From positions 1-63,668 of IMG/VR virus record IMGVR_UViG_3300049432_000050: DNA of 63,668 nucleotides, one strand, 5' to 3'. This document shows positions 1 through 63,668 of this stretch, one piece after another; positions within the stretch are counted from its first letter, which is position 1; the number at the start of each line of letters is the position of its first letter. A program made the position numbers and the translations under genes. Under the pieces are notes generated by a model, which saw only the letters and a list, made by a program, of their open reading frames with translations, had not been told where the DNA came from and made no database searches. Origin of the DNA: a virus.

Positions 1-126
1 GGCATACAGGCGGGACGGGATGGCGTGCGTTATTGAGCAGCCTTCGCGTGGACAGACGACGATGGTGAGGTCGGTCTCGGCGGCGTACACGAAGCCTTGC
101 TGGACGCGACGGAGTTCTGTGACGTG
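1..126. repeat. Left copy of 126-bp terminal duplication
   Basis: Bases 1-126 are identical to 63531-63656. The match ends where the right copy runs into adapter sequence. It is the overlap expected when a circular or circularly permuted genome is assembled as a linear contig, so the true unit length is about 63,530 bp. Confidence 0.95.
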
Positions 127-132
127 GGTCAT
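1..132 (-). CDS. C2H2 zinc-finger protein, N-terminal part (gene crosses the contig ends)
   Basis: The ATG at 130-132 (complement) opens a 153-residue gene that runs off position 1 and continues at 63530 down to 63201. The first 44 residues hold a CPREGC pair that forms a zinc site with a later CPNGH. The adjacent leftward gene begins 3 bp away at 136, in line with a chained operon. See 63201-63656 for the rest of the protein. Confidence 0.85.
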   Translation of the reverse strand, partial: MTHVTELRRVQQGFVYAAETDLTIVVCPREGCSITHAIPSRLYA

Positions 133-135
133 GGC

Positions 136-318
136 TCAGTTTCCTAGTGATTGGGCGCGTGGGTACAGGTCACGGATCGTGCTCAGCATCAACTCGGCGC
201 CGACGTCTTCGCTGATCGTGAAGTCGTAATCGTGGCCCTGCGGGACGTGGGTGCGGCCGGGCTCGGTGAGGCCGAACCGGGCGGTCGCCTGCGGCCAGTT
301 ATAGGACGTCGCAGTCAT
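136..318 (-). CDS. Hypothetical protein, 60 aa
   Basis: A small soluble protein in the leftward chain. Its ATG overlaps the stop of the upstream gene by 4 bp (ATGA at 315-318). The middle is rich in Asp, His and Glu (a HDYDF stretch) and the C-terminal half looks helical. I recognise no family. Coupling to its neighbours is the main support for it being a gene. Confidence 0.65.
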   Translation of the reverse strand: MTATSYNWPQATARFGLTEPGRTHVPQGHDYDFTISEDVGAELMLSTIRDLYPRAQSLGN

Positions 319-515
319 GTCTGCACCTGCACCACGGGGAGCGGCGTACGGAGGTCGACGTAGGCACCGTCGACACTCTCCTCCCTCGGACGCACATCGA
401 GAACGACGTGCGTGTGGGACCAGTCGACCGCGATCCCGTCACCGCGCTTGAGATCGCGTGGCGCCGTCGGCGTGCTCGCCTCGAAGTTGTCGATCTGCGG
501 GATGTGGAAGCTCAT
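315..515 (-). CDS. Hypothetical protein, 66 aa
   Basis: Small protein of mixed polarity with predicted beta-strands (AVDWSHTHVVLDV). It is translationally coupled to both neighbours by 4-bp overlaps. No family is recognised. The length and position fit the string of short host-takeover type genes on this strand. Confidence 0.65.
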   Translation of the reverse strand: MSFHIPQIDNFEASTPTAPRDLKRGDGIAVDWSHTHVVLDVRPREESVDGAYVDLRTPLPVVQVQT

Positions 516-712
516 GGCTTCGGGGTCTCCTTGTTGAGGATGGGGGTCACGAGGCCGTCCGTGAAGCCGACGGCGTCTGCGATGGCGCGGTGCGTGAGCC
601 CGGCCGCAACGGCTTCACGGACGGCCTGGTCGCGGCCGGGACGTAGGGCTTTTTCGGTGTCTCGGGCCCGACGCCACGGGGCGGTGCGCGCCCTGAGTTC
701 GTCGGTGGTCAT
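512..712 (-). CDS. Small helix-turn-helix protein
   Basis: 66 residues. The C-terminal half (AGLTHRAIADAVGFTDGLV) has the layout of a resolvase- or Xre-type helix-turn-helix, with basic helices before it. The ATG at 712 is chosen over upstream in-frame starts because it gives the ATGA overlap with the previous gene. It could be a DNA-binding regulator of the leftward operon, but no ligand or partner domain is present. Confidence 0.6.
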   Translation of the reverse strand: MTTDELRARTAPWRRARDTEKALRPGRDQAVREAVAAGLTHRAIADAVGFTDGLVTPILNKETPKP

Positions 713-897
713 GCCAACTGCTCCAGTCGATAATGCGTCGCGGCGGTCTTGACGATGTCGTGCCGGTCGCCATGCTGCTCGCGGCTGGCGCGGCATGCGG
801 CGCGGAACGCGTCGGGGTTGAGTGCGGGGCGCAGCGCGGCGTAGATCGCGCAGGCGCTGGCCTTCTCGGTGGCGGTAAGGTTCTGTGCGTTGCTCAT
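709..897 (-). CDS. Hypothetical protein, 62 aa, first gene of the leftward chain
   Basis: An alpha-helical protein with a repeated Ala/Arg pattern and no recognised family. Its ATG lies 6 nt after a CATACT box with a TTGACT 17 bp further upstream. Its mRNA is therefore probably leaderless or nearly so, and no Shine-Dalgarno sequence is present. Confidence 0.65.
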   Translation of the reverse strand: MSNAQNLTATEKASACAIYAALRPALNPDAFRAACRASREQHGDRHDIVKTAATHYRLEQLA

Positions 898-903
898 AAG
901 CTA

Positions 904-932
904 AGTATGCCTAGCGGCTGAGCGGAAGTCAA
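904..932 (-). promoter_or_regulatory. Leftward sigma70-type promoter
   Basis: On the minus strand TTGACT (927-932) and CATACT (904-909) are separated by 17 bp. The -10 box ends 6 nt before the ATG at 897. The -35 region sits in a 14-mer, GCCTTGACTTCCGC, that recurs exactly at the rightward promoter near 6420, which argues that both are real and share a regulator or polymerase form. Confidence 0.65.
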
Positions 933-970
933 GGCCAAACCCCCACAAACTTCACGGGGCGGCGTACGGG

Positions 971-1117
971 CTACCGACTCGGTGGTCGCGGCAGCGGCTT
1001 CGTGATGGCGGCGCGCGTGCCGCGCTGTCCGCAACCCGGGCAACACGGGCCGGGCGTGAACAGAACCGTTCGGCAGTCCGGGGTGAGGCACCGCCAGACC
1101 CTTGGGAGCGGTGCCAT
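971..1117 (-). CDS. Small zinc-ribbon-like protein, 48 aa
   Basis: The sequence has two cysteine pairs (CLTPDC and CCPGCG) followed by a basic tail. This suggests one structural zinc site. It follows the collagen-like gene after a 22-bp gap that contains a 10-bp palindrome. The start at 1117 has no clear ribosome-binding site, so the exact N-terminus is uncertain. Confidence 0.5.
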   Translation of the reverse strand: MAPLPRVWRCLTPDCRTVLFTPGPCCPGCGQRGTRAAITKPLPRPPSR

Positions 1118-1124
1118 GCCGTGA

Positions 1125-1134
1125 ACGCTAGCGT
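1125..1134. promoter_or_regulatory. 10-bp perfect palindrome
   Basis: ACGCTAGCGT lies between the stop of the collagen-like gene and the small zinc-ribbon gene. It may be an operator or a chance palindrome; no second copy was noticed. Confidence 0.25.
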
Positions 1135-1139
1135 GCGGG

Positions 1140-1874
1140 TTACGGCGGTGGCGGCGGCGCGGCGGGTGGCTGGCAGACGTAGCCGAGCGACTCGTCGCAC
1201 GGCGCGGGTGGCGCCGGGGGTCCCTGCGGCCCCTGCTCGCCCGTCGCACCCTGCGGCCCTGGCGGTCCCGTGGATGCCGGGCACAAGCCGGCGGCGCACG
1301 CCGCGTTGACCTGATCCTGTGTCGGCGGCGGCGCGTCCCGGCCGTTGCACGAGCCGCCACAGAGTTCGGTGAGCGCGGCCATGAGCTCAGCGCGCGTGAC
1401 GGGCGGGGCATCCTTCCCCGGCTCGCCGTTCGCGCCGACGCACAACATCCGTCGGCACCAGACAGCGAAACCCTCAGCGACCCCCTCGGCCGTGAGTGCT
1501 GGAGCGTCCCTGCCCGCTCGTCCTGTGCTGCCTGTTCTGCCCGGCTTGCCCGTCCTGCCGCGCAGCCCGTTCAAGCCTCGCATGCCCACTCTGCCACCGG
1601 GCCCCGTAGTGCCACCGGGCCCCTGCGCCCCAACGACACGCTCGACGCATGCCTGCGGTCGCTTCGCGACGGTCAGGCAGCGGCGGGTCGCGTCATCCTT
1701 GTGCTCGTTCGTTGCGATCCGGGCACGGTTCGTCACGATGATCTCCCGGTTGGCCTTCCCCGTGGTAGCGGCCGTGTCCGCCTTGTCGGAGATAGCCAGG
1801 ATCGCGCCGCCAACGACCAGCACGGCCACCACGAACCCCGCGAAGATTCGTGCCGCAAGCCCTTGAGCTGTCAT
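1140..1874 (-). CDS. Membrane-anchored collagen-like protein
   Basis: 244 residues. An N-terminal hydrophobic segment (about 7-29) is followed by a charged stalk, a cysteine pair (about 64-75), a Gly-X-Y tract (about 82-123), a cysteine-containing globular stretch, a second shorter Gly-X-Y tract (about 206-225) and a proline run at the C-terminus. Collagen-like tracts trimerise in phage and bacterial proteins. The membrane anchor makes a tail fibre unlikely. It overlaps the upstream coiled-coil gene by 4 bp. The divergent gene 2862-3527 has the same architecture, so the two may work together at the cell envelope; that is inference. Confidence 0.8.
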   Translation of the reverse strand: MTAQGLAARIFAGFVVAVLVVGGAILAISDKADTAATTGKANREIIVTNRARIATNEHKDDATRRCLTVAKRPQACVERVVGAQGPGGTTGPGGRVGMRGLNGLRGRTGKPGRTGSTGRAGRDAPALTAEGVAEGFAVWCRRMLCVGANGEPGKDAPPVTRAELMAALTELCGGSCNGRDAPPPTQDQVNAACAAGLCPASTGPPGPQGATGEQGPQGPPAPPAPCDESLGYVCQPPAAPPPPP

Positions 1875-2629
1875 CGCGCCTCATCGGCGTCCTCGGGCGA
1901 CTGACTGGCCGCGTCGGCCGCCGTACCGGGAGGCTCGTGCGACTCGACGTCATCCGCGCGCTGCTGCTGCGCCGCTAGATCCTCAGCGACAATCGCATCC
2001 GCCGCCTCAATACGCGCACCCGACGCCTCCGTCCTAGCCCGCGACTTCTCGGCGAGCAGACCCGCCGCTTCCTGCCTGGCCCCCGACTCCTCCGTGCGCG
2101 CAGCGGACGCCACAAGATCAAGGATCTTCTCAAGGGCGTCGCGCGCCAGATCGCGGTCCCCGCGCGCGAGCCTACGATCCTCCTTAGCGAGCTCCCGCAC
2201 CGTCCCCATCTCGATCTGAAGCGCCGTGATGCTCTCCCGGTTGGCCCGAGCGAACTCGACGGCCGCGAGCCTGTTCTCCTCCGCTGCGATCCTGCTCGCC
2301 TGCGCGTGCTCCTCGAGCCTGTTCGTCGTGTCCTTCAGCGTTGACCCCGAGTCCGTCCGGAACTGCCCCGCGATCTCATTGAGAACCTCCAGCACCGGAG
2401 CGAGCTGCGCGAGCAGCTTCATGTACTGGATGTTCGGAACGACCTCCTCGTTGAAGACCGTGATCCCTTTCGCGGCCGGCAGGATCACCTTCCACAGCAG
2501 GAACGCGAGCGCAGCGAGCAGCCCGGCGGCGCCGAGGATGTAGCCGATGCCTTGGCTGAGAACTGACGCCTCCAGACCGCGAAGGGTACTCGCTGCCCCC
2601 GGGCCGCGTACTAGTCTGTGTAGCCGCAC
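1871..2629 (-). CDS. Single-pass membrane protein with long coiled coil
   Basis: After an N-terminal linker comes one transmembrane helix (centre near residue 38, LLAALAFLLWKVI). An Ala/Glu/Arg-rich region of about 170 residues with heptad character follows, then an acidic tail. The longest open frame reaches 2791, but I prefer the GTG at 2629. It follows a minus-strand GATAGT box by 7 nt and avoids overlap with the divergent gene. No family is recognised; a scaffold for the collagen-like partner encoded next is possible. Confidence 0.6.
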   Translation of the reverse strand: MRLHRLVRGPGAASTLRGLEASVLSQGIGYILGAAGLLAALAFLLWKVILPAAKGITVFNEEVVPNIQYMKLLAQLAPVLEVLNEIAGQFRTDSGSTLKDTTNRLEEHAQASRIAAEENRLAAVEFARANRESITALQIEMGTVRELAKEDRRLARGDRDLARDALEKILDLVASAARTEESGARQEAAGLLAEKSRARTEASGARIEAADAIVAEDLAAQQQRADDVESHEPPGTAADAASQSPEDADEAR

Positions 2630-2642
2630 GCCACCTACTATC
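2612..2642. promoter_or_regulatory. Divergent promoter region
   Basis: This is where the two transcription directions of the genome diverge. On the plus strand TACTAT (2636-2641) and TAGTCT (2612-2617) are candidate -10 boxes. On the minus strand GATAGT (2637-2642) precedes the GTG at 2629. No clear -35 boxes are visible. The overlap of opposite -10 boxes would make the two directions mutually exclusive. Confidence 0.45.
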
Positions 2643-2667
2643 CGGCGCGTCACGGAGAGGACAAGGC

Positions 2668-2865
2668 ATGGCTCAGCAGGCCCGCAAGCCCGACGACCTC
2701 GGTGGCTGGGGACCCAAAGCCTGGGACCAGCTGCGCGCCGACGTCGACTGGGTGATCGGCGTGATGCGAGCCCGCATGGAAAAGGGGCCACCGTGGTTCC
2801 TGATCCTCAGTGGGTGCATCGTCCCGATCGTGATCGCGGTCATCGCGACATCCCCCTGGAAATGA
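2668..2865 (+). CDS. Small single-pass membrane protein
   Basis: 65 residues with a soluble, tryptophan-containing N-terminal half and one C-terminal transmembrane helix (about 43-62). GGAGAGG lies 7 nt before the ATG. The stop overlaps the next ATG (ATGA). The position ahead of the collagen-like, holin and amidase genes suggests an envelope or lysis role, but there is no family match. Confidence 0.7.
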   Translation: MAQQARKPDDLGGWGPKAWDQLRADVDWVIGVMRARMEKGPPWFLILSGCIVPIVIAVIATSPWK

Positions 2866-3527
2866 GACCCGTCGCTGGGATCCGTCGACACCTTCGGCGC
2901 CGTGTCGAACCGACCGTCGGGCACTACGCCCTGCTGGGCCTGCTGATCGGGCTCGTCGGCGCGTCCACGATCGTCATCGGGGCGCTCGCGCTCAACGAAT
3001 TCCAGCACCAGCGCGAAGCCCGCGTCGCTGACCAGCTCGCGTTCACCGCCACGAAAAGCGACGTCGCGAAACTCAAGCGCGACCTGCAGGCATACGCGCG
3101 GGCGCAAGCCCCGACGGACCGGGAGATCGCGGACGCCGTCGTCTACCGATTGAAGGTGTGCCTCCGAACCCCGGTGTGCCACGGACAGGTCGTCAGGCTC
3201 ATCAACCGCGTCGTCCGCGTCACGAACAACCGCATCGTCCCCGCGCCCGCGAACGGAACCCCGGCCGCGCCGGGACCGGCGCCGGCGCGCACGATCGTCG
3301 TGCAAGGCCAGCCCGGAAAGCCCGGTCGCGACGGGGCGCCCGGGACACCAGGACGCGCGGGCAAACCCGGCGGCGCCGGGACCGTGGACAGCAACCTCGT
3401 CGACGGCCTCGACAACCGCATCGCCGACCTCGAGAGCGCGCTGCAGGGCGTCGTGGGTCGCGTCGCGGTCCTCGACCGGCTCGTCGGTGCGCTGTGTCGC
3501 CTGCTGACCCCCGGCAAGTGCGCGTGA
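2862..3527 (+). CDS. Membrane-anchored collagen-like protein
   Basis: 221 residues. There is an N-terminal transmembrane helix (about 22-45), a coiled coil, a cysteine pair (CLRTPVC), a Gly-X-Y tract (about 146-169), a second coiled coil and a Cys-containing C-terminus (CRLL...GKC). The order matches the divergent protein at 1140-1874, including a Cys pair followed by a VV just before the collagen tract. The start overlaps the previous stop. Likely a trimeric envelope protein rather than a virion fibre. Confidence 0.75.
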   Translation: MRPVAGIRRHLRRRVEPTVGHYALLGLLIGLVGASTIVIGALALNEFQHQREARVADQLAFTATKSDVAKLKRDLQAYARAQAPTDREIADAVVYRLKVCLRTPVCHGQVVRLINRVVRVTNNRIVPAPANGTPAAPGPAPARTIVVQGQPGKPGRDGAPGTPGRAGKPGGAGTVDSNLVDGLDNRIADLESALQGVVGRVAVLDRLVGALCRLLTPGKCA

Positions 3528-3589
3528 AACCGGTGCCGCTGCCGCGCGTACGATGAACGCGACCGTACCCACAGACCGGGGGAGACCCA

Positions 3590-3760
3590 TTGCCAGCCAA
3601 ACCAGTCGCGAAGATCCAAGCCGTCGGCGCGGGCGGCGCCGCAGGAATCATCCTCGTCGCCGTCGCCGGCGCAGTCGGCCTTGACCTCGCCCCGGAGGTC
3701 GCGGCGGCCGTCGTGACGCTCCTCACGTTCGGCGCGGGCTACCTCAAGCGCGGCGCGTGA
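3590..3760 (+). CDS. Candidate holin
   Basis: 56 residues beginning at TTG, with a strong GGGGGAGA Shine-Dalgarno sequence 4 nt upstream of it. Two hydrophobic segments flank a conserved-looking APEVAAAVVTLLTF stretch and a basic tail (YLKRG). This resembles the small actinophage holin-type proteins that sit beside endolysins. The amidase gene lies 170 bp downstream. Holins form the inner-membrane lesion that releases or activates endolysin. Function is inferred from size, topology and neighbourhood. Confidence 0.55.
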   Translation: MPAKPVAKIQAVGAGGAAGIILVAVAGAVGLDLAPEVAAAVVTLLTFGAGYLKRGA

Positions 3761-3936
3761 TGCTCAGCATCCTGAAGCGAATCCTCGGGCCGCACGACGA
3801 CACCGCCGCCCCGGAGCTCGACGACCCCGACCACATCGACGGGGAACCAGAACTCACAGACGAAGACCTCGCCGGCCGCCTGGAGGACGTCGAGCCGCTG
3901 ACGTCGCATGTCAACCTGAAAGACGAGGATGCGTGA
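3760..3936 (+). CDS. Small acidic protein of the lysis region
   Basis: 58 residues. A basic amphipathic N-terminus (MLSILKRILG) precedes a strongly acidic Asp/Glu-rich body. It is coupled to the holin candidate by TGATG and to the amidase by a 4-bp overlap. Similar short acidic proteins occur between holin and lysin genes in actinophages, but I cannot name a family. Confidence 0.6.
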   Translation: MLSILKRILGPHDDTAAPELDDPDHIDGEPELTDEDLAGRLEDVEPLTSHVNLKDEDA

Positions 3937-4475
3937 GCCGCTACACCCCGCACGTCGTTCACCGCCGCCGCTCACCCAACCAATCAAGCCGCGGCGGCGC
4001 GAGACCCCGCATCATCGTCCTGCACTCCACCGAGGGCAGCAACATCCCTGGGTCGAGCGCGGACCTGATCGGCTGCACCAGCTTTCTGTGCCAGCCCGGC
4101 GTGCAAGCCTCGTCGCACGTCATCGTCGACGGCGACGGCCACAGCGCGCGTCTCGTGGCCGACGAGGCGAAGAGTTGGGCGCAGGCGCGGTACAACCCGT
4201 TCGCGCTGAGCATCGAACAGATCGGGCACGCCGCCTCCGAGCACTGGACGCGCAACGAGATCCGCGAGACCGCCAGATGGATCGCACGGTGGTCGAAGCG
4301 ATGGAACATCCCGATCCGGCAGGGCGCCGTCAACGGCGGGTTCGTCACGAAACCGGGGGTCGTCACGCACAAGCAGCTCGGCGTGCTCGGCGGCGGCCAC
4401 GTCGACCCAGGCCCCCGCTACCCGTTCGAAGCGACACTGCGGCTCGCCCGGTTCTACCGCAGCAAGCTCGGCTAG
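3933..4475 (+). CDS. Endolysin: N-acetylmuramoyl-L-alanine amidase
   Basis: 180 residues forming a single Amidase_2-type (PGRP fold) domain. LHSTEGS supplies the first zinc histidine (about residue 29). HVIVDGDG and the IEQIGH strand are typical of the fold. GGHVDPGPRYP near 150 supplies the C-terminal zinc ligand and substrate-groove residues. It should cleave the bond between muramic acid and the stem peptide. No separate cell-wall-binding domain or signal peptide is present, so release through a holin is expected. The start is GTG, overlapping the previous gene. Confidence 0.9.
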   Translation: MSRYTPHVVHRRRSPNQSSRGGARPRIIVLHSTEGSNIPGSSADLIGCTSFLCQPGVQASSHVIVDGDGHSARLVADEAKSWAQARYNPFALSIEQIGHAASEHWTRNEIRETARWIARWSKRWNIPIRQGAVNGGFVTKPGVVTHKQLGVLGGGHVDPGPRYPFEATLRLARFYRSKLG

Positions 4476-4643
4476 GTGCCCGTCACCCTGGAGCAGCGCG
4501 TCGCGGCGCTCGAGCGGTCCGTGCGCGAGATCGCTGAGACGGTCGCGGAGCTCGCCCGTGACCGCAAGGCGATCGTGCGGATGACAGCCGTCGTCGGCCG
4601 CCACCCCGATACCGCCGTGGTCGAGACGCAGCTCGACCCGTAG
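4476..4643 (+). CDS. Small coiled-coil protein after the endolysin
   Basis: 55 residues from GTG, with heptads through RVAALERSVREIAETVAEL and a short polar tail. There is no membrane segment. It starts one base after the amidase stop. It could be a lysis accessory or a fibre-associated peptide; nothing identifies it. Confidence 0.5.
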   Translation: MPVTLEQRVAALERSVREIAETVAELARDRKAIVRMTAVVGRHPDTAVVETQLDP

Positions 4644-4651
4644 CCTGAACG

Positions 4652-4686
4652 GCAACGACCCGCCGGAGGAGACGGCGGGCCGTTGC
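4652..4686 (+). terminator. Terminator hairpin after the lysis genes
   Basis: The arms 4652-4665 and 4673-4686 pair over 14 positions with one mismatch (4658/4680) around a 7-nt loop. There is no T tract, as is common in high-GC actinobacterial phages. It closes the lysis operon. Confidence 0.7.
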
Positions 4687-4710
4687 TAGCGCTGTTAGTC
4701 TTCCGAGATT

Positions 4711-4740
4711 GGCCCGGTGCGGTTCGAGCCGCCCGGGACC
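4711..4740. terminator. Second strong hairpin with a T-arm-like loop
   Basis: CCCGG/CCGGG and GCGG/CCGC pair around the loop TTCGAG, with one bulged T. It lies 25 bp after the first hairpin. It could be a tandem terminator. The loop imitates a tRNA T-arm but has six loop bases instead of seven, and no cloverleaf surrounds it. Confidence 0.5.
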
Positions 4741-4766
4741 TGACATCTACGAAAGGTGGAGGTTTC

Positions 4767-4847
4767 GTGACGTCGTTCCCTGAGAGTACCCGATGCGCAG
4801 GCGCTGCACGTTGCCGTTCCGTTAGACCACGGCACACCGGCTCGTGA
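4767..4847 (+). CDS. Possible leader peptide, 26 aa
   Basis: A short frame starts at GTG 4767, 4 nt after the best Shine-Dalgarno sequence in this gap (AGGTGGAGG). Its stop TGA (4845-4847) overlaps the GTG start (4844) of the next gene, which has no ribosome-binding site of its own. Translational coupling through this leader would explain how the next gene is translated. The peptide is rich in Arg and Cys and resembles no family. Confidence 0.4.
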   Translation: MTSFPESTRCAGAARCRSVRPRHTGS

Positions 4848-5479
4848 CCGGCGCACCGAACCTCCGTGTCATCACCGGCGAAGGTGAGATCGCAGAAGAC
4901 CTCACCGCCATTCCGAGCGACGAAGCCGTCCTCGTCGAGCGCCTGAAGAAAGCGGGCCGGGAGATCGCCGCGCTAAAGGGCCAGATCGCAAGGCTCGCCG
5001 CTGCGGACCCGAACGCTGAGACCGTCACCGCGCTGCTACAGCACTGGCAGAAGACGTGCGGTCACCCACGAGCGAAGATCCCGCTGGACGGCGTCAGAGC
5101 AGACGCCGCACGGAAGATGCTCAAAGCGAAGTACACCCCGGAGCAGCTGCGGTTCGTGATCGATGTCGCCGCAGAACAACCCTGGATGGGGGACTACGGG
5201 CAACGCTTCACCGAGCCCGGCGACGGCCGCAAACGCCGAGACGAGCTCACGCTGCTGTTCCGCGACGAGAAGCACGTCGAAGACCTCATCCGCCTCGGGA
5301 CGGGCGCGAACACCCTGCGGGAATATCGCCGGTTCGTGCACCGCCTCGTCCAAGAACACCCCAAGCTCGTGACCGCGCTCGCGTTGCTCGCCGCCCGCGA
5401 ACCAGTCCGCGGCGAAGTCCTCGCATCCGCCGCGATGTGGGCAAAAGGAGAGGTGACGCGCAATGCAGATCACCGATGA
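4844..5479 (+). CDS. Putative replication-module protein, DnaD-like C-terminal pattern
   Basis: 211 residues. A coiled coil (about 28-52) precedes a region in which spaced Tyr, Leu and Phe residues (YTPEQLRFVIDVAAEQPW, then DELTLLF) recall the C-terminal domain of DnaD-type replisome organisers. The HTH_36-type gene three positions downstream strengthens a role in replication initiation. The similarity is by eye and weak, so an unrelated helical protein is possible. Confidence 0.4.
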   Translation: MTGAPNLRVITGEGEIAEDLTAIPSDEAVLVERLKKAGREIAALKGQIARLAAADPNAETVTALLQHWQKTCGHPRAKIPLDGVRADAARKMLKAKYTPEQLRFVIDVAAEQPWMGDYGQRFTEPGDGRKRRDELTLLFRDEKHVEDLIRLGTGANTLREYRRFVHRLVQEHPKLVTALALLAAREPVRGEVLASAAMWAKGEVTRNADHR

Positions 5480-5660
5480 CGCGTGGCCACCCTGGAGGCC
5501 CGGGGCGCCGCAGGCACGCTGCCAGGGATCGTCATGCACCCCCGACGGATGCTCCGGAATGCTCGTCGTCGCGAGCACCCTCATCGATGGGTTGTGTGCC
5601 GCGTGCGCCCGGACCGTCGATACCGCGGACCGCGAGCTACGGCTAGGAGTCGACGAATGA
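5463..5660 (+). CDS. Small cysteine-rich protein
   Basis: 65 residues with CQGSSC, a further Cys and CAAC that could bind one zinc ion. It has a good AAGGAGAGG site and overlaps the preceding gene by 17 bp and the next by 4 bp. Likely a nucleic-acid or protein adaptor in the replication block; no family is named. Confidence 0.6.
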   Translation: MQITDDAWPPWRPGAPQARCQGSSCTPDGCSGMLVVASTLIDGLCAACARTVDTADRELRLGVDE

Positions 5661-5947
5661 GCGCGCACCCCGACTACGTGCCCGCCGCCGAATGGGCATC
5701 GTGGGAAGCGGAACGCGAGCAACGCAACCGCGACAACGACAAGGCTATCCGCGAGCTCCAACGCCGCGTGAACGCCGCGAGGATCCCGTGCCTGATCGAC
5801 CGCGTAGAGGACGCAGAGAACAGGACATACCTCGTAACCGAAGCGATGCTCGCCGCGCTCCAACTGCTCGCGGAAACCCGGGAACGACTCGCGGACACCG
5901 AGCAACTCCTATCGGACGTGATCCGCGAACGCCGCGAGCCGTCGTGA
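5657..5947 (+). CDS. Hypothetical coiled-coil protein, 96 aa
   Basis: A charged, almost entirely helical protein with heptads around residues 14-40 and 60-92. Both ends overlap neighbours by 4 bp, which places it firmly within the replication-like operon. There are no catalytic motifs. Confidence 0.65.
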   Translation: MSAHPDYVPAAEWASWEAEREQRNRDNDKAIRELQRRVNAARIPCLIDRVEDAENRTYLVTEAMLAALQLLAETRERLADTEQLLSDVIRERREPS

Positions 5948-6261
5948 GCATCCACGTCATGTCCTGGGTGCTACGGCACTCCGAGGAGAGCGTGTCCGGC
6001 CGCCGACTCGTCCTCCTCGTACTGGCCGACCACGCGCACGAGGACGGCACCTGCTCATGGCCGAGCATCGCGACGATCGCGAAGGAAACACGCATGAGCG
6101 AACGCGGCGCGCAATACGCCCTGCGGAAGCTCGAGCAGGCCGGCCGAATAGTCCGCGAGGGCTGGTCGACGCACAAGACGACGAGCTACCGCGTGATCAT
6201 GGAGGAGCCCCCTCCAACGCAACTACTCGCGGCCGAAATCGACCGTCGCGAGCCCTTCTAG
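5944..6261 (+). CDS. Winged-helix DNA-binding protein (HTH_36 type)
   Basis: 105 residues. The pattern LVLLVLADHAHEDGTCSWPS, then IATIAKETRMSERGAQYALRKLEQAGRIV, is the HTH_36 winged helix found at the N-terminus of many phage replication initiators. It should bind the replication origin or an operator. It is shorter than full initiators, which carry an extra C-terminal part. The upstream gene at 4844 may provide that function in trans; this is inference. The gene ends just before a large intergenic region. Confidence 0.75.
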   Translation: MSIHVMSWVLRHSEESVSGRRLVLLVLADHAHEDGTCSWPSIATIAKETRMSERGAQYALRKLEQAGRIVREGWSTHKTTSYRVIMEEPPPTQLLAAEIDRREPF

Positions 6262-6264
6262 GGG

Positions 6265-6283
6265 GGGTGCACTCTGTGCACCC
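6265..6283 (+). promoter_or_regulatory. Inverted repeat after the HTH gene
   Basis: GGGTGCAC and GTGCACCC form perfect 8-bp arms separated by TCT, beginning 4 nt after the HTH gene stop. It may be a terminator for the replication-like operon or an operator read by the HTH protein. A degenerate half-site (TTGCACCC) follows at 6297. Confidence 0.45.
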
Positions 6284-6416
6284 TTGTGCGCCATATTGCA
6301 CCCTAACCGTCCTAACAGCACGTATGGGCTTAGCGCCACTGGCGTTCCATCCATCGTTCGGGGATTGCAGTTTGAGCGCTGTGGTCGTGCGCGCGACGCA
6401 AACTTTTGGCCGGTTC

Positions 6417-6447
6417 GCCTTGACTTCCGCGCCCCGGTCACTAAAGT
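6417..6447 (+). promoter_or_regulatory. Rightward early promoter
   Basis: TTGACT (6420-6425) and TAAAGT (6442-6447) are 16 bp apart. The -10 box overlaps a small inverted repeat, CACTAAAGTG. The surrounding GCCTTGACTTCCGC is identical to the -35 region of the leftward promoter at 927-932. It would drive the gene string beginning at 6522. The rest of the 6262-6521 gap shows nothing else I can name. Confidence 0.65.
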
Positions 6448-6521
6448 GTGTTTTGCCTACTCCACGATGGATGCGGCGCAGCCGCCCAGCCGGGCGGGAG
6501 AACCACAGCGAAAGGCAGGGC

Positions 6522-6743
6522 ATGAACATCGAAATCGGCATGAGCCGAGTGGGCCTCCGTAGTTTCGCGAACGACATCCTCACGGCGTGCGACGAGCACT
6601 CGGAGGGCCAAGGCATCGAGGTTTGCCTGACCGCTCAGCCGAACGGGAGCGGTCCCGAGTTGACGATCACGCTCGACAACGACGACATGGAAGACCGCGA
6701 TGATCTGTCGGACGACGTCGCGTACTGGACGCTGAACGCGTGA
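6522..6743 (+). CDS. Hypothetical acidic protein, 73 aa
   Basis: First gene behind the early promoter. It has an Asp/Glu-rich C-terminus and short beta-strand patterns (IEVCLTAQ, LTITLD). An AAAGGCAGGG site precedes the ATG. No family is known to me; its position suggests an early host-interaction protein. Confidence 0.65.
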   Translation: MNIEIGMSRVGLRSFANDILTACDEHSEGQGIEVCLTAQPNGSGPELTITLDNDDMEDRDDLSDDVAYWTLNA

Positions 6744-6967
6744 TGCTGACCCCGATCGTCACGGAGCCGGGAGACCGCGCCCGCCGTGCGTATCGCCGGG
6801 AGATCCGGTCCGCGCTGAAGATCGGTGTGCACCCGACGGATGTCGCGGTTGTCGTCACGGCGTTCGCTGGTGAGCGCCCGGAGCCGGAGGAACTGCGGTG
6901 CGCGCTGGAGCAGTACGTCCCGGCGCTGATGCTGGTCGACGCGAGCGACGAGGAGCACCGGCGATGA
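6740..6967 (+). CDS. Hypothetical protein, 75 aa
   Basis: A helical, arginine- and glutamate-rich protein. It starts at GTG 6740 (4-bp overlap) or ATG 6743. It is coupled on both sides. No motif is recognised. Confidence 0.6.
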   Translation: MMLTPIVTEPGDRARRAYRREIRSALKIGVHPTDVAVVVTAFAGERPEPEELRCALEQYVPALMLVDASDEEHRR

Positions 6968-7176
6968 GCACCGGGACGTCGAAGCCGTGGAAGTTCCCGA
7001 TGCCGCCACGAACCGCGGACGAACAGGCGCGGTGGGATGTGGAGGATCAGCGTCGCCGTGACCGGCAGGCGAGCATGGTCACGGGCGTAACTGCGGCCGA
7101 CATGCCGGGACCGTGCGCACTCGCCGTGCTCGTCGCGGGTGCCGCTGTGTGCGGCTGGCTCGGCCGGGGCGCGTGA
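6964..7176 (+). CDS. Small membrane protein, 70 aa
   Basis: A polar, charged N-terminal two-thirds is followed by one C-terminal transmembrane helix (CALAVLVAGAAVCGWLG). It is coupled to the preceding and following genes. This tail-anchored topology recurs in several neighbours here. Confidence 0.6.
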   Translation: MSTGTSKPWKFPMPPRTADEQARWDVEDQRRRDRQASMVTGVTAADMPGPCALAVLVAGAAVCGWLGRGA

Positions 7177-7361
7177 TGTCCGTTCTTCTTCATCGACCCG
7201 TGCTGCTGATCGTCGCGCTTGTCCTGTCGACAGTCGGCACGGTGCCGTTCGTCGGCTGGACGTGGGCGATCGTCCTGAACGTGGCGATGCTGCCGCTGAC
7301 AGCCGCGCTGGGCGTCGTCGTGGGATTCGTCGCTGGGAAGGCCCGGCGCGGCAAGTCCTGA
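7176..7361 (+). CDS. Two-pass membrane protein, 61 aa
   Basis: Two hydrophobic helices (about 8-28 and 30-54) are joined by a short turn containing Gly-Trp-Thr-Trp. The C-terminus is basic. The start shares its A with the previous stop (TGATG). It is of holin-like size but lies far from the lysin; a membrane-exclusion role is equally possible. Confidence 0.55.
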   Translation: MSVLLHRPVLLIVALVLSTVGTVPFVGWTWAIVLNVAMLPLTAALGVVVGFVAGKARRGKS

Positions 7362-7368
7362 AAGCAGA

Positions 7369-7400
7369 CCGGCCCCCGCCTAAGGCAGGGCGGGGGCCGG
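7369..7400 (+). terminator. Strong GC terminator hairpin
   Basis: CCGGCCCCCGCC (7369-7380) pairs perfectly with GGCGGGGGCCGG (7389-7400) across an 8-nt loop. It separates the first four early genes from the next operon. There is no T tract. Confidence 0.75.
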
Positions 7401-7430
7401 GAGAACCATTCAACCGAGAACCGAGGGCTC

Positions 7431-7742
7431 GTGATCGAAGGCGCACGCATCATATCCGTATCACACCAACAGCAGCCGTTGACGGCGCTGCAGACCGCTG
7501 AACGACGGCTCGCGCGTGCCCTGGAGGCGCGTGGGATCGCTGAGGCGGTGGAGCAGTCCGCGGAGACGAACATCGTTCGCCACGGCGGCCCGGACAAGGC
7601 GTCGGCGTACCTGATCAGTCGTTGGATGCGGTCGCATGAGCGCGTGTTCATCTGCGACGTGGAGGTGCGGCGCTGGAACACGAGGCTGGAGGCGGCGATG
7701 GTGGCCGAGCACACGAACGGAGGACGGGCAAATGGACGTTGA
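7431..7742 (+). CDS. Hypothetical helical protein, 103 aa
   Basis: Begins at GTG shortly after the terminator, without a good ribosome-binding site. It is predominantly helical with a basic, His/Arg-rich middle. It overlaps the next gene by 11 bp. No family is recognised. Confidence 0.55.
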   Translation: MIEGARIISVSHQQQPLTALQTAERRLARALEARGIAEAVEQSAETNIVRHGGPDKASAYLISRWMRSHERVFICDVEVRRWNTRLEAAMVAEHTNGGRANGR

Positions 7743-8046
7743 CCGCATCATGCTGTTCGAGGGAGCCGAGGGCGACCCCGCGACGGGCGACGGGTGGCTG
7801 CCGAGCGTCTGGCTCGAGCGCGACGGGACCGACCTGTACCTCGGAGTCAATGAAGAGGTAGCGGGCGTCGCGGAAGGTGTACCTCGCGACGCGTTTGATG
7901 CGATCCGTGCGCGCCAGTTGACAGGCGCCGAGCGGCGCGTCCTGCTCGCCGCCGTGATGGGCGACCACATGAACCCGGACGACCTCAACACCGCCGTCGC
8001 AAAGCTCGAATCGGTGCTCGACGAGGACGGAGGACAGTCAGCATGA
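7732..8046 (+). CDS. Hypothetical protein, 104 aa
   Basis: An acidic protein with an N-terminal beta-rich half (IMLFEG, VWLERDGTDLYLGV) and a helical C-terminal half. An AACGGAGGACGG site lies upstream of the ATG. There are no catalytic motifs. Confidence 0.6.
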   Translation: MDVDRIMLFEGAEGDPATGDGWLPSVWLERDGTDLYLGVNEEVAGVAEGVPRDAFDAIRARQLTGAERRVLLAAVMGDHMNPDDLNTAVAKLESVLDEDGGQSA

Positions 8047-8267
8047 ACGTGTTCAGGTTGCAGCGGGAGGCAAGGGCCCGGTCGCATGAGGCGACGGTCG
8101 CCCACGACCGCGGAGACTGGACGGAGGCCGCGCAATTGCGCAACGAGGCCACGGACCTGTGGGGGGCCGCGACCGAGCGGTGGCGCGTCTGGGAAGGGCG
8201 ACTCGTGCTCGTCGTGGCCGTGTCCGCGATCGTGTGCATCGCGGCGGTCGGCGGGTGGGTGGCATGA
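8043..8267 (+). CDS. Tail-anchored membrane protein, 74 aa
   Basis: A charged helical N-terminal part with tetratricopeptide-like Ala/Glu/Arg spacing precedes one C-terminal transmembrane helix (LVLVVAVSAIVCIAAVGGWV). It is linked by 4-bp overlaps to both neighbours. Confidence 0.6.
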   Translation: MNVFRLQREARARSHEATVAHDRGDWTEAAQLRNEATDLWGAATERWRVWEGRLVLVVAVSAIVCIAAVGGWVA

Positions 8268-8398
8268 CCCTCGTTCTGCTCGTTCTGCTCGTCGTGTCTC
8301 TGCTCGGCATCCTCGTCCTGGACGCGCTGCTGCGTGGCTGGGGCGACACCCGGCAGACCCCGTACCCCGCACCCCGCGACTCAGGAGATCTGCCATGA
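8264..8398 (+). CDS. Small N-terminal membrane-anchor protein, 44 aa
   Basis: An N-terminal transmembrane helix of Leu and Val is followed by a short polar tail. It lies immediately upstream of, and overlaps, the response-regulator-like gene. It lacks any sensor domain, so it is not a recognisable signalling partner. Confidence 0.5.
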   Translation: MTLVLLVLLVVSLLGILVLDALLRGWGDTRQTPYPAPRDSGDLP

Positions 8399-9120
8399 CT
8401 GCCTTGAGCATCGAGCGGCCGGTCGCGCTGGTCGTCGAGCAGGACGACAAAGTCCGGGTCATGCTCGGTGACAACCTGACCGCGGACGGCTTGGAGGTCA
8501 TCACCGCGGGCGACGCTGGCGAGGGCTTGCGGCTCGCTGGCCGGCACGCGCCGGATGTCGCGGTCGTCGGCGTGAACGGCGGGTCGGGCCGGGACTTCGC
8601 GAAGGTCGTGCGTGCCGGCGAATCCGGCGTTGACCGCCGCTTGCCGATGGTGCTCCTCGGCGGCGATCAACGCGAGCTCGACACGCTCCGCGCGTTCCAG
8701 GCCGGGGCGGACGACTACATGGCGCGGGAGGGCTTCAGCTACCCGGTGCTGTACGCCCGTGTCCGGGCGTTGCTCAGGCGTGTCGAGCTGGATCAGCAGA
8801 CGCGGGAGCGGGTGCGGCGCGCGGGCGGCGTCACGATCGATGGTGCGACCAGGGTCGCGACGATCGAGGGTGGCCCGCCGATCAGCCTGACGAAGCACGA
8901 GTTCTCGCTGTTGTGGGCGCTCGCGGGGGATCCGTTGCGGATCTTCGCGAAGGAGGAGTTGCTGCGGATCATGGGCAACCGTGCGTCGGGGTCGTTGCGG
9001 ACCGTCGATTCGCACGCGTCCAGGTTGCGTAAGAAGTTGGGGAACCCGCCCGGCGTCGTCGTGGGGCGTTGGGGCGCGGGGTACTCGTTGCTGGCGGCCG
9101 AGAGCGCGGTGACGTTGTGA
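8395..9120 (+). CDS. OmpR-family response regulator with degenerate receiver
   Basis: 241 residues. Residues about 10-125 align with a receiver domain, but the positions needed for phosphorylation are lost. The acidic pair reads VEQDD, the acceptor Asp position is Gly in VAVVGVNGG, the Ser/Thr switch is Gly (VLLGGD), and the invariant Lys is missing in GADDYMAREGF. Residues about 145-235 form a winged-helix transcriptional domain (LTKHEFSLLWALAG, TVDSHASRLRKKL, WGAGYSLL). It is probably a phosphorylation-independent DNA-binding protein that mimics or competes with host regulators. A CAGGAGA site precedes the ATG. The wing sequence resembles Thermoleophilia regulators from memory, pointing to a host-derived gene. 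No kinase is encoded nearby. Confidence 0.85.
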   Translation: MTALSIERPVALVVEQDDKVRVMLGDNLTADGLEVITAGDAGEGLRLAGRHAPDVAVVGVNGGSGRDFAKVVRAGESGVDRRLPMVLLGGDQRELDTLRAFQAGADDYMAREGFSYPVLYARVRALLRRVELDQQTRERVRRAGGVTIDGATRVATIEGGPPISLTKHEFSLLWALAGDPLRIFAKEELLRIMGNRASGSLRTVDSHASRLRKKLGNPPGVVVGRWGAGYSLLAAESAVTL

Positions 9121-9308
9121 GCGCGCCGCTCGTCACTCCGCTGCAGATTTGGGCCATAGCAGCGTGCTTTCCCCTCAAGGCCGTCTACATCTCGCAGGTC
9201 GCCCCGTTCGACAAGTTACCTGTCCCGAAGGGCACGGTATGGGTCGGCGCTGAGAACGAGCCAGCTGGGGTCGTCCTTCTGCCCGATGGTTCGGAGGATC
9301 AGTCGTGA
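9117..9308 (+). CDS. Hypothetical protein, 63 aa
   Basis: Begins at GTG overlapping the regulator stop. It is mostly beta with an Ala/Ile-rich N-terminus. No family is known. It is coupled between the regulator and the RecT operon. Confidence 0.55.
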   Translation: MSAPLVTPLQIWAIAACFPLKAVYISQVAPFDKLPVPKGTVWVGAENEPAGVVLLPDGSEDQS

Positions 9309-9520
9309 GCGGTCTGCTTGCCGAGTTGGAGGACGCGTACGCGCTCGCCGTGAAGCTGCGCAACGCGCTCGGGAACATCGCCAGCGCCGCAGGGGAATCG
9401 CTGAACGTGGAGCACGCGGCCAGCGGCGGCGACGACAGGCTGAACGACATCGCCGACCTCGCGGATGACCTTACGAGCCAGATCAGTAATCAGTGCACAG
9501 CGCTGAGAGGGAGCATGTGA
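9305..9520 (+). CDS. Hypothetical helical protein, 71 aa
   Basis: Two amphipathic helices with heptad spacing (LLAELEDAYALAVKLRNAL, then DIADLADDLTSQI). It is coupled to RecT by TGATG, so it might be a recombination accessory. It has no annotated relatives that I recognise. Confidence 0.55.
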   Translation: MSGLLAELEDAYALAVKLRNALGNIASAAGESLNVEHAASGGDDRLNDIADLADDLTSQISNQCTALRGSM

Positions 9521-10620
9521 TGGCCGAGGAACCGGGCACCGAACTGCCCGCCGAGCACGAGCTTCAAGGCGAGCCGATGGCGCTCATCAAGCGCGTCCCG
9601 TTGCCTCCCGCGATCGGGCCGCACGTCCTGTCCGACGATGAGATCCGCCGGACGTGGCGGCTGTCGTCGGCGTTGGCGGCGTCGGGGATGTTCAAGGATG
9701 CGCGGCAGGCGGAGGTCGCGTTCGCGAAGGTGCTGATCGGCCAGGATCTCGGGATCAGCGCGACGCGTGCGCTGGCGGGCATCGACATCGTGAAGGGCAA
9801 CGTACAGTTGCGTGGCGTGCTGCTCCTCGCGTTCGTCCGCGAATCCAAGACGTACGACTACAAGATCATCGAGCTGGACGGCGAGACGGAGATCCCGGAC
9901 GTCAAGACGGACGCCGAGCGCGAGGCGAAGCAGCGCGCGACGCTGCGGTTCTTTCAGATCCAGCCGGACGGGTCGCGGGAAGCGCTGACGCCGGACATCA
10001 CGTTCACGATGGCGATGGCCCGCAAGCAGGGCAACGTGAAGACGGACAGTGCGTGGATGTCGGCGCGGCGGAACATGCTGTTGTGGCGGGCGGCGTCGGA
10101 TGGCGTGAAGTTCCATTGCCCCGACCTCCTCGGCGGGGTCCCTGTCTACGTCGAAGGCGAACTCGACAACGTCAGGGGCGAGATCGGGGCGGGCACTGGC
10201 ACCGGGGAGGCGCGCGGCGTGGACCTCGGCCCGGAGGTTGAGGCGGTCATCGCCCGCGCGACGGAGCTCGGGCATGCCGGCCTGTCGGATCGTGCGTCGA
10301 TCGAGACGCAGCTGGGGGATCAGCCGCCGTGGAAGTTTCAGGAGTGGGTGCGCGCCGCGAAGCTCGAGCTTGACGGGGTGCCGCGGGACGCTGAGGTCGT
10401 CGAACCGATAGACGCCGCGGATGTGGAGGCGCCGGCGGCGGACGACGCGGAGGTGATCGAGGCGTTGCGTGCCCGCGCCCTGGATCTCCTCGCTGACGCC
10501 GACGGGTTCGATCAGGAGGACGACCCCGACAAGGCCGCGATGGCGCGTGAGGAGGCGGAGCAGATCATGGCTCGCGTCGATCGTGCGGACACCGGTCAGA
10601 CGACGCTCGGGGGGCTGTGA
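9520..10620 (+). CDS. recT: RecT-family single-strand annealing protein
   Basis: 366 residues. The core (about 45-215) shows the RecT order: a helical start (EVAFAKVLIGQDLGIS), GNVQLRGVLLLAFV, a strand with YDYKI, and SAWMSARRNMLLWRAAS ahead of a CPDLLGGVPVY segment. The C-terminal 130 residues are acidic and probably disordered. The protein should anneal complementary strands during phage recombination and replication-fork repair. The following gene is a matching RecB/Cas4-type nuclease, the usual partner arrangement. The start shares its A with the upstream stop. Confidence 0.85.
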   Translation: MAEEPGTELPAEHELQGEPMALIKRVPLPPAIGPHVLSDDEIRRTWRLSSALAASGMFKDARQAEVAFAKVLIGQDLGISATRALAGIDIVKGNVQLRGVLLLAFVRESKTYDYKIIELDGETEIPDVKTDAEREAKQRATLRFFQIQPDGSREALTPDITFTMAMARKQGNVKTDSAWMSARRNMLLWRAASDGVKFHCPDLLGGVPVYVEGELDNVRGEIGAGTGTGEARGVDLGPEVEAVIARATELGHAGLSDRASIETQLGDQPPWKFQEWVRAAKLELDGVPRDAEVVEPIDAADVEAPAADDAEVIEALRARALDLLADADGFDQEDDPDKAAMAREEAEQIMARVDRADTGQTTLGGL

Positions 10621-11693
10621 TGACGGTTCGTGAGCGTCCGACGACGTACCGCCAATCGACGTTGCGCAGTTTCGAAACGTGCGCCAGGCGCGCGATTCAC
10701 GGTCTCGCGCTGGACGATGATCTGTCGGCGGGGAACGTTGGTGCTTCGGCGGCTCTCGGCGCAGCGTTCCACGCTGTGGCCGCTGAGATTCTGCGGACGT
10801 TGCGCCGCACGGGTGAGCAGCAGATGCCGACGCAGGAAGGAATTGAGATTCTTTATGAGGTCATGGCCCGCGGCGATTGGGTGCTCGGCGCCGACGAGCG
10901 TGATGACCTGCGCGCGTTCGTGTTGACGTTCTGCTCGTACTACAAGTGGCCGCGGCCCCCGATGGCGCTCGAGCGGCAGATCGCGACGGACATCGTGTGC
11001 CCTGACGGCGTGACGCGGACGCTGACGGGGACGCCGGATGCGCTCGTCGCGGATCCCCCGGACGGCGTTATTGCGATTGACTATAAGACGGGTCGTGGTG
11101 AGCGCAGGTCGCCGCGGAAGATGCCGGCGGGGGACGATCCGATCGTTGGCCGCGAGTATCTGTCTGTCGGCGGCACGTTCCAGCTGGACGTGTATGGCCT
11201 GCTCGTGCTGCGCGAGTATCCGGCGGCGCAGCGTGTGACGCTCAGGGAGGCGTGGTTGCGGTTCGGTGAGCGTTGCGAGGCGACGCTTGGCCGTGACGAG
11301 CTTGAGCATGTCGAGCGGGAGATCGCCGTGCAGATGATGCTCTTGGACCGCGCGATCGACGAGGGGCCCGATGGGAAGCTCGCGAAGCCGCGGCCGGGCC
11401 GTCAGTGCTTGCGGGCGTGCCCGGTGAAGCGGTCCTGCCCGATCCCCGCGGAGCAGCGCGGCGTTGGCGCTCTCGCGGACTCCGCGGACGCGGACGCTGA
11501 GGCGGCGCGGTTCGTTGTTGTCGATGCGCTGCGGCAGGAGCAGCGGGACGCGTTGAAAGCGGTGTACGAGGAGACGGGCCGGCCGCCCGAGGTTGGGGAT
11601 GGCCGCGGGTTGTTCTGGCGCGACAAGGCGGCGGGCGGCCGGGATTTCGGCGTTTGGCCGCTCTCGGATCACAACGGAGGGGAGCAGGCATGA
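10620..11693 (+). CDS. RecB/Cas4-type PD-(D/E)XK nuclease
   Basis: 357 residues. TLTGTPDAL (near 140) and AIDYKTG (near 153) supply the acidic and Lys residues of a PD-(D/E)XK core. FQLDVYGLLVL follows as the motif-IV-like helix. A cysteine cluster near the C-terminus (CLRACPVKRSC) could hold an iron-sulfur cluster with an upstream Cys, as in Cas4 and AddB. The probable job is 5' or 3' resection to feed RecT. It is coupled by TGATG to recT; a GTG 3 nt earlier is an alternative start. Confidence 0.8.
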   Translation: MTVRERPTTYRQSTLRSFETCARRAIHGLALDDDLSAGNVGASAALGAAFHAVAAEILRTLRRTGEQQMPTQEGIEILYEVMARGDWVLGADERDDLRAFVLTFCSYYKWPRPPMALERQIATDIVCPDGVTRTLTGTPDALVADPPDGVIAIDYKTGRGERRSPRKMPAGDDPIVGREYLSVGGTFQLDVYGLLVLREYPAAQRVTLREAWLRFGERCEATLGRDELEHVEREIAVQMMLLDRAIDEGPDGKLAKPRPGRQCLRACPVKRSCPIPAEQRGVGALADSADADAEAARFVVVDALRQEQRDALKAVYEETGRPPEVGDGRGLFWRDKAAGGRDFGVWPLSDHNGGEQA

Positions 11694-12055
11694 GCAGGTT
11701 GAGCGATTACGAGTTCGATCGGATGCTCGACGAGCACCAGGAGCGCGAGCGCGAGGACGCGGTGGGACGTGCCGTGATCGGAGACATCGAGGCGCGGCGT
11801 CCTGATGCCGAGCGGCGGGAGATCACGTTCGCGGAGTTGTGCTGCGGTGACTACATGACCAACGAGGACGGTCCGGCGGCGCGTTGGGTCAAGGTCGAGA
11901 AGATCGATGGCACTCCGGCGACAACCGCTGAGGCGACGGTGACGTTCGTCACGCCGCAGCCTCTCGGCGTGGCGCTGGAGGACCACTGGATTATCCGCCG
12001 GACGTGGGATACGCCCGTCACGATCGACGCGGCGGTCAGGAGCGAACAGGCATGA
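11690..12055 (+). CDS. Hypothetical protein, 121 aa
   Basis: The N-terminal third is charged and helical (DRMLDEHQEREREDAVG) and the rest is beta-rich with no motif. It overlaps the nuclease by 4 bp. Possibly a small OB- or Tudor-like fold, but that is only a guess from strand spacing. Confidence 0.6.
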   Translation: MSRLSDYEFDRMLDEHQEREREDAVGRAVIGDIEARRPDAERREITFAELCCGDYMTNEDGPAARWVKVEKIDGTPATTAEATVTFVTPQPLGVALEDHWIIRRTWDTPVTIDAAVRSEQA

Positions 12056-12237
12056 GGACTCGCACGCTGGAAGACGTCATGGCGCTACGCCGATCCATTC
12101 GGATGCGAGCGCAGATCGGCCGCTCGTTGCACACGATGGCGTCGGGAATGGGCGGACTCGCGCTCGCCTTCGACCGACTTGGGGACGTGTCGCGACGCTT
12201 TATCGCCGCGCTGGACGACCGAAAGAAGCGGACATGA
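12052..12237 (+). CDS. Small basic protein, 61 aa
   Basis: An arginine-rich helical peptide with a short Gly/Ala-rich hydrophobic centre and a KKR tail. It is coupled on both sides. It may bind nucleic acid; no family is recognised. Confidence 0.55.
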   Translation: MRTRTLEDVMALRRSIRMRAQIGRSLHTMASGMGGLALAFDRLGDVSRRFIAALDDRKKRT

Positions 12238-12683
12238 GCGCGATCACGTTCAAGCATGGGCCGGTGACGATCACGGTCGACGGGCTCCCCGAGTCGGTGT
12301 CGGAGGAGGCGGTCAAGCTCGAGCTCGCGTTGCACAGTCTCCCGTATGACGATCCGCACGCGGCGTTCGCTGCGAACTTCGCGGCGTTCGGAGGCACGAG
12401 CACCTTTCCGCAGGTTGACGCGCGGCGGGAGTTCTCGTGCAAGTCGGCGGTGCTCGGTGTCGACGAGTTTGGGGAGGGCACCGAACTGCGCAGCGAGGTC
12501 ACGCTGTACCCGCCAGCGAACGACATGCGGGCGCCGCGGCAGTCGGATGCGATTGCGGCAGCGCTGGAGGAGGAGCGGCGTGACACGCAGGGTGGTCTTC
12601 CTGTCGCACCGGAGTGCGCCGGGGCGTGCGTGTGCGATCCGGCGTGCGACGCGTTCGCGCCATGCGAACGGCTGGGCTCGTGA
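12234..12683 (+). CDS. Hypothetical protein with C-terminal cysteine cluster, 149 aa
   Basis: A beta-strand-rich N-terminal domain (FKHGPVTITVDGL) is followed by a helical part and a C-terminal CAGACVCDPACDAFAPC run that could bind zinc. It is coupled to the next winged-helix gene by GTGA. Confidence 0.6.
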   Translation: MSAITFKHGPVTITVDGLPESVSEEAVKLELALHSLPYDDPHAAFAANFAAFGGTSTFPQVDARREFSCKSAVLGVDEFGEGTELRSEVTLYPPANDMRAPRQSDAIAAALEEERRDTQGGLPVAPECAGACVCDPACDAFAPCERLGS

Positions 12684-13033
12684 GCCCGAAGCGCAAGCGT
12701 GTATCGCTGACGCAGCGGTACACCAGCACGAACCGGGCATTCTGGAGCGTCGGCCGCGAACTCGGGATGCGCCCCGCCGCCATCCGCGTGCTCGTCGCCG
12801 TCGCTGACCGTGGAGGCCGCGCGACCACGACGGAGCTCAACGCAGACGTCGACCTTCAGCAGTCCGACGTCGCCCGGATGCTGCGCGAGCTGTACGCGGC
12901 GGGGCTCGCTACCGGCGTCGCGGTCGACGGTGGCCGGCGGCGTGGTGGCGTGACGACGCGGGTGTCGTTGACGGGTGAGGGCCGCGAGCTCGTGGACCGT
13001 GTCACAGCGCTGGTGAACGGGGCGGGCAAATGA
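12680..13033 (+). CDS. MarR-like winged-helix protein
   Basis: 117 residues from GTG. The order helix, ATTTELNADVDLQQSDVARMLRELYAAGL, then a Gly/Arg-rich wing and VSLTGEGRELVDRV, matches the MarR fold including the terminal dimerisation helix. The wing GGRRRGG is unusually basic. Likely a transcriptional regulator of phage or host genes. The next gene also carries a helix-turn-helix. Confidence 0.7.
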   Translation: MSPKRKRVSLTQRYTSTNRAFWSVGRELGMRPAAIRVLVAVADRGGRATTTELNADVDLQQSDVARMLRELYAAGLATGVAVDGGRRRGGVTTRVSLTGEGRELVDRVTALVNGAGK

Positions 13034-13431
13034 GCGCGGCGGCGCGGCACACGACCGGCACGATGCTGCTCGCTCGCACGATGTACGGCACCGGTGATGC
13101 TTGGACGCCGACGGAGATCGTTAGGTATCTCGCGGAGCAGGGCGTTGTCGTGGATCGGGTCACGGTCCTGCGGTGGGTGGATCCTGGGTTCGCGGAGCGA
13201 CGACGCCGGGAGCAGCGTGATGCCGCGAAGCGCAGGCGCGCGAGGGTCGCTGCGGTGCCGGTGTTGGACAGGATGCGCGAGCTGCGGTCGGCGGGCCTGT
13301 CGTTCTCGGGGATCGCGATCGTCGTGCTACTGGACTGGGGTATCGACTTGAGCGCGGATCAGGTGCGGTACTACATGCGCACGGGCCGTGAGCCCCGCAT
13401 CCCGAAACGCAAGGCGGCGGCGAATGCCTGA
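13030..13431 (+). CDS. Helix-turn-helix protein, 133 aa
   Basis: Two HTH-like segments are visible: TPTEIVRYLAEQGVVVDRVTVLRW, read in two parts near residues 26-49, and LSFSGIAIVVLLDWGIDLSADQVRYYM near the C-terminus. A basic linker (RRREQRDAAKRRRARV) lies between them. The layout recalls transposase- or resolvase-type DNA-binding regions without a catalytic domain. Confidence 0.6.
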   Translation: MSAAARHTTGTMLLARTMYGTGDAWTPTEIVRYLAEQGVVVDRVTVLRWVDPGFAERRRREQRDAAKRRRARVAAVPVLDRMRELRSAGLSFSGIAIVVLLDWGIDLSADQVRYYMRTGREPRIPKRKAAANA

Positions 13432-13798
13432 GTGCTTCTTTCGCGGCTGGCCGGGCGCTGGTCCGTGCGACGGTGCGCTGATCCGCGCACACCTGATCCC
13501 GCGGCAGAAGATCAAGCAGGCCGTTCGGGGCAATCACTACTTCCCCGAGTCGCACAAGGTCAGCGCGGTCGAGCAGCAGCAACGCGCGATCAGGGATTGG
13601 CTGGACGATCCGCGGTCGTGGGTGCCGTGCTGCGGTGGGCCGATGGGCTTGTCGGGACATCACGGGATGCTCGATGTGTCGCGGAAGCTGCGGATCTCCC
13701 GTGACGTTCTTCCCGCGGCAGTCGAGGAGTTCGCCGCAGAGCTGGGCTTGATGTGGTGGCTGGACAGGACGTATCCGAAGATCAATCGAGAGGGGTAG
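13424..13798 (+). CDS. HNH-like zinc protein, 124 aa
   Basis: CFFRGW...GPCDG and PCCGGPMGLSGHHGMLD supply Cys/His ligands. IRAHLIPRQ resembles the first His strand of an HNH-type beta-beta-alpha fold. Similar proteins are common in actinophages between early genes. Nuclease activity is uncertain because the final catalytic His/Asn is not clear. Confidence 0.5.
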   Translation: MPECFFRGWPGAGPCDGALIRAHLIPRQKIKQAVRGNHYFPESHKVSAVEQQQRAIRDWLDDPRSWVPCCGGPMGLSGHHGMLDVSRKLRISRDVLPAAVEEFAAELGLMWWLDRTYPKINREG

Positions 13799-13800
13799 CG

Positions 13801-14232
13801 ATGAGCATCACGCAGACGCAGGGGAACCAGGATGGGGCCGTGCCCGACGCGCCCGAGGATCCGCCGGAGGCCGCGACGACGCGGAAGACGACGTTCCGGG
13901 TGTACGCGGATTTCAAGGTTCGCGACAAGATCGAGCGGTGGGCTGCCGCCAGCGATGTCGCGGGGGCTCAGCAGTTGCTTCGCTCGTTCCCGGTGGACGC
14001 GGTCGATGATGACCTGATGTACCTCGGGACGTACGACGCGACGCATCGCGACAACGCCGCGGAGCAGATGATGGCCGACAAGGAGCCGTCGGACAGGGTG
14101 CGGCTCGTGCAGCTCACGTACGCGGCGCACATCGACATGTGGTTCCCGGTGTTGAGTGTGGCGTCGGGGTACGTGAAGGATGTCCCCGCGGTCTGGGAGA
14201 TCAATCCCGTCAGCCGCATCGGCGGGCGATAG
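13801..14232 (+). CDS. Hypothetical protein, 143 aa
   Basis: A disordered polar N-terminus (about 30 residues) precedes a compact alpha/beta domain with a TTFRVYADFKVRDKIERWA start. An AGAGGGGTAGCG site lies upstream. No family is recognised. Confidence 0.6.
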   Translation: MSITQTQGNQDGAVPDAPEDPPEAATTRKTTFRVYADFKVRDKIERWAAASDVAGAQQLLRSFPVDAVDDDLMYLGTYDATHRDNAAEQMMADKEPSDRVRLVQLTYAAHIDMWFPVLSVASGYVKDVPAVWEINPVSRIGGR

Positions 14233-14236
14233 AGCC

Positions 14237-14551
14237 ATGCCCGCTACGGAAGAGAAGATCGATCCGCGGTCGCTTGTGCGGGTCCTGATGCGCGGCGACC
14301 GCGCGACGGGCCGTCACGGGAAGGATGGGCCGCTTGCGACGCTGACCGTCGCGCGGTTGCATGACCTGTCGGACCGGGAGGCGTTGGAGCTCGTGCCGTA
14401 CGCGTATGGCTTCGCGGTCGCGTTGAATAACGAGCCGCTGGATTTCACGGATGCCTTGTGCGAGGAGCATGCGGAGATTGTGTTGGCGGGGTGGCAGGAT
14501 GGGGCGCGGGAGGACCCGGACCGGACCATGCCCGCGGCGGTGAACCCATGA
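14237..14551 (+). CDS. Hypothetical protein, 104 aa
   Basis: A mostly helical protein with a basic N-terminal third and an acidic, Trp-containing C-terminal part. It is separated by only 4 bp from the preceding gene. No motifs. Confidence 0.55.
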   Translation: MPATEEKIDPRSLVRVLMRGDRATGRHGKDGPLATLTVARLHDLSDREALELVPYAYGFAVALNNEPLDFTDALCEEHAEIVLAGWQDGAREDPDRTMPAAVNP

Positions 14552-14751
14552 GCGGTCTCGTGAACAGCGAAGGCTTCAAGTTCGGCGCTGCCTACCGGGC
14601 ACTGAAGCACGCCGCCGAGTCGCGCGGTCTGATCGTTTCGCCACCGTACGCCGACGCGAAGGCGCGCGAGGCGTTCACTAACGGCTACGAGTCGGCGCTG
14701 AGCGACGTCGCCCTCGGCCGCCTGCCCGTGCCATCGCCGGAGACCCCATGA
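14548..14751 (+). CDS. Hypothetical protein, 67 aa
   Basis: A short protein with aromatic residues in a FKFGAAYRALKHAAES helix and a YADAKAREAFTNGYESAL helix. Both ends overlap neighbours by 4 bp. No family. Confidence 0.55.
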   Translation: MSGLVNSEGFKFGAAYRALKHAAESRGLIVSPPYADAKAREAFTNGYESALSDVALGRLPVPSPETP

Positions 14752-14981
14752 GCGCCGAGGCGAAGTGGAGCGACCTGTCCAAGCGCGAGAAGCTGGACCT
14801 GATGTGCGCGATGGTTAGCCCGGCCGTGAAGGCCCGCGTCAAGCATTTCTTTCGCGGGCGGGCGATGACCGATCCACAGTACGTGATGAACGTCGTCCTG
14901 CGGGAGTCGTGGCGCGAGCAGCACGGCGACACGGCGGAGTGGGATCGTGTCGCGGCAGCGGCCGGGACCGTGATTCGATGA
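14748..14981 (+). CDS. Hypothetical helical protein, 77 aa
   Basis: A charged helical protein (WSDLSKREKLDLMCAMV) with a basic middle (KARVKHFFRGR). It is coupled to the secreted metalloprotease-like gene by ATGA. No family is recognised. Confidence 0.55.
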   Translation: MSAEAKWSDLSKREKLDLMCAMVSPAVKARVKHFFRGRAMTDPQYVMNVVLRESWREQHGDTAEWDRVAAAAGTVIR

Positions 14982-15460
14982 CCGGCTCGGCCTGCCTGCT
15001 CGCCCTGCTGGCCGCGCTGATGGTGCCCGCGATGGCTGGCGCGTTCCCCGTCACGCAGGATCTTACGGTCGCACGAGCCGTGCTGCCCGCGGGGCACCCG
15101 TGCAAGACGACGGTCGCGATCCAGCCGCGCCCGGATCTGCCGGGGCTCGCCGCGGCACCGATTGGTGTCTTGACCGCGCAAGGCTGGATGCAGCGCCTTG
15201 CGGACGGCCGCCTCGAGCCCTTGGACTGCGTCGTCCGCGTGAACCCCGCCGAGTGGGCTCGCCTGACGGCGTGTGGCCGGCGTCGCGCGCTCAAGCATGA
15301 GGTGATGCACATGGGCGGCCACGAGCACAGCGAGGGCGGGATCATGGCCGCGACGCCGCAGGCTCGTGCCCGGGTCGCGGTGCCGGGTTGCCCGGTCGCG
15401 CGGCGGCATCGTGCGCGGCGGTTGCGTGGCCCGATGTTCGACAGTTGGGGGCAACGATGA
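14978..15460 (+). CDS. Secreted metzincin-like zinc protease
   Basis: 160 residues. An N-terminal signal peptide (about 1-22, ending AGA) is followed by a small domain with two cysteines. Near residue 109 is HEVMHMGGHEHSEGGIM, an exact HExxHxxGxxH zinc-binding signature followed by a Gly-Ile-Met that resembles the metzincin Met-turn. The His ligands and catalytic Glu are all present. The domain is shorter than bacterial matrixins (about 160 residues of catalytic domain), so it is minimal. It would act outside the cytoplasm, perhaps on host surface proteins. It lies between early small genes and rusA. Confidence 0.7.
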   Translation: MTGSACLLALLAALMVPAMAGAFPVTQDLTVARAVLPAGHPCKTTVAIQPRPDLPGLAAAPIGVLTAQGWMQRLADGRLEPLDCVVRVNPAEWARLTACGRRRALKHEVMHMGGHEHSEGGIMAATPQARARVAVPGCPVARRHRARRLRGPMFDSWGQR

Positions 15461-15843
15461 CCACCGCGGCGGACCTGGTCGTCTGCGACCTCACGCTGAC
15501 CGGCGAACCCGTCGTGAAGGGTCGCCCGCGCATGGGTCGCGGAAGGACGTACACCCCAGCGGCGACGGTCGCGGCGGAGGAAGCGATCCGCTGGCAGCTG
15601 CGCGCCGCCGGCGTGCGGCCGGTCGCGGACGATCCGCTGGAGGTGCTGCTGCGGTTCCGCTGCTCCGGCCACCGCCGCCGCGATATCGACAATCTCTGCA
15701 AGCTGGCTCTCGATGCCTGTAACGGGTTCGCATGGGTGGACGATTCGCAGGTCGTGCATCTCGACGTGTGGCTGGAGCGCCAGTCGACGAGGCCGGGGAC
15801 GGATCTGCGCATCACGCGCTACGTCGAGGGGACACTGCGATGA
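15457..15843 (+). CDS. rusA: RusA-family Holliday junction resolvase
   Basis: 128 residues. GEPVVKGRPRMGRGRTYTP near residue 16 is the RusA opening motif. DIDNLCKLALDA and WVDDSQV supply the catalytic aspartates and Lys. RusA proteins are dimers that resolve branched DNA, which phages need before packaging. It is coupled to the protease-like gene by ATGA. A second, more distant RusA-like gene lies at 52672. Confidence 0.85.
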   Translation: MTTAADLVVCDLTLTGEPVVKGRPRMGRGRTYTPAATVAAEEAIRWQLRAAGVRPVADDPLEVLLRFRCSGHRRRDIDNLCKLALDACNGFAWVDDSQVVHLDVWLERQSTRPGTDLRITRYVEGTLR

Positions 15844-16067
15844 CCGGCGAGGAGCTGTACGCGCAGTGGCGCACGTACATGGGCGGGGGCGACGAGGCGT
15901 GGTCGACGCTCCAGTCCGAAGTGCGGGCATCATGGGATCTCCTCGCCGCTTGGGTCACGAAGGAGCGCCAGGCGTGCGCGGCGGATGCGCTGCGAGCACT
16001 TGCCGATGCCATGCAGGACGCCTGGGAGCGAAGGGAGCAACGGCGATGTCACCCGTCCACGACATGA
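15840..16067 (+). CDS. Hypothetical helical protein, 75 aa
   Basis: A tryptophan-rich helical protein (YAQWRTYMGGGDEAW, SWDLLAAWVTKERQ) ending in a polar tail. It overlaps rusA by 4 bp and the next gene by 22 bp. No family. Confidence 0.55.
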   Translation: MTGEELYAQWRTYMGGGDEAWSTLQSEVRASWDLLAAWVTKERQACAADALRALADAMQDAWERREQRRCHPSTT

Positions 16068-16582
16068 CGAAGGCAGCGCGCAGCATCGTCGGCAAGCCCG
16101 CGACCGGAACGGCGGCGACGTGCGCCGAGTGCGGGTATGGGACGGTCAGCCTCGGCGGGGACGTGCCGCTGGTCGTCCATTCCGCGCGGTGCCCGCGGGT
16201 GCTCGCCGGTCAGCGCGACGGCTTGCCTTTGCCGCCCTTCGTTGCGTGTCGGCTGACGTCGTGTAAGCGGGTGCTCGATCCGGCGCGCGTGGCGAACGGC
16301 GCTACGGCGTGCAACGAGCGCCACAAGACCGCGGCGTGGAAGATCGAACGCCGGTACGGCCGCCATGACGCGCAGGGCCGGGGCGGGCGTGCGAACGGCT
16401 CACAGCGACCCGCTAAGCCAAGCGGGCTACAAGTGGCATACGGCCGCGCGTACGAGGAGCTGCATGCTCGCCTGTGGCACTTCCCGGACGGCGAGGCCTT
16501 GATCAAGGAAGCGTTGCGGGCCGCGTTGTCTGAGCGGCAGCGCGCACAACTCGAAGCGAGAGAACGGAGCAACGATGCCTGA
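16046..16582 (+). CDS. Zinc-ribbon protein, 178 aa
   Basis: CAECGYGTVS and a later HSARCP form one probable zinc site, and CRLTSCKR...CNERH a second. The rest is basic and helical. This suggests a DNA- or RNA-binding protein. The start at ATG 16046 follows an AAGGGAGC site. Confidence 0.6.
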   Translation: MSPVHDMTKAARSIVGKPATGTAATCAECGYGTVSLGGDVPLVVHSARCPRVLAGQRDGLPLPPFVACRLTSCKRVLDPARVANGATACNERHKTAAWKIERRYGRHDAQGRGGRANGSQRPAKPSGLQVAYGRAYEELHARLWHFPDGEALIKEALRAALSERQRAQLEARERSNDA

Positions 16583-16718
16583 CCCGATGTGCTGGAGGCC
16601 GGCCGGGATCTTTCGGTCGCGCGGGGAGCCGTGGGAGTCACGGGACCGATCGACGCAGGAGGACGCTCAGAAGACGCAGGACGTGATGCTCTCTCGGCGT
16701 GGAGGCGACCATGCCTGA
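16575..16718 (+). CDS. Hypothetical protein, 47 aa
   Basis: A short polar, Arg/Asp-rich peptide that overlaps both neighbours by 8 bp. No motif. Support comes from the overlaps and the lack of another frame here. Confidence 0.45.
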   Translation: MPDPMCWRPAGIFRSRGEPWESRDRSTQEDAQKTQDVMLSRRGGDHA

Positions 16719-16917
16719 CGTCTGCGCGTGCGGCCATCCCGCCGAAGCACACGGGCTAGTAGCCGGCTTCACGTGCTCACCCGACGTCACGATCGACGGG
16801 GCTACATCGGTGCCCGATGTGTGGGTGTGCGAGGGCGCTCGGCTGGTCGCCGTGACCGAGGATGCGTCCCCGTGGGATTGCGTGTGTGGCTGCGTGCTGC
16901 TCGAGGACCCGCGATGA
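16711..16917 (+). CDS. Small zinc-binding protein, 68 aa
   Basis: CACGHPAEAH at the start and CVCGC near the end are the probable ligands. The ATG at 16711 is preferred because GGAGGCG lies 6 nt upstream. Confidence 0.55.
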   Translation: MPDVCACGHPAEAHGLVAGFTCSPDVTIDGATSVPDVWVCEGARLVAVTEDASPWDCVCGCVLLEDPR

Positions 16918-17129
16918 CCGCGCCGCTTGAGGCCGAGCCGCAGACGGTGCGCGTCCAGGTCGACGTGTCCGGACTCCCCGCCGTCATGGCGTTGGCACGC
17001 GCGGCACGTGACGTGATCGACCACGCCGAGCCCGGGCAGGACGGCGCGACGTGGCCGCTCGTGCGTCCCGCTGACCTCCGAGCGCTCGAGGGCGCCGTCG
17101 CACCGATCTTCCCGGGGCCGAGCGCATGA
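16914..17129 (+). CDS. Hypothetical protein, 71 aa
   Basis: An N-terminal strand (VRVQVDVSGL) and a following Ala-rich helix. It is coupled on both sides by 4-bp overlaps. No family. Confidence 0.55.
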   Translation: MTAPLEAEPQTVRVQVDVSGLPAVMALARAARDVIDHAEPGQDGATWPLVRPADLRALEGAVAPIFPGPSA

Positions 17130-17374
17130 CGGATGTCCTCTGCAGCGACGGCAAGGGCGGCGGTTGCGGCAAGCCCGTCACGGGCCCGCGGGCGAGCGCG
17201 CACGGCCCGATCGACCCCGCGAAGTTCGTGCAGAACGGCGACTTCGATCTGCTCCTCAAGCAGGCCGGCTACAAGCCGAACGAGGCGTACGGCACGGGCG
17301 GGTCATGGTCGCCTCCGTTGCTGATGCACTTGGACTGCGCGCGAGCGGCAGGCATAGAGGTGCCGGATGTCTAG
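17126..17374 (+). CDS. Small cysteine-containing protein, 82 aa
   Basis: CSDGKGGGCGKPV and a later CARAAG may bind zinc. The middle is polar with several Tyr and Trp residues. It is coupled to the preceding gene by ATGA. Confidence 0.55.
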   Translation: MTDVLCSDGKGGGCGKPVTGPRASAHGPIDPAKFVQNGDFDLLLKQAGYKPNEAYGTGGSWSPPLLMHLDCARAAGIEVPDV

Positions 17375-17612
17375 CCGACCAGTTGGCGCGCCGGCGACGT
17401 GGGACACCGACCGGGAGCGATGTCCCGGCAAGACGTGCGAGGGACCATGCCCGCGCTCGGGCTGCTTGTGCGCGCCGTGCGCGTGCAGCGTGTGCACGAC
17501 CCGGACCGGCCGGGCGCTGCGGCAACGCACCCCGCTCCGGGCCCGCACTGACGTGGCGATCCTGGAGCGCCTGTTTGACCCGGAGCCCACACCGATCCGC
17601 GACCGCACCTGA
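17367..17612 (+). CDS. Cysteine-rich protein, 81 aa
   Basis: Eight cysteines fall in residues about 19-43 (CPGKTCEGPCPRSGCLCAPC pattern), enough for two zinc ions. The rest is basic. It is the last gene before a terminator hairpin. Confidence 0.55.
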   Translation: MSSRPVGAPATWDTDRERCPGKTCEGPCPRSGCLCAPCACSVCTTRTGRALRQRTPLRARTDVAILERLFDPEPTPIRDRT

Positions 17613-17762
17613 CCGCGGCGGCAACGATGATGCCCACACCACACACGAGGAACGAGGGGACCCGCATATGCCGCACACCGATCGCCGTGCCGGCGCGTAG
17701 CATCCCTGGTGCCGTATGCCACCGCCGTCGGGTCGCAAGCCCCCCGCCTCCGGCCCGACACA

Positions 17763-17797
17763 TGCGAGCGCCCGGCCCTGCCCGCCGGGCGCTCGCA
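17763..17797 (+). terminator. Terminator of the long early operon
   Basis: TGCGAGCGCCCGG (17763-17775) pairs perfectly with CCGGGCGCTCGCA (17785-17797) around a 9-nt loop. It ends the gene string that began at 7431. The remaining 150 bp before it hold only a 10-codon frame and nothing I can support as a gene. Confidence 0.75.
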
Positions 17798-17814
17798 ACA
17801 CTCCCAGCCACCGG

Positions 17815-17820
17815 TAGCCT
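17815..17820 (+). promoter_or_regulatory. -10-like box TAGCCT for a leaderless start
   Basis: TAGCCT ends exactly 6 nt before the ATG at 17827, and no Shine-Dalgarno sequence is present. The same spacing is seen at 897, 61167 and 61218. Confidence 0.4.
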
Positions 17821-17826
17821 GTGCGC

Positions 17827-18012
17827 ATGACCGTCGCCGGTGACCAAGACCTCGCACTAGCCGCGCTCGCCGGCCAGCATCCTGTTGCGTTCTTCGGGAC
17901 GCTGACGGAGCTCATCGAGCTTGCCGGGGCGGCTGCGATCGTGCATGACGACCTGCATGTCCACGGGACCGTGATCCCCGCCGCGACGGATCGCGGCGAC
18001 GACATCGGCTAG
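17827..18012 (+). CDS. Hypothetical protein, 61 aa
   Basis: A short helical protein with a His/Asp-rich strand (IVHDDLHVHG). It has no ribosome-binding site and is probably translated from a leaderless mRNA. A minus-strand frame (17857 to about 18120) with a hydrophobic N-terminus covers the same DNA, so the coding strand here is not certain. Confidence 0.45.
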   Translation: MTVAGDQDLALAALAGQHPVAFFGTLTELIELAGAAAIVHDDLHVHGTVIPAATDRGDDIG

Positions 18013-18159
18013 GTCCGGTAGGGTGCGCGCCACGCCAATTGCCAACGAAGGGGCAGCGGCGGTGATGATCGTGGAGGCCAGAGGCACGATCCAGCCGAAG
18101 ACGTGGAGTGCCGTGAGCACAAGCGTCTGGTGATCTGGACAGGGCGACCGGAGCCCAGT

Positions 18160-18169
18160 TGACCGGTCA
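18160..18169. promoter_or_regulatory. Perfect 10-bp palindrome in the 18013-18290 gap
   Basis: TGACCGGTCA lies in a 278-bp gap that otherwise holds a terminator hairpin, a 22-codon plus-strand frame near 18065 and the upstream end of a possible antisense gene. It may be an operator. Confidence 0.35.
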
Positions 18170-18211
18170 GCGCCAAGACGATCGGAGCCGTAGCCCCCGC
18201 CTGCCGGAAGT

Positions 18212-18242
18212 GCATGCGCCCCGCTCACGGCGGGGCGCATGC
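18212..18242. terminator. Perfect 13-bp hairpin
   Basis: GCATGCGCCCCGC and GCGGGGCGCATGC flank a 5-nt loop. It lies between 17827-18012 and the next rightward gene and can terminate in either direction. Confidence 0.7.
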
Positions 18243-18276
18243 TGTACCGGGGCACGCCTCGCGCCGCCGGGTCGCC

Positions 18277-18282
18277 TACCCT
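18277..18282 (+). promoter_or_regulatory. -10-like box TACCCT
   Basis: The box ends 8 nt before the ATG at 18291, giving another candidate leaderless start. No -35 box is evident. Confidence 0.35.
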
Positions 18283-18290
18283 TGCGGGGC

Positions 18291-18692
18291 ATGAGCACCG
18301 TCACGGACGCGCCACTGAACCGGGTGCAGTGGCCGAGACTCAGCACCTGCAGTAGGTGCGCTGCGGAGATCCTGATCGCGTTGGCCGCGGACCGCCGCAC
18401 CAGTCTGATCCTGGACGCGTGGCCGGTGATCGTTGGCGTCGACACATGCCCGACCTGTCAGGGCCGTGGCCGGCGCGGCACACCCGACGACCCGCGCACC
18501 AGGCATCACAAGCTGACCGATGACGCGCTGGCGACGTGCCCGAAGTGCGGCGGCAGTGGGAAGACGGGCGAGGCGTTGACGAGAGAGCACGTCGTGATGA
18601 GCCACGACGGGATCGCGCGCCGCTGGCAACAGCTGGGCGGCCCGTGGAGCTCCGCGTATCGCGTGCATACGTGCGCGGGAGCGGACGCATGA
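18291..18692 (+). CDS. DnaJ-type zinc-finger protein, 133 aa
   Basis: CPTCQGRGRRG and CPKCGGSGKTG are CxxCxGxG repeats typical of the DnaJ central domain. An earlier CSRC provides further ligands. There is no J domain, so it is not a co-chaperone by itself; such stand-alone fingers often bind unfolded protein or nucleic acid. It is coupled to the transglycosylase-like gene by ATGA. Confidence 0.65.
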   Translation: MSTVTDAPLNRVQWPRLSTCSRCAAEILIALAADRRTSLILDAWPVIVGVDTCPTCQGRGRRGTPDDPRTRHHKLTDDALATCPKCGGSGKTGEALTREHVVMSHDGIARRWQQLGGPWSSAYRVHTCAGADA

Positions 18693-19054
18693 GCGCGCTT
18701 GTGGTCGCAGCCGCTCTGTTCCTGCCGGGGCAGCCGGTGAAGGCGCCACGCCCGCCGTGCTGGCGCCGCGTGTGCCGCGAGCGCGTCGAGATGCGGACCT
18801 ACAAGCGCAGGCCGATGCCGTGGTGCACGTGGGGCCCGGAGTCGGGCGCGTGGCGTCCTGAGTGGTCGCTCGCGCGGTACAGGCAGCCGAACATCTCGGG
18901 TGGCACGGGCGGCGGGAAGTTCCAGATCCTCACGGGCACGTGGTGGGCGCATGGCGGCTGGGGCCTGCCGCAGTTCGCGCGCCCAGTCGTGCAGGAACGC
19001 GTCGCGCGACGCGTCAAGGGGTCGCAGGGCCTCGGCGCCTGGGTGAACTGCTGA
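18689..19054 (+). CDS. Secreted Rpf/transglycosylase-like protein
   Basis: 121 residues. An N-terminal signal or anchor (about 1-17) is followed by a Cys-containing linker and a lysozyme-like domain. The domain has PESGAWRPEW with the expected catalytic Glu, SGGTGGGKFQILTGTWW as the substrate-groove segment, QERVARRV and a final QGLGAWVNC. This order matches resuscitation-promoting-factor transglycosylases, although it lacks their accessory domains. It would cleave peptidoglycan glycan strands outside the membrane, perhaps for lysis or superinfection control. Confidence 0.7.
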   Translation: MSALVVAAALFLPGQPVKAPRPPCWRRVCRERVEMRTYKRRPMPWCTWGPESGAWRPEWSLARYRQPNISGGTGGGKFQILTGTWWAHGGWGLPQFARPVVQERVARRVKGSQGLGAWVNC

Positions 19055-19070
19055 TGATCGGGCCACAGGC

Positions 19071-19649
19071 GTGATCCGCCGCTTCCCGATTGATCACAAG
19101 CGCCCGTGGATCGCCGGGACCGTCGTGCGGCGCGCGATCCCACGCGTCCACGGCACCCCGCTCGTGCGTGTCCTGAGCGTCCGTGAGCAGCAGCTACGCA
19201 CCGTCAGCCACAAGGATGCGCTCAACGAGGACTTTCAGGGCAAGCGCGCCCGCGTGGCCTTCCAGCTCGACTGGGTACGCCGCCACGACAAGCACTGGTG
19301 CCGCCGTCATCCCTGCGCGTCGGACGCGCAGCTGATGGAACGGTGGCGCGCCCGGCACGCGACGCGCACCGTGCACGTCGTCACGCTCGAGCTCATCCGC
19401 ATCGACCGGGAGCGGTTTCTGGCGCATCAGCGGCCGTTGTCGGGTCACACGACGGGCGGAAACGGCCAGTATGCCGCGGTCGCATCGATCGACAGGTTGC
19501 CCGTCGCAGCGTTGTCGGACGATGACGTACGCGAGGCGCGGCTTGCCGGCGCGCGGGTTAGGCAGGAGCGCTCAGAACGCCAGCGGGCAGAGGTCGCGCT
19601 TGTGCGCGCGGACCGTGGCAGGTTGCAACGCCGCCGTCACGCTGGCTAG
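19071..19649 (+). CDS. ASCH/PUA-like protein, 192 aa
   Basis: The N-terminal half (VRVLSVREQQLRTVSHKDA, then FQLDWVRRHDKHW) follows the spacing of ASCH domains, which bind modified nucleotides or RNA. The C-terminal 50 residues are a highly basic helix. It starts at GTG 17 nt after the transglycosylase-like gene. The family assignment is by eye. Confidence 0.45.
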   Translation: MIRRFPIDHKRPWIAGTVVRRAIPRVHGTPLVRVLSVREQQLRTVSHKDALNEDFQGKRARVAFQLDWVRRHDKHWCRRHPCASDAQLMERWRARHATRTVHVVTLELIRIDRERFLAHQRPLSGHTTGGNGQYAAVASIDRLPVAALSDDDVREARLAGARVRQERSERQRAEVALVRADRGRLQRRRHAG

Positions 19650-19652
19650 TCT
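19623..19652 (+). promoter_or_regulatory. Candidate promoter TTGCAA-N18-TAGTCT
   Basis: TTGCAA (19623-19628) and TAGTCT (19647-19652) are 18 bp apart and straddle the end of the ASCH-like gene. The next gene starts at 19773. The intervening DNA shows a GGGAAAGGAAAG purine tract and nothing else. Confidence 0.5.
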
Positions 19653-19772
19653 GTGGCCCGTATCAGCGGCGAGCAGCGACGGTCAACAGGGAAAGGAAAG
19701 CCCTACCGGCTGCGCAAATCTCGTTAGCCGAGCCACGCCCGCGATGGGCCCACACGCAGGATCGGAGCGCTC

Positions 19773-20048
19773 ATGGCCGACATCATCCTGAAGGCGATCA
19801 AGCCGGCGCTCAGCGACCTGCTCGACAAACTCAAGGCGCAGGCCCCGGCCGCGATCGACGCGCTCATCGCATGGCTCATCACCGTTCTGCCGGGCAGCGT
19901 CGACAAGCTCACCGCCGCGTTCCGCACGCTGTACTCGGACATCACGACACGGCTCGTGGCATGGCTTCCGTCCACGAAGGCGCCGCTCGTGGCGACCATC
20001 GACAAGGCGGTCGGGTTCATCAAGACGAAGGTCCTCGCAAAGCTGTAA
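19773..20048 (+). CDS. Hypothetical amphipathic protein, 91 aa
   Basis: Alternating amphipathic and hydrophobic helices (LIAWLITVLPG, TRLVAWLP, AVGFIKTKVLAKL) make it look membrane-active or apolipoprotein-like. It has no strict transmembrane helix. It stands alone between a promoter and the HNH gene. Confidence 0.5.
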   Translation: MADIILKAIKPALSDLLDKLKAQAPAAIDALIAWLITVLPGSVDKLTAAFRTLYSDITTRLVAWLPSTKAPLVATIDKAVGFIKTKVLAKL

Positions 20049-20065
20049 GAGCACCAGGAAAGGCG

Positions 20066-20116
20066 TAGACTGTTGGGAGCAACTAGAGGGCCCGCATCGC
20101 TGAGACGACCGGGCCC
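20066..20116 (+). promoter_or_regulatory. TAGACT box and 5'-UTR hairpin of an HNH gene
   Basis: TAGACT (20066-20071) is followed by an inverted repeat GGGCCCG (20088-20094) / CGGGCCC (20110-20116). GGAGGATCGA then sits directly before the ATG at 20142. The same order (box, hairpin, GGAGGATCGA) precedes the HNH gene at 36448. Confidence 0.45.
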
Positions 20117-20141
20117 CGGCACACGATCACTGGAGGATCGA

Positions 20142-20939
20142 ATGCAGGACGAGCCTACCGTTCCACCTGGCTACTGCGAATGTGGATGTGGCGAGAAAGC
20201 ATCGCTGGCAGCGCGCACGCGTACTGCCACCGGTCACGTCAAGGGGCAGCCAATGCGATTCAAGATTGGCCACCAGCGCTACAACAGCAACCCGCTAGCA
20301 GAGGGGCAGCGCTTTGGGCGTCTGACCGTGCAGGCGGATCATGCGAGACCGCGCTCGGCGGACCGTATCGGTGTGCGCTGCGATTGCGGAACGGTGAAAG
20401 AGGTTGCTCTGCACAACCTGCTGCACAACACCCGGTCGTGCGGTTGCCTGCGCGACGAGCAGTCAGGCGAGCGGTCCAGACAGACCATCGTGCACGGCCA
20501 CTGCCGCAACGGCAAGGCGACGCCGACCTACGATGCATGGAAGGCCATGCTGGGCCGCTGCTCTCAGCCGAAGACGAACGGCTACCACAACTACGGGGGT
20601 CGCGGGATCGTCGTGTGCGAGCGCTGGCGGTCGTTCCCCCCCTTCCTCGAAGACATGGGCGAGAGACCCGCTGGGCATTCACTCGACCGCATCGACGTCA
20701 ACGGCAACTACGAACCGGGGAACTGCCGATGGGCAACACCGGCAGAGCAGCAAGCAAACACCCGCCGAGCGCGAGGGCTGCCAAGCAACCCCACGGTCCG
20801 CGAACTGCTGGACGATGCGGGTGTTCCTGCCGTCGTCCATGGCGCACAGGGCGTTGATCGCCGTGCTGTAGCGACGCGCGTGGCCTACCTGCTCCAGCTG
20901 CTGGCTACGCACGGCATCCCAGTGGATGGGTCAGCATGA
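20142..20939 (+). CDS. HNH homing-type endonuclease
   Basis: 265 residues. An N-terminal CECGCGEKA zinc site and a middle DNA-binding module ([26 protein letters not shown]) precede the nuclease. That has [33 protein letters not shown] and EQQANTRRA, the usual HNH order with Asp and Asn in the second strand. A basic tail follows. These genes spread by cutting allelic sites. It sits with its own promoter just upstream of the packaging genes. Confidence 0.8.
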
Positions 20940-21265
20940 GAGCGGCGAAGGTCTGCAGCCACGTTGGACCAGACGGCTCGTGCGCCGAGCTCCAGCCCTG
21001 CCCAACGCACGCACCTCAGCCGTGGCAGGGCAGCACACGCCGGCAGCAGCTCCCGCCGGGCTGGTCGCACCGCATCGTTCCCCGCATCCTCAAGCGCGAC
21101 CCGGTGTGCACCGATGGCGTGGCGTGTGGCGGCCGCTCGCTTTCCACGGAGGTGCACCACACGCGCGGCCCGCATGACCACAGCGACGAGGCGCTGGCCG
21201 GTGTCTGCCACGACTGCCACGCCTACAGGACGGGGCAGCAGGCAGCCGAAGGGAGACGCGCATGA
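20936..21265 (+). CDS. HNH endonuclease of the packaging region
   Basis: 109 residues. [19 protein letters not shown], then [16 protein letters not shown], gives the compact HNH zinc fold with its catalytic His pair. Similar genes next to terminase genes are required for cos cleavage in HK97-like phages, so a packaging role is as likely as homing. It is coupled to the preceding HNH gene by ATGA. Confidence 0.8.
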
Positions 21266-21489
21266 CTGCGAACACGAGGCGCATCGGACCGCTAGAGGGC
21301 GGCACGCGGCCGTACCGACACTGGATGCTGCACCTCCCGGGCGGGATACGCGTGATGAGTACCCCGCTGACACTGATGCTGTACCGAGCGAACGCCGACG
21401 GCCACCTACGAGCCCTACCGTTCACGCAACGGTGCATGGTGGAACGCAAGCGGCAGACGCAGCAGGCAGCAGGCAGACGACGCGCATGA
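21262..21489 (+). CDS. Hypothetical basic protein, 75 aa
   Basis: A short beta-rich protein with a basic C-terminus (RKRQTQQAAGRRR). It is coupled on both sides. No family. Confidence 0.5.
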   Translation: MTANTRRIGPLEGGTRPYRHWMLHLPGGIRVMSTPLTLMLYRANADGHLRALPFTQRCMVERKRQTQQAAGRRRA

Positions 21490-21611
21490 GTCCCTTCCGG
21501 TCAGCGAAGCAGCGACGAGCCATGTTCGCCAAGGCACCCAAGGTCGCGAAGCGCTGGGCCAGACGGTACGGCAGCAAGCCACGCCCAAAGAAGGGCAAGG
21601 GCAAGTCGTGA
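21486..21611 (+). CDS. Small highly basic protein, 41 aa
   Basis: MSPFRSAKQRRAMFAKAP and a C-terminal PRPKKGKGKS make it strongly cationic. Similar peptides beginning PFRSxAQRR are widespread in actinophages near structural genes. It probably binds nucleic acid or a virion component; function unknown. Confidence 0.65.
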   Translation: MSPFRSAKQRRAMFAKAPKVAKRWARRYGSKPRPKKGKGKS

Positions 21612-21874
21612 GGGACATGTACGTAGATGTCGTGGCACAGATCAGGGCGACCCTGCCGGAATTCGCTCAGCGCAACGGCGTTGACCTGACGCCGAAAGTG
21701 ATGGACAACCTTGCGCACTGGGTGGCGGGCGCCGTCCCCAGCGGCACGTTCCGGGCATACTGCGTAGGGATCGGCGGAGACGGAGAAGAGGACATCGCCT
21801 GCGCTTGCCCCGGAGTCTGCCGATGCTGGATGCAGCTAACGCCCGACGAGACGAGAGACCTCCCGGAACGATGA
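21608..21874 (+). CDS. Hypothetical protein, 88 aa
   Basis: A helical N-terminal half and a C-terminal CACPGVCRC cluster able to bind zinc. It begins at GTG overlapping the previous stop. No family. Confidence 0.55.
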   Translation: MRDMYVDVVAQIRATLPEFAQRNGVDLTPKVMDNLAHWVAGAVPSGTFRAYCVGIGGDGEEDIACACPGVCRCWMQLTPDETRDLPER

Positions 21875-22014
21875 GCCTCGCCATGTTCTTCTACCTGACC
21901 GTCGCTCTCGTGTTCGCACTCGCACTCGCATGCACAGGCATGCCACGCCGCGCAGCCAAGACAACCGTTGTGCTCTGGCTCTTGCTGCTTGCTGTGCTGG
22001 GACTCATCGGATGA
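21871..22014 (+). CDS. Two-pass membrane peptide, 47 aa
   Basis: Two hydrophobic helices (about 4-20 and 30-46) are joined by GMPRRAAK. The start overlaps the upstream stop. Its sister at 22037 has the same plan and the shared core MPRR. Confidence 0.5.
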   Translation: MSLAMFFYLTVALVFALALACTGMPRRAAKTTVVLWLLLLAVLGLIG

Positions 22015-22036
22015 CCGCGGCCATGACCCGTCGCGC

Positions 22037-22180
22037 ATGAGCACACCGCTCGCCATCGCAACAAGCGCGCTCGGCATCGTACTCGTCATGCTCGCAGTCG
22101 AGATGCCACGCCGACGAACCGCACACGCCGTGGGACTAGCCGGACTCCTCATCGCGTTCGCCCCCCTGCTCATCCGCTGA
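22037..22180 (+). CDS. Two-pass membrane peptide, 47 aa
   Basis: Two hydrophobic helices are joined by EMPRRRTAHA. It has the same length and loop as the preceding peptide, so the pair may have arisen by duplication. The 22 bp between them hold only a 9-codon frame. Confidence 0.5.
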   Translation: MSTPLAIATSALGIVLVMLAVEMPRRRTAHAVGLAGLLIAFAPLLIR

Positions 22181-22219
22181 CCCAGGGGGAGACCCGTCTG
22201 TCTCATCCAACGGGGACCG

Positions 22220-22315
22220 ATGAGCGCTGCGAGCCGATGTGTGTACGGGTTGCTGTTCGATGGCCGCATGGCCTTGAAGGGTGGTGAGCCGCATGGCTCG
22301 TGGTCCGTTGCCTGA
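22220..22315 (+). CDS. Possible 31-residue peptide
   Basis: A short frame overlaps the start of the small terminase gene by 23 bp. A CGGGGA tract lies upstream. It may be a leader for the packaging genes or chance. Confidence 0.3.
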   Translation: MSAASRCVYGLLFDGRMALKGGEPHGSWSVA

Positions 22316-22841
22316 TCCGCAGCGTCGGCGTCGGAATGCGCCGACGATCCCTACGACGTCGTTGCCTGCTTCGGGGCGTGCTGGTCCGGCGCCGGCGTGT
22401 CCGTATGAGCTCGGGGCCGCGGGTGGCGCGTGGTGGGTGTGGGCGTGGGGTTTGCCGCAGGCGTGCGCGTGGTCTGACGGGGATCTGTATGTCGTGGCGC
22501 GGCGGGCTCGCCTGGAGGATGATGTTGCGTTGCGTGCCCCGGTGGTGCATGACGATCTTGCGGTGCTGCTGGAGGGCGCGGATGAGGTCGCGATCGAGGC
22601 GGTTGAGGCTGCGATCTTGACGCTGCGGCGGTTGGCGACGGGGAAGCTCGCGGTCGAGAAGGAGATGCGCGAGCTCGACGGGAAGCTGGGGTTGTCGCCG
22701 GAGGCGCTGGCGAAGTTGCGGTGGTCGATCGTGGATGAGGGCGTCGATGATGCGCCCGCGGCGCCGGCGCGGCCGGGCGGAACGGTGCGCAACCTGCGAG
22801 CGGTCGATCCGAAGCTGGCTGACGAGCACCAAGCGTCGTAG
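22293..22841 (+). CDS. terS: Terminase small subunit
   Basis: 182 residues. The N-terminus (MARGPLPDPQRRRRNAPTIP) is the basic, proline-rich opening seen in actinophage small terminases. A helical oligomerisation region (about 80-160) follows. It is directly followed by the large terminase (1-bp overlap). It should recognise the packaging site and stimulate the motor. Confidence 0.75.
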   Translation: MARGPLPDPQRRRRNAPTIPTTSLPASGRAGPAPACPYELGAAGGAWWVWAWGLPQACAWSDGDLYVVARRARLEDDVALRAPVVHDDLAVLLEGADEVAIEAVEAAILTLRRLATGKLAVEKEMRELDGKLGLSPEALAKLRWSIVDEGVDDAPAAPARPGGTVRNLRAVDPKLADEHQAS

Positions 22842-24502
22842 TGGGCTGGCGGGGGCCGCGCTATCCGGGCGAGTTCCCGTCGCTGGGGCATCTGGTCATC
22901 GCGTGGATCGAGGCGCATTGCGTGATCCCTGACAGGGCGGTCGCGGGCGAACCGTTCGTGCTGTCCGATGAGCAGGCGTTGCATCTGCTGTGGCAGTTTC
23001 GGTTGTGGCCGGATGCCGGCGTGGATGTTGACAGGCCGGCGGCGCCGTTCGTGTACAACGGGTCGTTGATGGTCCGTTCGCAGAAGTGGGGGAAGGCGCC
23101 GTTCAGCGCCGCCCGGATCTGCGCGCAGGCCGAGGGCCCGGTCCTGTTCGCGGGGTGGGCGGACGGCGGGGAGCGAACCGGCTGGGGGGACGTGTACGAG
23201 GCGGGGGAGCCGATGGGGATGGCGTGGGCGACGCCGCACATTCAGGTCGCGGCGACCGCGGACGACCAGACGGAGAACATCTGGCGGGCGCTGAAACCGA
23301 TGATCGAGCTGTCCCCCCGGTTGCGGCGGATCATGTCGGACACAGGCCTTGACCGCATCAACCTTCGGGGCGGCGGGATCATCGAACGGGTCTCCAGCAA
23401 CGCGACAACACGGCTGGGCGCTCGGATCATCTACGTCGAGATCGATCAGCCGGAGTCGATGCTGCCGACGAACGGCGGGGAGAAGCTGACGGACACCCTG
23501 TTGCGGAACGTCGCGGGGATGGGCGGCCGGTGGGCGGCGACCGGGAACGCGCATGACCCGTCGGAGAACAGTGTTCAGCAGACATGGGTTGAGCGGCCGA
23601 TGGAGGACGTGTTCATCGATTACCCGGAGCCGCTGGCGGGGTCGTGGACGAATCGCCGGGAGCGCCGCCGCATCCTGAAGCATGCCTACGCGGGCGCCCC
23701 GTGGGTCGACGTGGACCGCATCGAGGCGGACTGCGACCGTTTGGCGGCGAAGGGCGATCCGGGGCAGGCGGAGCGCTGGTTCGGTAACCGGGTCGTCGCC
23801 GGCGTCTCCAAAGCATTCGACGCGGAGCGGTTCAAGACCCTCGAGCTGGCGGGCGGGATCGCGGCTGGCCGGCTGGTAACGCTCGGCGGTGATGGCGCGA
23901 AACGCTTCGACGCGACGGGGATCGTCGCGACCGATGTGGAGACGGGGCATCAGGTCGTCGTCGCGGTCTGGGAACGCCCGCTCGAGCTGCCGGAGCAGGC
24001 GCCGTGGGGCGTCCCGATCGGCGAGGTCAACGAGGCGATGGCGTTCGCGTTCGGGTACTGGCGGGTGTGGCGGGCGTACTGGGACCCGCCGTTCTACGTC
24101 GATGACATCGCCAGGTGGGCAGGCATGTACGGCGATGACAAGGTTGTGGAGTGGTGGACGAATCGCACGAAGGCGATGGCGTTCGCGCTGCGGGAGTACC
24201 ACGAGAGCCTGGGGACCGATGACACGAGCGCGGTGTTGTCGCACGGCCCGCTGGATGACTCCCCGGAGTCCGTGGCTGCGCATGGCGCGCTGGTGCGTCA
24301 CGTCGGCAACGCGGTGCGCCGCACGACGAAGATGCGCGATGAGCATGGGTGGCTATGGACGATTAGCAAGGATGCGCAGAAGAGCGTGCGCAAGATCGAC
24401 CTGGCGATGGCGTCCTGTTTGAGCTGGACGGCGCGGCAGGACGCGGTTCGCTCCGGGGCGTTGGCACCGGAGCCTGAGTACGCCCGTGCGGCGTGGCAAT
24501 AG
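22841..24502 (+). CDS. terL: Terminase large subunit
   Basis: 553 residues. RSQKWGKAPF near residue 79 is the Walker A variant of this terminase group, with Ala where most have Ser or Thr. IIYVEIDQPES near 198 is Walker B. GDGAKRFDATGIV near 350 and YVDDIARW further on carry acidic residues of the RNase H-like nuclease. It powers DNA packaging and cuts the concatemer. It starts at GTG overlapping terS. The nuclease and ATPase are both intact by eye. Confidence 0.9.
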   Translation: MGWRGPRYPGEFPSLGHLVIAWIEAHCVIPDRAVAGEPFVLSDEQALHLLWQFRLWPDAGVDVDRPAAPFVYNGSLMVRSQKWGKAPFSAARICAQAEGPVLFAGWADGGERTGWGDVYEAGEPMGMAWATPHIQVAATADDQTENIWRALKPMIELSPRLRRIMSDTGLDRINLRGGGIIERVSSNATTRLGARIIYVEIDQPESMLPTNGGEKLTDTLLRNVAGMGGRWAATGNAHDPSENSVQQTWVERPMEDVFIDYPEPLAGSWTNRRERRRILKHAYAGAPWVDVDRIEADCDRLAAKGDPGQAERWFGNRVVAGVSKAFDAERFKTLELAGGIAAGRLVTLGGDGAKRFDATGIVATDVETGHQVVVAVWERPLELPEQAPWGVPIGEVNEAMAFAFGYWRVWRAYWDPPFYVDDIARWAGMYGDDKVVEWWTNRTKAMAFALREYHESLGTDDTSAVLSHGPLDDSPESVAAHGALVRHVGNAVRRTTKMRDEHGWLWTISKDAQKSVRKIDLAMASCLSWTARQDAVRSGALAPEPEYARAAWQ

Positions 24503-24518
24503 AGAGGCGGTGAACGCT

Positions 24519-26039
24519 GTGCCCCCAACGATGAGCGAGCTCGGTAGGCAGGCCGACCGTCTGATGTCCAAGCTCGACGATCGCAAGGCGGAGCATGATC
24601 GGGTGTTGCCGTACGCGCAGCGCTGCCCCGACCGTGTCCCGGTGCCTGACGCTGTTGTCGCGGCGAAGCTCGTGAAGGCGTACACGCATCTGATGGCGAT
24701 GTGCGAGATGCCGTGGGGGGAGCTCGTGATCGCGTCGAAGCTCGACCGGTTGGAGGTCAACGGCATCACGAGCCCCGATAGCGACGGGCAGGGGTCCGGG
24801 AAGGTGACGTCCGATGCGGTGTGGGAGCAGGTGTGGCAGGAGAACGGGATGGGCCTCGAGTCCAAGCTTGCGCACCGTGCCGCGTTGTTGGATGGGCGGG
24901 CGCACGCGATCGTGTGGCCCCGGTCGCGGTGGGAGGACGACGGGGAGGGCGGCGTTCTCGGCGCCGACGGGCCGCTCGTGCGGATTGACGACTGCACGAC
25001 GACGATCGTTGAGCACGCGGAGGGCTCGCGGTCGCTGCGGGTCGCTGCGCTCAGGCGCTGGCTGGATGAGGACGCCGGGCCGGCGGCTGAGGCGTGCACG
25101 TTGTATCGCCCGGACGGCATCTACAAGTTTCGGACGGTCCCGCTGGCTGAGCGCGACGACGCGACGTCGTTCAGTGCGAACAACCGGCGGTGGGGGATGC
25201 GCGAGGTCGATGGGGAGTCGTGGCCGCTGCCGAACCCGCTGGGGGTGGTGCCGGTCGTGGAGATCGCCGTGAACCGCCGATTGGCTGCGGGACGGTTCAC
25301 GGAGTGCCGCGGCGAGTTTCAGGACGCGACCGGCCTGATGGATCGCGTCAACCTCCTCACGTTCCTGGGGCTCGTCGTCGCGGTCACCATGAGCTTTCCG
25401 CTCAGGGTCGTCATCGGCGACAAGATCCTGCTCGACGACGACGGGACCCCGGTGCCGCCGTTCGAGGCGTACGTCGGCGGTGCGGTGCAGTTCGAGGATC
25501 CCGCGACGAAGCTCGCGGGGTATGAGGCGGCGGACCGCGGGCAACTCTCGATCTACGACGAGCTTGCGCAGCTGGCGTCCGCGACGTCAACACCACGGCA
25601 TTACTTCCCGATCTCGGGTGCGATCTCGAACATTGCGGCGGAGACGATCCGGGCGTTCGAGTCGCCGATGCACGCCGCCGTCGAAGGCAGCCATAAGCCG
25701 TCACTGTCGGAGGGCCACGAGGAAACGATGCGCTTGGGTGGCCTGATGCTTCCCGATCCCGTCCGGTTGTCTCGTCGCGCGGCGTTGTTGTGGGCGGAGC
25801 ATGAGTCCAGGTCGTTGTCGGAGAAGGCGGACGCGTTCACGAAGCTCATCGGTGCCGGGGGCGCGGGTGGGTTGCCGTGGCAGGCCGCGGCGGAGATCGC
25901 GCTCGGCCTCGGCACGGACCAGTTGCGCCGCTATGAGGCTGAGCAGGCGGGGTCGGCGCTCGCGCAGATCATCGCGGCCGCGCAATCCGGGCTGGACAAG
26001 GCGCCCGTACCGGCCGGGGCGGTCAATGGCGGCGGTTGA
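24519..26039 (+). CDS. Portal protein
   Basis: 506 residues. The arrangement of an N-terminal helical wing, a beta-rich stem with NRRLAAGRFTECRGEFQD and a C-terminal helical crown resembles the SPP1 gp6/HK97-like portal superfamily. It sits between terL and the MuF-like gene, the standard position. It forms the dodecameric channel for DNA. The GTG at 24519 is chosen because GAGAGGCGG is about 8 nt upstream; GTG 24510 or ATG 24531 are alternatives. Confidence 0.85.
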   Translation: MPPTMSELGRQADRLMSKLDDRKAEHDRVLPYAQRCPDRVPVPDAVVAAKLVKAYTHLMAMCEMPWGELVIASKLDRLEVNGITSPDSDGQGSGKVTSDAVWEQVWQENGMGLESKLAHRAALLDGRAHAIVWPRSRWEDDGEGGVLGADGPLVRIDDCTTTIVEHAEGSRSLRVAALRRWLDEDAGPAAEACTLYRPDGIYKFRTVPLAERDDATSFSANNRRWGMREVDGESWPLPNPLGVVPVVEIAVNRRLAAGRFTECRGEFQDATGLMDRVNLLTFLGLVVAVTMSFPLRVVIGDKILLDDDGTPVPPFEAYVGGAVQFEDPATKLAGYEAADRGQLSIYDELAQLASATSTPRHYFPISGAISNIAAETIRAFESPMHAAVEGSHKPSLSEGHEETMRLGGLMLPDPVRLSRRAALLWAEHESRSLSEKADAFTKLIGAGGAGGLPWQAAAEIALGLGTDQLRRYEAEQAGSALAQIIAAAQSGLDKAPVPAGAVNGGG

Positions 26040-26766
26040 CGCTCAAATCACAGCTCAAGCGCGTTTGCGGGACGCCGCGCGTCGCGGGGTCGTGCAGGCG
26101 TGGAACTCGCTTGGCTCCTACGACGAGCAGGACGTGTCGCGGTGGCTGGCTCTCGTCGTGCCGTTCCTGCTGGCGGTGCAGCGCGTGTCGGTGACCGTCA
26201 CGGACGCGTACGTCGCGCGTGCGCTCGGGCGCCCGCCGCTCGGGATCGATCCGTTGCCGGTGATCGACGCGGTCCGCGGCGACACCCGGATCCCGGACGT
26301 GTACCGCCGCCCGTTCGTGACGGTCTGGTCGGAGCTGAAGATCGGCAAGGAGTACGAGGAAGCGGTCGCGATCGGCCTCGACCGGGCGGAAGCGACGATC
26401 GCGACGGACGTCCAGCTCGCGCATCGCGGCGCGATGCAAGCAATCCAGGACGCCGATCCCACGATCTTCGGGTACGCCCGCAAGGCCGACCCCGGCGCCT
26501 GCCCATACTGCGTGCTCCTCGACGGTGCCTATGTCCTGCGGGCCGACGCGCTCGCGATGCACCCGCGGTGCGGCTGCAGCCTGGAGCCGTTGACGGGCCC
26601 GCATCCGCGCGCCGCGCACTTGCCGGACGGCCGCAGCATCACGGAGCTTCGCGCGCAGGACGAGCCGCTGGCGGGCGTGACGGTGTTCGATCACGGCGAG
26701 TACGGGCCGACGCTCGGCGACCCCGAGCACGACCACCTCACCGAAGCGGAAGCGTTGGCGAGGTAA
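26026..26766 (+). CDS. MuF-like minor head protein
   Basis: 246 residues. The C-terminal motif ADPGACPYCVLLDG, then HPRCGCSLEP, is the Cys-rich signature of Mu gpF-type head morphogenesis proteins. The N-terminal part is helical. It overlaps the portal gene by 14 bp. It is probably a few-copy internal protein near the portal; some relatives carry a C-terminal toxin, but none is visible here. Confidence 0.8.
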   Translation: MAAVDAQITAQARLRDAARRGVVQAWNSLGSYDEQDVSRWLALVVPFLLAVQRVSVTVTDAYVARALGRPPLGIDPLPVIDAVRGDTRIPDVYRRPFVTVWSELKIGKEYEEAVAIGLDRAEATIATDVQLAHRGAMQAIQDADPTIFGYARKADPGACPYCVLLDGAYVLRADALAMHPRCGCSLEPLTGPHPRAAHLPDGRSITELRAQDEPLAGVTVFDHGEYGPTLGDPEHDHLTEAEALAR

Positions 26767-26800
26767 CGAGCGGCGCCGCAGGGCGCCAGAAGGAGGCCGC

Positions 26801-27058
26801 ATGGCCTGGCATACCGAGGATGAAGACGGCGAACCGATGAATGCCCTTGCGAACGATCGGCCGGAGCAGAACCCGGTCGACGAGCACGGGGAGATGTTGT
26901 CGGGCAGGTTGGCGAACGCGGAGAAGCGCATCGCGCAAGCCCAGATGCATATGGAAGAGGCGCGGCTACAGCTCGCGCAGTGGAAGCCGGTAGCAGAGTC
27001 GTGCCGGGCGGGGCTTGAGACGCTGAAGTCGAATCAGCTGAAGGCGGTGGCGACATGA
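26801..27058 (+). CDS. Hypothetical coiled-coil protein, 85 aa
   Basis: An AAGGAGG site precedes the ATG. A polar N-terminus is followed by a long heptad helix (RLANAEKRIAQAQMHMEEA). It is coupled to the scaffold gene, so it may assist head assembly. Confidence 0.6.
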   Translation: MAWHTEDEDGEPMNALANDRPEQNPVDEHGEMLSGRLANAEKRIAQAQMHMEEARLQLAQWKPVAESCRAGLETLKSNQLKAVAT

Positions 27059-27885
27059 GCCGCCTGCTGGCCGACGCATTAGAGCTCGCCGCGCTGCTGC
27101 GGCCCGCATGGGCTGACGTGAGCGCTGGGATCCCGTCGTGGCACCTTCGCAACGAGGGCGACGACGACGACGACTCGGCCGATGACAGCGCCGACGATGA
27201 CGACTCGGCGGATGTCACGGACGACGACGACAAGGACGACGACACTGCGGCGGACGACAAGCCTGCGGATGACGCCGAGCTCGAGGAGTGGAAAGCCTAC
27301 GCCCGCAAGTGGGAAAAGCGCGCGAAGGACAAACCGACCGGCGCGGGCCGCGCTGAGCGTGAGGCGGCCCGCCTGAAGCGGGAGCGTGACGAGCTCGCCG
27401 CGAAGCTCAAGGAACGCGAGGACGCCGACAAGTCCGATCAGGAGAAAGCGATCGACACGGCGAAGCGACAGGCCCGTGAGGAAGCGCTGAGCGAAGCGGA
27501 CAAGGACCGTCGCGCAGATCGCCTGGAGATGGCGGTGTCGAAGGTCGCGGCGATCCGCGGTGTCAAGCTCGGCGCCGGAGACGACGCGAAGACCGTGAAA
27601 TTCACGGACCCCGATGACGTCCTCATGTGGCTGGAGAAGCAGATCGACCGCGGCGACATCGACGCGGACACGATCTACAAGGACGGCCGCGTCGACATGG
27701 ACGCCCTAGCCGAAGAACTCATGGCTCTCGCGGAAGCGAAGCCCGGGTGGCTCGCCGGCGCCGGGAAGCAGAACGGCATCCCGGCGGGAAGCTCGGACGC
27801 AGGCAAGGGTGCCGCGCCGTCCGGTAACAGCGTCGAGTCGGAACTGAAGGCAGTGCAGCGTCGCCGCCACTCGACGGTGACGTAA
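27055..27885 (+). CDS. Scaffolding protein
   Basis: 276 residues. An Asp/Ser-rich low-complexity tract (about 37-75) precedes a coiled coil (about 95-165) and a C-terminal helical hook. This is the usual composition and position of a capsid scaffold, just before the coat gene. The Asp tract is more extreme than in most scaffolds. There is no protease signature nearby, so removal of the scaffold may not require a phage protease, as in P22. Confidence 0.75.
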   Translation: MSRLLADALELAALLRPAWADVSAGIPSWHLRNEGDDDDDSADDSADDDDSADVTDDDDKDDDTAADDKPADDAELEEWKAYARKWEKRAKDKPTGAGRAEREAARLKRERDELAAKLKEREDADKSDQEKAIDTAKRQAREEALSEADKDRRADRLEMAVSKVAAIRGVKLGAGDDAKTVKFTDPDDVLMWLEKQIDRGDIDADTIYKDGRVDMDALAEELMALAEAKPGWLAGAGKQNGIPAGSSDAGKGAAPSGNSVESELKAVQRRRHSTVT

Positions 27886-27909
27886 CCCACCGAAAGCAGG
27901 AGAACGCTC

Positions 27910-28122
27910 ATGGCCGCAGACGATGATTGGACGAAGGACGATGACGGTCGCCCCCGCGACGTGCTCGAGCAGCACCGCGTGCGGATGGAAGAGGACCCGG
28001 CGTACCGTGAGGCGGCGCTGACTCCCCCGGGGAATCATCCGCCGGGCGGACACGTCGATGACATTCAGCGGACCGCTGACGGTGAGCCGGCCGCCGGGGA
28101 CGAGAAGGCCGCCACGAAGTAG
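27910..28122 (+). CDS. Hypothetical acidic protein, 70 aa
   Basis: A polar, probably disordered protein rich in Asp, Glu and Pro. AAAGCAGGAG precedes the ATG. It lies between the scaffold and coat genes; it could be a decoration or scaffold cofactor. Confidence 0.55.
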   Translation: MAADDDWTKDDDGRPRDVLEQHRVRMEEDPAYREAALTPPGNHPPGGHVDDIQRTADGEPAAGDEKAATK

Positions 28123-28281
28123 CAGGACGGGCGAGCGCCGCATGGTGCCGCTCCCCCTCGGGCTCGTGTTCGCACCGGGCCCAGCGAACCGAACCGAACA
28201 AGACGGCCGCACGGCCGAGAAAGCCACCGCAGGGCGGCTCCACACCCCGCAGCACCCCTCATTTCCGAATAGGAGTCGCAC

Positions 28282-29229
28282 ATGCCGACCTTTCTGACCA
28301 TGCCGCAGGTTGCCACCAGGGCACTTGCGACGCTCCTGAACGATTCCGTGCTGATCGGGCTCGTCAGCCGCGACTACGACAGTGCGTTCGCTGGGAAGCA
28401 GGGCGCGACCGTCAACGTCCGCGTCCCGATGGTGTTCGCCGCCAACAGCTTCAACCGGTCGACGGGCATTCAGCTGCAGAACCCCGCTGAGGACACGTTC
28501 CCCGTCGTCTTGGACAAGATCGCGGACGTGTCGTTCGCGGTCACGTCGGAGGACCTGACGCTCACGATCGACGACTTCACCGACCGACTCCTGAACCCTG
28601 CGATGCAGGCGATCATCGAGATGGTCGAGGGCGACATCACGGAGAAGCTCGTTGACGCCGCGAACCAGACCGCGAACCCGGGCGCGACGAATGACTATCC
28701 GGCGAAGCAGTCCGGTGGCGGTGTCGTCACGACCCCGGACGGGACGCACCCGTCGAAGGTGCTGATCCCCGCCAAGACGAAGCTGAACCGCAACAAGATC
28801 CCGACCGTCAACCGGTTCGCGATCTTCTCCCCCGAAGCATCCGGTGTCGTGATCGGCGACTCGATCATGCATGAGGCCGACAAGCGCGGGAACACCGACG
28901 GGCTCGTCGAAGCCGCGATCGGCCGGAAGTTCGGGTTCGACTCGTACGAGTCCAACTACCTTGGGTATGGGTCCGGGGACCGCGGGCAGGCGGACGGCGT
29001 CGCGTTCCACAGGGACGCGATCACGCTCGCGACCAGGACCCTCGAACTGCCGCTCGGGAAGATCGGATCGCAGGCGGCTGTCAAGAGCTACAAGGGCCTC
29101 GGATTGCGAATCGTCTATGGATACGACATGACCTACAAACAAGACATTTGCTCCATCGATTTTCTTTACGGCACTCGTGCGGTCCGTCCGCAGGCCGCCG
29201 TTGAGCTCGATCTCGCGCAGGGCTCCTAA
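28282..29229 (+). CDS. Major capsid protein (P22 coat type)
   Basis: 315 residues. The N-terminus (LTMPQVATRALATLLND) with FAGKQGATVNVRVP and VTSEDLTLTIDDF matches the P22 gp5-like coat family common in actinophages. The HK97-type fold is expected. An AGGAG site and the position after the scaffold support it. The 159-bp gap before it contains only a short frame starting at 28141, which I do not count as a gene. Confidence 0.85.
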   Translation: MPTFLTMPQVATRALATLLNDSVLIGLVSRDYDSAFAGKQGATVNVRVPMVFAANSFNRSTGIQLQNPAEDTFPVVLDKIADVSFAVTSEDLTLTIDDFTDRLLNPAMQAIIEMVEGDITEKLVDAANQTANPGATNDYPAKQSGGGVVTTPDGTHPSKVLIPAKTKLNRNKIPTVNRFAIFSPEASGVVIGDSIMHEADKRGNTDGLVEAAIGRKFGFDSYESNYLGYGSGDRGQADGVAFHRDAITLATRTLELPLGKIGSQAAVKSYKGLGLRIVYGYDMTYKQDICSIDFLYGTRAVRPQAAVELDLAQGS

Positions 29230-29285
29230 CCCAACCTGAGCGGCCCGGCGCATGAGCCGGGCCGTCGCGACGTAAGGAGGCCCTG

Positions 29286-30128
29286 ATGCCGAAGTACGAG
29301 GTGCGGCTGCGGTCGCAGACGGACGATCAGTCGAGACTCACGACGCTGTCCGCGGCCAGCGAGGAGGAAGCGAGGGCGCGCTGCGTGCTCGCTGAGCGCG
29401 AGGTCGTGGACTACACCCTGGACGGCGACGAGTACCTGACGGACGACGAGCGGGAAGCGATCGTCGACACTGTCCGTGTTGACGATGACGGGAAGATGGT
29501 GGGTGCGGACAAGCGGTTCCGCGGGAAGCTGCACCAGCACCTCCAACAGCAGCTGTACGTCGTCGAGGCGGTGCGGGAGGTTCCGTTGGACACGGGTCGG
29601 CTCGTCGCGGAGCTCGTGGCGCTCAAGCAGGTCCCGGAGACGTGGGACCGCATGCTGGAGGACATGCACGCCGCCGGGATCGATCTCGCTGCGGTGACCG
29701 CCTTGATCTACGGGGTGCCGACGAAGAATCAGTACGACGGGACGGCGGTCACGGACTGGGATACCGACACGATCAAGGCGGCGTTGCTGACCGCGTACAC
29801 GGTCAATCAGGACACGCACGATTTCTTCGATGACGTGTCCGGGACGGAGATCACGGGGACGGGGTACACCGCCGGGGGCGCGACGCTCGGGTCGAAGACG
29901 GCGACGTATGACACCGCGACCGACCAGACCCGGATGGACGCGGCCGACACGACATGGACGACGAGCACGCTCAGCGCAACGGATTGCGTGGTCTACAAGA
30001 GCACGGGGACCGCGAGCACGTCGCCGTTGATCGTCGCCGTTGACTTCGGTGGGACTGTCGCGACGACCGCCGGGACGTTTCAGGTCACCTGGGATTCGCT
30101 CGGGTTGCACGTCCTGGATCTGACGTAG
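29286..30128 (+). CDS. Head decoration/structural protein
   Basis: 280 residues. A helical charged N-terminal domain (about 1-130) is joined to a Thr/Ser/Asp-rich beta domain (about 145-280) with repeated TxT patterns and a FGGTV strand. The C-terminal domain occurs in several phages as a separate or fused head-associated module. A GTAAGGAGG site precedes the ATG. It is the gene right after the coat. Confidence 0.6.
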   Translation: MPKYEVRLRSQTDDQSRLTTLSAASEEEARARCVLAEREVVDYTLDGDEYLTDDEREAIVDTVRVDDDGKMVGADKRFRGKLHQHLQQQLYVVEAVREVPLDTGRLVAELVALKQVPETWDRMLEDMHAAGIDLAAVTALIYGVPTKNQYDGTAVTDWDTDTIKAALLTAYTVNQDTHDFFDDVSGTEITGTGYTAGGATLGSKTATYDTATDQTRMDAADTTWTTSTLSATDCVVYKSTGTASTSPLIVAVDFGGTVATTAGTFQVTWDSLGLHVLDLT

Positions 30129-30131
30129 AGG

Positions 30132-30479
30132 GTGGTTCGGCACACCCTTCAGGTGCAGGCGTTCGCGACTCCGGCCCGGTTGAACAACCTGCAGGCGGAT
30201 GTCAATACTGCCGTGGCGGGCCGTGTTGACGTGACGAACCTCACGGTGCGTCAGCAGACGACCCGCGGCGTGTCGTACCTGTTGGTTGAGGCGGACTTCA
30301 CGGGCCGCGGGAGCGGGGAGGCGATCATGGACACGCTCGTCGCGCGGATGCAGACCCGGCAGACCGTCGCCCCGTCCTACGTGTGGCTGAAGTCGACGGA
30401 TGACGTGGCGCGAACGCAGACGGAGCGTCATGCGGTCGCGCCCGGCTGGACGATCACCGACGTCGTCACGCAGGTGTAG
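30132..30479 (+). CDS. Hypothetical structural-region protein, 115 aa
   Basis: An alpha/beta protein with a regular strand-helix-strand pattern (VTNLTVRQQTTRGVSYLLVE). It starts at GTG 3 nt after the previous gene. It might be a minor virion or assembly protein; no family. Confidence 0.55.
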   Translation: MVRHTLQVQAFATPARLNNLQADVNTAVAGRVDVTNLTVRQQTTRGVSYLLVEADFTGRGSGEAIMDTLVARMQTRQTVAPSYVWLKSTDDVARTQTERHAVAPGWTITDVVTQV

Positions 30480-30481
30480 GC

Positions 30482-32434
30482 ATGGCGGTCCGCAACTTCA
30501 CCGCGAACAACAGCGAGTTGCGCGTCCCCGTCATCGCGGGCTCCAACGTGGGGGCGGATTTCACGCTCGCGGTCCTCGTGAAGCCGAACACGCACGCGGA
30601 CTGGCAGGCGATGATGGCCGGGCAGACGTCGGCCGGGGCGTATCAGTGGGAGTTCGGCGTCGACCCGGCGGACCGCGTCGTGTTCTACACCGTCAACGGC
30701 AACGCGCTCAGGACGGCTGCGGCGACGGTCTCGACGACGACGATCTGGTACATCGTCGCGGTCACCCGCAGCGCGACCGCGTCTCGGTTCCACGTCTTCC
30801 CGTTCGGGGGCCCGTGGTCGCACGCGGATGCCTCCAGCGCGTTCGGGACCGCATCGTCGACGAGCGGCGGGTACATCTCGTTCGGTGAGGCGCAGGACGT
30901 CGACGACCTGAACATGCGCATGGCGACCGCGGCCGTCTGGAACGCGGCGCTGTCCGACGCGCAGATCGAGGCGCTCGCGACGGGGACCGCGACCGCGAAC
31001 TGGGTCAACCATGCCGTCGCCCCGATCGGCGTGTGGGACTTCAATCAGGCCGTGAACACCGACAACGTCCCGGACCTGAAGGCCGCGCACGCCACGATCA
31101 CGGGGACGATCACCGGCACGACGGACCTCAACGGGATCGCCGGGACGACGATCGTGACCGGCGACGACCCGCCATCGTGGACGTTCGGGGCGGGCGGGAC
31201 GAACGCGACGGTGACAGCGGTCGCAGCGATCGGGTCCGCCGCAGCGGTCACGCACGCGGTATCGGCTGGCAGCGTGGTCACGAGCCCGCCGGGTCTGGGT
31301 GTCGGTTCGGCGCCGGTGAGCACCATTGCGGCCGGGTCGGTGGTCGCGGCGCCTGCAGCACTGGGAGCCGGGACCTCGCCAGCGCCGGCAGCAGTGGCGG
31401 GCAGCGTGACGGTGGCCCCCGCTGCGCTCGGTGCGGGCTCGGCGCCCCCGCCGGTACCGGCGGGCGCATATGAGGCGCTGGTGCCCGCGGCACTCGGCGC
31501 AGCGGTCGCCACGACACCCGTCGTCGGTGCGGGCAGCCTCGTCGTCTCGCCTGCGGCGCTCGGCGGCGGGTCAAGCCCCGTCCCGGCCGTCACGGCTGGC
31601 AGCGCGGTCACGGTGCCACCCGCGATTGGCGTTGGTTCCGCTCCGGCGCCCGCCGTCGCTGGCGCCTACGAAGTGCTGGCGACGGCGGCGTTCGGGATCG
31701 GCAGCGCGCCCGCGCCCGCGGTTACGGCGGGCAGCGCCATCGCAGCGCCCGCCGCCACGGGAACGGGAACAGCGCCGCCGCCCGCCGCGATGGCCGGGAC
31801 GGACGTGCAGCCACCCGCTGCGGTCGGCGCAGTAGCAGCCCTGACGCACACCGCGACCGCCGCCAGTGTCGTGAGCGCCCCCCCAGGCGTCGGGGCCGGG
31901 GCCGCGCCGCCGCCGGCCGTGTCGGGGTCCGGCAGCGCGGTCGTCAGCGCCCTGCCCGGCATCGCGACAGGCACCGCCCCCGCCCCCACCATCGACGCCG
32001 CAAGCGTCGTCACGCCACCAGCCGGGCTCGGCGCGGGGAACGTCCCGCCGCCAGCCGTCGCGGCGATGCTGACCGTGGCCGCCCCCGCAGCGCTCGGCGC
32101 CGCCGTGACGACGACCCCGGCCCTGGCCGCGTCATCGACGGTGCACGCCCCGCCCGCGCTCGGAGCCGGTGTCGCGACGACCCCCGGCGTCACAGCGAGC
32201 TTCGCAGTGCTGGCGCCCGCGGCGCTCGGATCGGCGGTCCTCGGGACGCACACGCTGCGCGCCGACTCCACGATCCTGCCCCCAGCCGCAATCGGGACCG
32301 GCATCAGCCCGCCGCCCGGTGTGTCGGGTGTGACGCCGAGCGTCATCGTCACGGGGCACCGCGGGACACTCGACGCGCTCGAAGCCCTGCCGTCCGGTGT
32401 CGCTGTGGCGGGCATGGAACTCGTCGGAACCTAG
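30482..32434 (+). CDS. LamG-domain protein with 17 mucin-like repeats
   Basis: 650 residues. Residues about 1-175 form a concanavalin/LamG-like beta sandwich (FTLAVLVKPNT, WQWEFGV-type strands, WNAALSDAQIEALA). From about 243 to 616 there are some 17 tandem units of about 22 residues. Each carries a PAALGAG-type core and a TAPPPA-type turn, made almost only of Ala, Gly, Pro, Ser, Thr and Val. A 34-residue non-repeat tail ends the protein. LamG domains bind sugars or proteins. The repeats are likely an extended, possibly glycosylated stalk. It probably protrudes from the virion. The next gene but one opens a glycosyltransferase cassette. Confidence 0.75.
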   Translation: MAVRNFTANNSELRVPVIAGSNVGADFTLAVLVKPNTHADWQAMMAGQTSAGAYQWEFGVDPADRVVFYTVNGNALRTAAATVSTTTIWYIVAVTRSATASRFHVFPFGGPWSHADASSAFGTASSTSGGYISFGEAQDVDDLNMRMATAAVWNAALSDAQIEALATGTATANWVNHAVAPIGVWDFNQAVNTDNVPDLKAAHATITGTITGTTDLNGIAGTTIVTGDDPPSWTFGAGGTNATVTAVAAIGSAAAVTHAVSAGSVVTSPPGLGVGSAPVSTIAAGSVVAAPAALGAGTSPAPAAVAGSVTVAPAALGAGSAPPPVPAGAYEALVPAALGAAVATTPVVGAGSLVVSPAALGGGSSPVPAVTAGSAVTVPPAIGVGSAPAPAVAGAYEVLATAAFGIGSAPAPAVTAGSAIAAPAATGTGTAPPPAAMAGTDVQPPAAVGAVAALTHTATAASVVSAPPGVGAGAAPPPAVSGSGSAVVSALPGIATGTAPAPTIDAASVVTPPAGLGAGNVPPPAVAAMLTVAAPAALGAAVTTTPALAASSTVHAPPALGAGVATTPGVTASFAVLAPAALGSAVLGTHTLRADSTILPPAAIGTGISPPPGVSGVTPSVIVTGHRGTLDALEALPSGVAVAGMELVGT

Positions 32435-32442
32435 GAGGCGCA

Positions 32443-32886
32443 TTGGCGAACTTCGCGACACTCACCGACCTGGCAATCCGGCTCAGCCGCACAACCTCGG
32501 GGGAACTCACGGCCGCGCAGACCGCGCAAGGCAACCTGCTGCTCGAGCTCGCGTCCGGCCTGATCCGGGAGGCCGCGGGCAAGGCCGCGACCTGGGACCC
32601 GGTGCCGGTCCCGACGATTCTGCGCGCGGTGTGTCTGGAGGCGTGCCGCCGCGTGATGACAAACCCGGCCGGGGTCCGGTCGGAGGGCGAAACGCTCGGC
32701 GCGCATCAGCACTCCGTCAGCTACCCCGACGGCGCCGGCGACCTATACCTGACGGACCGTGAAGCGAAGCTCGTCAGGGCCGCCGCCGGGTTGGCGGGCA
32801 GCGCGACAACGATGCCGCTCACGACCGTGGACCTGCTGATCGAGCTCCGGGACACCGGAGAGATCGCGGCGTTCCCAGCCGAATGA
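32443..32886 (+). CDS. Head-tail connector (adaptor-type) protein
   Basis: 147 residues starting at TTG with a textbook TAGGAGG site. The opening (FATLTDLAIRLSRTTSGELT) and helical body with LEACRRVMTNPAG match gp6/gp15-like head-completion proteins that bind under the portal. Normally the next genes are the head-closure and tail-terminator proteins. Here they are displaced to 38601 by the glycosyltransferase cassette. Confidence 0.75.
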   Translation: MANFATLTDLAIRLSRTTSGELTAAQTAQGNLLLELASGLIREAAGKAATWDPVPVPTILRAVCLEACRRVMTNPAGVRSEGETLGAHQHSVSYPDGAGDLYLTDREAKLVRAAAGLAGSATTMPLTTVDLLIELRDTGEIAAFPAE

Positions 32887-33524
32887 GCCTCGTGATCCTC
32901 GTTCCCGTTCTCGCGCGCCCGCAGAACGTGGCGCCGCTGCTCACCTCGATCGGTCTGTCCACGCCGCAACCGCACCGGATCCTCTTCCTCGCGGACCCGG
33001 GCGACACCGCTGAGCACGCCGCGATCACGCACGCGGGCGGCTGGATGCTGTCCCCGGGAGGCGGGTACGCAGCGAAGGTCAACGCCGGGGTCCGCGCGAC
33101 CGACGAGCCGCTGATCCTGCTCGCCGCCGATGACGTTCGGCCCCATCCGGGATGGCTGCCGCGAGCACTCGCGCTGATCAATCGCGGCGCGCACGTCGTT
33201 GGTCTCAACGACCTCATCCCGCGCCCCTTGCGGCCGACGCACGCGACGCACTTCCTGATCACCCGCGAATACGCCGCGAAGCCATGCGCGGACGGGTCGC
33301 GGGGTCCACTCTGGGAGGGCTACGCGCACTGGCGCACCGACGATGAGCTGATCGCGACCGCCACAAAACGCGGGGTGTACGCCTACTGCCCGCAAGCGAT
33401 CGTCGAACACGTCGGCCATCCGATGACACCTGGCGGCGTCGATGACGACACATACAGGAAGGGACGCGCGCAGGCACGTCTCGACGGGAAGCGGTTCGCG
33501 CGGAGAGCGCACTTGTGGGCGTGA
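32883..33524 (+). CDS. GT-A (GT2-like) glycosyltransferase 1
   Basis: 213 residues. The nucleotide-sugar-binding start (VILVPVLARP), VNAGVRATDEPLILLAADD with an Asp-Asp metal site, and a C-terminal WRTDDELIATA segment indicate a GT-A fold. It would transfer a sugar from a nucleotide donor. It overlaps the connector gene by 4 bp and the next transferase by 10 bp. The acceptor is not visible from the sequence. Confidence 0.75.
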   Translation: MSLVILVPVLARPQNVAPLLTSIGLSTPQPHRILFLADPGDTAEHAAITHAGGWMLSPGGGYAAKVNAGVRATDEPLILLAADDVRPHPGWLPRALALINRGAHVVGLNDLIPRPLRPTHATHFLITREYAAKPCADGSRGPLWEGYAHWRTDDELIATATKRGVYAYCPQAIVEHVGHPMTPGGVDDDTYRKGRAQARLDGKRFARRAHLWA

Positions 33525-34141
33525 GCTGGGTCACGGTGACTACGGGCACGTTCGGCGACGAGTCGTGGCAGCGGCTCGCGCGGGAGCGCGCCGGCGCGTC
33601 GGTGCCGGCCGGGGTGCCGTGGATTCACGTGCATGGCGACACGATCGCAGCGGCGCGAAACGCAGCGCTCGCAAGAGTTGAGAGTGCGTTCGTGATCGGA
33701 CTCGATGCCGACGACCAGCTTCCGGGCATCGAGTACATCGAGGCGATGGCCCGCGGCACAGCTGACGTCCGCGTGCCGCTCGTGACCTACGTCCGAGACG
33801 GGCGGGCGCAACGGCCGTGGCAGCCCCGCGTCGCCGGGCACACGCACGACTGCGTTGCGGACTGCCTGGAAGCGGGGAACTGGGTGCCGATCGGGGCATG
33901 CGCCCGAACGAGCCTGCTGCGGACCGTCGGCTTCCATGACTTCGGCTGGTCGGAGGATTGGGCGACGTGGGCTTTCGCCGCTCGGGCGGGCGCATCGTTC
34001 GAACTGATCCGCGACGCGGTATACGTCGCGCACGTCGACACGGCTGGCCGCAATCGTGGACAGAGCCGAGAGGCACGGGACGCGGCGCACTGGGAGATCC
34101 ACCGGACGGTATGGCCCGAACGCTACGCAGAGGCAACGTGA
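33515..34141 (+). CDS. GT-A glycosyltransferase 2
   Basis: 208 residues. AARNAALARVESAFVIGLDADDQLPG carries a clear DADD metal-binding motif, and GWSEDWATWAFAARAG is the conserved acceptor-loop region of GT2 enzymes. The N-terminal strand is short. It starts at GTG within the end of the previous gene. Confidence 0.75.
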   Translation: MGVSWVTVTTGTFGDESWQRLARERAGASVPAGVPWIHVHGDTIAAARNAALARVESAFVIGLDADDQLPGIEYIEAMARGTADVRVPLVTYVRDGRAQRPWQPRVAGHTHDCVADCLEAGNWVPIGACARTSLLRTVGFHDFGWSEDWATWAFAARAGASFELIRDAVYVAHVDTAGRNRGQSREARDAAHWEIHRTVWPERYAEAT

Positions 34142-34824
34142 TCGCGCTGCTCGTGATGACGGACGGCCGCCGCGAGTACCTGCAGCAAACCCTCGCCCGG
34201 TTCGACGAGATGGCGGCCGGCACGATCACGCGCCGGGTGATCCACGACGACTCCGGCGACGCCGACTACGCGCACTGGCTACGCCGAGCGCTGCCGGGAT
34301 ACGAGATCGTCGTAACGGGTGGCCGAACGGGGTTCGCGGCGGCAATGGCATCCGCGTGGCGCACGGTCGCGGATGGCCCCGAACCGTTCGTGATGCACCT
34401 CGAAGACGACTTCCTGTTCACGCGCCCCGTCAACCTCGACGACCTCACCGGCCTACTCGCCGACCGGCCGTATCTCGCGCAGGTCGCGTTTCGCCGGCAG
34501 GCATGGGGCGCGGAGATCGAGCACGGCGGGTTTATGGCGATGATGCCGGGCGCGTACAGCGAGCACACCGACGGACGGCGGTTCTGGGTGGAAACGATCC
34601 GCAACTACTCCACGAACCCGAGCGTGCATCGCCGCGAGCTCTGCCACACAGGGTGGCCACAGTCGCAGCACAGCGAGGGCCTGTACGGCTTCCAGCTGCG
34701 CGAGACCGGGTTGCCGTGGGGTGTCGCCCCGGACGATGTGCGGTTCGGGTTCTGGGGGTCAATGGCGGACGGCGGCGAATGGATCTGGCACATCGGGGAC
34801 TATCGGCGGGGACACACGTACTAG
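34138..34824 (+). CDS. GT-A glycosyltransferase 3
   Basis: 228 residues. Start strands (MIALLVMTDGR), GFAAAMASAWRTVADGPEPF and HLEDDFLF (EDD metal site) fit a GT-A fold. A C-terminal Trp/Gly-rich segment (FGFWGSMADGGEWIWH) may contact the acceptor. Both ends overlap neighbours by 1-4 bp. Confidence 0.75.
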   Translation: MIALLVMTDGRREYLQQTLARFDEMAAGTITRRVIHDDSGDADYAHWLRRALPGYEIVVTGGRTGFAAAMASAWRTVADGPEPFVMHLEDDFLFTRPVNLDDLTGLLADRPYLAQVAFRRQAWGAEIEHGGFMAMMPGAYSEHTDGRRFWVETIRNYSTNPSVHRRELCHTGWPQSQHSEGLYGFQLRETGLPWGVAPDDVRFGFWGSMADGGEWIWHIGDYRRGHTY

Positions 34825-35459
34825 TGCGCGTCTGTGTCCCCTACCGCCCGGACTGCGGGCATCGCGACAGACTGTGGGCAGCATGCGAAACGCGATGGCG
34901 GACGCTGCTTCCCGACGTTGAGATCGTCACCGGGCAGGACGCCGGGGAGCCAATGAACCGGGCGCGATGGCGCAACCGGGCGGCGGCCGGCACGTGGGAC
35001 GTCGCGGTGTTCGCGGACGCCGACATCATGGTCAGCATGCCCGAGCAGGTCACGCTTGCCGTCGCGACCGCCGGGCGAACGGGGCACCTCACCTACGCGC
35101 ATGACTGGCGCGCACAGCTGTCACAGCAGGGAACGACGGAGGTGCTGCAGGGCGGCGACCCGTGCCGCGCGGACATTGAGGCGTGGGATCCGCACACGTT
35201 CTCCGGGTGCTACGCCGTTCCGCGCCGCTTGTGGGACATCGTCGGCGGGTTCGACGAGCGGTTCGCCGGGTGGGGATGGGAGGATCTGGCGTTCATGCGG
35301 GCATGCGGCGCTCTCGGCGGCGGCCTGCAACGCGCACCGGGCGTCATCTACCACTGCTGGCACCCACAGGAACACGACGACGGCAACGAGGAGTTGTGGC
35401 GCGCGTATGAGCGGGCGGGCTGGGCTCCCCACAAGATGAGGCAGGTGATCGCACGGTGA
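34824..35459 (+). CDS. GT-A glycosyltransferase 4 (GT7/GT27-like)
   Basis: 211 residues. VCVPYRPDCGHRDRLW opens the donor-binding fold. VAVFADADIMV holds the DxD motif. VGGFDERFAGWGWEDLAF is the well-known galactosyltransferase-type acceptor motif. It starts at GTG sharing a base with the previous stop. Confidence 0.85.
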   Translation: MRVCVPYRPDCGHRDRLWAACETRWRTLLPDVEIVTGQDAGEPMNRARWRNRAAAGTWDVAVFADADIMVSMPEQVTLAVATAGRTGHLTYAHDWRAQLSQQGTTEVLQGGDPCRADIEAWDPHTFSGCYAVPRRLWDIVGGFDERFAGWGWEDLAFMRACGALGGGLQRAPGVIYHCWHPQEHDDGNEELWRAYERAGWAPHKMRQVIAR

Positions 35460-35995
35460 CCGCAACGAACGTCGGGAAATGGGACCGCTGGTTCGCGCTG
35501 CTCGGCCCCGACTGGGAACCCTTCGGGCAAACCGAAACGTACGAGCTCGCCGCCACGTGGCTGAAGCCGTGCGCCCTGGTCGCTGACTGGGGATGCGGAA
35601 AAGGCTGGATGCGGCACCACATCAAGCGCGACCGCTACTACGGAGTGGATGGGTCGCGGTCCCCGTTCGCGGATGAGATCGCGGACCTCGCGGACTACCA
35701 CCGGGAGTCGCCGGGGATCGTGCTGCGGCACGTCCTCGAGCATGATTACCGGTGGGAACGAATTCTCGCGAACGCGTGCGCAGCGTTCCAGCAGCGGATG
35801 GCGCTGGTGTTGTTCACGCCGCTCGGGGACACGACACGCGAGATCGCGTATGCCGCTGATCCGGGGGTGCCGGACATCTCGTTCGCGTTCTCAGACATCA
35901 AGCGGCACCTGGAGCCGTTCGCGTGGCGCCACGACACGCTGAGCACCGCATCACAGTACGGGACGGAAACGATCTTCTACGTGGAGCGCCCGTGA
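35456..35995 (+). CDS. SAM-dependent methyltransferase
   Basis: 179 residues. VADWGCGKGWM near residue 44 is motif I of class I methyltransferases, and YYGVDGSRSP is the acidic ribose-binding strand. The location inside a glycosyltransferase cassette suggests methylation of a sugar hydroxyl, but the substrate is not shown by the sequence. Confidence 0.75.
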   Translation: MTATNVGKWDRWFALLGPDWEPFGQTETYELAATWLKPCALVADWGCGKGWMRHHIKRDRYYGVDGSRSPFADEIADLADYHRESPGIVLRHVLEHDYRWERILANACAAFQQRMALVLFTPLGDTTREIAYAADPGVPDISFAFSDIKRHLEPFAWRHDTLSTASQYGTETIFYVERP

Positions 35996-36036
35996 TGGCG
36001 CTACCAGAAATGCAACGAACGGGAATGAGGTACTGA
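35995..36036 (+). CDS. Possible 13-residue micro-ORF
   Basis: The frame shares single bases with the upstream stop and the downstream ATG (TGATG at both ends). It may serve only to carry ribosomes across a 40-nt gap to the gene at 36036. Confidence 0.3.
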   Translation: MALPEMQRTGMRY

Positions 36037-36305
36037 TGAATCTTCGGCATGTGGTGGCAGTTGGTCTCGTGCGGGCCGCAGCGCGTGTACTCGCGGGGCA
36101 CGACGATCATGTCGTGATCCTGAACACGAACCGCATGCGGAACCTCCCCGGCAAACCAGACGCGGGGCTGATCAAGCCGTTCCTGCTCAGCGGCGGCAAG
36201 ACGGCGTTGTCTTTCTCGCCTGACGACGCACCGGAGTCTCTTGGCACGCCCGTGCCAGAACGTATCGCGCGTTTGGCCGGATACGACGTCGATCGCATCT
36301 CATGA
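36036..36305 (+). CDS. Hypothetical protein, 89 aa
   Basis: A small alpha/beta protein (HVVAVGLVRAAARVLAG, DDHVVILNTNRM). It lies in the glycosylation cassette but resembles no transferase. It is coupled to an 18-residue frame downstream. Confidence 0.5.
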   Translation: MNLRHVVAVGLVRAAARVLAGHDDHVVILNTNRMRNLPGKPDAGLIKPFLLSGGKTALSFSPDDAPESLGTPVPERIARLAGYDVDRIS

Positions 36306-36358
36306 CTACGGCTAAGCGGGAACGCGCGGACACGGCGTTCTGGGCGGTGCGGCTGTGA
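36302..36358 (+). CDS. Possible 18-residue peptide
   Basis: An ATGA overlap links it to the 89-residue gene. It may be the truncated start of a gene displaced when the HNH gene entered, since it ends just before the HNH promoter. Confidence 0.25.
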   Translation: MTTAKRERADTAFWAVRL

Positions 36359-36378
36359 CGCTCTGCCGATGTATCTGT

Positions 36379-36420
36379 GACAATAGGAGGACCCGCCAGC
36401 GCTTGCGACGCTGCGGGTCC
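36379..36420 (+). promoter_or_regulatory. Promoter box and 5'-UTR hairpin of the inserted HNH gene
   Basis: GACAAT (36379-36384), with GTGACG 18 bp upstream, is followed by a hairpin with arms 36389-36401 and 36409-36420 and one bulged C. GGAGGATCGAC then precedes the ATG at 36448. Such a hairpin can block read-through translation of the endonuclease from the late operon. Confidence 0.5.
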
Positions 36421-36447
36421 CGGCCAATCCTGAGACGGAGGATCGAC

Positions 36448-37158
36448 ATGAACGATGATACGCCAGCGGAGGTCATGGACCGCTTCTGGCAACGCGTCGA
36501 TAAGCGCCCCGACTGCTGGCTTTGGACGGGTGGCCGTCGGAAGGGCAGACCGATCTTCTACGTCAGCAGTGAACGAGGCTACATCTACGGACGTCGCTTT
36601 GCGTGGGAGATCAACGGCGGCGAGCTGGACTCAAAGACGCTAGTCAAGGCAGCCTGCGGAGTGACGCTATGCGTCAACCCCGAACACGCCGTTCTGGTCC
36701 CGCGATGCCAAGTGGGCACGCAAGATATCGCTGCTGAGAAGCGGTGCGGAGGCTGCAAGGAGATGCTTCCCGCGCATGCCTTTAGTCGAAACCGCCGGAC
36801 ATCTACAGGTCTGTCGTCATGGTGTCGATCTTGCGTGCAGGAGAAGGCGCGTAACTACCGACTGAGCGATCCCGATGGGTGGCGCGAGAACAAGCTCTTC
36901 GTACGCTACGGGATCACCGCTGAGCAATACGATGCCCTGTTGGCGGCACATCGAGGGGTCTGCGCGGTGTGCGAGCGACCCAACAATCAGAACGACCGTC
37001 GCACAGGCCAGCACCGCCGACTGCACATCGACCATGACCATGCGACCGGCAAGGTTCGCGGACTGCTGTGCGCGAAATGCAATTCAGCTCTCGGACACGC
37101 CGACGACAGCCCGGAGCGACTACGCGCGATGGCCCTATATCTGGAGCGCTCCACATGA
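36448..37158 (+). CDS. HNH/endonuclease VII-type homing endonuclease
   Basis: 236 residues. The N-terminal part (DCWLWTGGRRKGRPIFYV, CVNPEHAVLV) is an HNH_3-like DNA-binding fold. The middle has a CGGCKEML zinc pair. The C-terminal part (YGITAEQYDALLAAHRGVCAVC, LHIDHDHATGKVRGLLC, CNSALGHADD) is a complete recombination-endonuclease-VII domain with the catalytic DHDH. It interrupts the glycosyltransferase cassette with its own promoter and hairpin, so it is probably a mobile insertion. Confidence 0.85.
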   Translation: MNDDTPAEVMDRFWQRVDKRPDCWLWTGGRRKGRPIFYVSSERGYIYGRRFAWEINGGELDSKTLVKAACGVTLCVNPEHAVLVPRCQVGTQDIAAEKRCGGCKEMLPAHAFSRNRRTSTGLSSWCRSCVQEKARNYRLSDPDGWRENKLFVRYGITAEQYDALLAAHRGVCAVCERPNNQNDRRTGQHRRLHIDHDHATGKVRGLLCAKCNSALGHADDSPERLRAMALYLERST

Positions 37159-37949
37159 CAACGGTCGCTGTCAGCCTCGTGAAAGACGAGCTGGACATCC
37201 TGCCGTTCACGCTCGCGCACATGCTGGAGCAATGCGACGCGATCATCGTCGCGGACAACATGAGCCGCGACGGGACACGCGAACTGCTGCACGGGTGGAT
37301 GGACGGTCGCCTGACCGTCATCGATGACCTCGAGCCCGCGTATCTCCAGTCGGAGAAGATGAGCGCGCTCGCGGAGCGGGCCCGCGGGATGGGCGCGACC
37401 TGGGTCCTGCCGTGGGACAGCGACGAGGCGTGGTTTGCGCGCAGTGGCCGCCGGATCGCTGACGTGCTGGCCGGGCTGCCGCGAGACGTGCTGATCGTGG
37501 AGGCCGACCTGTGGGATCACGTCCCGACGAGCCTTGACCCCGACGACGCGAACCCGCTGACCCGGATCGGGTGGCGCCGCTCCTACCCGGGCCCGCTGCC
37601 GAAGGTCGCGGTCCGCGCAGTGGACGGTGTCGTGATTGAGCAGGGCAACCACGGCGCGTGGTTCCCGCACACGGACCTGCCGGCGAAGGTGTCGAACCTC
37701 CTCACGCTCCGCCACTATGCCCTGCGGTCACCGGAGCAGATGATCCGCAAGGCACGCAACGGCGGCGCGGCGTACGCGGCAACCACCCTGCCGGAGCACG
37801 TCGGTGCGCACTGGCGGCGATGGTCGATGCTCAGCGACGAGCAGTTGCGCGAGGTGTTCGAGCGCTACTACTTCGCGGCGGACCCGGAGGCCGGTCCGAT
37901 GCCGCTGACGTTCGACCCGGCGCCGGTGCGATGCCCATTGCCGTCCTAG
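37155..37949 (+). CDS. GT2-family glycosyltransferase 5
   Basis: 264 residues. VAVSLVKDELDILPFTLAHML, with AIIVADNMSRDGT, is the classic GT2 start. VLPWDSDEAWF supplies the DxD site. The C-terminal half has GNHGAWFPHTDL and a helical RRWSMLSDEQLREVFERYYF. It overlaps the HNH gene by 4 bp, so its original ribosome-binding context was lost or replaced by the insertion. Confidence 0.85.
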   Translation: MTTVAVSLVKDELDILPFTLAHMLEQCDAIIVADNMSRDGTRELLHGWMDGRLTVIDDLEPAYLQSEKMSALAERARGMGATWVLPWDSDEAWFARSGRRIADVLAGLPRDVLIVEADLWDHVPTSLDPDDANPLTRIGWRRSYPGPLPKVAVRAVDGVVIEQGNHGAWFPHTDLPAKVSNLLTLRHYALRSPEQMIRKARNGGAAYAATTLPEHVGAHWRRWSMLSDEQLREVFERYYFAADPEAGPMPLTFDPAPVRCPLPS

Positions 37950-38662
37950 TGCCTTGGAGGACCTCGTCGTGTCCGCATCGCAAGCGGGCGTTCGCGTGGG
38001 TGCTCGCAAGGCTCGCCGTGCACGGCTGGCCGATCATCGTCGGGAGGCACGACGACGGGCCGTGGTGCAAGGCGATGGCGGTCGCGGACGCGCTCGATCA
38101 GACAGCCGCGGATGTCCTCGTTCTGCATGACGCGGACGTGATCGCGGATGGGCTCGCTGAGGCCGTGCGAACGGTGCAGGCGGGTGCCGCGTGGGCGATG
38201 GCGCACCGCAGCGTCCACCGACTCACGGAGGCCGCCACCGGCCGCCTGATCGCCGGGGAGGACCCGGCGGGACTGGCGGTCGCGGAGCGCGCGTACCGCG
38301 GCGTCGAAGGCGGCGGCATCACCATCGTGCGGCGCGACGTGTACGAGGACTGCCCGCTGGACCCGCGGTTCCTCGGATGGTCCGGCGAGGACGAAGCGTT
38401 CGGCTGGGCACTCAGGACGCTGAACGGCCCGCCGTGGCGGCCGCTGGGGCACGCGCCGCTGTGGCACTGCTGGCATCCGTCACAGTCGCGGGCAACGAGG
38501 GCGCGCGGTTCGCTCGTGAGTTGGGACCTCAGAAAGAGATACGCGCGAGCACAGCACGACCCGACCGCCATGAGGGCACTGATCGAGGAGGCGAAGACCT
38601 GTGAGCTTGACGGACCTGCTGAACCGGCCGGTGACGATCGTCAGGCGGTCCGAGGTCGATGA
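37931..38662 (+). CDS. GT-A glycosyltransferase 6
   Basis: 243 residues. MPIAVLVPWRTSSCPHRKRA, VLVLHDADVIAD (DAD metal site) and VEGGGITIVRRDVYEDC, then GWSGEDEAFGWAL, match the GT7-like acceptor arrangement seen in transferase 4. It overlaps transferase 5 by 19 bp and the connector gene by 62 bp, the largest overlap in the structural region. This suggests the right-hand junction of the cassette. Confidence 0.8.
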   Translation: MPIAVLVPWRTSSCPHRKRAFAWVLARLAVHGWPIIVGRHDDGPWCKAMAVADALDQTAADVLVLHDADVIADGLAEAVRTVQAGAAWAMAHRSVHRLTEAATGRLIAGEDPAGLAVAERAYRGVEGGGITIVRRDVYEDCPLDPRFLGWSGEDEAFGWALRTLNGPPWRPLGHAPLWHCWHPSQSRATRARGSLVSWDLRKRYARAQHDPTAMRALIEEAKTCELDGPAEPAGDDRQAVRGR

Positions 38663-38945
38663 CGACGCGTTCGACCCCGCCCCCGGCGAAACGCTGGTCG
38701 TCACGATCGGGGAACTTCAGCAGACGCAGCGCACCGAGCCCGTCGCAGAAGGCGAGCTGTCCGTCACGACGTGGCTGCTCGTGCTCCCGGCGGGCACGGT
38801 CATCGACACGGGGGATGGCGTGATCGCGGACGGCTCCGTGTACGAGGTCATCGGTGACAGCTGGCGAGCCCGTAACCCGCGCACGAGACTGGAAAGCCAT
38901 GTGGAATGCACGATCAAGCGAACCGGTGGGGAGGGCGGATCGTGA
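38601..38945 (+). CDS. Head-closure/head-tail joining protein
   Basis: 114 residues from GTG. A small beta-barrel pattern (VTIVRRSEVDDDAF, TWLLVLPAGTVIDTGDGVI) with VYEVIGDSWRARNP matches the gp16/FII-like stopper family. It should close the filled head below the adaptor. Its start lies inside the end of transferase 6. Confidence 0.7.
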   Translation: MSLTDLLNRPVTIVRRSEVDDDAFDPAPGETLVVTIGELQQTQRTEPVAEGELSVTTWLLVLPAGTVIDTGDGVIADGSVYEVIGDSWRARNPRTRLESHVECTIKRTGGEGGS

Positions 38946-39385
38946 GCACCGTCATCGTGCTTCCCGACGTCGAGGCGCTCGTCGGCGGGTGGCTGACCGC
39001 GAGTCCCCTGATCACCGGCATGGACGCCCGTGTGGCCGCTCGCACCCCGGACTCGATGACGCGACCGTGGGTGCGTGTGACGCTGCTCACCGCCGAAGAT
39101 GACCCGGCCTCCCAGGTCGAGTATCTCGTCGACTACGGGCTGCAGCTCGACTGCTACGCGGGGTCGACGTCGATGGCGGCGTACACGGGCCGCGCGGAAG
39201 CCGGGCTCCTCGCGCGCCGCGTCCGCGCCGTCCTGAAGGCCCAGCAGGGCGTGTCAGCGGACGGTGTCGTCGTGACACGCGTCAGGTTCCCCGGATTCGC
39301 GCGGCTGCCCGACACGGCGTATGAGCCGGCCAGGGAGCGGTACGTCATCACCGTGGAGGTCCTCGCGCATGCGCTACCGGCCTGA
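38942..39385 (+). CDS. Tail terminator/completion protein
   Basis: 147 residues. The alpha/beta arrangement and the order between head closure and tail tube fit a tail-terminator (gpU/gp17-like) protein. Repeated strands such as VEYLVDYGLQLDCYAG and the C-terminal RYVITVEVLAHAL are consistent. The family is inferred mainly from gene order. Confidence 0.55.
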   Translation: MSTVIVLPDVEALVGGWLTASPLITGMDARVAARTPDSMTRPWVRVTLLTAEDDPASQVEYLVDYGLQLDCYAGSTSMAAYTGRAEAGLLARRVRAVLKAQQGVSADGVVVTRVRFPGFARLPDTAYEPARERYVITVEVLAHALPA

Positions 39386-39668
39386 GCCCGGGTACCGCAA
39401 GGCGCTGCGGGCGCAGCCGGAGTTCAAGGCGGCGATGGTCTTCACGACGCGGTACGTCGCCGGGGTCATCAGGTTCATGGCGCTGCCATACCGGCACACC
39501 GGCTACTACATTCAGCGCATCGAGGAGCGCGGAACCACGATCCGCTTCCGGGATTGGGGTTGGCATTTTTCCGAGTATGGGACCGTGCGGAATCCGCCGC
39601 AGCGCAACGCGTACCGTGGCGTCAAGGCGTCCGGGCTCGGCTGGCGCGACGGGCGCGAACAGCTCTAG
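39369..39668 (+). CDS. HK97 gp10-like tail-assembly protein
   Basis: 99 residues with a basic helical start and a C-terminal YYIQRIEERGTTIRFRDWGWHFSEYG segment resembling gp10-like proteins. It overlaps the terminator gene by 17 bp. In most phages this gene precedes the terminator; the order here is slightly different. Confidence 0.45.
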   Translation: MRYRPEPGYRKALRAQPEFKAAMVFTTRYVAGVIRFMALPYRHTGYYIQRIEERGTTIRFRDWGWHFSEYGTVRNPPQRNAYRGVKASGLGWRDGREQL

Positions 39669-39739
39669 AACTTCTCGCCCGCAGTTCGCGCGGGCTCGAT
39701 CGCAAGACCCCTGCAAGTCCCCGATGAAAGGACGCTCTC

Positions 39740-40312
39740 ATGGCGTGGCAGGATCCGACCGAAATTACAGTCGCCAGTGCGGGAGAAATTTTCATAGCTC
39801 CCGTCGGCACCGCGCTCCCCACCACCCCGACGGCGGCGCTGAACGCGGCGTTCGTCGGCCTCGGTTACGTCACCGAGGACGGCGTGACGTTCACGATCAC
39901 CCCGGAGATCCAGGAAATCCCGGCGTGGCAGTCCCGGCAGCCCGTCCGCCGCGACCTGATCTCCCAGGCCGTCGGGGCGTCGTTCTCGCTGCTGCAGTGG
40001 AACGAAACGAACGTGCCGTTCGCGTTCGGTGGCGGGACGGTCACGAATCCGTCCGGGTCGATCTACCGCTACGAACTGCCGACGTCCGGCGCGCTCGACG
40101 AGAGAGCAGTGATCGTCGACGGGCTCGACGGCACCCGGCACGTGCGGTTCATCCTGCCGCGCTGCTCGGTGACGGATGCCGTCGAGACGCAGCTCGTCAG
40201 GACATCGGCGGCGGTCCTGCCGATCACGCTCGCGGGCTCCCAGCCGTCCGACGGGTCCTCGGCGTTCGTGTTCCTCACCGACGACTCCGCCGCGTTCGTG
40301 GCCGGTTCCTGA
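39740..40312 (+). CDS. Major tail tube protein
   Basis: 190 residues of beta-rich sequence (EIFIAPVGTALPT, TFTITPEIQEIPAWQSRQPV) with a C-terminal SSAFVFLTDDSAAFV strand. The position right before the frameshifted chaperones and the tape measure is diagnostic. A GAAAGGACG site precedes the ATG. It should polymerise into the tail tube. Confidence 0.8.
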   Translation: MAWQDPTEITVASAGEIFIAPVGTALPTTPTAALNAAFVGLGYVTEDGVTFTITPEIQEIPAWQSRQPVRRDLISQAVGASFSLLQWNETNVPFAFGGGTVTNPSGSIYRYELPTSGALDERAVIVDGLDGTRHVRFILPRCSVTDAVETQLVRTSAAVLPITLAGSQPSDGSSAFVFLTDDSAAFVAGS

Positions 40313-40671
40313 TGGCTGCCACGACGAAGGCGAAGCCTCCGGCGGCAGCGAAGAATGGGGGGCCGCCCGCTCAGCGCGTCATCGATCTCGCCGCGGCACG
40401 GGTCGCGCGGCTGGAAGCGCAGGGCGAGCTCGTCACGCTCAAGTGGTCGGATGACATCACGTTCACGCTCCCCGTGGAGATGCCCGCCGACTTCGCGATC
40501 CTCGGACAGGAACGCGACGTTCACGGCGCCGTCGCCGCGCTCATCGGGGACCGCACCGACGAGTTCTTCGCGTTGCGGCCATCAATGGATGACCTGATGG
40601 AACTCCTGCAGGCCGCCGGGAAGGTGTACGGCATGGAGCCGGGGGAATCACCAGCCTCGGATGGGTCCTAG
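40312..40671 (+). CDS. Tail assembly chaperone, short form (gpG-like)
   Basis: 119 residues. A Lys/Pro-rich N-terminus precedes a small beta-helical domain (VTLKWSDDITFTLP) and an acidic end. Near its C-terminus the codons read PGES over a GGGGGAA slippery heptamer. Ribosomes that slip -1 make the long form ending at 41042. Both forms normally coat the tape measure during tail assembly. Confidence 0.85.
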   Translation: MAATTKAKPPAAAKNGGPPAQRVIDLAAARVARLEAQGELVTLKWSDDITFTLPVEMPADFAILGQERDVHGAVAALIGDRTDEFFALRPSMDDLMELLQAAGKVYGMEPGESPASDGS

Positions 40672-41042
40672 CCTCGCGCTGGGGCTTGCTCGAGGCGGAC
40701 TTTCAGCACTACTACTCGATGGACCTTCGGGTGCAGGTCGGCGTGTCCGGCTGCCGTAGGCTGTGGGCTCTTGTCCGCGGCCTGCCTGTCGATGCTGCGG
40801 TGTGGCGCGACGGGAAGCACTGGACGCAAGCGGACGAGTTGCAGGCGATCGGAATAGAGCGTGGGGATATCTGGGGTCATCGCCTTGCGGTGGCCTCTCG
40901 TGCGTTCAAGGGCCGCATCCCGGAGATGCCCAGGATTGAGCACCCGGACAGGCGCGGCTCCGAGGATGTGCCGGCGAGGCCGAGGATGTCGTCGCGGTCT
41001 GAGATCCATGCGTTCGCACGAGCGGTAGGGGGCGGCGGCTGA
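40312..41042 (+). CDS. Tail assembly chaperone, long form by -1 frameshift (gpGT-like)
   Basis: After slipping at 40641-40647 the reading continues as ITSLGWVLASRWGLLEADF and on to a 131-residue extension rich in Arg. The total is 243 residues. LEADFQHYYSMDL is the usual opening of the T domain. The extension has no start codon of its own with a ribosome-binding site, which supports frameshifting. Confidence 0.8.
40641..40647 (+). other. -1 ribosomal slippery heptamer
   Basis: G GGG GAA in the zero frame allows tRNAs on GGG and GAA to re-pair with GGG and GGA in the -1 frame. GGGGGAA is a recurrent slippery sequence in actinophage tail chaperone genes. The zero frame stops 22 nt later at 40669-40671. 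Confidence 0.85.
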
Positions 41043-44000
41043 TGGCGACGAAGGTGGGCACCGGCTACGTCTCGATCGAGCCAGAATTCGACCAGTTCGA
41101 CGCGCAGGTCCGCGCCCGCCTGTCGGCGCTCGACAACGAGTTCAAGCGGGTCGGCCGGTCCGCCGGGGACGGGTTCTCGCAAGGGTTCTCCGCGGGCCGT
41201 TCGTCGCGTGAGCTTGACACGGTCCGCGGGAAGCTCAGCGACGTTGACCGGGAGGCGAAGAAGACATCCAAGAGCCTCGGCGGCATCGGGTCCGGCGGCG
41301 GCGGTGGCGGGATCAGGAACACGAGCCGTGACCTCGATGCGTTCGGTGGCGCCGCGGCGGGGGCGACGGCAACGATCGGCGGGTTCCGTGTCGCGCTCGC
41401 CGCGCTCGTGCCCGTCACGATCGGGTTCGGTGGCGCAGCGGTCGCGGCCGGCGCGAGCCTGATCCCGCTCGCCGGGCTCGCCGCCGCCGCAGGCAACGCG
41501 CTGGCCGCCGCGGCGCAGGGAATGGGGGTCTTCAAGCTCGCGACAATGGGTGTCGCGGACGCGCTGAAGGAACAGGTCGATAAGCAGGGCAAGGCGGCGT
41601 CCGCGGCGATCAGCACCGCGGGGCAGCAGCGCGCCGCCGCACGATCGATCCAGTCCGCGCAGGACGGGCTACGCGACGCCGTCCGTGCCGCGTCCGACGC
41701 GGTACTGGAACAGGCGAAGGCCGCGGACGCGATCACGCCGGCGTTCACCACGGCGCGTGTCCGCGTGAACGATCTGCGTCAAGCGGTCGTCGATGCTGGT
41801 CTGTCGTTGCGTGGCGCGAAGCTCGCCGCGGAGGATGCGCGGCAGGCTCTCGCGGACCTCGTCAACGGCCCGGATCCGCGGAAGCTCGCGGACGCGCACC
41901 GTGCGATCACCGACGCGGTTCGTGGTGAGGACTCGGCGGTGCAGGCGCTGACGGACGCGCACAAGGCGCTGCAGGATCTCCTCAAGCCCGCCGACGCGCT
42001 CTCGGTTGCGGACGCGACGGATGCGGTCGCGGACGCGGTCCGCAACGAGGAACGCGCCCGCCTCGCGCTGAACAAGCAGATCACCGAGACCAGGTTCATC
42101 CTGCAGGGTGGCCCAGGGGTCACCGACGACGCGCAGGCACAGGCCCGCCTCGATCTCGCGGACGCGGAGAACGCGGTAGGGGACGCGACGCGGCAGACGG
42201 AGCACGCGAAGGAGGGCCTCAAGAAGCTGGAGGGTCCCGACCAATCGGCGGTTGAGGCGGCCCGCCGGAAGGTCAGCGACGCTGAGGAAGGGGTTCGCCG
42301 CGCGGCGGAAACGACGCTGAGCGCACGGAAGGATCTCGTCGACCTTGAGAAGCCCGCGACGTCATTGGAGCTCGCGAAGGCACGCTTGGATGTTGCGCAG
42401 GCGGAGAACGCGGTGGGGGACGCTGAGCGTGACCGGTTGCGATCGTCGCGGGATCTCGCGGAAGCGGAGAAGCTTGGGCTCAGCCGGGCGCCCGAGGTCG
42501 TCGCCGCCCGTGACGCGCTGGCGAAAGCAAACCGGGACGTCGAGGACTCCGAACGGGCGGTCGCACGCGCTGAGCAGGCATTGGGGGATGCGCAGCTGTC
42601 CGCGAAGGAGGCGATGGCGTCCGCCGGACTGGCCGCAGCGAACCTGAACGAGAAGTTCGACAAGCTCCCGCCGGCCGCGCAGGCATTCGTGCGGGTGCTG
42701 AAGGACATGAAGCCGCGCCTCGACGAGCTGCGGCAGACCGCTGCCGCCGGGTTCTTCCCCGGCGCCACCGAGGGGCTACAGGCAGCCGCGCACAACTTCG
42801 ACAGCGTCAACAAGGTCGTCGGGCAGACCGCGACCGTCCTCGGCGAAGCGGCCCGCAAGAGCGGCGAGCTCGTCGGGAGCCCGGCGTTCGGGAAGGATCT
42901 AGAGACGATCGGTGGCCGCAACGCGAAGGTGCTCGACACCCTCGGCGAAGCACTCCGCCACGTCGTATCCGCGTTGCGGTACGTCGCGCTGGCAGCGGGC
43001 CCGTTGACGCAGCACCTCGCGGACCTCATCAACGGCTGGTCGAAAACTGCGGCATCCTCAGCGAAGGCGGGCGAGGAGTCCGGCCGGCTCGCGGGGTTCT
43101 TCCAGAAGACGGAGGACATCACCCGCCGGCTGCTGTCCGTGCTCGGGCACCTCGGCTCCGGGCTGCTCGGTGTCGGCAAGGCCGGGAAGGACACCGGCGA
43201 CGACATCTGGAAGAGCATTGACAAGGCCGCGAAGCGGTTCGATGAGTGGGCGAACAGCGCGAAGGGCCAGAAGGCGCTGAAGGACTTCTTCCGCGAAGCG
43301 AAGGAGCTCGCGGCGGCACTCATCCCGATCATCGGGGGTGTCGCGAAGGGCGTCGGGTTCCTCGTGTTCAAGGCGCTGCCGTTGTCGGAGATCCTGAAGC
43401 TCCTCGGCCCGTACGCCGACGAGGCGACGGTCGCGTTCGTCGCGTTCAAGGTCGCGACGTTCGCTGCGGCGGCCGCATCGAACGTCGCGGGGTTCGCGAC
43501 GAAGGCGTGGGCGGCCGGGCAATGGCTGCTCAACGCGGCCCTGGCGGCGAACCCGATCGTGCTCATCGTCGCCGGTCTCGCCGCGCTCGCCGCAGGACTG
43601 ATCTACGCGTACACGCACTCCGAGACGTTCCGCAAGATCGTCGACGGTGCGCTGCATGCCGTCGGTGACGCGTTCACGTGGATGTGGAACGCCGCGAAGG
43701 ACGTCTTCAACTGGCTGAAGGAGAACTGGCCGCTCGTGCTAGCGATCCTCACGGGGCCGATTGGGCTCGCGGTCCTAGAGATCGTGAAGCACTGGGATGA
43801 CATCAAGCGCATCTTCACGGACGGCGTGAAGGCAGTCATCGACGGCATCACCGCCGCCGCGCAGTGGTTCATCGACGCTGGAAAGAACATGGTGCGCTGG
43901 ATCGTGGATGGCATCAAGGCTCTCGCGTCCGCGCTCGCGGATGCCGCGGGCTGGGTCAAGAACCGCTTCGTTGACGGCATCCAAGCGGTCGCCGAAGCCT

Positions 44001-45733
44001 TCAAGTCCGTCGGGACCTGGGTGCTCAACCGGTTCGTGGACGGCGTGAAAGCGGTCGCCAGCGTCATTGCCGATGTCGCGGGCTGGCTAAAGAACCGGTT
44101 CGTGGAGGGCGTCAAGAACTCGATCGACGCGTTCCTGTCCGTCGGCGGGTGGGTGCTGCACCGGTTCGTCGACGGCGTGATGGCGGCAGTGGACGTGGTC
44201 CTATCGGTCGGCGGGTGGCTGAAGAACCGGTTCCTTGATGGCGTCAACGCCGCGAAGGATGGCTTCCTGAGCGTCGGGAAGAGCATCCTCGGGTTCATCG
44301 TCGACGGCATGAAGAGTGGTGGCCGCCTGCTGCTCGGGTTCGTCAACGACATCATCGACATCGTCAACTCGCTGCTGGGCGCGATCGGTGTCGACAAGAT
44401 CGGGCACATCTCCGCGAAGAGCGTGGGGCTCGCCGCCGAGGGGCACGCACGCGGCGGGGTACTCGGGCTCGCTCGCGGCGGCGCGTTCGCACGGACAGGC
44501 GGCATCGTCGACAAGCCGATGGTCATGCTCGGCGAGGAAGCTCCGACGCACAGGGAATGGGTCATCCCGGAGAACCCGGCATACCGCGACCGGGCGCGCG
44601 ACCTCCTCATGCAGGCATGGGGGACGATTGGGTTCGCGGGCGGCGGCGTCTACAGCAAGAGCGACTTGGCCGCGCTGTGGAAGCGCGCGAACGGCGGGCT
44701 CGGCGACGCGAACCTCATGGCCGCTATCGCGCTCGCGGAATCCGGGGGCGACCCGCGGGCACACAACCCGTCTGGCGCATCAGGTCTATGGCAGATCCTC
44801 GGCAAGCCGTTCCCCGGCGACGCGTTCGACCCGGCGACGAATGCGCGGATGGCCGGCGCGAAGCTGAGCTCGCAAGGGCTCGGGGCCTGGGTGGCGTACA
44901 CGAACGGCGCGTACCGCAAGTTCATGGGCGGCGGCGACAGCGGCGGCGGGCTGCTCGGCAAGATCACCGGCGCCATCGGTGACCTCCTGTCCAAGGGCGC
45001 CGGGCTCATCCTCGACAAGCTCCCCGGGGCCGGTGGCCTCCCGCGCTGGCTGCGCGGCATCGGCGAATCGCTACTGGAAAAGGTCGGCGGATGGGTGAAA
45101 GACAAGGTGTCCGATTTCATCGGTCTCGGCGACGGCGACGGCGCACCGAAGGGCGGTGTGACGGACGCGATTCAGGGCGCGATGGCGCTCGCCCGCAGCA
45201 TGGGCCTCCAGATCACGAGCACGACCGGTGGGCAGCACGCAGCGAACTCCTGGCACTACAAGGGGCGCGCCGCGGACGTCGCCGGAACGCCCGCGCAGAT
45301 GGCCGCGTTCTACAAGGCGGCGCTCGGCCGGTACGACGGGAAGCTGCTCGAACTGTTCTATGACCCGGTCGGCGCGATCAAGAACGGCCAATCCATCCCG
45401 GCGATCGGCGGGCACTCCGATCACGTGCACATCGCGCTTGCGAAGGGCGGCCTCCTCGGCCCGGACGCCCCACCGTTCGGGGGGTCATTCGCGCTCGGCG
45501 GCATCGTCCCGGGCCCCACCGGGGCCCCCCGCCTCATCGAAGCTCACGGAGGAGAGACCGTCATGCCAGAAGGCGAACTGCGAGTACTCATCGGCGAGCT
45601 CCGAGCGTTGAACGCGTCCCCCACCCTTGACGTGATCCGCGCCCTCGTCGGGATCGTCAACACCCAGCAGGGCCGCAGCGCGCGGCACAGGTCGATGACG
45701 GCTGGGCTCGGAGGGTTCCCGGCAACACCGTGA
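41042..45733 (+). CDS. Tape measure protein with two peptidoglycan-hydrolase domains
   Basis: 1563 residues. The N-terminal 700 residues are Ala-rich coiled coil. Hydrophobic segments lie near 110-160 and 830-860. Five tandem 23-residue units (cores such as GWVKNRFVDG and GWLKNRFVEG) span about 968-1082. Residues about 1203-1305 form a soluble-lytic-transglycosylase domain (AIALAESGGDP, SGASGLWQI). Residues about 1373-1473 resemble an M15-type peptidase (HAANSWHYKGRAADV, HSDHVHIAL). At roughly 0.15 nm per residue it predicts a tail of about 230 nm. The hydrolase domains should open the thick wall during DNA entry. Confidence 0.9.
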   Translation: MATKVGTGYVSIEPEFDQFDAQVRARLSALDNEFKRVGRSAGDGFSQGFSAGRSSRELDTVRGKLSDVDREAKKTSKSLGGIGSGGGGGGIRNTSRDLDAFGGAAAGATATIGGFRVALAALVPVTIGFGGAAVAAGASLIPLAGLAAAAGNALAAAAQGMGVFKLATMGVADALKEQVDKQGKAASAAISTAGQQRAAARSIQSAQDGLRDAVRAASDAVLEQAKAADAITPAFTTARVRVNDLRQAVVDAGLSLRGAKLAAEDARQALADLVNGPDPRKLADAHRAITDAVRGEDSAVQALTDAHKALQDLLKPADALSVADATDAVADAVRNEERARLALNKQITETRFILQGGPGVTDDAQAQARLDLADAENAVGDATRQTEHAKEGLKKLEGPDQSAVEAARRKVSDAEEGVRRAAETTLSARKDLVDLEKPATSLELAKARLDVAQAENAVGDAERDRLRSSRDLAEAEKLGLSRAPEVVAARDALAKANRDVEDSERAVARAEQALGDAQLSAKEAMASAGLAAANLNEKFDKLPPAAQAFVRVLKDMKPRLDELRQTAAAGFFPGATEGLQAAAHNFDSVNKVVGQTATVLGEAARKSGELVGSPAFGKDLETIGGRNAKVLDTLGEALRHVVSALRYVALAAGPLTQHLADLINGWSKTAASSAKAGEESGRLAGFFQKTEDITRRLLSVLGHLGSGLLGVGKAGKDTGDDIWKSIDKAAKRFDEWANSAKGQKALKDFFREAKELAAALIPIIGGVAKGVGFLVFKALPLSEILKLLGPYADEATVAFVAFKVATFAAAAASNVAGFATKAWAAGQWLLNAALAANPIVLIVAGLAALAAGLIYAYTHSETFRKIVDGALHAVGDAFTWMWNAAKDVFNWLKENWPLVLAILTGPIGLAVLEIVKHWDDIKRIFTDGVKAVIDGITAAAQWFIDAGKNMVRWIVDGIKALASALADAAGWVKNRFVDGIQAVAEAFKSVGTWVLNRFVDGVKAVASVIADVAGWLKNRFVEGVKNSIDAFLSVGGWVLHRFVDGVMAAVDVVLSVGGWLKNRFLDGVNAAKDGFLSVGKSILGFIVDGMKSGGRLLLGFVNDIIDIVNSLLGAIGVDKIGHISAKSVGLAAEGHARGGVLGLARGGAFARTGGIVDKPMVMLGEEAPTHREWVIPENPAYRDRARDLLMQAWGTIGFAGGGVYSKSDLAALWKRANGGLGDANLMAAIALAESGGDPRAHNPSGASGLWQILGKPFPGDAFDPATNARMAGAKLSSQGLGAWVAYTNGAYRKFMGGGDSGGGLLGKITGAIGDLLSKGAGLILDKLPGAGGLPRWLRGIGESLLEKVGGWVKDKVSDFIGLGDGDGAPKGGVTDAIQGAMALARSMGLQITSTTGGQHAANSWHYKGRAADVAGTPAQMAAFYKAALGRYDGKLLELFYDPVGAIKNGQSIPAIGGHSDHVHIALAKGGLLGPDAPPFGGSFALGGIVPGPTGAPRLIEAHGGETVMPEGELRVLIGELRALNASPTLDVIRALVGIVNTQQGRSARHRSMTAGLGGFPATP

Positions 45734-48321
45734 CCCTCGAAGCGTTCACGCTCGACGGCCTGTCGCTGTCCAACGGCTCCCCGTTCGAGCTCGCGGACAC
45801 CCCCGAATTCATCCCGGCCCCGATGCGCGCGGACTGGGTTGGCGGCCCTGACGTCGACGGGGCGATCCTGCTCGAGGACCCGCACGCCGACAATTGCGTG
45901 TTCACGCTCCCCCTCAGGATCTCTCAGCAGGCGACCGCGGACCCCTTGGTCGCCGGATACCTCGGGCAACTCCTCGACAAACTCGGCGCCGCGGCACGCG
46001 AAGGCTCTGCGGGGATCGATCTCGTGTGGACCCCGAAGGACTGGGCGCGGTCGTTCACGGCGGTCGTGCTGCTCGGAGAGATCGCCGGGCTACCCCTCGA
46101 CTCCCGCGGCGCACAGGTGGGATGGCTCGTCAGGTCCCCGGTGATCACCGTCCGGCTGACAGGCAAGCCGTTCCTCTATGGGGCGTGGCTGGACTCGTTC
46201 AGCGACACGTTCGCGACGGACACGATCGCGAACTACACGCTCGACCTCGGGTCCGGGACGATCAGCGTTAGCGGCGGACAGCTCGTGCCGTCCAGCACCG
46301 CCGAGAAGAACCTCGCGCACACCGCCTCCACATACGACCTCGAGAACGCCCGCGCAACGATCAAGGTCACGACCGGGGCCTCCGTCGCATCAGGTCTCGC
46401 CGGCCCGATCCTCAAGCGCCTGGACGCGAACAACTATCTCGCGGGGCAACTCGTGTTCGCGGGCGCGTCGAGCCTCGTGCGGATCGTCAAGCGCGACGGT
46501 GGGACGGTCACGACGCTCGCGTCAAGCTCGACGTTCACGACGACCACCGCGACGTCGTACTGGGTGCGGGTGCGGCAGGACGGCAACACGCTGGTCGCGG
46601 AAGCGTTCGCGAGCGCACCGGGAGCGACGACTACGCGGATCACCGGCAGCGGGATCCTGTGGCCGCTCGCGGGCGCCGACATCACGAAGTTCGGACTCGG
46701 CGTCAAGGGCCGCGCCGGGATCCGTTTCCAGCCCGCGGGGACGGACTGGCGCGCGGATGACTTCACGGTCGAGCCGAATGTCTCAACGAACGTTGGGAAC
46801 ACGACGAGTCCGGTCATCGACTTCGTCCTGTCCGACGTGCCGGGGGACACGGCCGCGGAGGGCAAGCTGACGGTCATCGACAGCGCCGGGCAGCCCCGCC
46901 GCCACTTCGAGCTGGCGATCGACCCGGAGTATGTGTCGACGGCCGCGAGCTTTATCGCGAAGGCGAGCCTTGTTACCTCGGGGTTCGCGGGGATCCCCGC
47001 GACGTTGACGATCGCGCCGACCGCGGCGTTCGGGACCGGAACCCTCACGCACGTCGGGGGGTGGCGCGTCAAGCTCCTCGGCGCGCAGGTCTCCGGCCCC
47101 GGAGTGCAGGCCCGGCTCGCGTACCGCACCGGGGACGGGCAGTACAGCTTCACGCCATGGGTCACTCCGCCGTTCGAGGACGCCGAATGCGAGATCGACT
47201 TCGGCGTCATCCAGATCGGCGCCGTCGCGCTCGGGACACAGGCGTGGGACGGCCGCGTCGAAGCGAGGTCCACGACACCCGGGGACACCCTGTCGATGCC
47301 GAACGCGGCAGCGGGAATGCTGCTGCTTCCCGTCGACGGCGGGCACATCAAGGCGCGCCGCAAGTACGTGCATCAGGCCGGGGCGTACGTCGCCCGCGAC
47401 GAGTTCACCGCCATCACCGCCGGGACCGCCCTGAACGCCCGCGCGGCGACGCTCGGTGGGACATGGGCAACATCCGGTGCGACCACGGACTTCGCGGCGT
47501 CCGACTCCCCGGCGGGGTCTGAGACGATGATGCGCGCCACGACCTCGGACACCACGAACGGCCGCACCGCGCTCCTCGGCTCAACCGTCTACGCCGCGAT
47601 CGAGATCGGCGTCGACGCGCAGTTCACAGGCTTCGACGACGACGCCCTGCTCTATGCGCAGCTCATCGCCCGGTATGTCGACTCCAGCAACTACCTGCTC
47701 TGCTCGTGGAACTTCCGTGACGATGGGTCGAGGCCGGCGCTCACGATCTACAAGGTCATCGCCGGGGCCTCAACGATCATCACCTATGAGCAGGAGATGT
47801 GGTCTCCGATCCCGGCCGTGGACACGTGGTACACGATCCGGCTCGTCGTGTTCGCGTCCGGCGTCGGGAACGCCGCCGTGCTGAACACCGCGACCGGAGC
47901 GACGCAGCTCTCCGCCGTGTTCTCCGACTCGGTGCTCGCGACGGGCGGCACCCTCGACGATGGGAAGATCGGATTCCGGGACATCAGCAGCGGCACACCA
48001 TCCCCCGTCGTCACCCGCTACTACGACAACTTCTACGCCGCGACCCCGGCCGCCGAAACGCTCGTCATCGAGTCCGGGCGCACACTCGTCCTCACGCACG
48101 ACACCGCCCTGAAAGAAGCCAGCAGCGGCGGCACCTATGGACTGCTCGCCCCGCGCGGCGCCCGCGTGTTCGTGCCGCACGCCGGCCGCGACGACAGGCA
48201 AGCCAGGTTCGTCGCGAAAGCCCGCCGTGTCGACGTCGATACGACCACCGACGCGAACCTCACGGACGCCCTCACCACGCAGCTGTCCTACCGGCCGCGG
48301 TACAGGATTCCGCGCGCATGA
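45730..48321 (+). CDS. Distal tail/minor tail protein
   Basis: 863 residues. The N-terminal 150 residues have the Dit-like beta layout expected after the tape measure. The rest is a chain of Thr/Ser/Ala-rich beta domains, two of them concanavalin-like (TSYWVRVRQDGNTLVAEAF, YAQLIARYVDSSNYLLCSWN). It may form the tail-tip hub with carbohydrate-binding side domains. It starts at GTG overlapping the tape measure. Confidence 0.7.
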   Translation: MTLEAFTLDGLSLSNGSPFELADTPEFIPAPMRADWVGGPDVDGAILLEDPHADNCVFTLPLRISQQATADPLVAGYLGQLLDKLGAAAREGSAGIDLVWTPKDWARSFTAVVLLGEIAGLPLDSRGAQVGWLVRSPVITVRLTGKPFLYGAWLDSFSDTFATDTIANYTLDLGSGTISVSGGQLVPSSTAEKNLAHTASTYDLENARATIKVTTGASVASGLAGPILKRLDANNYLAGQLVFAGASSLVRIVKRDGGTVTTLASSSTFTTTTATSYWVRVRQDGNTLVAEAFASAPGATTTRITGSGILWPLAGADITKFGLGVKGRAGIRFQPAGTDWRADDFTVEPNVSTNVGNTTSPVIDFVLSDVPGDTAAEGKLTVIDSAGQPRRHFELAIDPEYVSTAASFIAKASLVTSGFAGIPATLTIAPTAAFGTGTLTHVGGWRVKLLGAQVSGPGVQARLAYRTGDGQYSFTPWVTPPFEDAECEIDFGVIQIGAVALGTQAWDGRVEARSTTPGDTLSMPNAAAGMLLLPVDGGHIKARRKYVHQAGAYVARDEFTAITAGTALNARAATLGGTWATSGATTDFAASDSPAGSETMMRATTSDTTNGRTALLGSTVYAAIEIGVDAQFTGFDDDALLYAQLIARYVDSSNYLLCSWNFRDDGSRPALTIYKVIAGASTIITYEQEMWSPIPAVDTWYTIRLVVFASGVGNAAVLNTATGATQLSAVFSDSVLATGGTLDDGKIGFRDISSGTPSPVVTRYYDNFYAATPAAETLVIESGRTLVLTHDTALKEASSGGTYGLLAPRGARVFVPHAGRDDRQARFVAKARRVDVDTTTDANLTDALTTQLSYRPRYRIPRA

Positions 48322-49961
48322 AACCCCCGCTCGGGCTGCACACCGAGATCGAGACGGCCGCCGGAGACACGTACCGCTGGGACGGCAATGCCCGCAACCC
48401 CGCAGACCGGCCGCAAGCCGTCACGTGCGGGTCGAAGCTCGGGGAGGGCTACAGCCAGAGCACCGTCACACTGGCCCGCAAGGGAGCTCTCTCCTACCCC
48501 GACATCGACGAGTTCGCAACGATCCGGCACATCGGCCTTGACGGCCAGATCGCGTACGAGGGCAGGATCGCGGCGACCCCCCGCTCGGGACGCAAGATCG
48601 AAGTGCAGGCCGTCGGATGGATGAGTCACGCCCGCGACACCCCGATCCCCGCGCTCCTCATCGTCGACCGGGACATGAACAACTGGGCGGGCGCAAGTCG
48701 CACCCGCAACATTGCGCTCACGGCATCGAACATCACGAGCGCGGAACCGCCACGCCCGATGTCCGACAGCGCGAACGCGGCAGGGCTGCTATTGGCGCAC
48801 GCGAGCGAATGGGCATCCCCAATCAGGCCCGACACCGAAGCGTGGTACGACGCCGGACCGTTCGTAGACGGCAACAAGATCGCCCGCCTCTACTACGACA
48901 TGGCCGCCGCAGGCAACACCTCCACAGCCAACGCGAACTGGGACCTACAGATCCGCACGACGAACACCGACGACGCGTCCGTGATCGTCGCGAGCTCCGG
49001 GGACATATGGGCGAGCGTCCCGATCGCGCAGGCCATGAGCGACATCATCGGATCCCGCTACGCGTTCGTCAGCTTCGTCTACACCGTGTCCCCCGGTGGC
49101 GCCCCGGCCTACGACTACAGCGTGCATGCCCGCAAGCTCGCCGTGTGGGGCAACCACGGCCTCAACCTCTACGGCACCACCGAGCCGTACGGCGCTCGCG
49201 CGTCGGACATCATCCGGTACGTCGCCGGGCTCTACGCCCCCCTGCTCGACACGAGCGGCATCGCGGACTCACCGAGCATCATCGATCAGTTCCGCTTCAA
49301 GGAGCAGACCTACGCCTACGACGTGTTCACGAAAGCCAACGCGTACGACCGGTACAACATCGCGGTCTGGGACGACCGGATCCTCACATACACGGCGATG
49401 CCCGCCGCCACCGACGACCCGACATGGGTCGTTCGCGCATCCGACGGCAACGGCTACGAACCCAACTGGACAGGCCCCAGCACGGCCGCGACCGCGAACG
49501 GCGTGATGGTCCGCTTTCAGAACGTCCTCACCGGCCAGGAGGACGTCGTATCCCCCGACACCGACGCCACACTCGCGGACACCCGCGACACGATCGCCGC
49601 GAACCGCGCCGGCATCCCACGCTGGGAAGCGATCCAGCTCCCCGACCCCAACACCCCGACCGGGGCAGCGGAGATCGGCCGGGCGATCCTCGCCGAGTTC
49701 AACCGGCCGCGGCACCCCGGAGACATCACCGTCCGCGGTCACATCCGAGACCTCGCCGGGAACTGGCACCAGGGGTGGCGCGTCAAAGCCGGCGACACCG
49801 TACTGCTCGAGGACGACCCCGACGCGACGCCGCTCACGATCTGGGATGCGCCGTGGACGCAGGACACAAAGACGCTGACGATGCACGTCGACGGTGCGGC
49901 GGCGACAAGCGACGGGATCCTCGGAGACCTACTGACGCTCAGAGACAGGCGGGTTGCGTGA
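48318..49961 (+). CDS. Minor tail (tail hub/Tal-like) protein
   Basis: 547 residues. An early strand pattern (SQSTVTLARKGALSYPD, GQIAYEGRIAATPRSG) resembles hub proteins related to gp27/Tal, which follow Dit. The middle (about 120-260) is a beta domain with Tyr/Trp-rich loops. The C-terminal 100 residues are beta with VRGHIRDLAGNWHQGWRV. It may contact the receptor. Confidence 0.65.
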   Translation: MKPPLGLHTEIETAAGDTYRWDGNARNPADRPQAVTCGSKLGEGYSQSTVTLARKGALSYPDIDEFATIRHIGLDGQIAYEGRIAATPRSGRKIEVQAVGWMSHARDTPIPALLIVDRDMNNWAGASRTRNIALTASNITSAEPPRPMSDSANAAGLLLAHASEWASPIRPDTEAWYDAGPFVDGNKIARLYYDMAAAGNTSTANANWDLQIRTTNTDDASVIVASSGDIWASVPIAQAMSDIIGSRYAFVSFVYTVSPGGAPAYDYSVHARKLAVWGNHGLNLYGTTEPYGARASDIIRYVAGLYAPLLDTSGIADSPSIIDQFRFKEQTYAYDVFTKANAYDRYNIAVWDDRILTYTAMPAATDDPTWVVRASDGNGYEPNWTGPSTAATANGVMVRFQNVLTGQEDVVSPDTDATLADTRDTIAANRAGIPRWEAIQLPDPNTPTGAAEIGRAILAEFNRPRHPGDITVRGHIRDLAGNWHQGWRVKAGDTVLLEDDPDATPLTIWDAPWTQDTKTLTMHVDGAAATSDGILGDLLTLRDRRVA

Positions 49962-50167
49962 GCACGGACGCGAACCTCGCCGCCGCGCAAACAGCGCTGA
50001 ACGACCGCGCGAAATGGATCGGTGAGACGTTCCCGGACCGCATCGACAAGGCGCAACAGGCAGCACTCACGATGATGCGCGCCGACCTTGATGCGCTCAC
50101 GGCGAAGGTGGCCGCTCTCGATGCCCGCGTGCTGCTGCTGGAGAAAGTCAAGCCGCCGACGAAGTAG
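49958..50167 (+). CDS. Small coiled-coil protein of the tail region
   Basis: 69 residues from GTG with two heptad helices (AQTALNDRAKWIG, DLDALTAKVAALDARVLLLE). It is the last gene before a terminator. It could be a tail-fibre accessory or chaperone. Confidence 0.55.
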   Translation: MSTDANLAAAQTALNDRAKWIGETFPDRIDKAQQAALTMMRADLDALTAKVAALDARVLLLEKVKPPTK

Positions 50168-50194
50168 CATCCCCGGTCGCCTCCCCTTCGCGAT

Positions 50195-50224
50195 CGAACG
50201 CCGCTCCTCACGGGGCGGCGTTCG
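50195..50224 (+). terminator. Terminator of the late structural operon
   Basis: CGAACGCCGC (50195-50204) and GCGGCGTTCG (50215-50224) pair perfectly around a 10-nt loop, followed by TCGTTCTCC. It closes the tail genes. Confidence 0.75.
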
Positions 50225-50244
50225 TCGTTCTCCCGTCAGGTAGG

Positions 50245-50250
50245 TAGCCT
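50245..50250 (+). promoter_or_regulatory. -10-like box TAGCCT
   Basis: It lies 34 nt before the ATG at 50285 and just after the terminator. The preceding DNA has no clear -35 box. The same hexamer occurs at 17815 and 4641. Confidence 0.3.
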
Positions 50251-50284
50251 CCGCCGCGACACCCGAAATGTGGAGGTAGAGATC

Positions 50285-50488
50285 ATGGCCGCACCCGCCG
50301 AAGCGAAGTCCCTCCTCAAGCGCGAGCCCGTCGCGCTCGCGACCGGAGCGATGACGATCCTGTCGACCGTCGTGTACGTCCTCCCGAGCATGGGCCTCCC
50401 GATCCCAGACAAGGTTCAGAAGGGCATCACGCTACTCGCGATGGTCGCCGGGGGACTCGGGATCCGGTCGCTCGTGAAGCCCGCGTGA
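50285..50488 (+). CDS. Small membrane protein, holin-like
   Basis: 67 residues with a GGAGGTAGAGATC leader before the ATG. Two hydrophobic stretches (VALATGAMTILSTVVYVLP and ITLLAMVAGGLGI) surround a PSMGLPIPDKVQKG turn. The pattern resembles the candidate holin at 3590. It begins a cluster of four tiny membrane peptides. Confidence 0.6.
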   Translation: MAAPAEAKSLLKREPVALATGAMTILSTVVYVLPSMGLPIPDKVQKGITLLAMVAGGLGIRSLVKPA

Positions 50489-50489
50489 C

Positions 50490-50591
50490 ATGCCGACGAT
50501 CACGTTCGATTTCGTGCACATCACGCTCAGCCTCGGGGAACTCCCCGCGCTGATCGCGAAGGCGTTCTGCGCAATCGTCCCGTTCTGCTGA
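50490..50591 (+). CDS. Tiny hydrophobic peptide, 33 aa
   Basis: MPTITFDFVHITLSLGEL starts an amphipathic, mostly hydrophobic peptide with two Cys near the end. The gene lies 1 bp after the previous stop. Too short for family recognition. Confidence 0.45.
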   Translation: MPTITFDFVHITLSLGELPALIAKAFCAIVPFC

Positions 50592-50602
50592 GGACCCGGG
50601 CC

Positions 50603-50770
50603 GTGGCCATCGCCTTGTGCTCGATCGCTGGTGCGATCCTCGGCGGCGGGATCGCCGGCAACATCGCGACCCGTCAACCCGACGGGTGGGCGCTCATCAT
50701 CCCGCTCGGACTCATGGGCATGGTCGGCGGCGCGATCCTCGGCGCTGGCATTGGCGCCGTGGCCTGGTGA
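50603..50770 (+). CDS. Two-pass glycine-zipper membrane protein, 55 aa
   Basis: Two helices rich in GxxxG (IAGAILGGGIAGNIA and MVGGAILGAGIGAVA) suggest oligomerisation in the membrane, as in pinholins and some exclusion proteins. It starts at GTG and overlaps the next gene by 4 bp. Confidence 0.55.
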   Translation: MAIALCSIAGAILGGGIAGNIATRQPDGWALIIPLGLMGMVGGAILGAGIGAVAW

Positions 50771-50856
50771 GCGGCGCGCCCGGCCCGTTGCTGCTGACGT
50801 TCGCCATCGGCGCGATCATCGTCGTGCTCGCCGCAGCGATCACCACCCTGCTGTGA
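50767..50856 (+). CDS. Single-pass membrane peptide, 29 aa
   Basis: Nearly the whole peptide is one transmembrane helix (LLLTFAIGAIIVVLAAAI). GTGA overlaps at both ends give it context support. Confidence 0.45.
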   Translation: MSGAPGPLLLTFAIGAIIVVLAAAITTLL

Positions 50857-50960
50857 CGCCCGTGGCCTGCACGCCGCATCGGGGGTGTTTGCGGCACCGC
50901 CCCCGCGGGTTGGCCGCCCGGACCGCTGGAGAGGCGTTCGCACGCCTCACACGACCATGA
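50853..50960 (+). CDS. Small basic peptide, 35 aa
   Basis: Cys- and Arg-rich, linked to its neighbours by GTGA and ATGA overlaps. It may be only a coupling frame. Confidence 0.35.
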   Translation: MTPVACTPHRGCLRHRPRGLAARTAGEAFARLTRP

Positions 50961-51478
50961 TCGACGTGAACACGGCGCTCCTCCAACGCCTCGCGCCCGT
51001 GCTGCGCGCCGACGACGGCGACAAGTACCTCGACGGGCCCGTCACCGTCCACGCCTGCATAGCGGGGACGTTCGCGCAATTCTGGATCGCGTACCCAGGG
51101 GACCCCGACCACACGGGCATCGACTGGGAGATGGTCATGTTCAGCGTCGGGACCGGGGGCGAACCACTGCAGGCGGCGTACGCGCGGCATCGCACCGTCA
51201 CCGTCCGCCCCTGGACGCAGGTCCGGAAGGTCGATGGGCACCCCGTTGTGCTCGTCAGCCGGCACAAGCACGCGAGCTACTTCGATGGCATGTGGCATCG
51301 TCACGGCCGGCACCTGGAGCGCACGAACGCCCGGCGCGAGCTCGCGTACACACTCGTGCTGGACGTGCCCGCGGCGGTCGCGAAGCGTCCGGCTCACATG
51401 GACCCGGACGCATGGGTCCTTCGGCGCCTGCAGAAACGATCTGTGTTTCGCCGCGCGTCCGCGCGACTCGTGGGCTAA
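50957..51478 (+). CDS. Vps62/DUF946-like protein, 173 aa
   Basis: GIDWEMVMFSV, a middle YARH and HPVVLVSRHKHASYF follow the order of Vps62/DUF946 proteins, in which HxGDWE and a final SHASYF are conserved. The function of that family is poorly known. The protein has no signal peptide. The match is by eye from several short motifs. Confidence 0.5.
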   Translation: MIDVNTALLQRLAPVLRADDGDKYLDGPVTVHACIAGTFAQFWIAYPGDPDHTGIDWEMVMFSVGTGGEPLQAAYARHRTVTVRPWTQVRKVDGHPVVLVSRHKHASYFDGMWHRHGRHLERTNARRELAYTLVLDVPAAVAKRPAHMDPDAWVLRRLQKRSVFRRASARLVG

Positions 51479-51494
51479 CCACCGCGGGATATGG

Positions 51495-51526
51495 GACAAT
51501 CAGCGGGCAGGGACACCCCGGTGTCC
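51495..51526 (+). promoter_or_regulatory. GACAAT box with leader hairpin
   Basis: GACAAT (51495-51500) is followed by GGACAC-CCCG-GTGTCC (51511-51526) and then CAGGAG before the ATG at 51552. The box matches that of the HNH gene at 36448. Confidence 0.4.
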
Positions 51527-51551
51527 GAGAACCACACAGGCAGGAGCACCG

Positions 51552-51782
51552 ATGGACACAGCCGAAACACCCCCGCCCGAGCGCGCCCGCGTGACGATCA
51601 TCTACAAGAGCGGCGCGACCATCGACATGACATGCGACAACGTCATCGTGCGCAAACGAGCCAGCGAGATTGTGGAGATCGAATGGGTCGCCGCTCGCCC
51701 CCGCCCGCTACACATCGGCCTGGATGACATCGCAGCAGTCTGGGAGCACGTAGACGACGGCCCCGCGCCCGATGTTCAGTAG
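51552..51782 (+). CDS. Hypothetical protein, 76 aa
   Basis: A beta-rich small protein (RVTIIYKSGATIDMTCDNVIV) with an acidic tail, resembling short SH3-like folds. It overlaps the HNH gene by 11 bp. No family name. Confidence 0.6.
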   Translation: MDTAETPPPERARVTIIYKSGATIDMTCDNVIVRKRASEIVEIEWVAARPRPLHIGLDDIAAVWEHVDDGPAPDVQ

Positions 51783-52209
51783 GCGCCCTACGCACAGCGC
51801 GCAGTACCGCGCGCACATCGCAAGCCCCGAATGGGACCGCATCCGTGCTGGCGCCCTACAACGCTCGGGCTACAGCTGCGACCTCTGCGGACGCAACCGA
51901 GACGCACTCCGCCGCATCGGCAGACATCTGCAGGTCCATCACAAGCATTACAGGAACCTCGGCCGCGAACGCCCCGAAGACCTCGCCGTGCTGTGCGCCG
52001 GCGGCCGTGGCGGCTGCCACGCGCTCGCTGACGCACAGCGCCGCGCCGCGAACGGCACCACACGCGCACCCGCCCGCAAGCACCGATCGCGCCGAGGCCG
52101 CCGGCGCCGCGTGAGCGCACCCGTACGCGCGCTACTGACCCCCGTCGGGATCTTCCTCACCGCCGCTGGCGGCCTGAAGCTCTGCGCGATCATTCTCCCG
52201 CGCGTATGA
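51772..52209 (+). CDS. HNH endonuclease with C-terminal hydrophobic helix
   Basis: 145 residues. YSCDLCGRNRDALRRIGRHLQVHHKHYRNLGRERPEDLAVLC, read in parts, gives the CxxC, LQVHHKHYRN and LAVLC elements of an HNH nuclease; RGGCH completes the zinc site. After a basic linker, the last 30 residues are hydrophobic (LLTPVGIFLTAAGGLKLCAI), an unusual tail for an HNH protein and perhaps a membrane anchor. Confidence 0.7.
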   Translation: MFSRRPTHSAQYRAHIASPEWDRIRAGALQRSGYSCDLCGRNRDALRRIGRHLQVHHKHYRNLGRERPEDLAVLCAGGRGGCHALADAQRRAANGTTRAPARKHRSRRGRRRRVSAPVRALLTPVGIFLTAAGGLKLCAIILPRV

Positions 52210-52403
52210 ACGCTGACGGATGGATCATCGACGTGTGCCGCACCTGCGGACGCATCGCGACATGGCCGTTCTGCGTGCACCGGTCCCTCACGAGAGACGA
52301 CGGGAAGCCGTGGTGCGTACAAGTCATCGTCCGGCCAGCCACCGCCGAAGGGCGCGAGCTCGCGGCGCTGAACGCCGCCCAACGCACGGAACGGAGAGCG
52401 TGA
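52206..52403 (+). CDS. Small zinc-binding protein, 65 aa
   Basis: CRTCGRIATWPFCVH gives a four-ligand zinc knuckle, followed by a short alpha/beta part. It is coupled to both neighbours. Confidence 0.55.
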   Translation: MNADGWIIDVCRTCGRIATWPFCVHRSLTRDDGKPWCVQVIVRPATAEGRELAALNAAQRTERRA

Positions 52404-52654
52404 GCGACCCGTTCTCCACGCACTGCGCGTACTGCGGCTCACCCGACGTGCTCGACGACGCATGGTTCTGCGACAAGCCCGCGTGCTGGGACGCGTATGA
52501 CGCGGAATGCCGCGAAGAGATCGCCTACCAAGACCGCACACCCCTGACCCGCAACAAAGCGACCGGCGACCTCATGTCAACGAAGGCAGCGGTCTGGGGC
52601 ACCCCGGTCCTGCGGATGGACCGCGCGGCGGCGCTCCTCATTCCGCCGTTGTAA
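52400..52654 (+). CDS. Small zinc-finger protein, 84 aa
   Basis: CAYCGSPDVLDDAWFCDKPAC is a compact Cys4 zinc site. The rest is helical and polar. It starts at GTG overlapping the previous stop. Confidence 0.55.
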   Translation: MSDPFSTHCAYCGSPDVLDDAWFCDKPACWDAYDAECREEIAYQDRTPLTRNKATGDLMSTKAAVWGTPVLRMDRAAALLIPPL

Positions 52655-52671
52655 AGGCGAAACTTCCGGGT

Positions 52672-53259
52672 GTGCTCGCGCCACCCGAAACCCCCACGAT
52701 CCCCGAGTGGGCGCCCCGCGACCTATGGCACCGCATCGGCATGGAACTCGGCGTCTTCGCCCCCCCGGCGGGCACCGAACGAGTCGAACGGACCTTCAGC
52801 CTGTCGATGCGCGGCGTGTCAGCGAACCGGCTGAAAGGCCGCCGCTTCGACGCCGCGAAGACCGACCTGCAGGGCCGCCTCATGCGCGAAATGCACAAGC
52901 TTCAATACCTGCTCCCCCGGCCGATCCCGAGCGTCGGGGAGGATGGGCAGGAACCCGTCTATGTCCACGCACGGCTGCGGTGCGCGACGCCGGCCGGCCG
53001 CGATGACGACAACTTTGGGCGGCATGTCATCAAGTCGCTCGGTGATGCGTTCGTCGGCCCGAAGTGGAAGGGTCAGCCGAGGAAGGGTGAGAAGCGGATT
53101 CCCGCGCACGGCAAGCTGATCTACAACGGCGCGCTGTACGAAGGCGGCTGGCTGCGGGACGACACGGGGCGGCATTGGATCTGGACGTTCGACATCGACC
53201 GCAAGCTCGGGCCGCCGTGCCTGACCGTGACGATTGTGTGGGATCAGCCCGAGCTCTAG
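52672..53259 (+). CDS. Second RusA-like endodeoxyribonuclease
   Basis: 195 residues from GTG 52672. SLSMRGVSANRLKGRRF resembles the nucleotide-contacting start. RDDDNFGRHVIKSLGDAFV and GGWLRDDTGRHW have the RusA spacing of paired aspartates and Lys (DxDN...K...D...DD). It is longer than classical RusA. It ends the rightward genes. The start is uncertain because the reading frame is open further upstream without a good start codon. Confidence 0.5.
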   Translation: MLAPPETPTIPEWAPRDLWHRIGMELGVFAPPAGTERVERTFSLSMRGVSANRLKGRRFDAAKTDLQGRLMREMHKLQYLLPRPIPSVGEDGQEPVYVHARLRCATPAGRDDDNFGRHVIKSLGDAFVGPKWKGQPRKGEKRIPAHGKLIYNGALYEGGWLRDDTGRHWIWTFDIDRKLGPPCLTVTIVWDQPEL

Positions 53260-53351
53260 TGCCGCGACTCGACGTTGTGCGTCATGTGCGCCACCCGGAC
53301 CGCACGCGCGGGGGCGTTTTCGTTCCCAGACGTTCCCCGCAGCCTACCGGT

Positions 53352-54839
53352 TCACGCCGGGATCGGTTCGGAATCCGGCGCATCGTCCGCGACGGCGAAC
53401 GACTCGTTGACCTCCGCTATGAGCTCATCGGGCACCCAGTAGGCGCGAAACCGGCGCGGCGTCATCGCGGTAGACGCGTCTGCCGGCGAAACCCACGGCA
53501 GCCATGAAAGCCACCGCGGCACCGTGTGCGCCTCGAACTCGTCCGCGGCCTCGTCCACCTTGACGTAGCCCACCCCCGGCAGCGACGGCGGGATCTCATC
53601 CGCTCGCGCGCCCGACATGTACGCGGTGCGGCCGAGAATCTTGCGGACCGTGTCCACGTTGTCGATGCGCAGAGCGATCTTTACGGGGATCTCGTCGCGG
53701 TCCCGCACGATCTCCTTCGTGGCGTTCTGGACGGCGCCGACGACGCTGCATCCCGGTGCGCGCCCGACGTTGATGAGTTGCCGCACCGACTCGCCGACCT
53801 TCTTATCCGCGGCGAGGACACCCTGCTCGTCGAAGAAGATGACCGTGAGAGGCCGCTCCGGCGTCGGTGTCAGCTTGCGCTCACCGCGTCCCTTCAGGTA
53901 CGGCAAGTTGTCCTTCATTCGCGTAACGCCCTTCGCGAGCAGCGCCTCGATGTCCTCGTCGGTATCCGCGAACTCAGCGAACAGATTGCGGCCCGGGAAC
54001 AACTCGACGCCGCCCTTCGCGTCCGCGACCCAAATCTCGACGGAGCCCTCCCGGATATACGGGATCAGGTGCAGGATGATGCTCCAGAACACCGAGCCCT
54101 TGCCCGCCCCCGTCTGCCCAACGACGAGGACGTGCGACCCGAGCACTGGGGCCGTAACCTTCCGCCCGCGCTCGTCGACGCCGATCGGGATGCGGCGCAG
54201 ATCCACCTCGCTCGTGGACGCCGGGATGCCGGGGAACGGGACGACGTCAGCGAGCGGGTCGTCCCCGCGGGGAAGCTCGAGCGTGACGTAGTCCGTCTGC
54301 GGGATGTCCGTCACGCGGCACTCCCGCGCGAGGAACGCTTTTGCGAGGTTCTGCGCGGTCTGCCCGTCATGCCCGACGAACTCGCGTGTCGTCTGTCCCG
54401 GCAGCACCTTCACGCGGACCGTGTCACCGGAGCGCGTGCAGGTCACCTTTGCGAGCTTCGGGACCTTGTCGAATCCGTTGTCAACGATCCCGGTGAGGTT
54501 CTGCCCAGCGAGCACGCGCTGCCACCGCCGCTCATACAGTCGCCACCTGCGGAACGCGCTGTACAGCCTGACGCCGATCAGGCCACGGTACGCCGCGAGG
54601 ACGCCCAGGCGGCCTGTTGTGCGCGCGAGGACGCGGCCCGTGATGTTCCATGCGATCAGGGCCAGGGCACCGTAGAACACGACGCCGACCGCGGCATGCA
54701 AGGTCGTCACGACCGCGAGCGCGACGAACGCGGCGAGCAGGCCGGCGCGGACCGGAAACCGGTATGCCGCGACAGCGACGATCGCGACCGTCTGACACAC
54801 AATCACGATGAGGTTCCAGATCAGGACCGCCCAATCCAT
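53352..54839 (-). CDS. FtsK/SpoIIIE (TraB-like) DNA translocase
   Basis: 495 residues. Three N-terminal transmembrane helices (within about 5-70) precede a cytoplasmic linker and the motor. The motor has GQTGAGKGS (Walker A near 240), VADAKGGVEL, LTVIFFDEQ (Walker B near 332) and VVGAVQNATKE. The architecture resembles the transfer proteins of Streptomyces conjugative plasmids and cell-division FtsK, but there is no gamma DNA-recognition domain. It could move DNA across the membrane or act in segregation. It is convergent with the RusA-like gene and 4 nt from the methyltransferase gene. Confidence 0.8.
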   Translation of the reverse strand: MDWAVLIWNLIVIVCQTVAIVAVAAYRFPVRAGLLAAFVALAVVTTLHAAVGVVFYGALALIAWNITGRVLARTTGRLGVLAAYRGLIGVRLYSAFRRWRLYERRWQRVLAGQNLTGIVDNGFDKVPKLAKVTCTRSGDTVRVKVLPGQTTREFVGHDGQTAQNLAKAFLARECRVTDIPQTDYVTLELPRGDDPLADVVPFPGIPASTSEVDLRRIPIGVDERGRKVTAPVLGSHVLVVGQTGAGKGSVFWSIILHLIPYIREGSVEIWVADAKGGVELFPGRNLFAEFADTDEDIEALLAKGVTRMKDNLPYLKGRGERKLTPTPERPLTVIFFDEQGVLAADKKVGESVRQLINVGRAPGCSVVGAVQNATKEIVRDRDEIPVKIALRIDNVDTVRKILGRTAYMSGARADEIPPSLPGVGYVKVDEAADEFEAHTVPRWLSWLPWVSPADASTAMTPRRFRAYWVPDELIAEVNESFAVADDAPDSEPIPA

Positions 54840-56173
54840 CAGGCACCCACGTCGAAGAGGGAGCCCTGACCTGTCGCGGCGACCGCGGCGCGTGCCTGCT
54901 CGGCCTCCAGGCGCTTGACGAGCGTCATGCCGTCCGGGTGCTCAGACCACCACGCAATACGAGCCTCAGCGATCGCGACGTACTCCGGCTCGCGTTCGAT
55001 GCCGACGAAGTCAAAGCCCTCCAGCTCCGTCGCGCAGCCCGTTGTGCCGCTGCCGGCGAACGGGTCGAGCACCGTCCCGCTGGGCGGGGTGACGAGCCGC
55101 ACGAGCCAGCGCATCAGGCTCAAACTCTTAACAGTCGGATGGGTATTGCGCCGTGGCCGTGGGACGTTGGAACGGCCGGGCCGCGGCATCCTTTCGTGCA
55201 ATGTTCCGCTGGGGCGATGGTCGAATGGGTCGCTCTCGCGCTCCTCGAACCCCTCGAGTCCCGCGTTGCGCTCGGCGCTGGAACTCTTCGCGCAGTAGAA
55301 CGCGCGTCGTTCCGTGTCCTCATGCCGGTGGTCGAAGGTGGGGAAGAACCGCGACGCGCCACCCGAATCGCCCGTGCTGATGACCTTACCTATGGGTGGC
55401 GCAGGGATACCGTTGTAGCCCCCTAGACCGTAATCGCGTCGGGCGGTACCGGGATGAGTCGTCAGCGTTCCCGTCTGCTCATCCAATAAACGGACCGGGC
55501 AGTCCTCGACGCACCTGTACGCGGCGACCTCTTCGGTACCGTCAGCATCCGCGTAGCCCGCGCTCATATCGCCGTTGCGCCCAACCCCGGCCTTGAAGTC
55601 CAGCGATACGCCGGGGCTCTCGCTGCCGAACTGCGGGTTAGGCACAGCGGGGCTCGCGGACTTCACGCGTCGTGTCCCTACCGGCTCGCAACGGGGCGAG
55701 TGACTGAGGATCGTGTTCGCGGGCCAACGACCCAGGTTGGCGTTGTGGCCACCCTCGTCTCCGGCCTCACCGGCGTTCCATCCCCATCCATCAGCACGTC
55801 GTCCGCCGCTCACTGACGCCGGCACATCCTTTGACGAGCCCACCCGGCACCCGTCCACGTTCAGTGCCCCGGTCCCGCGCGCGAGGACGTTCGCGCTCAC
55901 GGTCCCGCTCAAGGGTTTGCGGGCGACGACGATCGGCTCATGCGCGGGCTTGAGAGCGGTCCCCCACCCGGCCCAGCGCTCAGCGTCGGGGGTGGCGGGC
56001 GCGGTGACGGGAACCATGCCATTTATGGTTTCCGACCGCGACGTAAAGCCATCCGTGGCACCCGTCGTTCCCTGCCCCGCGTAGGTTGCGCCGCGCGTGC
56101 CATCCGGGAACTGGGGTCGCATTCCGACGACCTCCCGCTCCACTCCCGCCGCCTTGTCGATCGCCTTGCTCAC
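54839..56173 (-). CDS. DNA methyltransferase, C-terminal part (motif I half)
   Basis: 444 residues. KAIDKAAGVEREVVG begins the part of the protein that usually follows GSGFP directly. ALKPAHEPIVVARKPL and, near the end, TVLDPFAGSGTTGCA (motif I) with GFDFVGIEREPEY place it in the beta class (order IV then I) of adenine or N4-cytosine methyltransferases. It lies in the same frame as the N-terminal half at 56192-56620, separated only by a TGA and six codons. No Shine-Dalgarno sequence precedes the GTG at 56173. See finding on the in-frame stop. Confidence 0.75.
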   Translation of the reverse strand: MSKAIDKAAGVEREVVGMRPQFPDGTRGATYAGQGTTGATDGFTSRSETINGMVPVTAPATPDAERWAGWGTALKPAHEPIVVARKPLSGTVSANVLARGTGALNVDGCRVGSSKDVPASVSGGRRADGWGWNAGEAGDEGGHNANLGRWPANTILSHSPRCEPVGTRRVKSASPAVPNPQFGSESPGVSLDFKAGVGRNGDMSAGYADADGTEEVAAYRCVEDCPVRLLDEQTGTLTTHPGTARRDYGLGGYNGIPAPPIGKVISTGDSGGASRFFPTFDHRHEDTERRAFYCAKSSSAERNAGLEGFEERESDPFDHRPSGTLHERMPRPGRSNVPRPRRNTHPTVKSLSLMRWLVRLVTPPSGTVLDPFAGSGTTGCATELEGFDFVGIEREPEYVAIAEARIAWWSEHPDGMTLVKRLEAEQARAAVAATGQGSLFDVGA

Positions 56174-56191
56174 GTCCAGCGACTTAGGCGC

Positions 56192-56620
56192 TCAGGGGAA
56201 GCCGCTCCCGTACAACCAGTCCAGTTCTGGTCCGAGCGACTCCCCATTGGCATCACCTCCCCCGTTCAGGTGGAGGATGCGGTCACGGATCTCGAAACCG
56301 GCGAGGCGGATCGCGATGCACAGCAGGTCATACGTCCTAGTGCCCCCGAAGGCAACGAGGTGCGCCCCGGGTTTCAGGACGCGGTAGACCTCTCGCCAGT
56401 ACGCGGGTCCGGGCACAAAGCTATCCCAGGAACTCCCCATGAATCCATTGCCGCGATGGACGTAGTCGTCTCCGGCGAGCCAGTGCGTCAAGACCTCCGC
56501 GATGTCCGGCTCACGGCTCAGGCCGTAGGGCGGATCAGTCACGCACGCGTCAACACTCGCTTCGGGCATCGCGGCCATCGCCTCGACGCAGTTGCCGTGG
56601 ATGATGCGCGAGCCCATCAC
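56192..56620 (-). CDS. DNA methyltransferase, N-terminal part (motif IV half)
   Basis: 142 residues. VDACVTDPPYGLS is motif IV. MGSSWDSF, REVYRVLKPGAHLVAFGG and DRILHLNGG are the following conserved elements. It ends at WLYGSGFP and TGA. Typical relatives run on as FPKS without a stop. The half-protein lacks the SAM-binding motif and cannot act alone. It overlaps the coiled-coil gene upstream by 4 bp. Confidence 0.8.
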   Translation of the reverse strand: MMGSRIIHGNCVEAMAAMPEASVDACVTDPPYGLSREPDIAEVLTHWLAGDDYVHRGNGFMGSSWDSFVPGPAYWREVYRVLKPGAHLVAFGGTRTYDLLCIAIRLAGFEIRDRILHLNGGGDANGESLGPELDWLYGSGFP

Positions 56621-57021
56621 TCGGCCTCCCTCGCGAGCCGGCGAAGCTCCTTCTCGGCGCGGTCCGCCTTGCGTGCCTGCTCATCGCACTCCCCGGCAAA
56701 CCTGTCCGCCTCCTTCGCGGCGAACCGGGCAGCCGACGCCACGCACCGCCGCAACGCCTGCGCGCACCGGCCGTGCGCCGCGACAACCAACGCGAGCGCG
56801 TGATCCGCGTCCAACACCAGATCAGCGTCCGCGGCATCATCGTCGAACTCGCGCACAGCCAGGTACGCCCTGTCCATGCTCGTCCGGGCACGCTTCAGCG
56901 CCGCGTGCGCCCGCTGCCGAGCCCCAGCGCACCGTCGCTTCAGCGCTACCGCCTGAGCCTGCGCACGCCCCTCGTCACGCTGCAGGAACGCGGCCTGCGC
57001 CTGCTGGCGCGCGTCAGGCAT
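56617..57021 (-). CDS. Coiled-coil protein, 134 aa
   Basis: An Ala/Arg/Glu-rich, almost wholly helical protein with heptads throughout and scattered Cys. The ATG at 57021 is chosen because its A is shared with the stop of the upstream methyltransferase-tail frame (TGATG). No family. Confidence 0.6.
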   Translation of the reverse strand: MPDARQQAQAAFLQRDEGRAQAQAVALKRRCAGARQRAHAALKRARTSMDRAYLAVREFDDDAADADLVLDADHALALVVAAHGRCAQALRRCVASAARFAAKEADRFAGECDEQARKADRAEKELRRLAREAE

Positions 57022-57149
57022 CAGGACCACTCCCCGGACCGCATGAGCTCCCGGACGGCTCGCCCGACGAGCCAAGCAGCGTAGACGTGAACGCCGTCGC
57101 CGAGTGCGGACAGCCGGGATCGGTCCACCCGCGCCCGCACTCGCCGCAC
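57021..57149 (-). pseudogene. Orphan C-terminal tail of a cytosine methyltransferase
   Basis: A 42-codon frame reads VDRSRLSALGDGVHVYAAW and ends GEWS. It is closely similar to the C-terminus of the full methyltransferase at 57688 (VDRSRLSALGDGVCVHVAY, ending GRWE), at roughly 75% DNA identity over the alignable part. It lacks all catalytic motifs. It lies just beyond the HNH gene. It looks like the tail of a resident gene left behind when a methyltransferase-HNH cassette recombined in. Confidence 0.7.
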
Positions 57150-57159
57150 ACGGGCGGGG

Positions 57160-57654
57160 CTACTCGTCGCGGACGATCACGAACTCTGCGCCGATCTTGC
57201 GCTTCGTCAGGAGAGGGTCGCCGTACTTCTTGAAGCGCTGGTGATGCTTCCCACAGAGGGCGAGCCTGCGTGCCGGCTTCCCGCAAACTGAGCACATGGT
57301 GCGCGGCCGCGCTTTCTTGCCGTGGCGCCAGTGCCAGCGCAGATGGCAGGAGCCGCAGAGGGTTGCGATGTTCTCCTCGACGTTGTTCGACGGGTCCTCG
57401 TCGCGGTGATGCGTGTGCAGGCCCTCGATCGCGCCGCACTCCTCGCAAGCTCGTCCGCGTAGCTTCTTCGCTCGGGCGCGGTTCCCAGCGAGACTGACAA
57501 TGTCCTGTCGCATGCCGTCGGCCATGCACCGCTCGTCGCAGTAGATGCGTGCCAGAAAGCGGGTGCGGTCCTCCAGCCGACCGTTGAAGCGCTTGCGGAT
57601 AAGCTGCTCCCCGCATGCGGCGCAGTGCTTGACCGGATCGGGCTTCGCCTTCAT
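57160..57654 (-). CDS. HNH endonuclease between methyltransferase pieces
   Basis: 164 residues. An N-terminal CAACG zinc site and YCDERC precede CEECGAIEGLHTHHRDEDPS, NIATLCGSCHLRWHWRH and a third zinc finger (CSVCG, CGKHH). The HNH core is intact. It lies between the full cytosine methyltransferase and a duplicate of its tail, the position expected for a homing endonuclease that entered the gene. Confidence 0.85.
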   Translation of the reverse strand: MKAKPDPVKHCAACGEQLIRKRFNGRLEDRTRFLARIYCDERCMADGMRQDIVSLAGNRARAKKLRGRACEECGAIEGLHTHHRDEDPSNNVEENIATLCGSCHLRWHWRHGKKARPRTMCSVCGKPARRLALCGKHHQRFKKYGDPLLTKRKIGAEFVIVRDE

Positions 57655-57687
57655 CGGTTCCCATCATACAACGTGTGTTAGTCGGCA

Positions 57688-58866
57688 TCATTCCCACCGT
57701 CCTGCCTGCATGTGCTCTCGGATGGCAAGCCCAACTGTGTACGCCACATGGACGCAAACTCCGTCACCGAGAGCGCTGAGTCTGGATCGGTCCACCCGGG
57801 CGGCACTCCGAGCATCCACTCCACGAACTCGGGAGCTAAGCGGAGCCGGGGCGGATCCGTGGACGCGTCCCCATCGGTGGATGGCGGGGGCGTAGGCGCC
57901 CCAGTCGACAGCGACGCCATGGCTCCGCTCAGCTTTAGGTCGCCCTTGCCATATCGCTGCTGATTCTTCTCCCCATCCGACCGACTCGGAGTCGGCAGGA
58001 GGTTGAGCTTCGTCGCGGTGATCTCCAGGGACTTGCGCTCGAACTCGCTCGGTGCTCCCGTGTCCTTCACCATGTGCCGCGTCGGCGTCGGGAGCATCGC
58101 AAGGGACTTCATCAGCGAGGTGCCGGTGCTGTTCTTGCCGGGGATGTTCGGGCTGCCATCCGCCCGCCCGTCGCGTGCCACTGGCGTTGGCAGCAGCGGT
58201 GTCGACCCGGTCACCATGTTGCGTTCCGCTGCCGGCCGATGCTCGTACACCTCTACGAACCCCGACAGCGAACAACCGGTCCCGGAGATGGGGGGCCCCG
58301 ACCGCGGCGGCGGGGACGCATTCCCAGCGGACATCGAACCCGAGCGTGGCCATGTCCCTGAGAACGACTCCCCACAGGGATCCAGCAGGCTCGCCTGGGG
58401 CAGCAGCCATCCCCCTGATGTCGCCGACGTTCTCAATGAGCACGTAGCGAGGTTCAAGCTCGCCAATGAGTCGCTGCATCTCGCCCCACAGAAAGGTTTC
58501 GGCGTGCTCGAACCCGTTGCGCTTCCCGGCGCTGGAGATGCCACGGCAGGGGAACCCGCCGGCGACGAGGTCGACCGGTGTAGCGATGTCAGCGCGAACT
58601 CCAACTCGTTCCCCGTCGGCCCCGGCTTGCGGGCTTGGCCCTCCTTCGCGAAGCCGTGTGGCGTGGGCAGCAGCTTGACCTCGCAGGGTGCGGATGTCAT
58701 CGAACACCGGCACCCCGGGGAACCTGGTCCCGAGTAGCTCGCGTCGCCATGGGTCGGATTCGCACATCCAAGCGTGCCGGAAGCCGGCGAGGTGCAGCCC
58801 GAGGTCGAGCAATCCCACGCCAGAAAAGAGGGACCCGACCGTGGGACATCCTTCCGGCCCATTCAC
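57688..58866 (-). CDS. dcm: C5-cytosine DNA methyltransferase, reading frame shifted in the middle
   Basis: 392 residues from GTG 58866, which follows GGGAGGGG. Motif I (VGSLFSGVGLLDLGLH), motif IV with the catalytic Cys (GGFPCRGIS), motif VI (YVLIENVGDI) and motif VIII (RDRLF) lie in this frame, as does the C-terminal RLSALGDGV. Between about 58262 and 57785 the familiar target-recognition sequence (LLPTPVARDG, LLPTPSRSDG, EFVEWMLGVPPGW) is instead in the +1 frame. Both frames are open, so a full product with a scrambled middle is possible, or two compensating frameshifts. It methylates cytosine in DNA if functional. Confidence 0.75.
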   Translation of the reverse strand: MNGPEGCPTVGSLFSGVGLLDLGLHLAGFRHAWMCESDPWRRELLGTRFPGVPVFDDIRTLRGQAAAHATRLREGGPSPQAGADGERVGVRADIATPVDLVAGGFPCRGISSAGKRNGFEHAETFLWGEMQRLIGELEPRYVLIENVGDIRGMAAAPGEPAGSLWGVVLRDMATLGFDVRWECVPAAAVGAPHLRDRLFAVGVRRGVRASAGSGTQHGDRVDTAAANASGTRRAGGWQPEHPRQEQHRHLADEVPCDAPDADAAHGEGHGSTERVRAQVPGDHRDEAQPPADSESVGWGEESAAIWQGRPKAERSHGVAVDWGAYAPAIHRWGRVHGSAPAPLSSRVRGVDARSAARVDRSRLSALGDGVCVHVAYTVGLAIREHMQAGRWE

Positions 58867-59210
58867 GACCCCTCCCGTTGCGCAACCAGCCGGAACCGCT
58901 GCCACGAACACCAACGATGCGCAAGGCGCGTCACCCGGTCCCCCGCCGACGAATGATCGTAAGCCGGGACGAACCCAACAGCGTCATCACGCTCGAGCAC
59001 CCGCGGCCACCCATTCGCCCGCGCATACGCCACGTCCGCCGCGGGCACCCGGACCGCGATAACGCCCTTCGATGCGTGGCAGTGGCGGTCCTCGTTCGTG
59101 CGGTCATTCGCCGCGCCGACCACCCACGCCCACACACACACCGCGGCCACAACCGCACCGAGGAACGCGACACGGATAGCCAACGCACCGAACAACGAAC
59201 GCGGCTGCAT
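58863..59210 (-). CDS. Membrane-anchored protein, 115 aa
   Basis: One N-terminal transmembrane helix (VAFLGAVVAAVCVWAWVVGAA) is followed by a soluble domain with two Cys and several His residues. It is coupled to dcm. No family. Confidence 0.6.
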   Translation of the reverse strand: MQPRSLFGALAIRVAFLGAVVAAVCVWAWVVGAANDRTNEDRHCHASKGVIAVRVPAADVAYARANGWPRVLERDDAVGFVPAYDHSSAGDRVTRLAHRWCSWQRFRLVAQREGS

Positions 59211-59551
59211 CAGCCACCTACCCGCGCGTTGGCGCGCACACGAAGCGCGATGTCCGCCAGCTCATATGCCAACGGCCAATCGGGGCACGTATCAGCCGCG
59301 ATGCTGCATTGCGTCAACGGCGACTCATGTATCCAGTCACGAAACGCGCTCGCCAACGCATCACGAATCAGCCCCTCCGCTGCGTTCGGATCAACGACCT
59401 CGAACCGCCAGGACAACGGTGCCGTGGTGTCTACGACAAAGTCCGTGCTCTCGCCGCTGCCGGTCCACACCCCGCCGTGCTCGGCGGTCGGGTCCAGGCG
59501 ATCCGCAAGTGCCCTGAGGGCACGCGCGATGATCTGCGCCACGACCCTCAT
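59210..59551 (-). CDS. Hypothetical protein, 113 aa
   Basis: An alpha/beta protein (MRVVAQIIARALRALADRL start, STDFVVDTT, CSIAADTCPD). The ATG at 59551 is chosen for its 4-bp overlap with the upstream gene. No family. Confidence 0.6.
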   Translation of the reverse strand: MRVVAQIIARALRALADRLDPTAEHGGVWTGSGESTDFVVDTTAPLSWRFEVVDPNAAEGLIRDALASAFRDWIHESPLTQCSIAADTCPDWPLAYELADIALRVRANARVGG

Positions 59552-59919
59552 CGGCTCGGGTGCACGAGATCCGGGGGCGGACGATGCGACTGCGTGATAT
59601 CCGGCGACAACGCACTCAGATCCAGCACGCCGCCCGCGACCAGGATGCCGAGCACCACGAGCAGCATCACGATCCCGAACGCGTACGCCGCAAGACGATC
59701 CCACCGCAACCCCCGCTCCGGCGGCGGCTCAGACTCCACAAGACGATCCGGAGCCAACACGATGATCTCCGGACGATCACCCCGCCGCTCCAAACGCTGC
59801 AGACCATCCGGGCCGTACACGTAGTGCTCAGCGGGAACCGGGCGAGCCTCAGGCACCGGACGCTCAACCACCTCACCGTGCAGCCGCTCGACCTCACGGG
59901 AACGACGACGCGCGGTCAT
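59548..59919 (-). CDS. Single-pass membrane protein, 123 aa
   Basis: A basic N-terminal region with a YVYGPDGLQRLERRG segment is followed by one transmembrane helix (YAFGIVMLLVVLGILVAGGVL) and a short Pro-rich tail. The ATG at 59919 gives the overlap with the preceding small gene. Confidence 0.6.
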   Translation of the reverse strand: MTARRRSREVERLHGEVVERPVPEARPVPAEHYVYGPDGLQRLERRGDRPEIIVLAPDRLVESEPPPERGLRWDRLAAYAFGIVMLLVVLGILVAGGVLDLSALSPDITQSHRPPPDLVHPSR

Positions 59920-60044
59920 CGCGGACACCACTCGTGACGAGCCCCGACGACTTCCTTCTTCGGGCTCTGCAACGCGACGAGCAGCACGAAGCCAGGAGCC
60001 CTGCCCACGTTCGTGATCTGCCGGACCGACGCAGCGCCGCTCAT
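59916..60044 (-). CDS. Small protein, 42 aa
   Basis: ASVRQITNVGRAPGFVLLVA, then a Lys-rich turn. It is linked by 4-bp overlaps at both ends. The sequence around GRAPG resembles VRQLINVGRAPGCSVVGAVQ inside the FtsK-like translocase at 53352, so it may be a fragment copied from such a gene. Confidence 0.5.
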   Translation of the reverse strand: MSGAASVRQITNVGRAPGFVLLVALQSPKKEVVGARHEWCPR

Positions 60045-60268
60045 CGCAGATCCCCCGCTCCAGAGAGCCCGAACACACGACGAACAAGGGCCCGGGGTCC
60101 GCGGTCGCCCCGCGAGCTAGCCGGGCGAAGCGGAAAGGCTAGCGATGCGGGGCGTGCCGCGCGACCGACCGTTGTTTTGGTGGGTGCGGGGGCCGTTGCG
60201 CTTTCGTTTCGTAGGCGGCGTGGTTTGTGGTCTGGTGCGAGGTCGGGGTGTTCGCCTTCGGTGGTCAT
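60041..60268 (-). CDS. Basic low-complexity protein, 75 aa
   Basis: Rich in Arg, Pro and Ala with an acidic first 12 residues; probably disordered. It is coupled to its neighbours. No family. Confidence 0.5.
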   Translation of the reverse strand: MTTEGEHPDLAPDHKPRRLRNESATAPAPTKTTVGRAARPASLAFPLRPASSRGDRGPRALVRRVFGLSGAGDLR

Positions 60269-60504
60269 GGTGTCGCTCCGTTGTGTCGCTGTGCGCGAGC
60301 GAGGTCATCGAGCAGTGTGGCGCCCGCGGTCGTCGCGAGGATCTGGAGGGACGATCCGTCGGTGAAGGTGATGACGATGCTGTGGCGGCCTTGTGTGACA
60401 GCCGCGCGGCGGATGGTCTTCCCGGCGATGTCGCTCGCGATGGTTGGGTGCGGTTCGCCGTGGGAGATGAGGAGCACGATGGGGGTTTCGTTGGGGTTGG
60501 TCAT
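60265..60504 (-). CDS. Hypothetical protein, 79 aa
   Basis: A beta-rich N-terminal two-thirds (IVLLISHG, SIVITFTDGSSLQIL) and a C-terminal helix. It may be a small dimeric fold. It is coupled at both ends. Confidence 0.6.
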   Translation of the reverse strand: MTNPNETPIVLLISHGEPHPTIASDIAGKTIRRAAVTQGRHSIVITFTDGSSLQILATTAGATLLDDLARAQRHNGATP

Positions 60505-60680
60505 GCGGCGGCTCCTCGTCGGGTTGCGTCGCGTAGGGCGTTGAGGTCGCGGACGATGCGTTCGCGGCGTGCGCGCTGGTCGGCGCTCATCGGCATCTTC
60601 GTCGCGACGTGGTAGTGGCCGTGGTGGTAGGTGAGCCAGGGGTAGCGGGCTTGGAGCTCGGCGGGGGTGCGGAGGGTCAT
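60501..60680 (-). CDS. Hypothetical protein, 59 aa
   Basis: YPWLTYHHGHYHVATK is followed by a basic helix (ADQRARRERIVRDLNALR). His and Tyr are over-represented. The ATG at 60680 gives a 4-bp overlap. Confidence 0.55.
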   Translation of the reverse strand: MTLRTPAELQARYPWLTYHHGHYHVATKMPMSADQRARRERIVRDLNALRDATRRGAAA

Positions 60681-60889
60681 GGCGCGGTCTCTCGTTCGGC
60701 TTGCTTGCGGCAGTGCGCGGCGAGGAACGCGACGCCGTCGGGGTTGTCGACGAGTTCTGTGATCTCGTCGCTGATGAGCGCTTCGCCGATGCCGGTCGCG
60801 AGGATCGCGGCCCGGTCGTATGTCTGGAGCGCTTCGAGGCGGTCGGCGATGTTGGTGAAGACCCGGGCTGCGGTGAGCGGTTCGTTCAT
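60677..60889 (-). CDS. Hypothetical helical protein, 70 aa
   Basis: An all-helical, acidic protein with no motif. It follows the ribbon-helix-helix gene with a 4-bp overlap, the place where a partner protein of such a regulator could be encoded. It does not resemble known toxins. Confidence 0.55.
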   Translation of the reverse strand: MNEPLTAARVFTNIADRLEALQTYDRAAILATGIGEALISDEITELVDNPDGVAFLAAHCRKQAERETAP

Positions 60890-61167
60890 GGTGTTCTCCG
60901 TGGCGCGATCTTCGGGAGCGGGGTGCCCTCTTGCATCTCGCGCACCTTCGCGTCGTATGTGGCCCTCTTGACGTCATGCATCACGTCGCCGGCTGGCAGG
61001 GCGCGGCTCGCGCGGTCTGTGCCGCGGGGGTCGGCGTTGGTCGTGAGCGCGTTCTCCAGCGCTCGGCGTACCCAGCGTTCGCGTGGGATGTCTCCGCGCG
61101 CCTGGTCGATGCGTTCCCGCAGCTCGGGCGGGAGTCGCACGGTGGTCGTCTTCGTTTCGCTCAGCAT
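60886..61167 (-). CDS. Ribbon-helix-helix regulator
   Basis: 93 residues. TKTTTVRLPPELRERIDQARG, read as the ribbon strand and first helix, and WVRRALENAL as the second helix, give a MetJ/Arc/CopG-type fold. The C-terminal part is a basic helix. It heads the leftward string down to 53352. The ATG at 61167 lies 6 nt from a minus-strand TACGAT box, so a leaderless mRNA is likely. It probably binds the dyad in its own promoter. Confidence 0.75.
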   Translation of the reverse strand: MLSETKTTTVRLPPELRERIDQARGDIPRERWVRRALENALTTNADPRGTDRASRALPAGDVMHDVKRATYDAKVREMQEGTPLPKIAPRRTP

Positions 61168-61170
61168 GAG

Positions 61171-61211
61171 TGCATCGTACAGCACGTGCCGACGGATGCA
61201 TGCGATAGAAT
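61171..61211. promoter_or_regulatory. Divergent promoter with 30-bp dyad operator
   Basis: TGCATC (61171-61176) and GATGCA (61195-61200) are placed symmetrically about a central CACGTG (61183-61188). A minus-strand -10 box TACGAT (61174-61179) overlaps the left arm. A plus-strand -10 box TAGAAT (61206-61211) lies just beyond the right arm. This suits autoregulation by the ribbon-helix-helix protein. Confidence 0.55.
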
Positions 61212-61217
61212 GCGGGG

Positions 61218-61703
61218 GTGCAAGCAGACCAGTCGAAGACGATCGCTGAGCGCCGCAAGTGGTACGCCGACGTCTACCTCAAGTCGTCGCACTGGCGCCG
61301 GACTCGGCTCGCGGCGATTGAGCGTGCTGGCCGTCGCTGCAAGCGGTGCCGCGACACGCCGCCCGTCCTGCACGTGCATCACCGGTCGTACGCGCGGCTG
61401 TGGTGCGAGCTGCCCGGCGATCTGGAGGTGCTGTGCGAGGACTGCCACCGGCGGGCGCATGGTGTGAGCGCGCAGGGCAAGAGCCCGAAGGCTCGGCGGG
61501 GCGGTGGCGCAAAGCGTCGGGCGGAGCGGTTGCGGCGGGATGGAACGAGCGTCCTGCTCGCCATCGATGAGCGGCCCCGGTCGACGGCGGACGTCGCAAC
61601 GCTCGCGGGGATCACGCCGGAGCGCGCCATCCGTGCCCTGCACGTTCTGCTCGCGCAGGGGAAGGTCCGGCATCTGGAGGCTCGTGGCGTCTGGTGGGAG
61701 TGA
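61218..61703 (+). CDS. HNH endonuclease fused to a winged helix
   Basis: 161 residues from GTG, 6 nt after TAGAAT and without a ribosome-binding site. CKRCRDTPPVLHVHHRSYA and LEVLCEDCHRRAH form the HNH domain. A basic linker leads to a small winged helix (STADVATLAGITPERAIRAL, then LHVLLAQGKVRHL). It is the only rightward gene among the leftward ones here. The DNA-binding tail may give site choice or regulation. Confidence 0.8.
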   Translation: MQADQSKTIAERRKWYADVYLKSSHWRRTRLAAIERAGRRCKRCRDTPPVLHVHHRSYARLWCELPGDLEVLCEDCHRRAHGVSAQGKSPKARRGGGAKRRAERLRRDGTSVLLAIDERPRSTADVATLAGITPERAIRALHVLLAQGKVRHLEARGVWWE

Positions 61704-61710
61704 CCCGGCC

Positions 61711-62082
61711 TCATCGGATTTTCTTTCCTTTGGGCATGCCGCCGCGTCCGCTGATGCGTTTGCCGCCGCTGAGTGGTGATCCGCCGCGACCGACGATGCT
61801 GCGGGATGCGGGCTTGCGGCTGCTGCTGGCGCGGCCGAGGATGGGTTGCGAGCTCCGGACCTTGCTCTTGCGCGGCGCGGACGTCGCCGCTGGCCGGCTT
61901 GGCTTCGCGGGTCGTGGCGCCCGGGTCGGCTTCGTGGGCTTGCGGGTCTCGCGCGGCGACGGCCGCGGGCTCGAGGTGAGCGCACGGTGCCCTTCCCTGT
62001 GCCTTGTCCCGCTGCCTGGGTTGCGGACGGGGTCGGGGTCCTGCCCGGGGTCGCGGCCGAGGACGATGCGGCGGAGACTCAT
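61711..62082 (-). CDS. Basic, proline-rich disordered protein, 123 aa
   Basis: Rich in Arg, Lys, Pro, Ser and Gly, ending in MPKGKKIR. It has no fold signature and probably binds DNA or RNA. It is coupled to the preceding gene by ATGA and faces the HNH gene tail to tail. Confidence 0.55.
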   Translation of the reverse strand: MSLRRIVLGRDPGQDPDPVRNPGSGTRHREGHRALTSSPRPSPRETRKPTKPTRAPRPAKPSRPAATSAPRKSKVRSSQPILGRASSSRKPASRSIVGRGGSPLSGGKRISGRGGMPKGKKIR

Positions 62083-62435
62083 GTGTTCGCCGCGCGGAGC
62101 TGGTCGAGCATGGCGCGCTTCTCATCCTCGATCTTGCGCAGGTCGATCTTGAAGTAGTCGGCGAGGATCTGCGTGATGGGCAGGCCAACCGGCGCGAGCG
62201 ATTCGCCCCACGACTCATAGTCGGGGTTGCGCATGGCCAGCCCATCGATGTAGTCGCTCATGGTCGGAGCTTCTGCTTTGCGCCGCCGGGGGTGCCAGAC
62301 GTAGGGTGGCTGCCCGTTGTCGCCCGCCTCGCGGTACCGAGCGAGGATGTAGCCGCCAGTCTCGATGAACTCGCCAATGAGCTGCGATTCGTCCTGGATG
62401 GCGCTCAGCTTGTCGTGTTCGGGATAGTCGCTCAT
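62079..62435 (-). CDS. Hypothetical protein, 118 aa
   Basis: An acidic helical protein with a Trp/Tyr-rich middle (YVWHPRRRK) and a C-terminal heptad helix. The phrase MSDY occurs twice (residues 1 and 59), hinting at an internal start. No family. Confidence 0.6.
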   Translation of the reverse strand: MSDYPEHDKLSAIQDESQLIGEFIETGGYILARYREAGDNGQPPYVWHPRRRKAEAPTMSDYIDGLAMRNPDYESWGESLAPVGLPITQILADYFKIDLRKIEDEKRAMLDQLRAANT

Positions 62436-62447
62436 GGCGTGGTTCTC

Positions 62448-62666
62448 CTACGGGCTGGTGGGGGTCGTGACGGGCAGGACGTGCGCGGGCTCGGCGCCTC
62501 CCGCGAGTCCTACGGATCGCATGATGCGCTCGGCGAGCCTGACGGCGTCGCTCGAATGGAGAACGACCGCGTATTCGTTGCGTCCGTTCGGGGCTGTGGC
62601 GACCCACACGAACCCGTGCTCCTCCCATGAATTGACGTACCCGCCGCCCATCGCTGGGATGCTCAT
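62448..62666 (-). CDS. Hypothetical protein, 72 aa
   Basis: A small alpha/beta protein (YVNSWEEHGFVWVATAP, YAVVLHSSDAVRLAERIM). It overlaps the SWIM-finger gene by 4 bp. No family. Confidence 0.6.
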   Translation of the reverse strand: MSIPAMGGGYVNSWEEHGFVWVATAPNGRNEYAVVLHSSDAVRLAERIMRSVGLAGGAEPAHVLPVTTPTSP

Positions 62667-62947
62667 GCTGGGAGCCCGAGGTTGTGCGCGGGTTCGGTGC
62701 CGTGGCGGCGCGCGATCCTGACGGCCTGCTTGTGCCAGCACGGCCCGTTCGCGGGGCAATCGCAGCTCATGTGGTCGGCGCCGTCGATGCGTTCCACGGT
62801 GACCTTGTAGAAGCTGCCGGGGGTGTCGCCCTGCACGCCGTAGGTACGGACGTGCGGGAGGAACCGGACGCGACCTTCCGCGTGACGGTTGGCGGCCTTG
62901 CGGGCGAGACGTGGACTCAGCGGGCGGTGCTCGGGGACGACGCTCAT
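62663..62947 (-). CDS. SWIM zinc-finger protein, 94 aa
   Basis: MSCDCPANGPCWHKQAVRI is the CxCx(n)CxH signature of SWIM fingers. It follows a strand (FYKVTVERI) that is usual before the finger. SWIM modules bind DNA or proteins and are often linked to recombination. Here the finger is the main part of a small stand-alone protein. Confidence 0.75.
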   Translation of the reverse strand: MSVVPEHRPLSPRLARKAANRHAEGRVRFLPHVRTYGVQGDTPGSFYKVTVERIDGADHMSCDCPANGPCWHKQAVRIARRHGTEPAHNLGLPA

Positions 62948-63123
62948 CGTGAGTCTCCGTGGTCGTAGAGGTCTCCGGCTAGCGCTGCAGCTGCGGCGTC
63001 GGACTCCGTTTCGTATTCGCCGGCCATCCACTGAATGAAGTAGGTCCAGGCATCGAAGAGGCCGTAGCGGTATGACTTGATGGTGTAGCCGTTGATCGTC
63101 TCGTGGGTACGAATCGTGATCAT
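62944..63123 (-). CDS. Hypothetical protein, 59 aa
   Basis: A Tyr/Trp-rich small protein (YTIKSYRYGLFDAWTYFIQW) with an acidic helix. It is coupled at both ends. No family. Confidence 0.55.
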   Translation of the reverse strand: MITIRTHETINGYTIKSYRYGLFDAWTYFIQWMAGEYETESDAAAAALAGDLYDHGDSR

Positions 63124-63197
63124 GGTTGCCTCCAAGTGGCGTGACACGTTGCGCGGGCCATGTGCGGCGTGACGCGCTGCTTGTCCGGGACGGTCAT
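63120..63197 (-). CDS. Possible 25-residue peptide
   Basis: The frame lies between the C2H2 gene stop and the next gene and ends in an ATGA overlap. GGAGGCAACC in its last codons is the ribosome-binding site of the next gene. It may be only a coupling frame. Confidence 0.4.
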   Translation of the reverse strand: MTVPDKQRVTPHMARATCHATWRQP

Positions 63198-63200
63198 CGC

Positions 63201-63656
63201 TCAGCCTTCGGTCGGGTGTGCATGGTCGGGATGCTTCGTGGCCATGTGCCGCTGGAGGTTCGTGAACGACCGGTTGCAGCACGGGCAGACGCCGTTACCG
63301 ACGCGCTTGCGTTCCTTGTCGCGCTGGTTGCGAGCACGGGTCGCGGCGGCACGCTGCGCGCGTTCAGACGCCCGGATCTGATCGCGCTCGGCGGCAATCC
63401 GGCCGGACCGTTGGCGTTCGCGCTCAAGCTGCTCACGCAGGGCATCCTCGTCGCTCGGACCGAGGAACGTCGCTGAATGCCCGTTCGGGCAATACCAGCT
63501 GATCTTCGCATGGCCGGCGCGTTTGGCGTCGGCATACAGGCGGGACGGGATGGCGTGCGTTATTGAGCAGCCTTCGCGTGGACAGACGACGATGGTGAGG
63601 TCGGTCTCGGCGGCGTACACGAAGCCTTGCTGGACGCGACGGAGTTCTGTGACGTG
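63201..63656 (-). CDS. C2H2 zinc-finger protein (5' end completed at position 132)
   Basis: In the circular genome this is a 153-residue protein beginning MTHVTELRRVQQ at position 132. This copy lacks the first two codons because adapter sequence replaces them. Residues about 26-60 hold CPREGC and CPNGH (zinc site 1), then a long charged coiled coil (about 70-125). The end has CPCCNRSFTNLQRHMATKH, a canonical C2H2 finger (Cx2C, Phe, Leu, Hx4H). Such fingers occur sporadically in actinophage proteins and probably bind DNA. Confidence 0.85.
   Translation of the reverse strand, partial: HVTELRRVQQGFVYAAETDLTIVVCPREGCSITHAIPSRLYADAKRAGHAKISWYCPNGHSATFLGPSDEDALREQLERERQRSGRIAAERDQIRASERAQRAAATRARNQRDKERKRVGNGVCPCCNRSFTNLQRHMATKHPDHAHPTEG
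63531..63656. repeat. Right copy of 126-bp terminal duplication
   Basis: Identical to bases 1-126. One copy should be removed when the genome is closed. Confidence 0.95.
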
Positions 63657-63668
63657 AGATCGGAAGAG
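63657..63668 (+). other. Residual Illumina adapter sequence
   Basis: AGATCGGAAGAG is the first 12 bases of the TruSeq read-through adapter. It replaces the genomic GGTCATGG that follows GACGTG at the left end. It is a sequencing artefact, not phage DNA. Confidence 0.95.

What the first reader, a model, noticed from the sequence alone, without database searches (positions are those of the whole stretch)
8395..9120. Phage-encoded response regulator whose receiver has lost all phosphorylation residues
The acceptor Asp, one acidic partner, the Ser/Thr switch and the Lys are all replaced, while the winged-helix half is well preserved. It is likely a constitutive regulator that occupies host promoters or titrates a host regulator. 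Its wing resembles Thermoleophilia regulators from memory, which may reveal the host.
Basis: partly seen in the sequence, partly recalled or inferred. Interest (0 to 1): 0.7.

Follow-up and report, generated by a model that had tools for sequence, protein, structure and literature searches.

The report
Phage copy of a pilus regulator
A virus of soil bacteria (probably Solirubrobacterales) carries a stolen and altered copy of the bacterium's own pilus-gene regulator: its phosphate-controlled switch has been removed but is still kept intact by selection, so it may let the virus reset the host's surface hairs or its own genes without listening to host signals.

Summary
ORF 8395-9120 (+) encodes a two-domain OmpR/PhoB-type protein whose receiver lacks the acceptor Asp (Gly59), the second acidic residue (Gln16), the Ser/Thr switch (Gly89) and the Lys (Arg111). 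A related phage has a 57% identical copy with the same four changes.

The phage pair sits inside a Solirubrobacterales (Thermoleophilia) regulator family (support 100/98 and 100/100). The chromosomal members lie beside a histidine kinase and Tad/Flp pilus genes. Copies in three bacterial genomes, at least two with mobile-element features, share the phage's shortened loop but keep Asp, Lys and an intact activation loop. The order of loss can therefore be read: shortened loop first, Asp and Lys later, in the phages.

The dead receiver is the conserved half (70% identity between phages, omega 0.35) and the DNA-binding half diverges fastest (41%, omega about 1), the reverse of cellular kin. The phages also lost the Trp that matches PhoB W184, which activation needs.

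Best reading: a phosphorylation-blind, activation-poor regulator that occupies DNA, perhaps antagonising host Tad-pilus control. Descent is shown; DNA targets and effect are inferred. New variant of a known kind (pseudo-receiver regulators).

The parts
8395..9120 (+). phage pseudo-receiver OmpR/PhoB-type regulator, 241 aa
8419..8784 (+). pseudo-receiver domain (residues 9-130), full (beta-alpha)5 fold predicted, purifying selection between phages
8440..8442 (+). Gln16 at DD2 (metal ligand) position
8569..8571 (+). Gly59 at phospho-acceptor Asp position (Asp in 36/36 cellular rows)
8659..8661 (+). Gly89 at Ser/Thr switch position
8725..8727 (+). Arg111 at the conserved Lys position
8683..8685 (+). 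Thr97, equivalent of PhoB Arg91 on alpha4 (Arg in 57/57 chromosomal relatives)
   Evidence: equivalence by my own numbering of PhoB
8746..8748 (+). Val118, equivalent of PhoB Glu111 on alpha5 (Glu in all cellular relatives)
   Evidence: equivalence by my own numbering of PhoB
8812..9096 (+). winged-helix DNA-binding domain (residues 140-234), fast-evolving between phages
8971..8973 (+). Met193 where 63/63 cellular relatives have Trp (PhoB W184 equivalent, activation loop)
8995..9036 (+). recognition helix (residues 201-214), LRTVDSHASRLRKK, close to host consensus TRTLDSHACRLRQK
8383..8387 (+). Shine-Dalgarno AGGAG, 7 nt before the ATG
8264..8398 (+). 44-aa predicted membrane peptide ORF, stop overlaps the regulator's ATG (ATGA)
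8043..8267 (+). 74-aa ORF with C-terminal hydrophobic stretch, overlaps the next ORF by ATGA; no homolog in the related phage

Best explanation
The gene is a phage-captured descendant of the Tad/Flp-pilus-linked response regulator of Solirubrobacterales, taken up through a mobile-element lineage. Shown: descent, loss of the phosphorylation site, continued purifying selection on the dead receiver, loss of the activation-loop Trp. Inferred: the pseudo-receiver is a phosphorylation-independent dimerisation module (alpha4-beta5-alpha5 face, 82% identical between the phages, with the Arg/Glu charge pair replaced by Thr/Val). The winged helix still binds direct-repeat DNA but recruits RNA polymerase poorly, so the protein works as an occupying antagonist rather than an activator. 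The likeliest target is the host Tad-pilus regulon, where a signal-blind competitor would hold pilus genes down during infection, limiting adsorption of competing phages. The DNA-binding half diverges because each phage tracks a different host's binding sites.
For: Tree: phage pair 100/99; phages plus mobile-element copies 100/98; whole family 100/100 against 13 paralogs. Chromosomal loci: regulator, HisKA/HATPase kinase, RcpC/CpaB, T2SSE ATPase and T2SSF proteins; one clear copy per genome in six of seven genomes tested. Sites 16/59/89/111 changed in both phages. Receiver omega 0.35 against 0.91-1.00 for the DNA-binding half at equal dS; dN ratio DBD/REC 2.5 against 0.47-1.61 in 70 cellular pairs. 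Trp in 63/63 cellular rows, 0/2 phages; PhoB W184R abolishes activation (PMC3973317). Model pLDDT 87.7 with both domains formed. Recognition helix close to host consensus. Precedents: ChxR (PMC3960148); PIT4, a phage protein acting on pilus and flagellar kinases (PMC10714779).
Against: No operator or regulon was shown. The conserved promoter upstream of the host regulators is absent from the window, and it may belong to a sigma factor rather than to this regulator. Omega about 1 in the DNA-binding half could also mean relaxed function there. The helix differs in the second phage (H207W, A208T). No evidence that this phage uses Tad pili as receptor. NG86 omega values in such GC-rich genes are rough and only two phage sequences exist.
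Confidence: 0.42

Rival explanations
1. It is the phage's own transcription regulator, acting on phage operators. Dimerisation half conserved, DNA-binding half diverging is the pattern expected of phage repressors of different immunity specificity.
For: Receiver conserved and DNA-binding half divergent between phages. No other transcription regulator recognised among the window ORFs scanned. The gene sits among early-type genes just before the recombination genes.
Against: No repeated operator-like direct repeats found in the first 24 kb. No integrase of the tyrosine or serine type, so lysogeny is unsupported. Recognition helix of the window protein still matches the host consensus.
Confidence: 0.27
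2. Decoy: the pseudo-receiver docks on the host histidine kinase or pairs with the host regulator and titrates it; DNA binding is dispensable.
For: Receiver is the half under purifying selection. The alpha1 C-half block LGDNLTADG is as close to host (85%) as mobile-element copies are (83%). PIT4 shows phages do target pilus-system kinases.
Against: The alpha4/alpha5 charge pair conserved in all 57 chromosomal relatives is gone in the phages, which should disfavour mixed dimers. An intact winged helix with a host-like recognition helix would not be needed.
Confidence: 0.16
3. Constitutive activator of the ChxR/HP1043 type that turns on host or phage genes without a kinase.
For: Same kind of site loss as atypical OmpR/PhoB regulators that dimerise and activate unphosphorylated.
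Against: Both phage proteins lost the Trp equivalent to PhoB W184. ChxR, however, activates with a divergent loop too, so this is not decisive.
Confidence: 0.11
4. Non-functional relic of host DNA.
For: Accessory: absent from more distant phages sharing the terminase or annealing protein.
Against: Intact in two phages with purifying selection on the receiver and shared lineage-specific residues; good ribosome-binding site and coupling.
Confidence: 0.04

Closest known systems
Tad/Flp-pilus-linked OmpR/PhoB response regulator of Solirubrobacterales (chromosomal family found here)
   Same: Same family by tree; FSY-x-x-L alpha5, DNLTADG block, recognition helix RT(L/V)DSHA-x-RLR.
   Different: Chromosomal members keep Asp, mostly Lys and Ser, activation-loop Trp, Arg97/Glu118, a neighbouring kinase and a leaderless promoter; the phage protein has none of these.
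Mobile-element copies in Solirubrobacterales genomes (L075, L076, L125, L126)
   Same: Closest relatives; share the two-residue shorter beta3-alpha3 loop V-N-x-G-S-G and loss of Arg97.
   Different: They keep Asp, Lys, Trp and Glu118.
Atypical OmpR/PhoB regulators with pseudo-receivers (ChxR, HP1043, CosR, RitR)
   Same: Receiver fold kept, phosphorylation residues lost, winged helix intact.
   Different: Those are chromosomal and often essential; this one is phage-borne, derived from a pilus regulator, with selection reversed between halves.
PIT4 of Pseudomonas phage LSL4
   Same: Phage protein acting on host two-component systems for pili and flagella; proposed infection exclusion.
   Different: PIT4 binds histidine kinases; this is a copy of the response regulator itself.
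CtrA-dependent phages of Alphaproteobacteria
   Same: A link between phage gene control and an OmpR-family regulator that also governs pili.
   Different: There the phages respond to host CtrA; here the phage carries its own phosphorylation-blind copy.

Membership tests
OmpR/PhoB response regulators | C-terminal winged-helix Trans_reg_C domain | tested here: met
   51 bits against cut-off 26.2; predicted fold
OmpR/PhoB response regulators | N-terminal receiver fold | tested here: met
   Full (beta-alpha)5 order in the model; receivers align at 1.2-2.2 A over about 120 residues; sequence score is below the Pfam cut-off
OmpR/PhoB response regulators | Phosphorylatable Asp with acidic pair, Thr/Ser and Lys | tested here: not met
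   Gly59, Gln16, Gly89, Arg111
Pseudo-receiver (aspartate-less) atypical regulators | Recognised as receiver but lacking key catalytic residues, here the Asp | tested here: met
   definition from PMC12632262
Pseudo-receiver (aspartate-less) atypical regulators | Dimerises and acts without phosphorylation | not testable with these tools
   needs protein
Solirubrobacterales Tad-linked regulator (ortholog) | Falls inside the family in a tree with paralogs | tested here: met
   100/100 for the family, 100/98 for phages plus mobile-element copies
Solirubrobacterales Tad-linked regulator (ortholog) | Neighbouring histidine kinase and Tad genes | tested here: not met
   present in hosts; neighbours in the window are small ORFs and recombination genes
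Solirubrobacterales Tad-linked regulator (ortholog) | Acceptor Asp and activation-loop Trp | tested here: not met
Solirubrobacterales Tad-linked regulator (ortholog) | Leaderless promoter GGGGGCGA-CCTA-ATG | tested here: not met
   found by regular expression in 33 of 49 upstream regions, none in the window

The most novel reading that the evidence does not exclude
The phage carries a signal-blind, activation-dead copy of its host's pilus response regulator that works as a genetically encoded dominant negative, shutting off Tad pili to exclude competing phages, with the DNA-binding half evolving to follow host promoters.
Probability: 0.28. Interest if true: 0.75.

Novelty: new variant of a known kind. 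Interest (0 to 1): 0.55.

Why it matters
How pseudo-receivers arise and act is largely unknown in bacteria. Here the steps are laid out in living relatives: an intact pilus regulator, a mobile-element copy with a shortened loop, then phage copies without Asp, Lys and activation Trp. If the target is confirmed, it shows a phage reprogramming a host surface structure by carrying an uncoupled copy of the controlling regulator, and gives a rare functional handle on phages of Thermoleophilia, a common soil group with few known phages.

Tried and rejected
Single-sequence searches of viral contigs found only the related phage or nothing. The family was reached with a probe sequence recalled from memory and used only as a search seed; all evidence rests on the sequences retrieved. 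Motif search upstream of host regulators gave a conserved leaderless promoter but no convincing regulator-binding repeat, and nothing like it in the window. Operator-like direct repeats in the phage: none convincing. A viral contig starting with a truncated host-type regulator (L102) looked like targeted integration into this gene, but no matching end was found in the last 10 kb of the contig, and its terminase and portal genes look Mu-like by eye, so random insertion is likelier. Host assignment by terminase gave only 2 of 299 class genomes, weak support. Tyrosine and serine recombinases: none.

Full report
1. What is there. The ORF at 8395-9120 (+) encodes 241 aa, with AGGAG seven bases before the ATG and an ATGA overlap with a 44-aa hydrophobic ORF. 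Pfam finds Trans_reg_C at 51 bits and a sub-threshold Response_reg at 26.9 bits. The closest solved relatives by sequence are MtrA, PrrA and RegX3. AlphaFold2 on an alignment of 26 sequences gives pLDDT 87.7, with the complete receiver order and a winged helix; receiver domains in the PDB superpose at 1.2-2.2 A over about 120 residues.

2. The dead site. Against MtrA the positions are DD1 E, DD2 Q, D57 G, T G, K R, Tyr kept. In 36 cellular relatives the acceptor column is Asp in all; both phages have Gly. Alignment doubt is removed by copies reading DVNGGSG where the phages read GVNGGSG. All 18 other regulators from virus records that were compared are intact, so this is not a general property of regulators in such records.

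3. A second phage. Contig IMGVR_UViG_3300048996_000074 shares the annealing protein (85%) and exonuclease (90%) and has a 57% identical regulator with the same four changes. More distant phages sharing the terminase or annealing protein lack it, so it is accessory.

4. Origin. A genome-wide search with a family alignment returned almost only Solirubrobacterales. In 299 genomes of the class, 152 have a match at E <= 1e-30; six of seven genomes searched in detail have a single match at E <= 1e-25 and one has two. The chromosomal gene is followed by a histidine kinase (HisKA plus HATPase), RcpC/CpaB, a T2SSE ATPase and T2SSF proteins, and a 156-aa gene on the opposite strand lies upstream in 12 of 12 loci examined: a Tad/Flp pilus locus. 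In a careful ML tree of 53 proteins the phage pair (100/99) groups with four copies from three genomes (100/98), inside this family (100/100 against 13 paralogs). Two of these copies share flanking genes in different genomes and one lies near primase- and helicase-like genes, which is why I call them mobile-element copies; this label is inferred from neighbours read by eye, not proven. They keep Asp, Lys and Trp. The shortened loop and loss of Arg97 therefore came first, and loss of Asp, Lys, Glu118 and Trp followed in the phage line.

5. Selection. Window against second phage (NG86): receiver dS 0.69, dN 0.24, omega 0.35; DNA-binding half dS 0.63-0.67, dN 0.61-0.63, omega 0.91-1.00; neighbours SSAP 0.21, exonuclease 0.16. 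Identity is 70% against 41%. Cellular pairs go the other way (REC 62%, DBD 68%; DBD higher in 418 of 496 pairs), and the ratio dN(DBD)/dN(REC) is 2.5 for the phages against 0.47-1.61 in 70 cellular pairs. Omega values are rough in GC-rich genes, but the contrast within one gene at equal dS is robust (approximate Fisher p 1.5e-7).

6. Interfaces. Between the phages the alpha4-beta5-alpha5 region is the most conserved part (82%). Arg97 and Glu118, invariant in 57 chromosomal relatives and equivalent by my numbering to the PhoB Arg91-Glu111 salt bridge, are Thr and Val in both phages. Loss of charge here without loss of conservation suggests a rewired dimer face (inference). The alpha1 C-half LGDNLTADG stays host-like, which leaves a kinase-decoy role open. 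In the activation loop, Trp is present in 63/63 cellular rows and in neither phage; PhoB W184R, G185R, V190M and D192G abolish activation (PMC3973317).

7. Mechanism. Shown: descent, loss of phosphorylation chemistry, selection on the receiver, loss of the activation Trp. Inferred: phosphorylation-free dimer, DNA binding without strong activation, antagonism of the host Tad regulon. The main rival is control of the phage's own promoters; no operator repeats were found, but short operators in GC-rich DNA are easily missed. The host promoter motif GGGGGCGA-CCTA-ATG, matched in 33 of 49 upstream regions, is absent from the window.

8. Relation to known systems. It works like atypical regulators with pseudo-receivers (PMC12632262; ChxR, PMC3960148). 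That review does not mention phages, and the literature searches found no phage-borne example, within an open-access library only. PIT4 (PMC10714779) and CtrA-dependent phages (PMC9437464) are the nearest functional parallels. It is a descendant, not a functional ortholog, of the Tad-linked regulator: defining residues and neighbourhood were tested and not met.

9. Context. The window is a tailed phage: terminase, portal, P22-type coat, tape measure, amidase, RusA, PD-(D/E)XK exonuclease. Its ends overlap by 126 bp, so the genome is close to complete, and no tyrosine or serine recombinase was detected. Lysogeny is therefore unsupported.

Noticed in passing
window 1-126 and 63531-63668: Exact 126-bp direct terminal repeat followed by 12 bases AGATCGGAAGAG, an Illumina adapter remnant. 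The genome is probably complete (about 63.5 kb) though the end repeat is hidden by the adapter.
   Followed up: yes
window 54839-56620 (-): N6/N4 DNA methyltransferase motifs are split over two ORFs, with a long extra stretch in the second; split gene, insertion or frameshift not resolved.
   Followed up: no
window 53352-54839 (-): FtsK/SpoIIIE-like protein in a phage without recognised integrase; possible plasmid-like lifestyle.
   Followed up: no
L036-L099, upstream of chromosomal regulators: Conserved leaderless promoter-like sequence GGGGGCGA - about 14 nt - CCTA - about 7 nt - ATG in 33 of 49 loci, possibly an unknown sigma factor regulon for Tad pili.
   Followed up: partly
L102:1-505 (IMGVR_UViG_3300033181_000230): A virus contig with terminase- and portal-like genes begins with a Tad-type regulator cut at residue 167, as if a prophage had inserted in the start of its DNA-binding domain.
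   Followed up: partly
L075 (G247) and L104/L126 (G409): Mobile-element regulator copies share conserved upstream genes of unknown function (about 122 and 188 aa in one genome, 124 and 158 aa in the other) in different genomes; an island with its own regulator.
   Followed up: partly
L056: Record titled Bifidobacterium breve carries a clearly Solirubrobacterales regulator; the title is probably wrong.
   Followed up: no
L041, L050, L052, L053, L055: Several chromosomal relatives keep Asp but have lost the Ser/Thr switch and in some the second acidic residue or Lys: a milder decay in bacteria.
   Followed up: no

Follow-up and report, generated by a model that had tools for sequence, protein, structure and literature searches.

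A small exported metzincin-like protease predicted among the recombination genes of an environmental phage

Mtz-Tim of Listeria is a system of phage origin that is also found within prophages, and its Mtz component, a metzincin, is secreted and cleaves a lipoprotein (PMC8235301). Mtz-Tim changes the cell wall of Listeria and promotes phage lysis, and it raises sensitivity to holin-lysin and to cell-wall agents, also in trans, in a manner that depends on the activity of Mtz (PMC8235301). The gene described here lies at 14978..15460 on the plus strand of a 63,668 bp virus record, the whole of which is referred to as the window. Set against the published description of Mtz (PMC8235301) rather than against its sequence, this gene is likewise a phage- or prophage-associated accessory gene whose product has a Sec/SPI leader (predicted here), the HExxHxxGxxH/D signature, and a Met-turn. 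The surroundings differ: Mtz-Tim includes a TIMP-like lipoprotein partner and lies downstream of holin-lysin, whereas the protease gene of the window has a leaderless 77-aa ORF and a RusA gene (VRR-NUC in a sibling phage) as neighbors and is situated ∼10 kb from holin and endolysin. The host of Mtz is Listeria, whereas the window phage probably comes from a different host group. Because there is no Tim-like neighbor and the lysis genes are this distant, the window gene is at most Mtz-like in action and is not classed as Mtz-Tim.

Other described proteins share parts of this architecture. The matrixins (PF00413) have in common with the window protein HExxHxxGxxH and a nearby Met, but the catalytic domain of the window protein is much smaller and no cysteine-switch prodomain is seen: its translation contains no PRCGxPD-like motif of the MMP-type switch, and the space between leader and core is too small for a prodomain. 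Similar in size to the window protein are selecase (PDB IDs: 4qhf-4qhj), proabylysin (PDB ID: 4jiu), and Acel_2062 (PDB ID: 3e11), at 12 to 21% sequence identity; none of the three is known to have a leader. Small exported phage zincins from IMG/VR (for example L021, L041, L048, L077, and L078) combine HExxHxxGxxHxxxG[IV]M with a nearby hydrophobic N-terminus, but their similarity to the window protein beyond the motif is weak or absent and several have fewer or other cysteines.

The window has a G+C content of 68% and contains terminase (from 22.8 kb), portal, tape measure, and holin plus endolysin (3590-4475) genes. The terminase is of the actinophage type, and the best phage matches of TerL are to Streptomyces, Arthrobacter, and Gordonia phages at 36 to 40% identity. 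Based on the TerL similarity and the G+C content, we assign the record to an environmental phage whose host probably belongs to the Actinomycetota. The phage also encodes an OmpR-type response regulator (8419-9117, plus strand; PF00486 E 1.5e-13, PF00072 E 5.3e-6) and an FtsK/SpoIIIE-like protein (53352-54836, minus strand; phrog_1358 E 4.1e-21). The last letters of the record (63657-63668) read AGATCGGAAGAG, which matches the start of the common Illumina adapter, and this contig end is probably a sequencing artefact.

The predicted gene for a small exported metzincin-like protein encodes 160 aa, from ATG 14978 to TGA 15458-15460. Its start overlaps the upstream 77-aa ORF through an ATGA (14978-14981), and its last four bases overlap the start of RusA in the same way (15457-15460). 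A longer ORF from a GTG at 14909 is possible; ATG 14978 is favored because of the ATGA coupling and because the ATG is kept in the sibling. A long antisense ORF (14678-15454) was not retained, since the forward frame is supported by the ATGA coupling and by conservation of its product in the sibling. Residues 1 to 22 (14978..15043, plus strand) form a predicted Sec signal peptide, MTGSACLLALLAALMVPAMAGA, read from the sequence and conserved in the sibling; it is hydrophobic and ends in AGA|F, with cleavage expected after AGA to leave a predicted mature protein of ∼138 aa. The n-region is weak, with no positive charge in the window protein and a single Arg in the sibling. The signal peptide of the original prediction was thus borne out as a leader-like N-terminus, and the ORF, its frame, and the exact HExxHxxGxxH followed by GIM were confirmed. 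The motif segment, HEVMHMGGHEHSEGGIM (15296..15346, plus strand; residues 107-123), comprises the zinc motif HEVMHMGGHEH (residues 107-117), an exact match to the metzincin-clan HExxHxxGxxH/D signature, and a Met-turn-like GIM, recognized by sequence alone, in which the Met lies six residues past the third His. HE..H..G..H..GG[IV]MA, including the G[IV]M, is invariant among the aligned relatives (alignment A6), and HEVMH is unusual in having Met as its fourth residue. The mature part holds four cysteines (residues 42, 84, 99, and 138; 15101..15391, plus strand) that are invariant in the four-member alignment, and we infer two disulfides among them.

A chance origin of the motif was assessed with 200 order-2 Markov windows and six-frame motif counts. 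The Markov expectation for HExxHxxGxx[HD] is 0.035 occurrences per six-frame window, and none of the 200 Markov windows contained the version with G[IV]M; the extended motif with GIM occurs once in the real window. These values rule out a chance motif.

A sibling phage is represented by IMG/VR contig 3300048996_000074 (50,063 bp, with a 127-bp terminal repeat). The two proteases share 81 to 83% protein identity (83% over the central 120 residues) and do not differ in motif or cysteines. The sibling also keeps, at 86% DNA identity, the stretch that begins with the 77-aa ORF and runs through the protease gene. The ATGA overlaps on both sides, together with this conservation, establish that the protease gene is real, and a dN/dS of 0.44 from the single window-sibling pair suggests moderate constraint. 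The 77-aa ORF (14748..14981, plus strand), which has no signal peptide and is ATGA-coupled to the protease gene, adjoins that gene in the sibling too, and a search for its relatives found the sibling only. The slot after the protease gene is occupied in the window by a RusA-like Holliday junction resolvase (15457..15843, plus strand; Pfam E 2.1e-18) and in the sibling by a VRR-NUC nuclease (L054:8369-8779). With an exonuclease (phrog_69) at 10617-11690 and HTH proteins at 12.6-13.4 kb, the surroundings fit an early or recombination module, the early timing being judged from gene content. A small leader-bearing protein of the Rpf transglycosylase type (18683-19051, plus strand; PF06737 E 2.7e-7, with a weak NCBIfam RpfC match at 5e-4) is encoded 3.2 kb downstream of the protease gene and is conserved in the sibling at ∼86% DNA identity. 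By its leader, it would be a further exported product encoded close to the recombination genes.

No Pfam or NCBIfam model matched the window protein. It does not qualify as a Matrixin (PF00413) by the Pfam gathering score, and its nearest relative, L073, matches that model at E 3.4e-4 with 20.9 bits, under the curated cutoff of 24 bits. Sequence matches of the window protein to PDB families were attributed to chance, and a weak PHROG match to a RusA family (E 0.014), covering the leader and N-terminal part, was judged spurious. Two AlphaFold runs using four-sequence alignments gave low-confidence models (pLDDT 59.9 and 62.6, pTM 0.55 and 0.56), in both of which the motif lies along a single long helix that follows an edge strand. 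The best PDB neighbors of the first model were the minimal zincins selecase, proabylysin, and Acel_2062, with Foldseek E ≥ 0.1 and VIA Z scores of 5 to 7 (6.5 to 7.1 for selecase and proabylysin), a range that is below the safe level of the tool and may reflect a common arrangement. Selecase was found again with the second model at weaker Foldseek values, and neither model had a Foldseek match at E ≤ 0.001. The metzincin BaP1 gave a VIA Z of 2.8 against the low-confidence model. The modeled fold is compatible with a zincin.

The original prediction held that a signal peptide with such a signature is very rare for a phage early gene, but as a statement on rarity in phages this is incorrect. A scan of viral contigs for HExxHxxGxxHxxxGIM returned 52 contigs and the GVM form a further 19, giving 71 viral contigs and 62 distinct proteins, of which 33 have an N-terminus with a hydrophobic segment under a simple hydropathy criterion; in addition, a prophage metzincin has already been published (PMC8235301). 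On these counts, the extended motif is recurrent in environmental phages and not singular. Two of the 62, the distant phage proteins L030/L073 and L081, share with the window protein a leader, four Cys, and HE..H..G..H..GG[IV]MA. The L081 gene has a GTGA overlap with its upstream neighbor and replication-type genes nearby, and the L073 gene adjoins terminase genes. The family alignment comprises four members; L077 was left out because adding it misplaced its cysteines. When its profile was set against those of other small phage zincins, the family gave a match of 96% probability over 27 columns at the motif only. Among 50,697 sequenced phages, no relative of the window protein was found, nor were relatives of four other small phage zincins found in sequenced phages. 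A plasmid search gave only weak partial matches (E ≥ 0.03) with the HExxH motif outside them. No relative was confirmed in genome contigs; the stricter motif scan returned one Verrucomicrobia protein of 576 aa. Separately, a metzincin-like motif, HELGHAGGLGHSSRGIM, lies internally (L049:6765-6815, minus strand) within a ∼2,100-aa phage protein that is possibly structural.

The secreted metzincin-like protease of the original prediction is still the best reading of the sequence, based on the motif, GIM, leader, four Cys, and homologs that include one touching Matrixin. Against it stand the failure of the window protein to match Pfam or NCBIfam models, the chance-level PDB sequence hits, the low-confidence models, the restriction of the profile match to the motif, and the uncharged n-region. 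We consider it probable, with some reserve, that the gene encodes a Sec-exported, disulfide-stabilized, minimal metzincin-like protease that is located among recombination genes and acts on host envelope proteins. The gene forms an operon with the small cytosolic 77-aa ORF and the RusA resolvase, apparently in an early module, and the host Sec machinery would export the 14978-15460 product, which two disulfides would stabilize. As judged from the motif, Zn would be coordinated by His 107, 111, and 117, with Glu108 activating a water molecule and the GIM turn lying beneath the site. The leader and the four Cys lead us to place the protein outside the membrane, where it would most likely, as an accessory trait, cut at least one host envelope or secreted protein, the substrate being a guess. 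The changed envelope might benefit the phage through easier lysis or altered adsorption, again a guess. That the protein instead acts in the cytosol as an HExxH regulator like ImmA (an M78 antirepressor) is very improbable: HExxH protease genes in temperate-phage early regions are often ImmA-like, a type also mentioned in PMC8235301, but the leader, the four conserved cysteines, and the third His with GIM do not fit, and there is no M78 Pfam match.

If the protease is exported, it could aid lysis by weakening the envelope, removing envelope proteins or releasing a lipoprotein and thereby speeding up holin-endolysin lysis, perhaps together with the transglycosylase-like protein. Mtz-Tim is the precedent and the sole experimental one (PMC8235301), and envelope remodeling is a fair guess because the exported transglycosylase-like protein is also conserved in the sibling; the ∼10 kb to holin and endolysin and the missing adjoining Tim-like lipoprotein speak against this role, which we regard as a minority possibility. 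Superinfection exclusion, the role put forward in the original prediction, in which the protease would clear the receptor or some other surface protein off the infected cell or adjacent cells and so keep later phages from adsorbing, would suit the predicted export and likely early location, but the published phage-linked metzincin instead sensitizes cells to lysis (PMC8235301), and we rate exclusion as decidedly unlikely. The very small domain, absence of a recognizable prodomain, weak fold match, and unusual Met in HEVMH would also be consistent with an exported zincin-fold protein that does not perform general proteolysis, whether because it is self-limited, acts on a single phage or host peptide, or has no activity. 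This appears unlikely; the catalytic letters are all invariant among four relatives, which argues against decay.

We therefore view the exported metzincin-like protease as another small member of an already known class, and the four-Cys family to which it belongs has no Pfam or NCBIfam model. A bolder proposal, which we advance only tentatively, is that this unnamed family consists of minimal exported phage metzincins that accompany early recombination genes and, in the course of infection, cleave a host surface protein to exclude other phages or recondition the envelope; if true, a phage enzyme that is not part of the virion would be editing the cell surface by proteolysis. If active, the window protein would rank with the smallest exported metzincin-like proteases known and could give phages an extra proteolytic route to edit the host surface from within the infected cell. 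The four-Cys family, and the related zincin genes that environmental phages carry by the dozen, suggest that enzymes exported by phages include a class that is under-annotated.

Follow-up and report, generated by a model that had tools for sequence, protein, structure and literature searches.

A LamG-domain protein with 17 repeats of 22 residues, encoded between the capsid and adaptor genes of an uncultured tailed phage

Gene order in the head module

The window, the whole 63,668-base stretch of DNA analysed here, is an IMG/VR virus record of an uncultured tailed phage with a GC content of 65–72%, and no tRNA genes were found in it. Its head module runs from the terminase and portal genes through the major capsid protein, a gene matching phrog_644, a gene for 115 residues, the gene for a 650-residue repeat protein, the head–tail adaptor and a glycosyltransferase cassette to the head closure (38601), tail terminator and tail tube genes. 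The major capsid protein gene (28282–29229, + strand; phrog_283, E = 2e-49) and the adaptor gene (32443–32886, + strand; phrog_137, E = 2e-24) form the upstream and downstream borders of a slot of accessory genes. The adaptor is 81% and 42% identical to its counterparts in two relatives, termed L004 and L005.

Directly after the capsid gene lies an accessory gene (29286–30128, + strand) with a profile match to phrog_644 in the C-terminal half of its product and a relative in L004. The phrog_644 part (query residues 24–144) is 52% identical to gene 6 of the satellite phage MiniFlayer (E = 8e-4) and also matches a gene of Synechococcus phage S-LBS1 (E = 2e-5). The 115-residue accessory gene (30132–30479, + strand) gave nothing above cut-off in family searches. 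It is followed by the open reading frame of the repeat protein (30482–32434, + strand). The cassette (32883–38662, + strand), delineated by family matches and comparison with relatives, occupies the interval between the adaptor and head closure genes and comprises glycosyltransferases, a methyltransferase and an HNH-like gene (36355–37158), the last labelled from its sequence rather than from a family search. Repeat gene, adaptor and glycosyltransferases are directly consecutive, as the original prediction had described them. Further downstream, the tape measure gene contains 44-residue repeats (43940–44180), and the genes taken to encode the tail tip follow it, from 45730 on.

Architecture of the 650-residue protein

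The protein is made up of an N-terminal part bearing a LamG domain, a stretch of 17 repeats and a short C-terminal tail. The N-terminal part (residues 1–241; 30482–31204, + strand) contains a LamG/ConA-like domain at residues 22–162, which matches PF13385 with E = 4.3e-8 and 33.9 bits, above the curated cut-off of 27.6, in agreement with the domain proposed originally; in the eight records searched with PF13385, this protein was the sole match. Homologues of the LamG part were found neither in 50,697 phage records nor in viral contigs, and the whole 650-residue protein as query likewise returned none from phage records, viral contigs or genome contigs. A sequence search for a homologue of solved structure yielded a single row, an antibody with E = 0.57. 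From the domain match, this part may bind carbohydrate.

The repeats (residues 242–617; 31205–32332, + strand) comprise 17 units of 22 residues with one 2-residue insert after unit 11, delimited by lag identity and a unit finder. They had been predicted at 31210–32331, a few bases from these limits. Across the 390-residue repeat stretch, residue identity at a lag of 22 reaches 0.386, against 0.234 for the best lag in 1,000 shuffles, and the BLOSUM-scored periodicity has z = 16.6; the separate unit finder likewise returned 17 units of 22. The consensus is approximately SVVxAPAALGAGSAPxPAVTAG, and the composition (Ala 28%, Pro 14%, Gly 13%, Val 13%, Thr 10%, Ser 8.5%) bears out the six-residue repertoire originally noted. 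Highly conserved columns are V3 (13 of 17 units), P6 (14), A8 (13), G10 (16), G12 (12), P17 (13) and A21 (13), and columns 9 and 19 are mostly Leu, Ile or Val.

Mean identity between units is 40% at the protein level and 53% at the DNA level, and adjacent units, at 42% protein identity, are barely closer than the average pair. Tandem Repeats Finder detected no DNA-level array at the repeats. Identity between units at codon positions 1, 2 and 3 is 59%, 61% and 38%, and where two units share the same residue (Ala, Pro, Gly, Val, Thr or Leu) the third base is the same in 412 of 1,126 comparisons, which by a rough estimate we judge to be near the expectation from base composition. Conserved residues combined with scrambled third codon positions point to selection on the protein of old repeats, without recent copying. 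RNA folding of the end of the gene showed nothing notable.

The 22-residue repeats had no match in Pfam, PHROG, NCBIfam or PDB, a homologue search with the repeat alignment returned none, and the whole protein had no PHROG match at E = 0.1. Among the titles and abstract openings surveyed in the literature on LamG, virion and capsid fibre proteins, none describes the 22-residue repeat of this protein. AlphaFold2 modelling of a 110-residue segment of five repeats, for which two further repeat segments served as the alignment, gave a mean pLDDT of 44.1; at that low confidence, short strands recur at similar positions from one unit to the next. The full-length protein as a single sequence gave 33.1; no confident fold can be claimed for the repeats from these models. 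A Foldseek search of the PDB with the model returned nothing at E ≤ 0.001; the best-ranked entry, at E = 1.0, was a hyperglycosylated autotransporter and was dismissed as evidence of glycosylation.

The original prediction took the repeats for a mucin-like, O-glycosylated stalk. Mucin-like (PTS) domains are Pro-rich, with Ser/Thr content well above that of the remainder of the protein and with Ser/Thr retained as repeated acceptor sites. The repeats are indeed Pro-rich (13.8%, against 3.7% in residues 1–241) and carry about four Ser/Thr per unit. Their Ser+Thr content is 18.1% (68 of 376 residues), however, against 18.7% (45 of 241) in the LamG part, and the mean across a chosen set of 17 other virion-module genes is 12.7%; it is the whole 650-residue protein that is somewhat high in Ser/Thr, and not the repeats specifically. 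The placement of Ser/Thr among the columns is non-random (0 of 2,000 permutations) and favours the most variable columns (Spearman 0.81 between Ser/Thr count and column entropy); the best column, column 1, has Ser/Thr in 11 of the 17 units, and columns 7, 8, 10, 12, 19 and 21 have none in any unit. Such a pattern fits the exposed, variable positions of a putative structured stalk, and it would also allow occasional glycosylation of the repeats. A reading of the stalk as a mucin is not supported by this residue pattern.

The slot and the cassette in related phages

Relatives were sought with the major capsid protein of the window as query, for which tblastn gave 358 phage records; a capsid alignment as query found no match in genome contigs. 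In a separate tblastn comparison without composition correction, the repeat protein, a MuF-like piece and the third glycosyltransferase drew low-complexity, non-syntenic rows, and only the syntenic rows of that comparison were used. An adaptor search added two further loci (L008 and L009) at 31% identity, which were excluded from all counts.

In L004, the nearest relative with an occupied slot and an IMG/VR contig whose capsid protein and adaptor are 83% and 81% identical to those of the window, the slot encodes a 779-residue repeat protein rich in Ala, Val and Gly. The two proteins share the slot and a C-terminal tail, whereas the L004 protein has no LamG match, nor any other Pfam or PHROG match, and has different repeat periods, of about 19–20 and 96 residues. 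A hidden Markov model of the window repeats found nothing in it at E < 1; direct alignment of the repeat regions gave a weak similarity (z = 4.1, with 0 of 200 shuffles as good). The tail of the window protein (33 residues and the stop codon; 32333–32434, + strand) is conserved in L004, with 71% identity and an alignment z of 13 (200 shuffles). As a query, it matched only this same contig (as L020); the phage hits were weak (E = 2 and 4) and were left unused. From these two sequences, the tail appears to be what stays constant in the repeat protein. In another relative, L003, the capsid protein is 94% identical, yet other genes follow the capsid gene. The different contents in L003 and L004 mark the slot as a spot of turnover. 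The post-capsid genes of L003 (6998–8235) include matches to phrog_26662 and phrog_9600, the latter a ‘tail assembly protein’.

The co-occurrence of glycosyltransferases and slot repeat proteins was compared in ten phage records (L003, or G001, an 8.2-kb fragment ending before the adaptor, was left out), with glycosyltransferases sought through PF00535 only in all ten. Both features are present in the window and in L004 (G002). The L005 record (G003) has glycosyltransferases only: its capsid–adaptor gap is 69 bases, and its cassette is conserved with that of the window (GT1 57%, GT2 57% and GT6 59% identical). By periodicity and composition, no recognisable repeat protein of the window kind is present in its 42 kb. 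The GC filter of the periodicity scan misses the L004 protein, and L005 was hence rechecked by composition, which gave nine frames of at least 150 residues rich in Ala, Gly, Pro, Val, Ser and Thr. In eight of them, 86–95% of second codon positions are G or C, as expected of a sequence read out of frame; for the ninth, which lies on the minus strand, the figure is 74%.

A long repeat protein only is found in four Streptomyces phages of the Hiyaavirus group, Keanu, Hiyaa, Spocter and Galactica, whose whole genomes contain no PF00535 match; searched with the window’s own glycosyltransferases, the whole Keanu genome also gave no match at E = 0.01. In Keanu, whose capsid protein is 44% identical to that of the window, the slot encodes a 1,106-residue protein with 20-residue repeats. 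That period was measured in Keanu and Galactica, and the Hiyaa and Spocter proteins are 62–63% identical to that of Keanu over the full length of the Keanu protein. These Hiyaavirus gp13 proteins (phrog_14065) resemble the window protein in lying directly before the adaptor, in having an N-terminal region followed by many short repeats, in their case of period 20, and in accompanying a related capsid protein. They differ in that their repeats are charged and contain Arg and Lys, and neither their repeats nor their N terminus is significantly similar to that of the window protein; the similarity to phrog_14065 was not significant in shuffle tests, and a by-eye likeness to the Keanu repeats was rejected, with 17 of 200 shuffles as good. 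The remaining three records, Aleemily, VanLee and PSonyx, have neither feature, and their slot is occupied by a single small gene.

Glycosyltransferases and long repeat proteins are thus not linked in the ten records, the Hiyaavirus repeats among them being without significant similarity to those of the window. The cassette lies between the adaptor and head closure genes in the window, L004/L013 and L005 alike. A glycosyltransferase of the window cassette (37149–37949) has a 43% identical relative in Caudovirales GX15bay, a mangrove-soil phage (L021, 12001–12675), where a long glycosyltransferase cluster lies upstream of the terminase and includes genes labelled endoglucanase and mannanase.

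Possible role of the repeat protein

The gene has the head-module position sought in a head fibre or decoration protein, lying between those of the capsid protein and the adaptor, and from this position the protein would be expected in virions. We consider it somewhat probable that the product is an optional, modular accessory virion protein, most plausibly a capsid or neck fibre or adhesin. The C-terminal tail, being constant in the two available sequences, is probably the anchor that attaches the protein to the virion, with the LamG domain then at the distal, unattached end. The 17 repeats, punctuated by Pro and Gly, would form an extended stalk in which the conserved Val, Pro, Leu and Gly columns pack and the variable, Ser/Thr-bearing columns face the solvent. 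At its tip, the LamG domain may bind polysaccharide of the host or the environment ahead of tail engagement.

Comparable proteins are known from other phages. Hoc- and gp8.5-type proteins have Ig-like or coiled-coil folds and, unlike the window protein, are not known to have a LamG domain or 22-residue repeats. What the window protein would share with them is that they are capsid-surface proteins, thought to bind carbohydrate and dispensable for capsid stability (PMC7602432); according to the same source, the decoration proteins Hoc, pb10, gp12 and gp8.5 enhance binding to the cell surface through carbohydrates. As described in PMC3556154, phiCbK gp76 is a long protein with a ConA-like domain, encoded near head genes and proposed to form a head filament. 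Both gp76 and the window protein have a ConA-like lectin domain and repeats, would be long and flexible, and are encoded nearer the head than the tail genes. By that account, gp76 has 2,799 residues, is Gly-rich, carries its lectin domain centrally and contains tandem duplications at the DNA level, whereas the window protein has 650 residues, an N-terminal LamG domain and Ala/Pro repeats without a DNA-level array. Host adhesion has also been linked to a LamG protein in a Cbk-like phage (PMC9127768).

The glycosyltransferases may act on the major capsid protein or the tail tube, the repeat protein simply being encoded next to them among other surface genes, an account that we hold to be nearly an even call and that is compatible with an adhesin role for the repeat protein. 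The place of the cassette is constant even in L005, where the repeat protein is lacking, although the acceptor could vary from phage to phage. Freeman 2023 is reportedly the primary source for glycans on the capsids of Che8 and Rita. In both phages the glycans are reported on the major capsid proteins (PMC11256854), so neighbourhood alone has no power to single out the repeat protein; together with the separability of cassette and repeat protein in relatives, this undercuts the original choice of that protein as the best candidate acceptor by adjacency.

A tail-side fibre, or minor tail protein, whose gene stands in the head module by chance is unlikely: the submitters of Hiyaa and Galactica labelled the proteins homologous to that of Keanu gene 13 ‘minor tail protein’, but without stated evidence, and the presumed tail-tip genes of the window lie beyond its tape measure gene. 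Quite improbable is a mucin-like stalk that is O-glycosylated by the adjacent cassette and shields the virion, for although the cassette lies one gene downstream in both the window and L004, its retention in L005, the four Hiyaavirus-group genomes without PF00535 and the Ser/Thr pattern described above all speak against it. What stands of the fibre first proposed is that the context fits a repeat-stalked LamG protein of the head module, which could bind polysaccharide; its role as a mucin-like, O-glycosylated acceptor is not supported.

The content of the capsid–adaptor slot is swapped rapidly, and with an accessory adhesin as the preferred reading, phages would trade stalks and tips while keeping a common tail. 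More tentatively, this phage group may possess a modular surface-fibre slot, in which a constant C-terminal anchor peptide is combined with repeat stalks swapped, and lectin tips optionally present, between close relatives, the stalk here being a 22-residue repeat outside the family libraries searched. A Pro/Ala-rich repeat adjoining glycosyltransferases is not necessarily their substrate, which corrects a tempting inference. If the adhesin reading is true, the known range of phage surface fibres would be extended by a repeat type and a candidate anchor peptide, and the C-terminal tail beside the adaptor gene would provide a simple marker for fast-changing capsid adhesins in uncultured phages.
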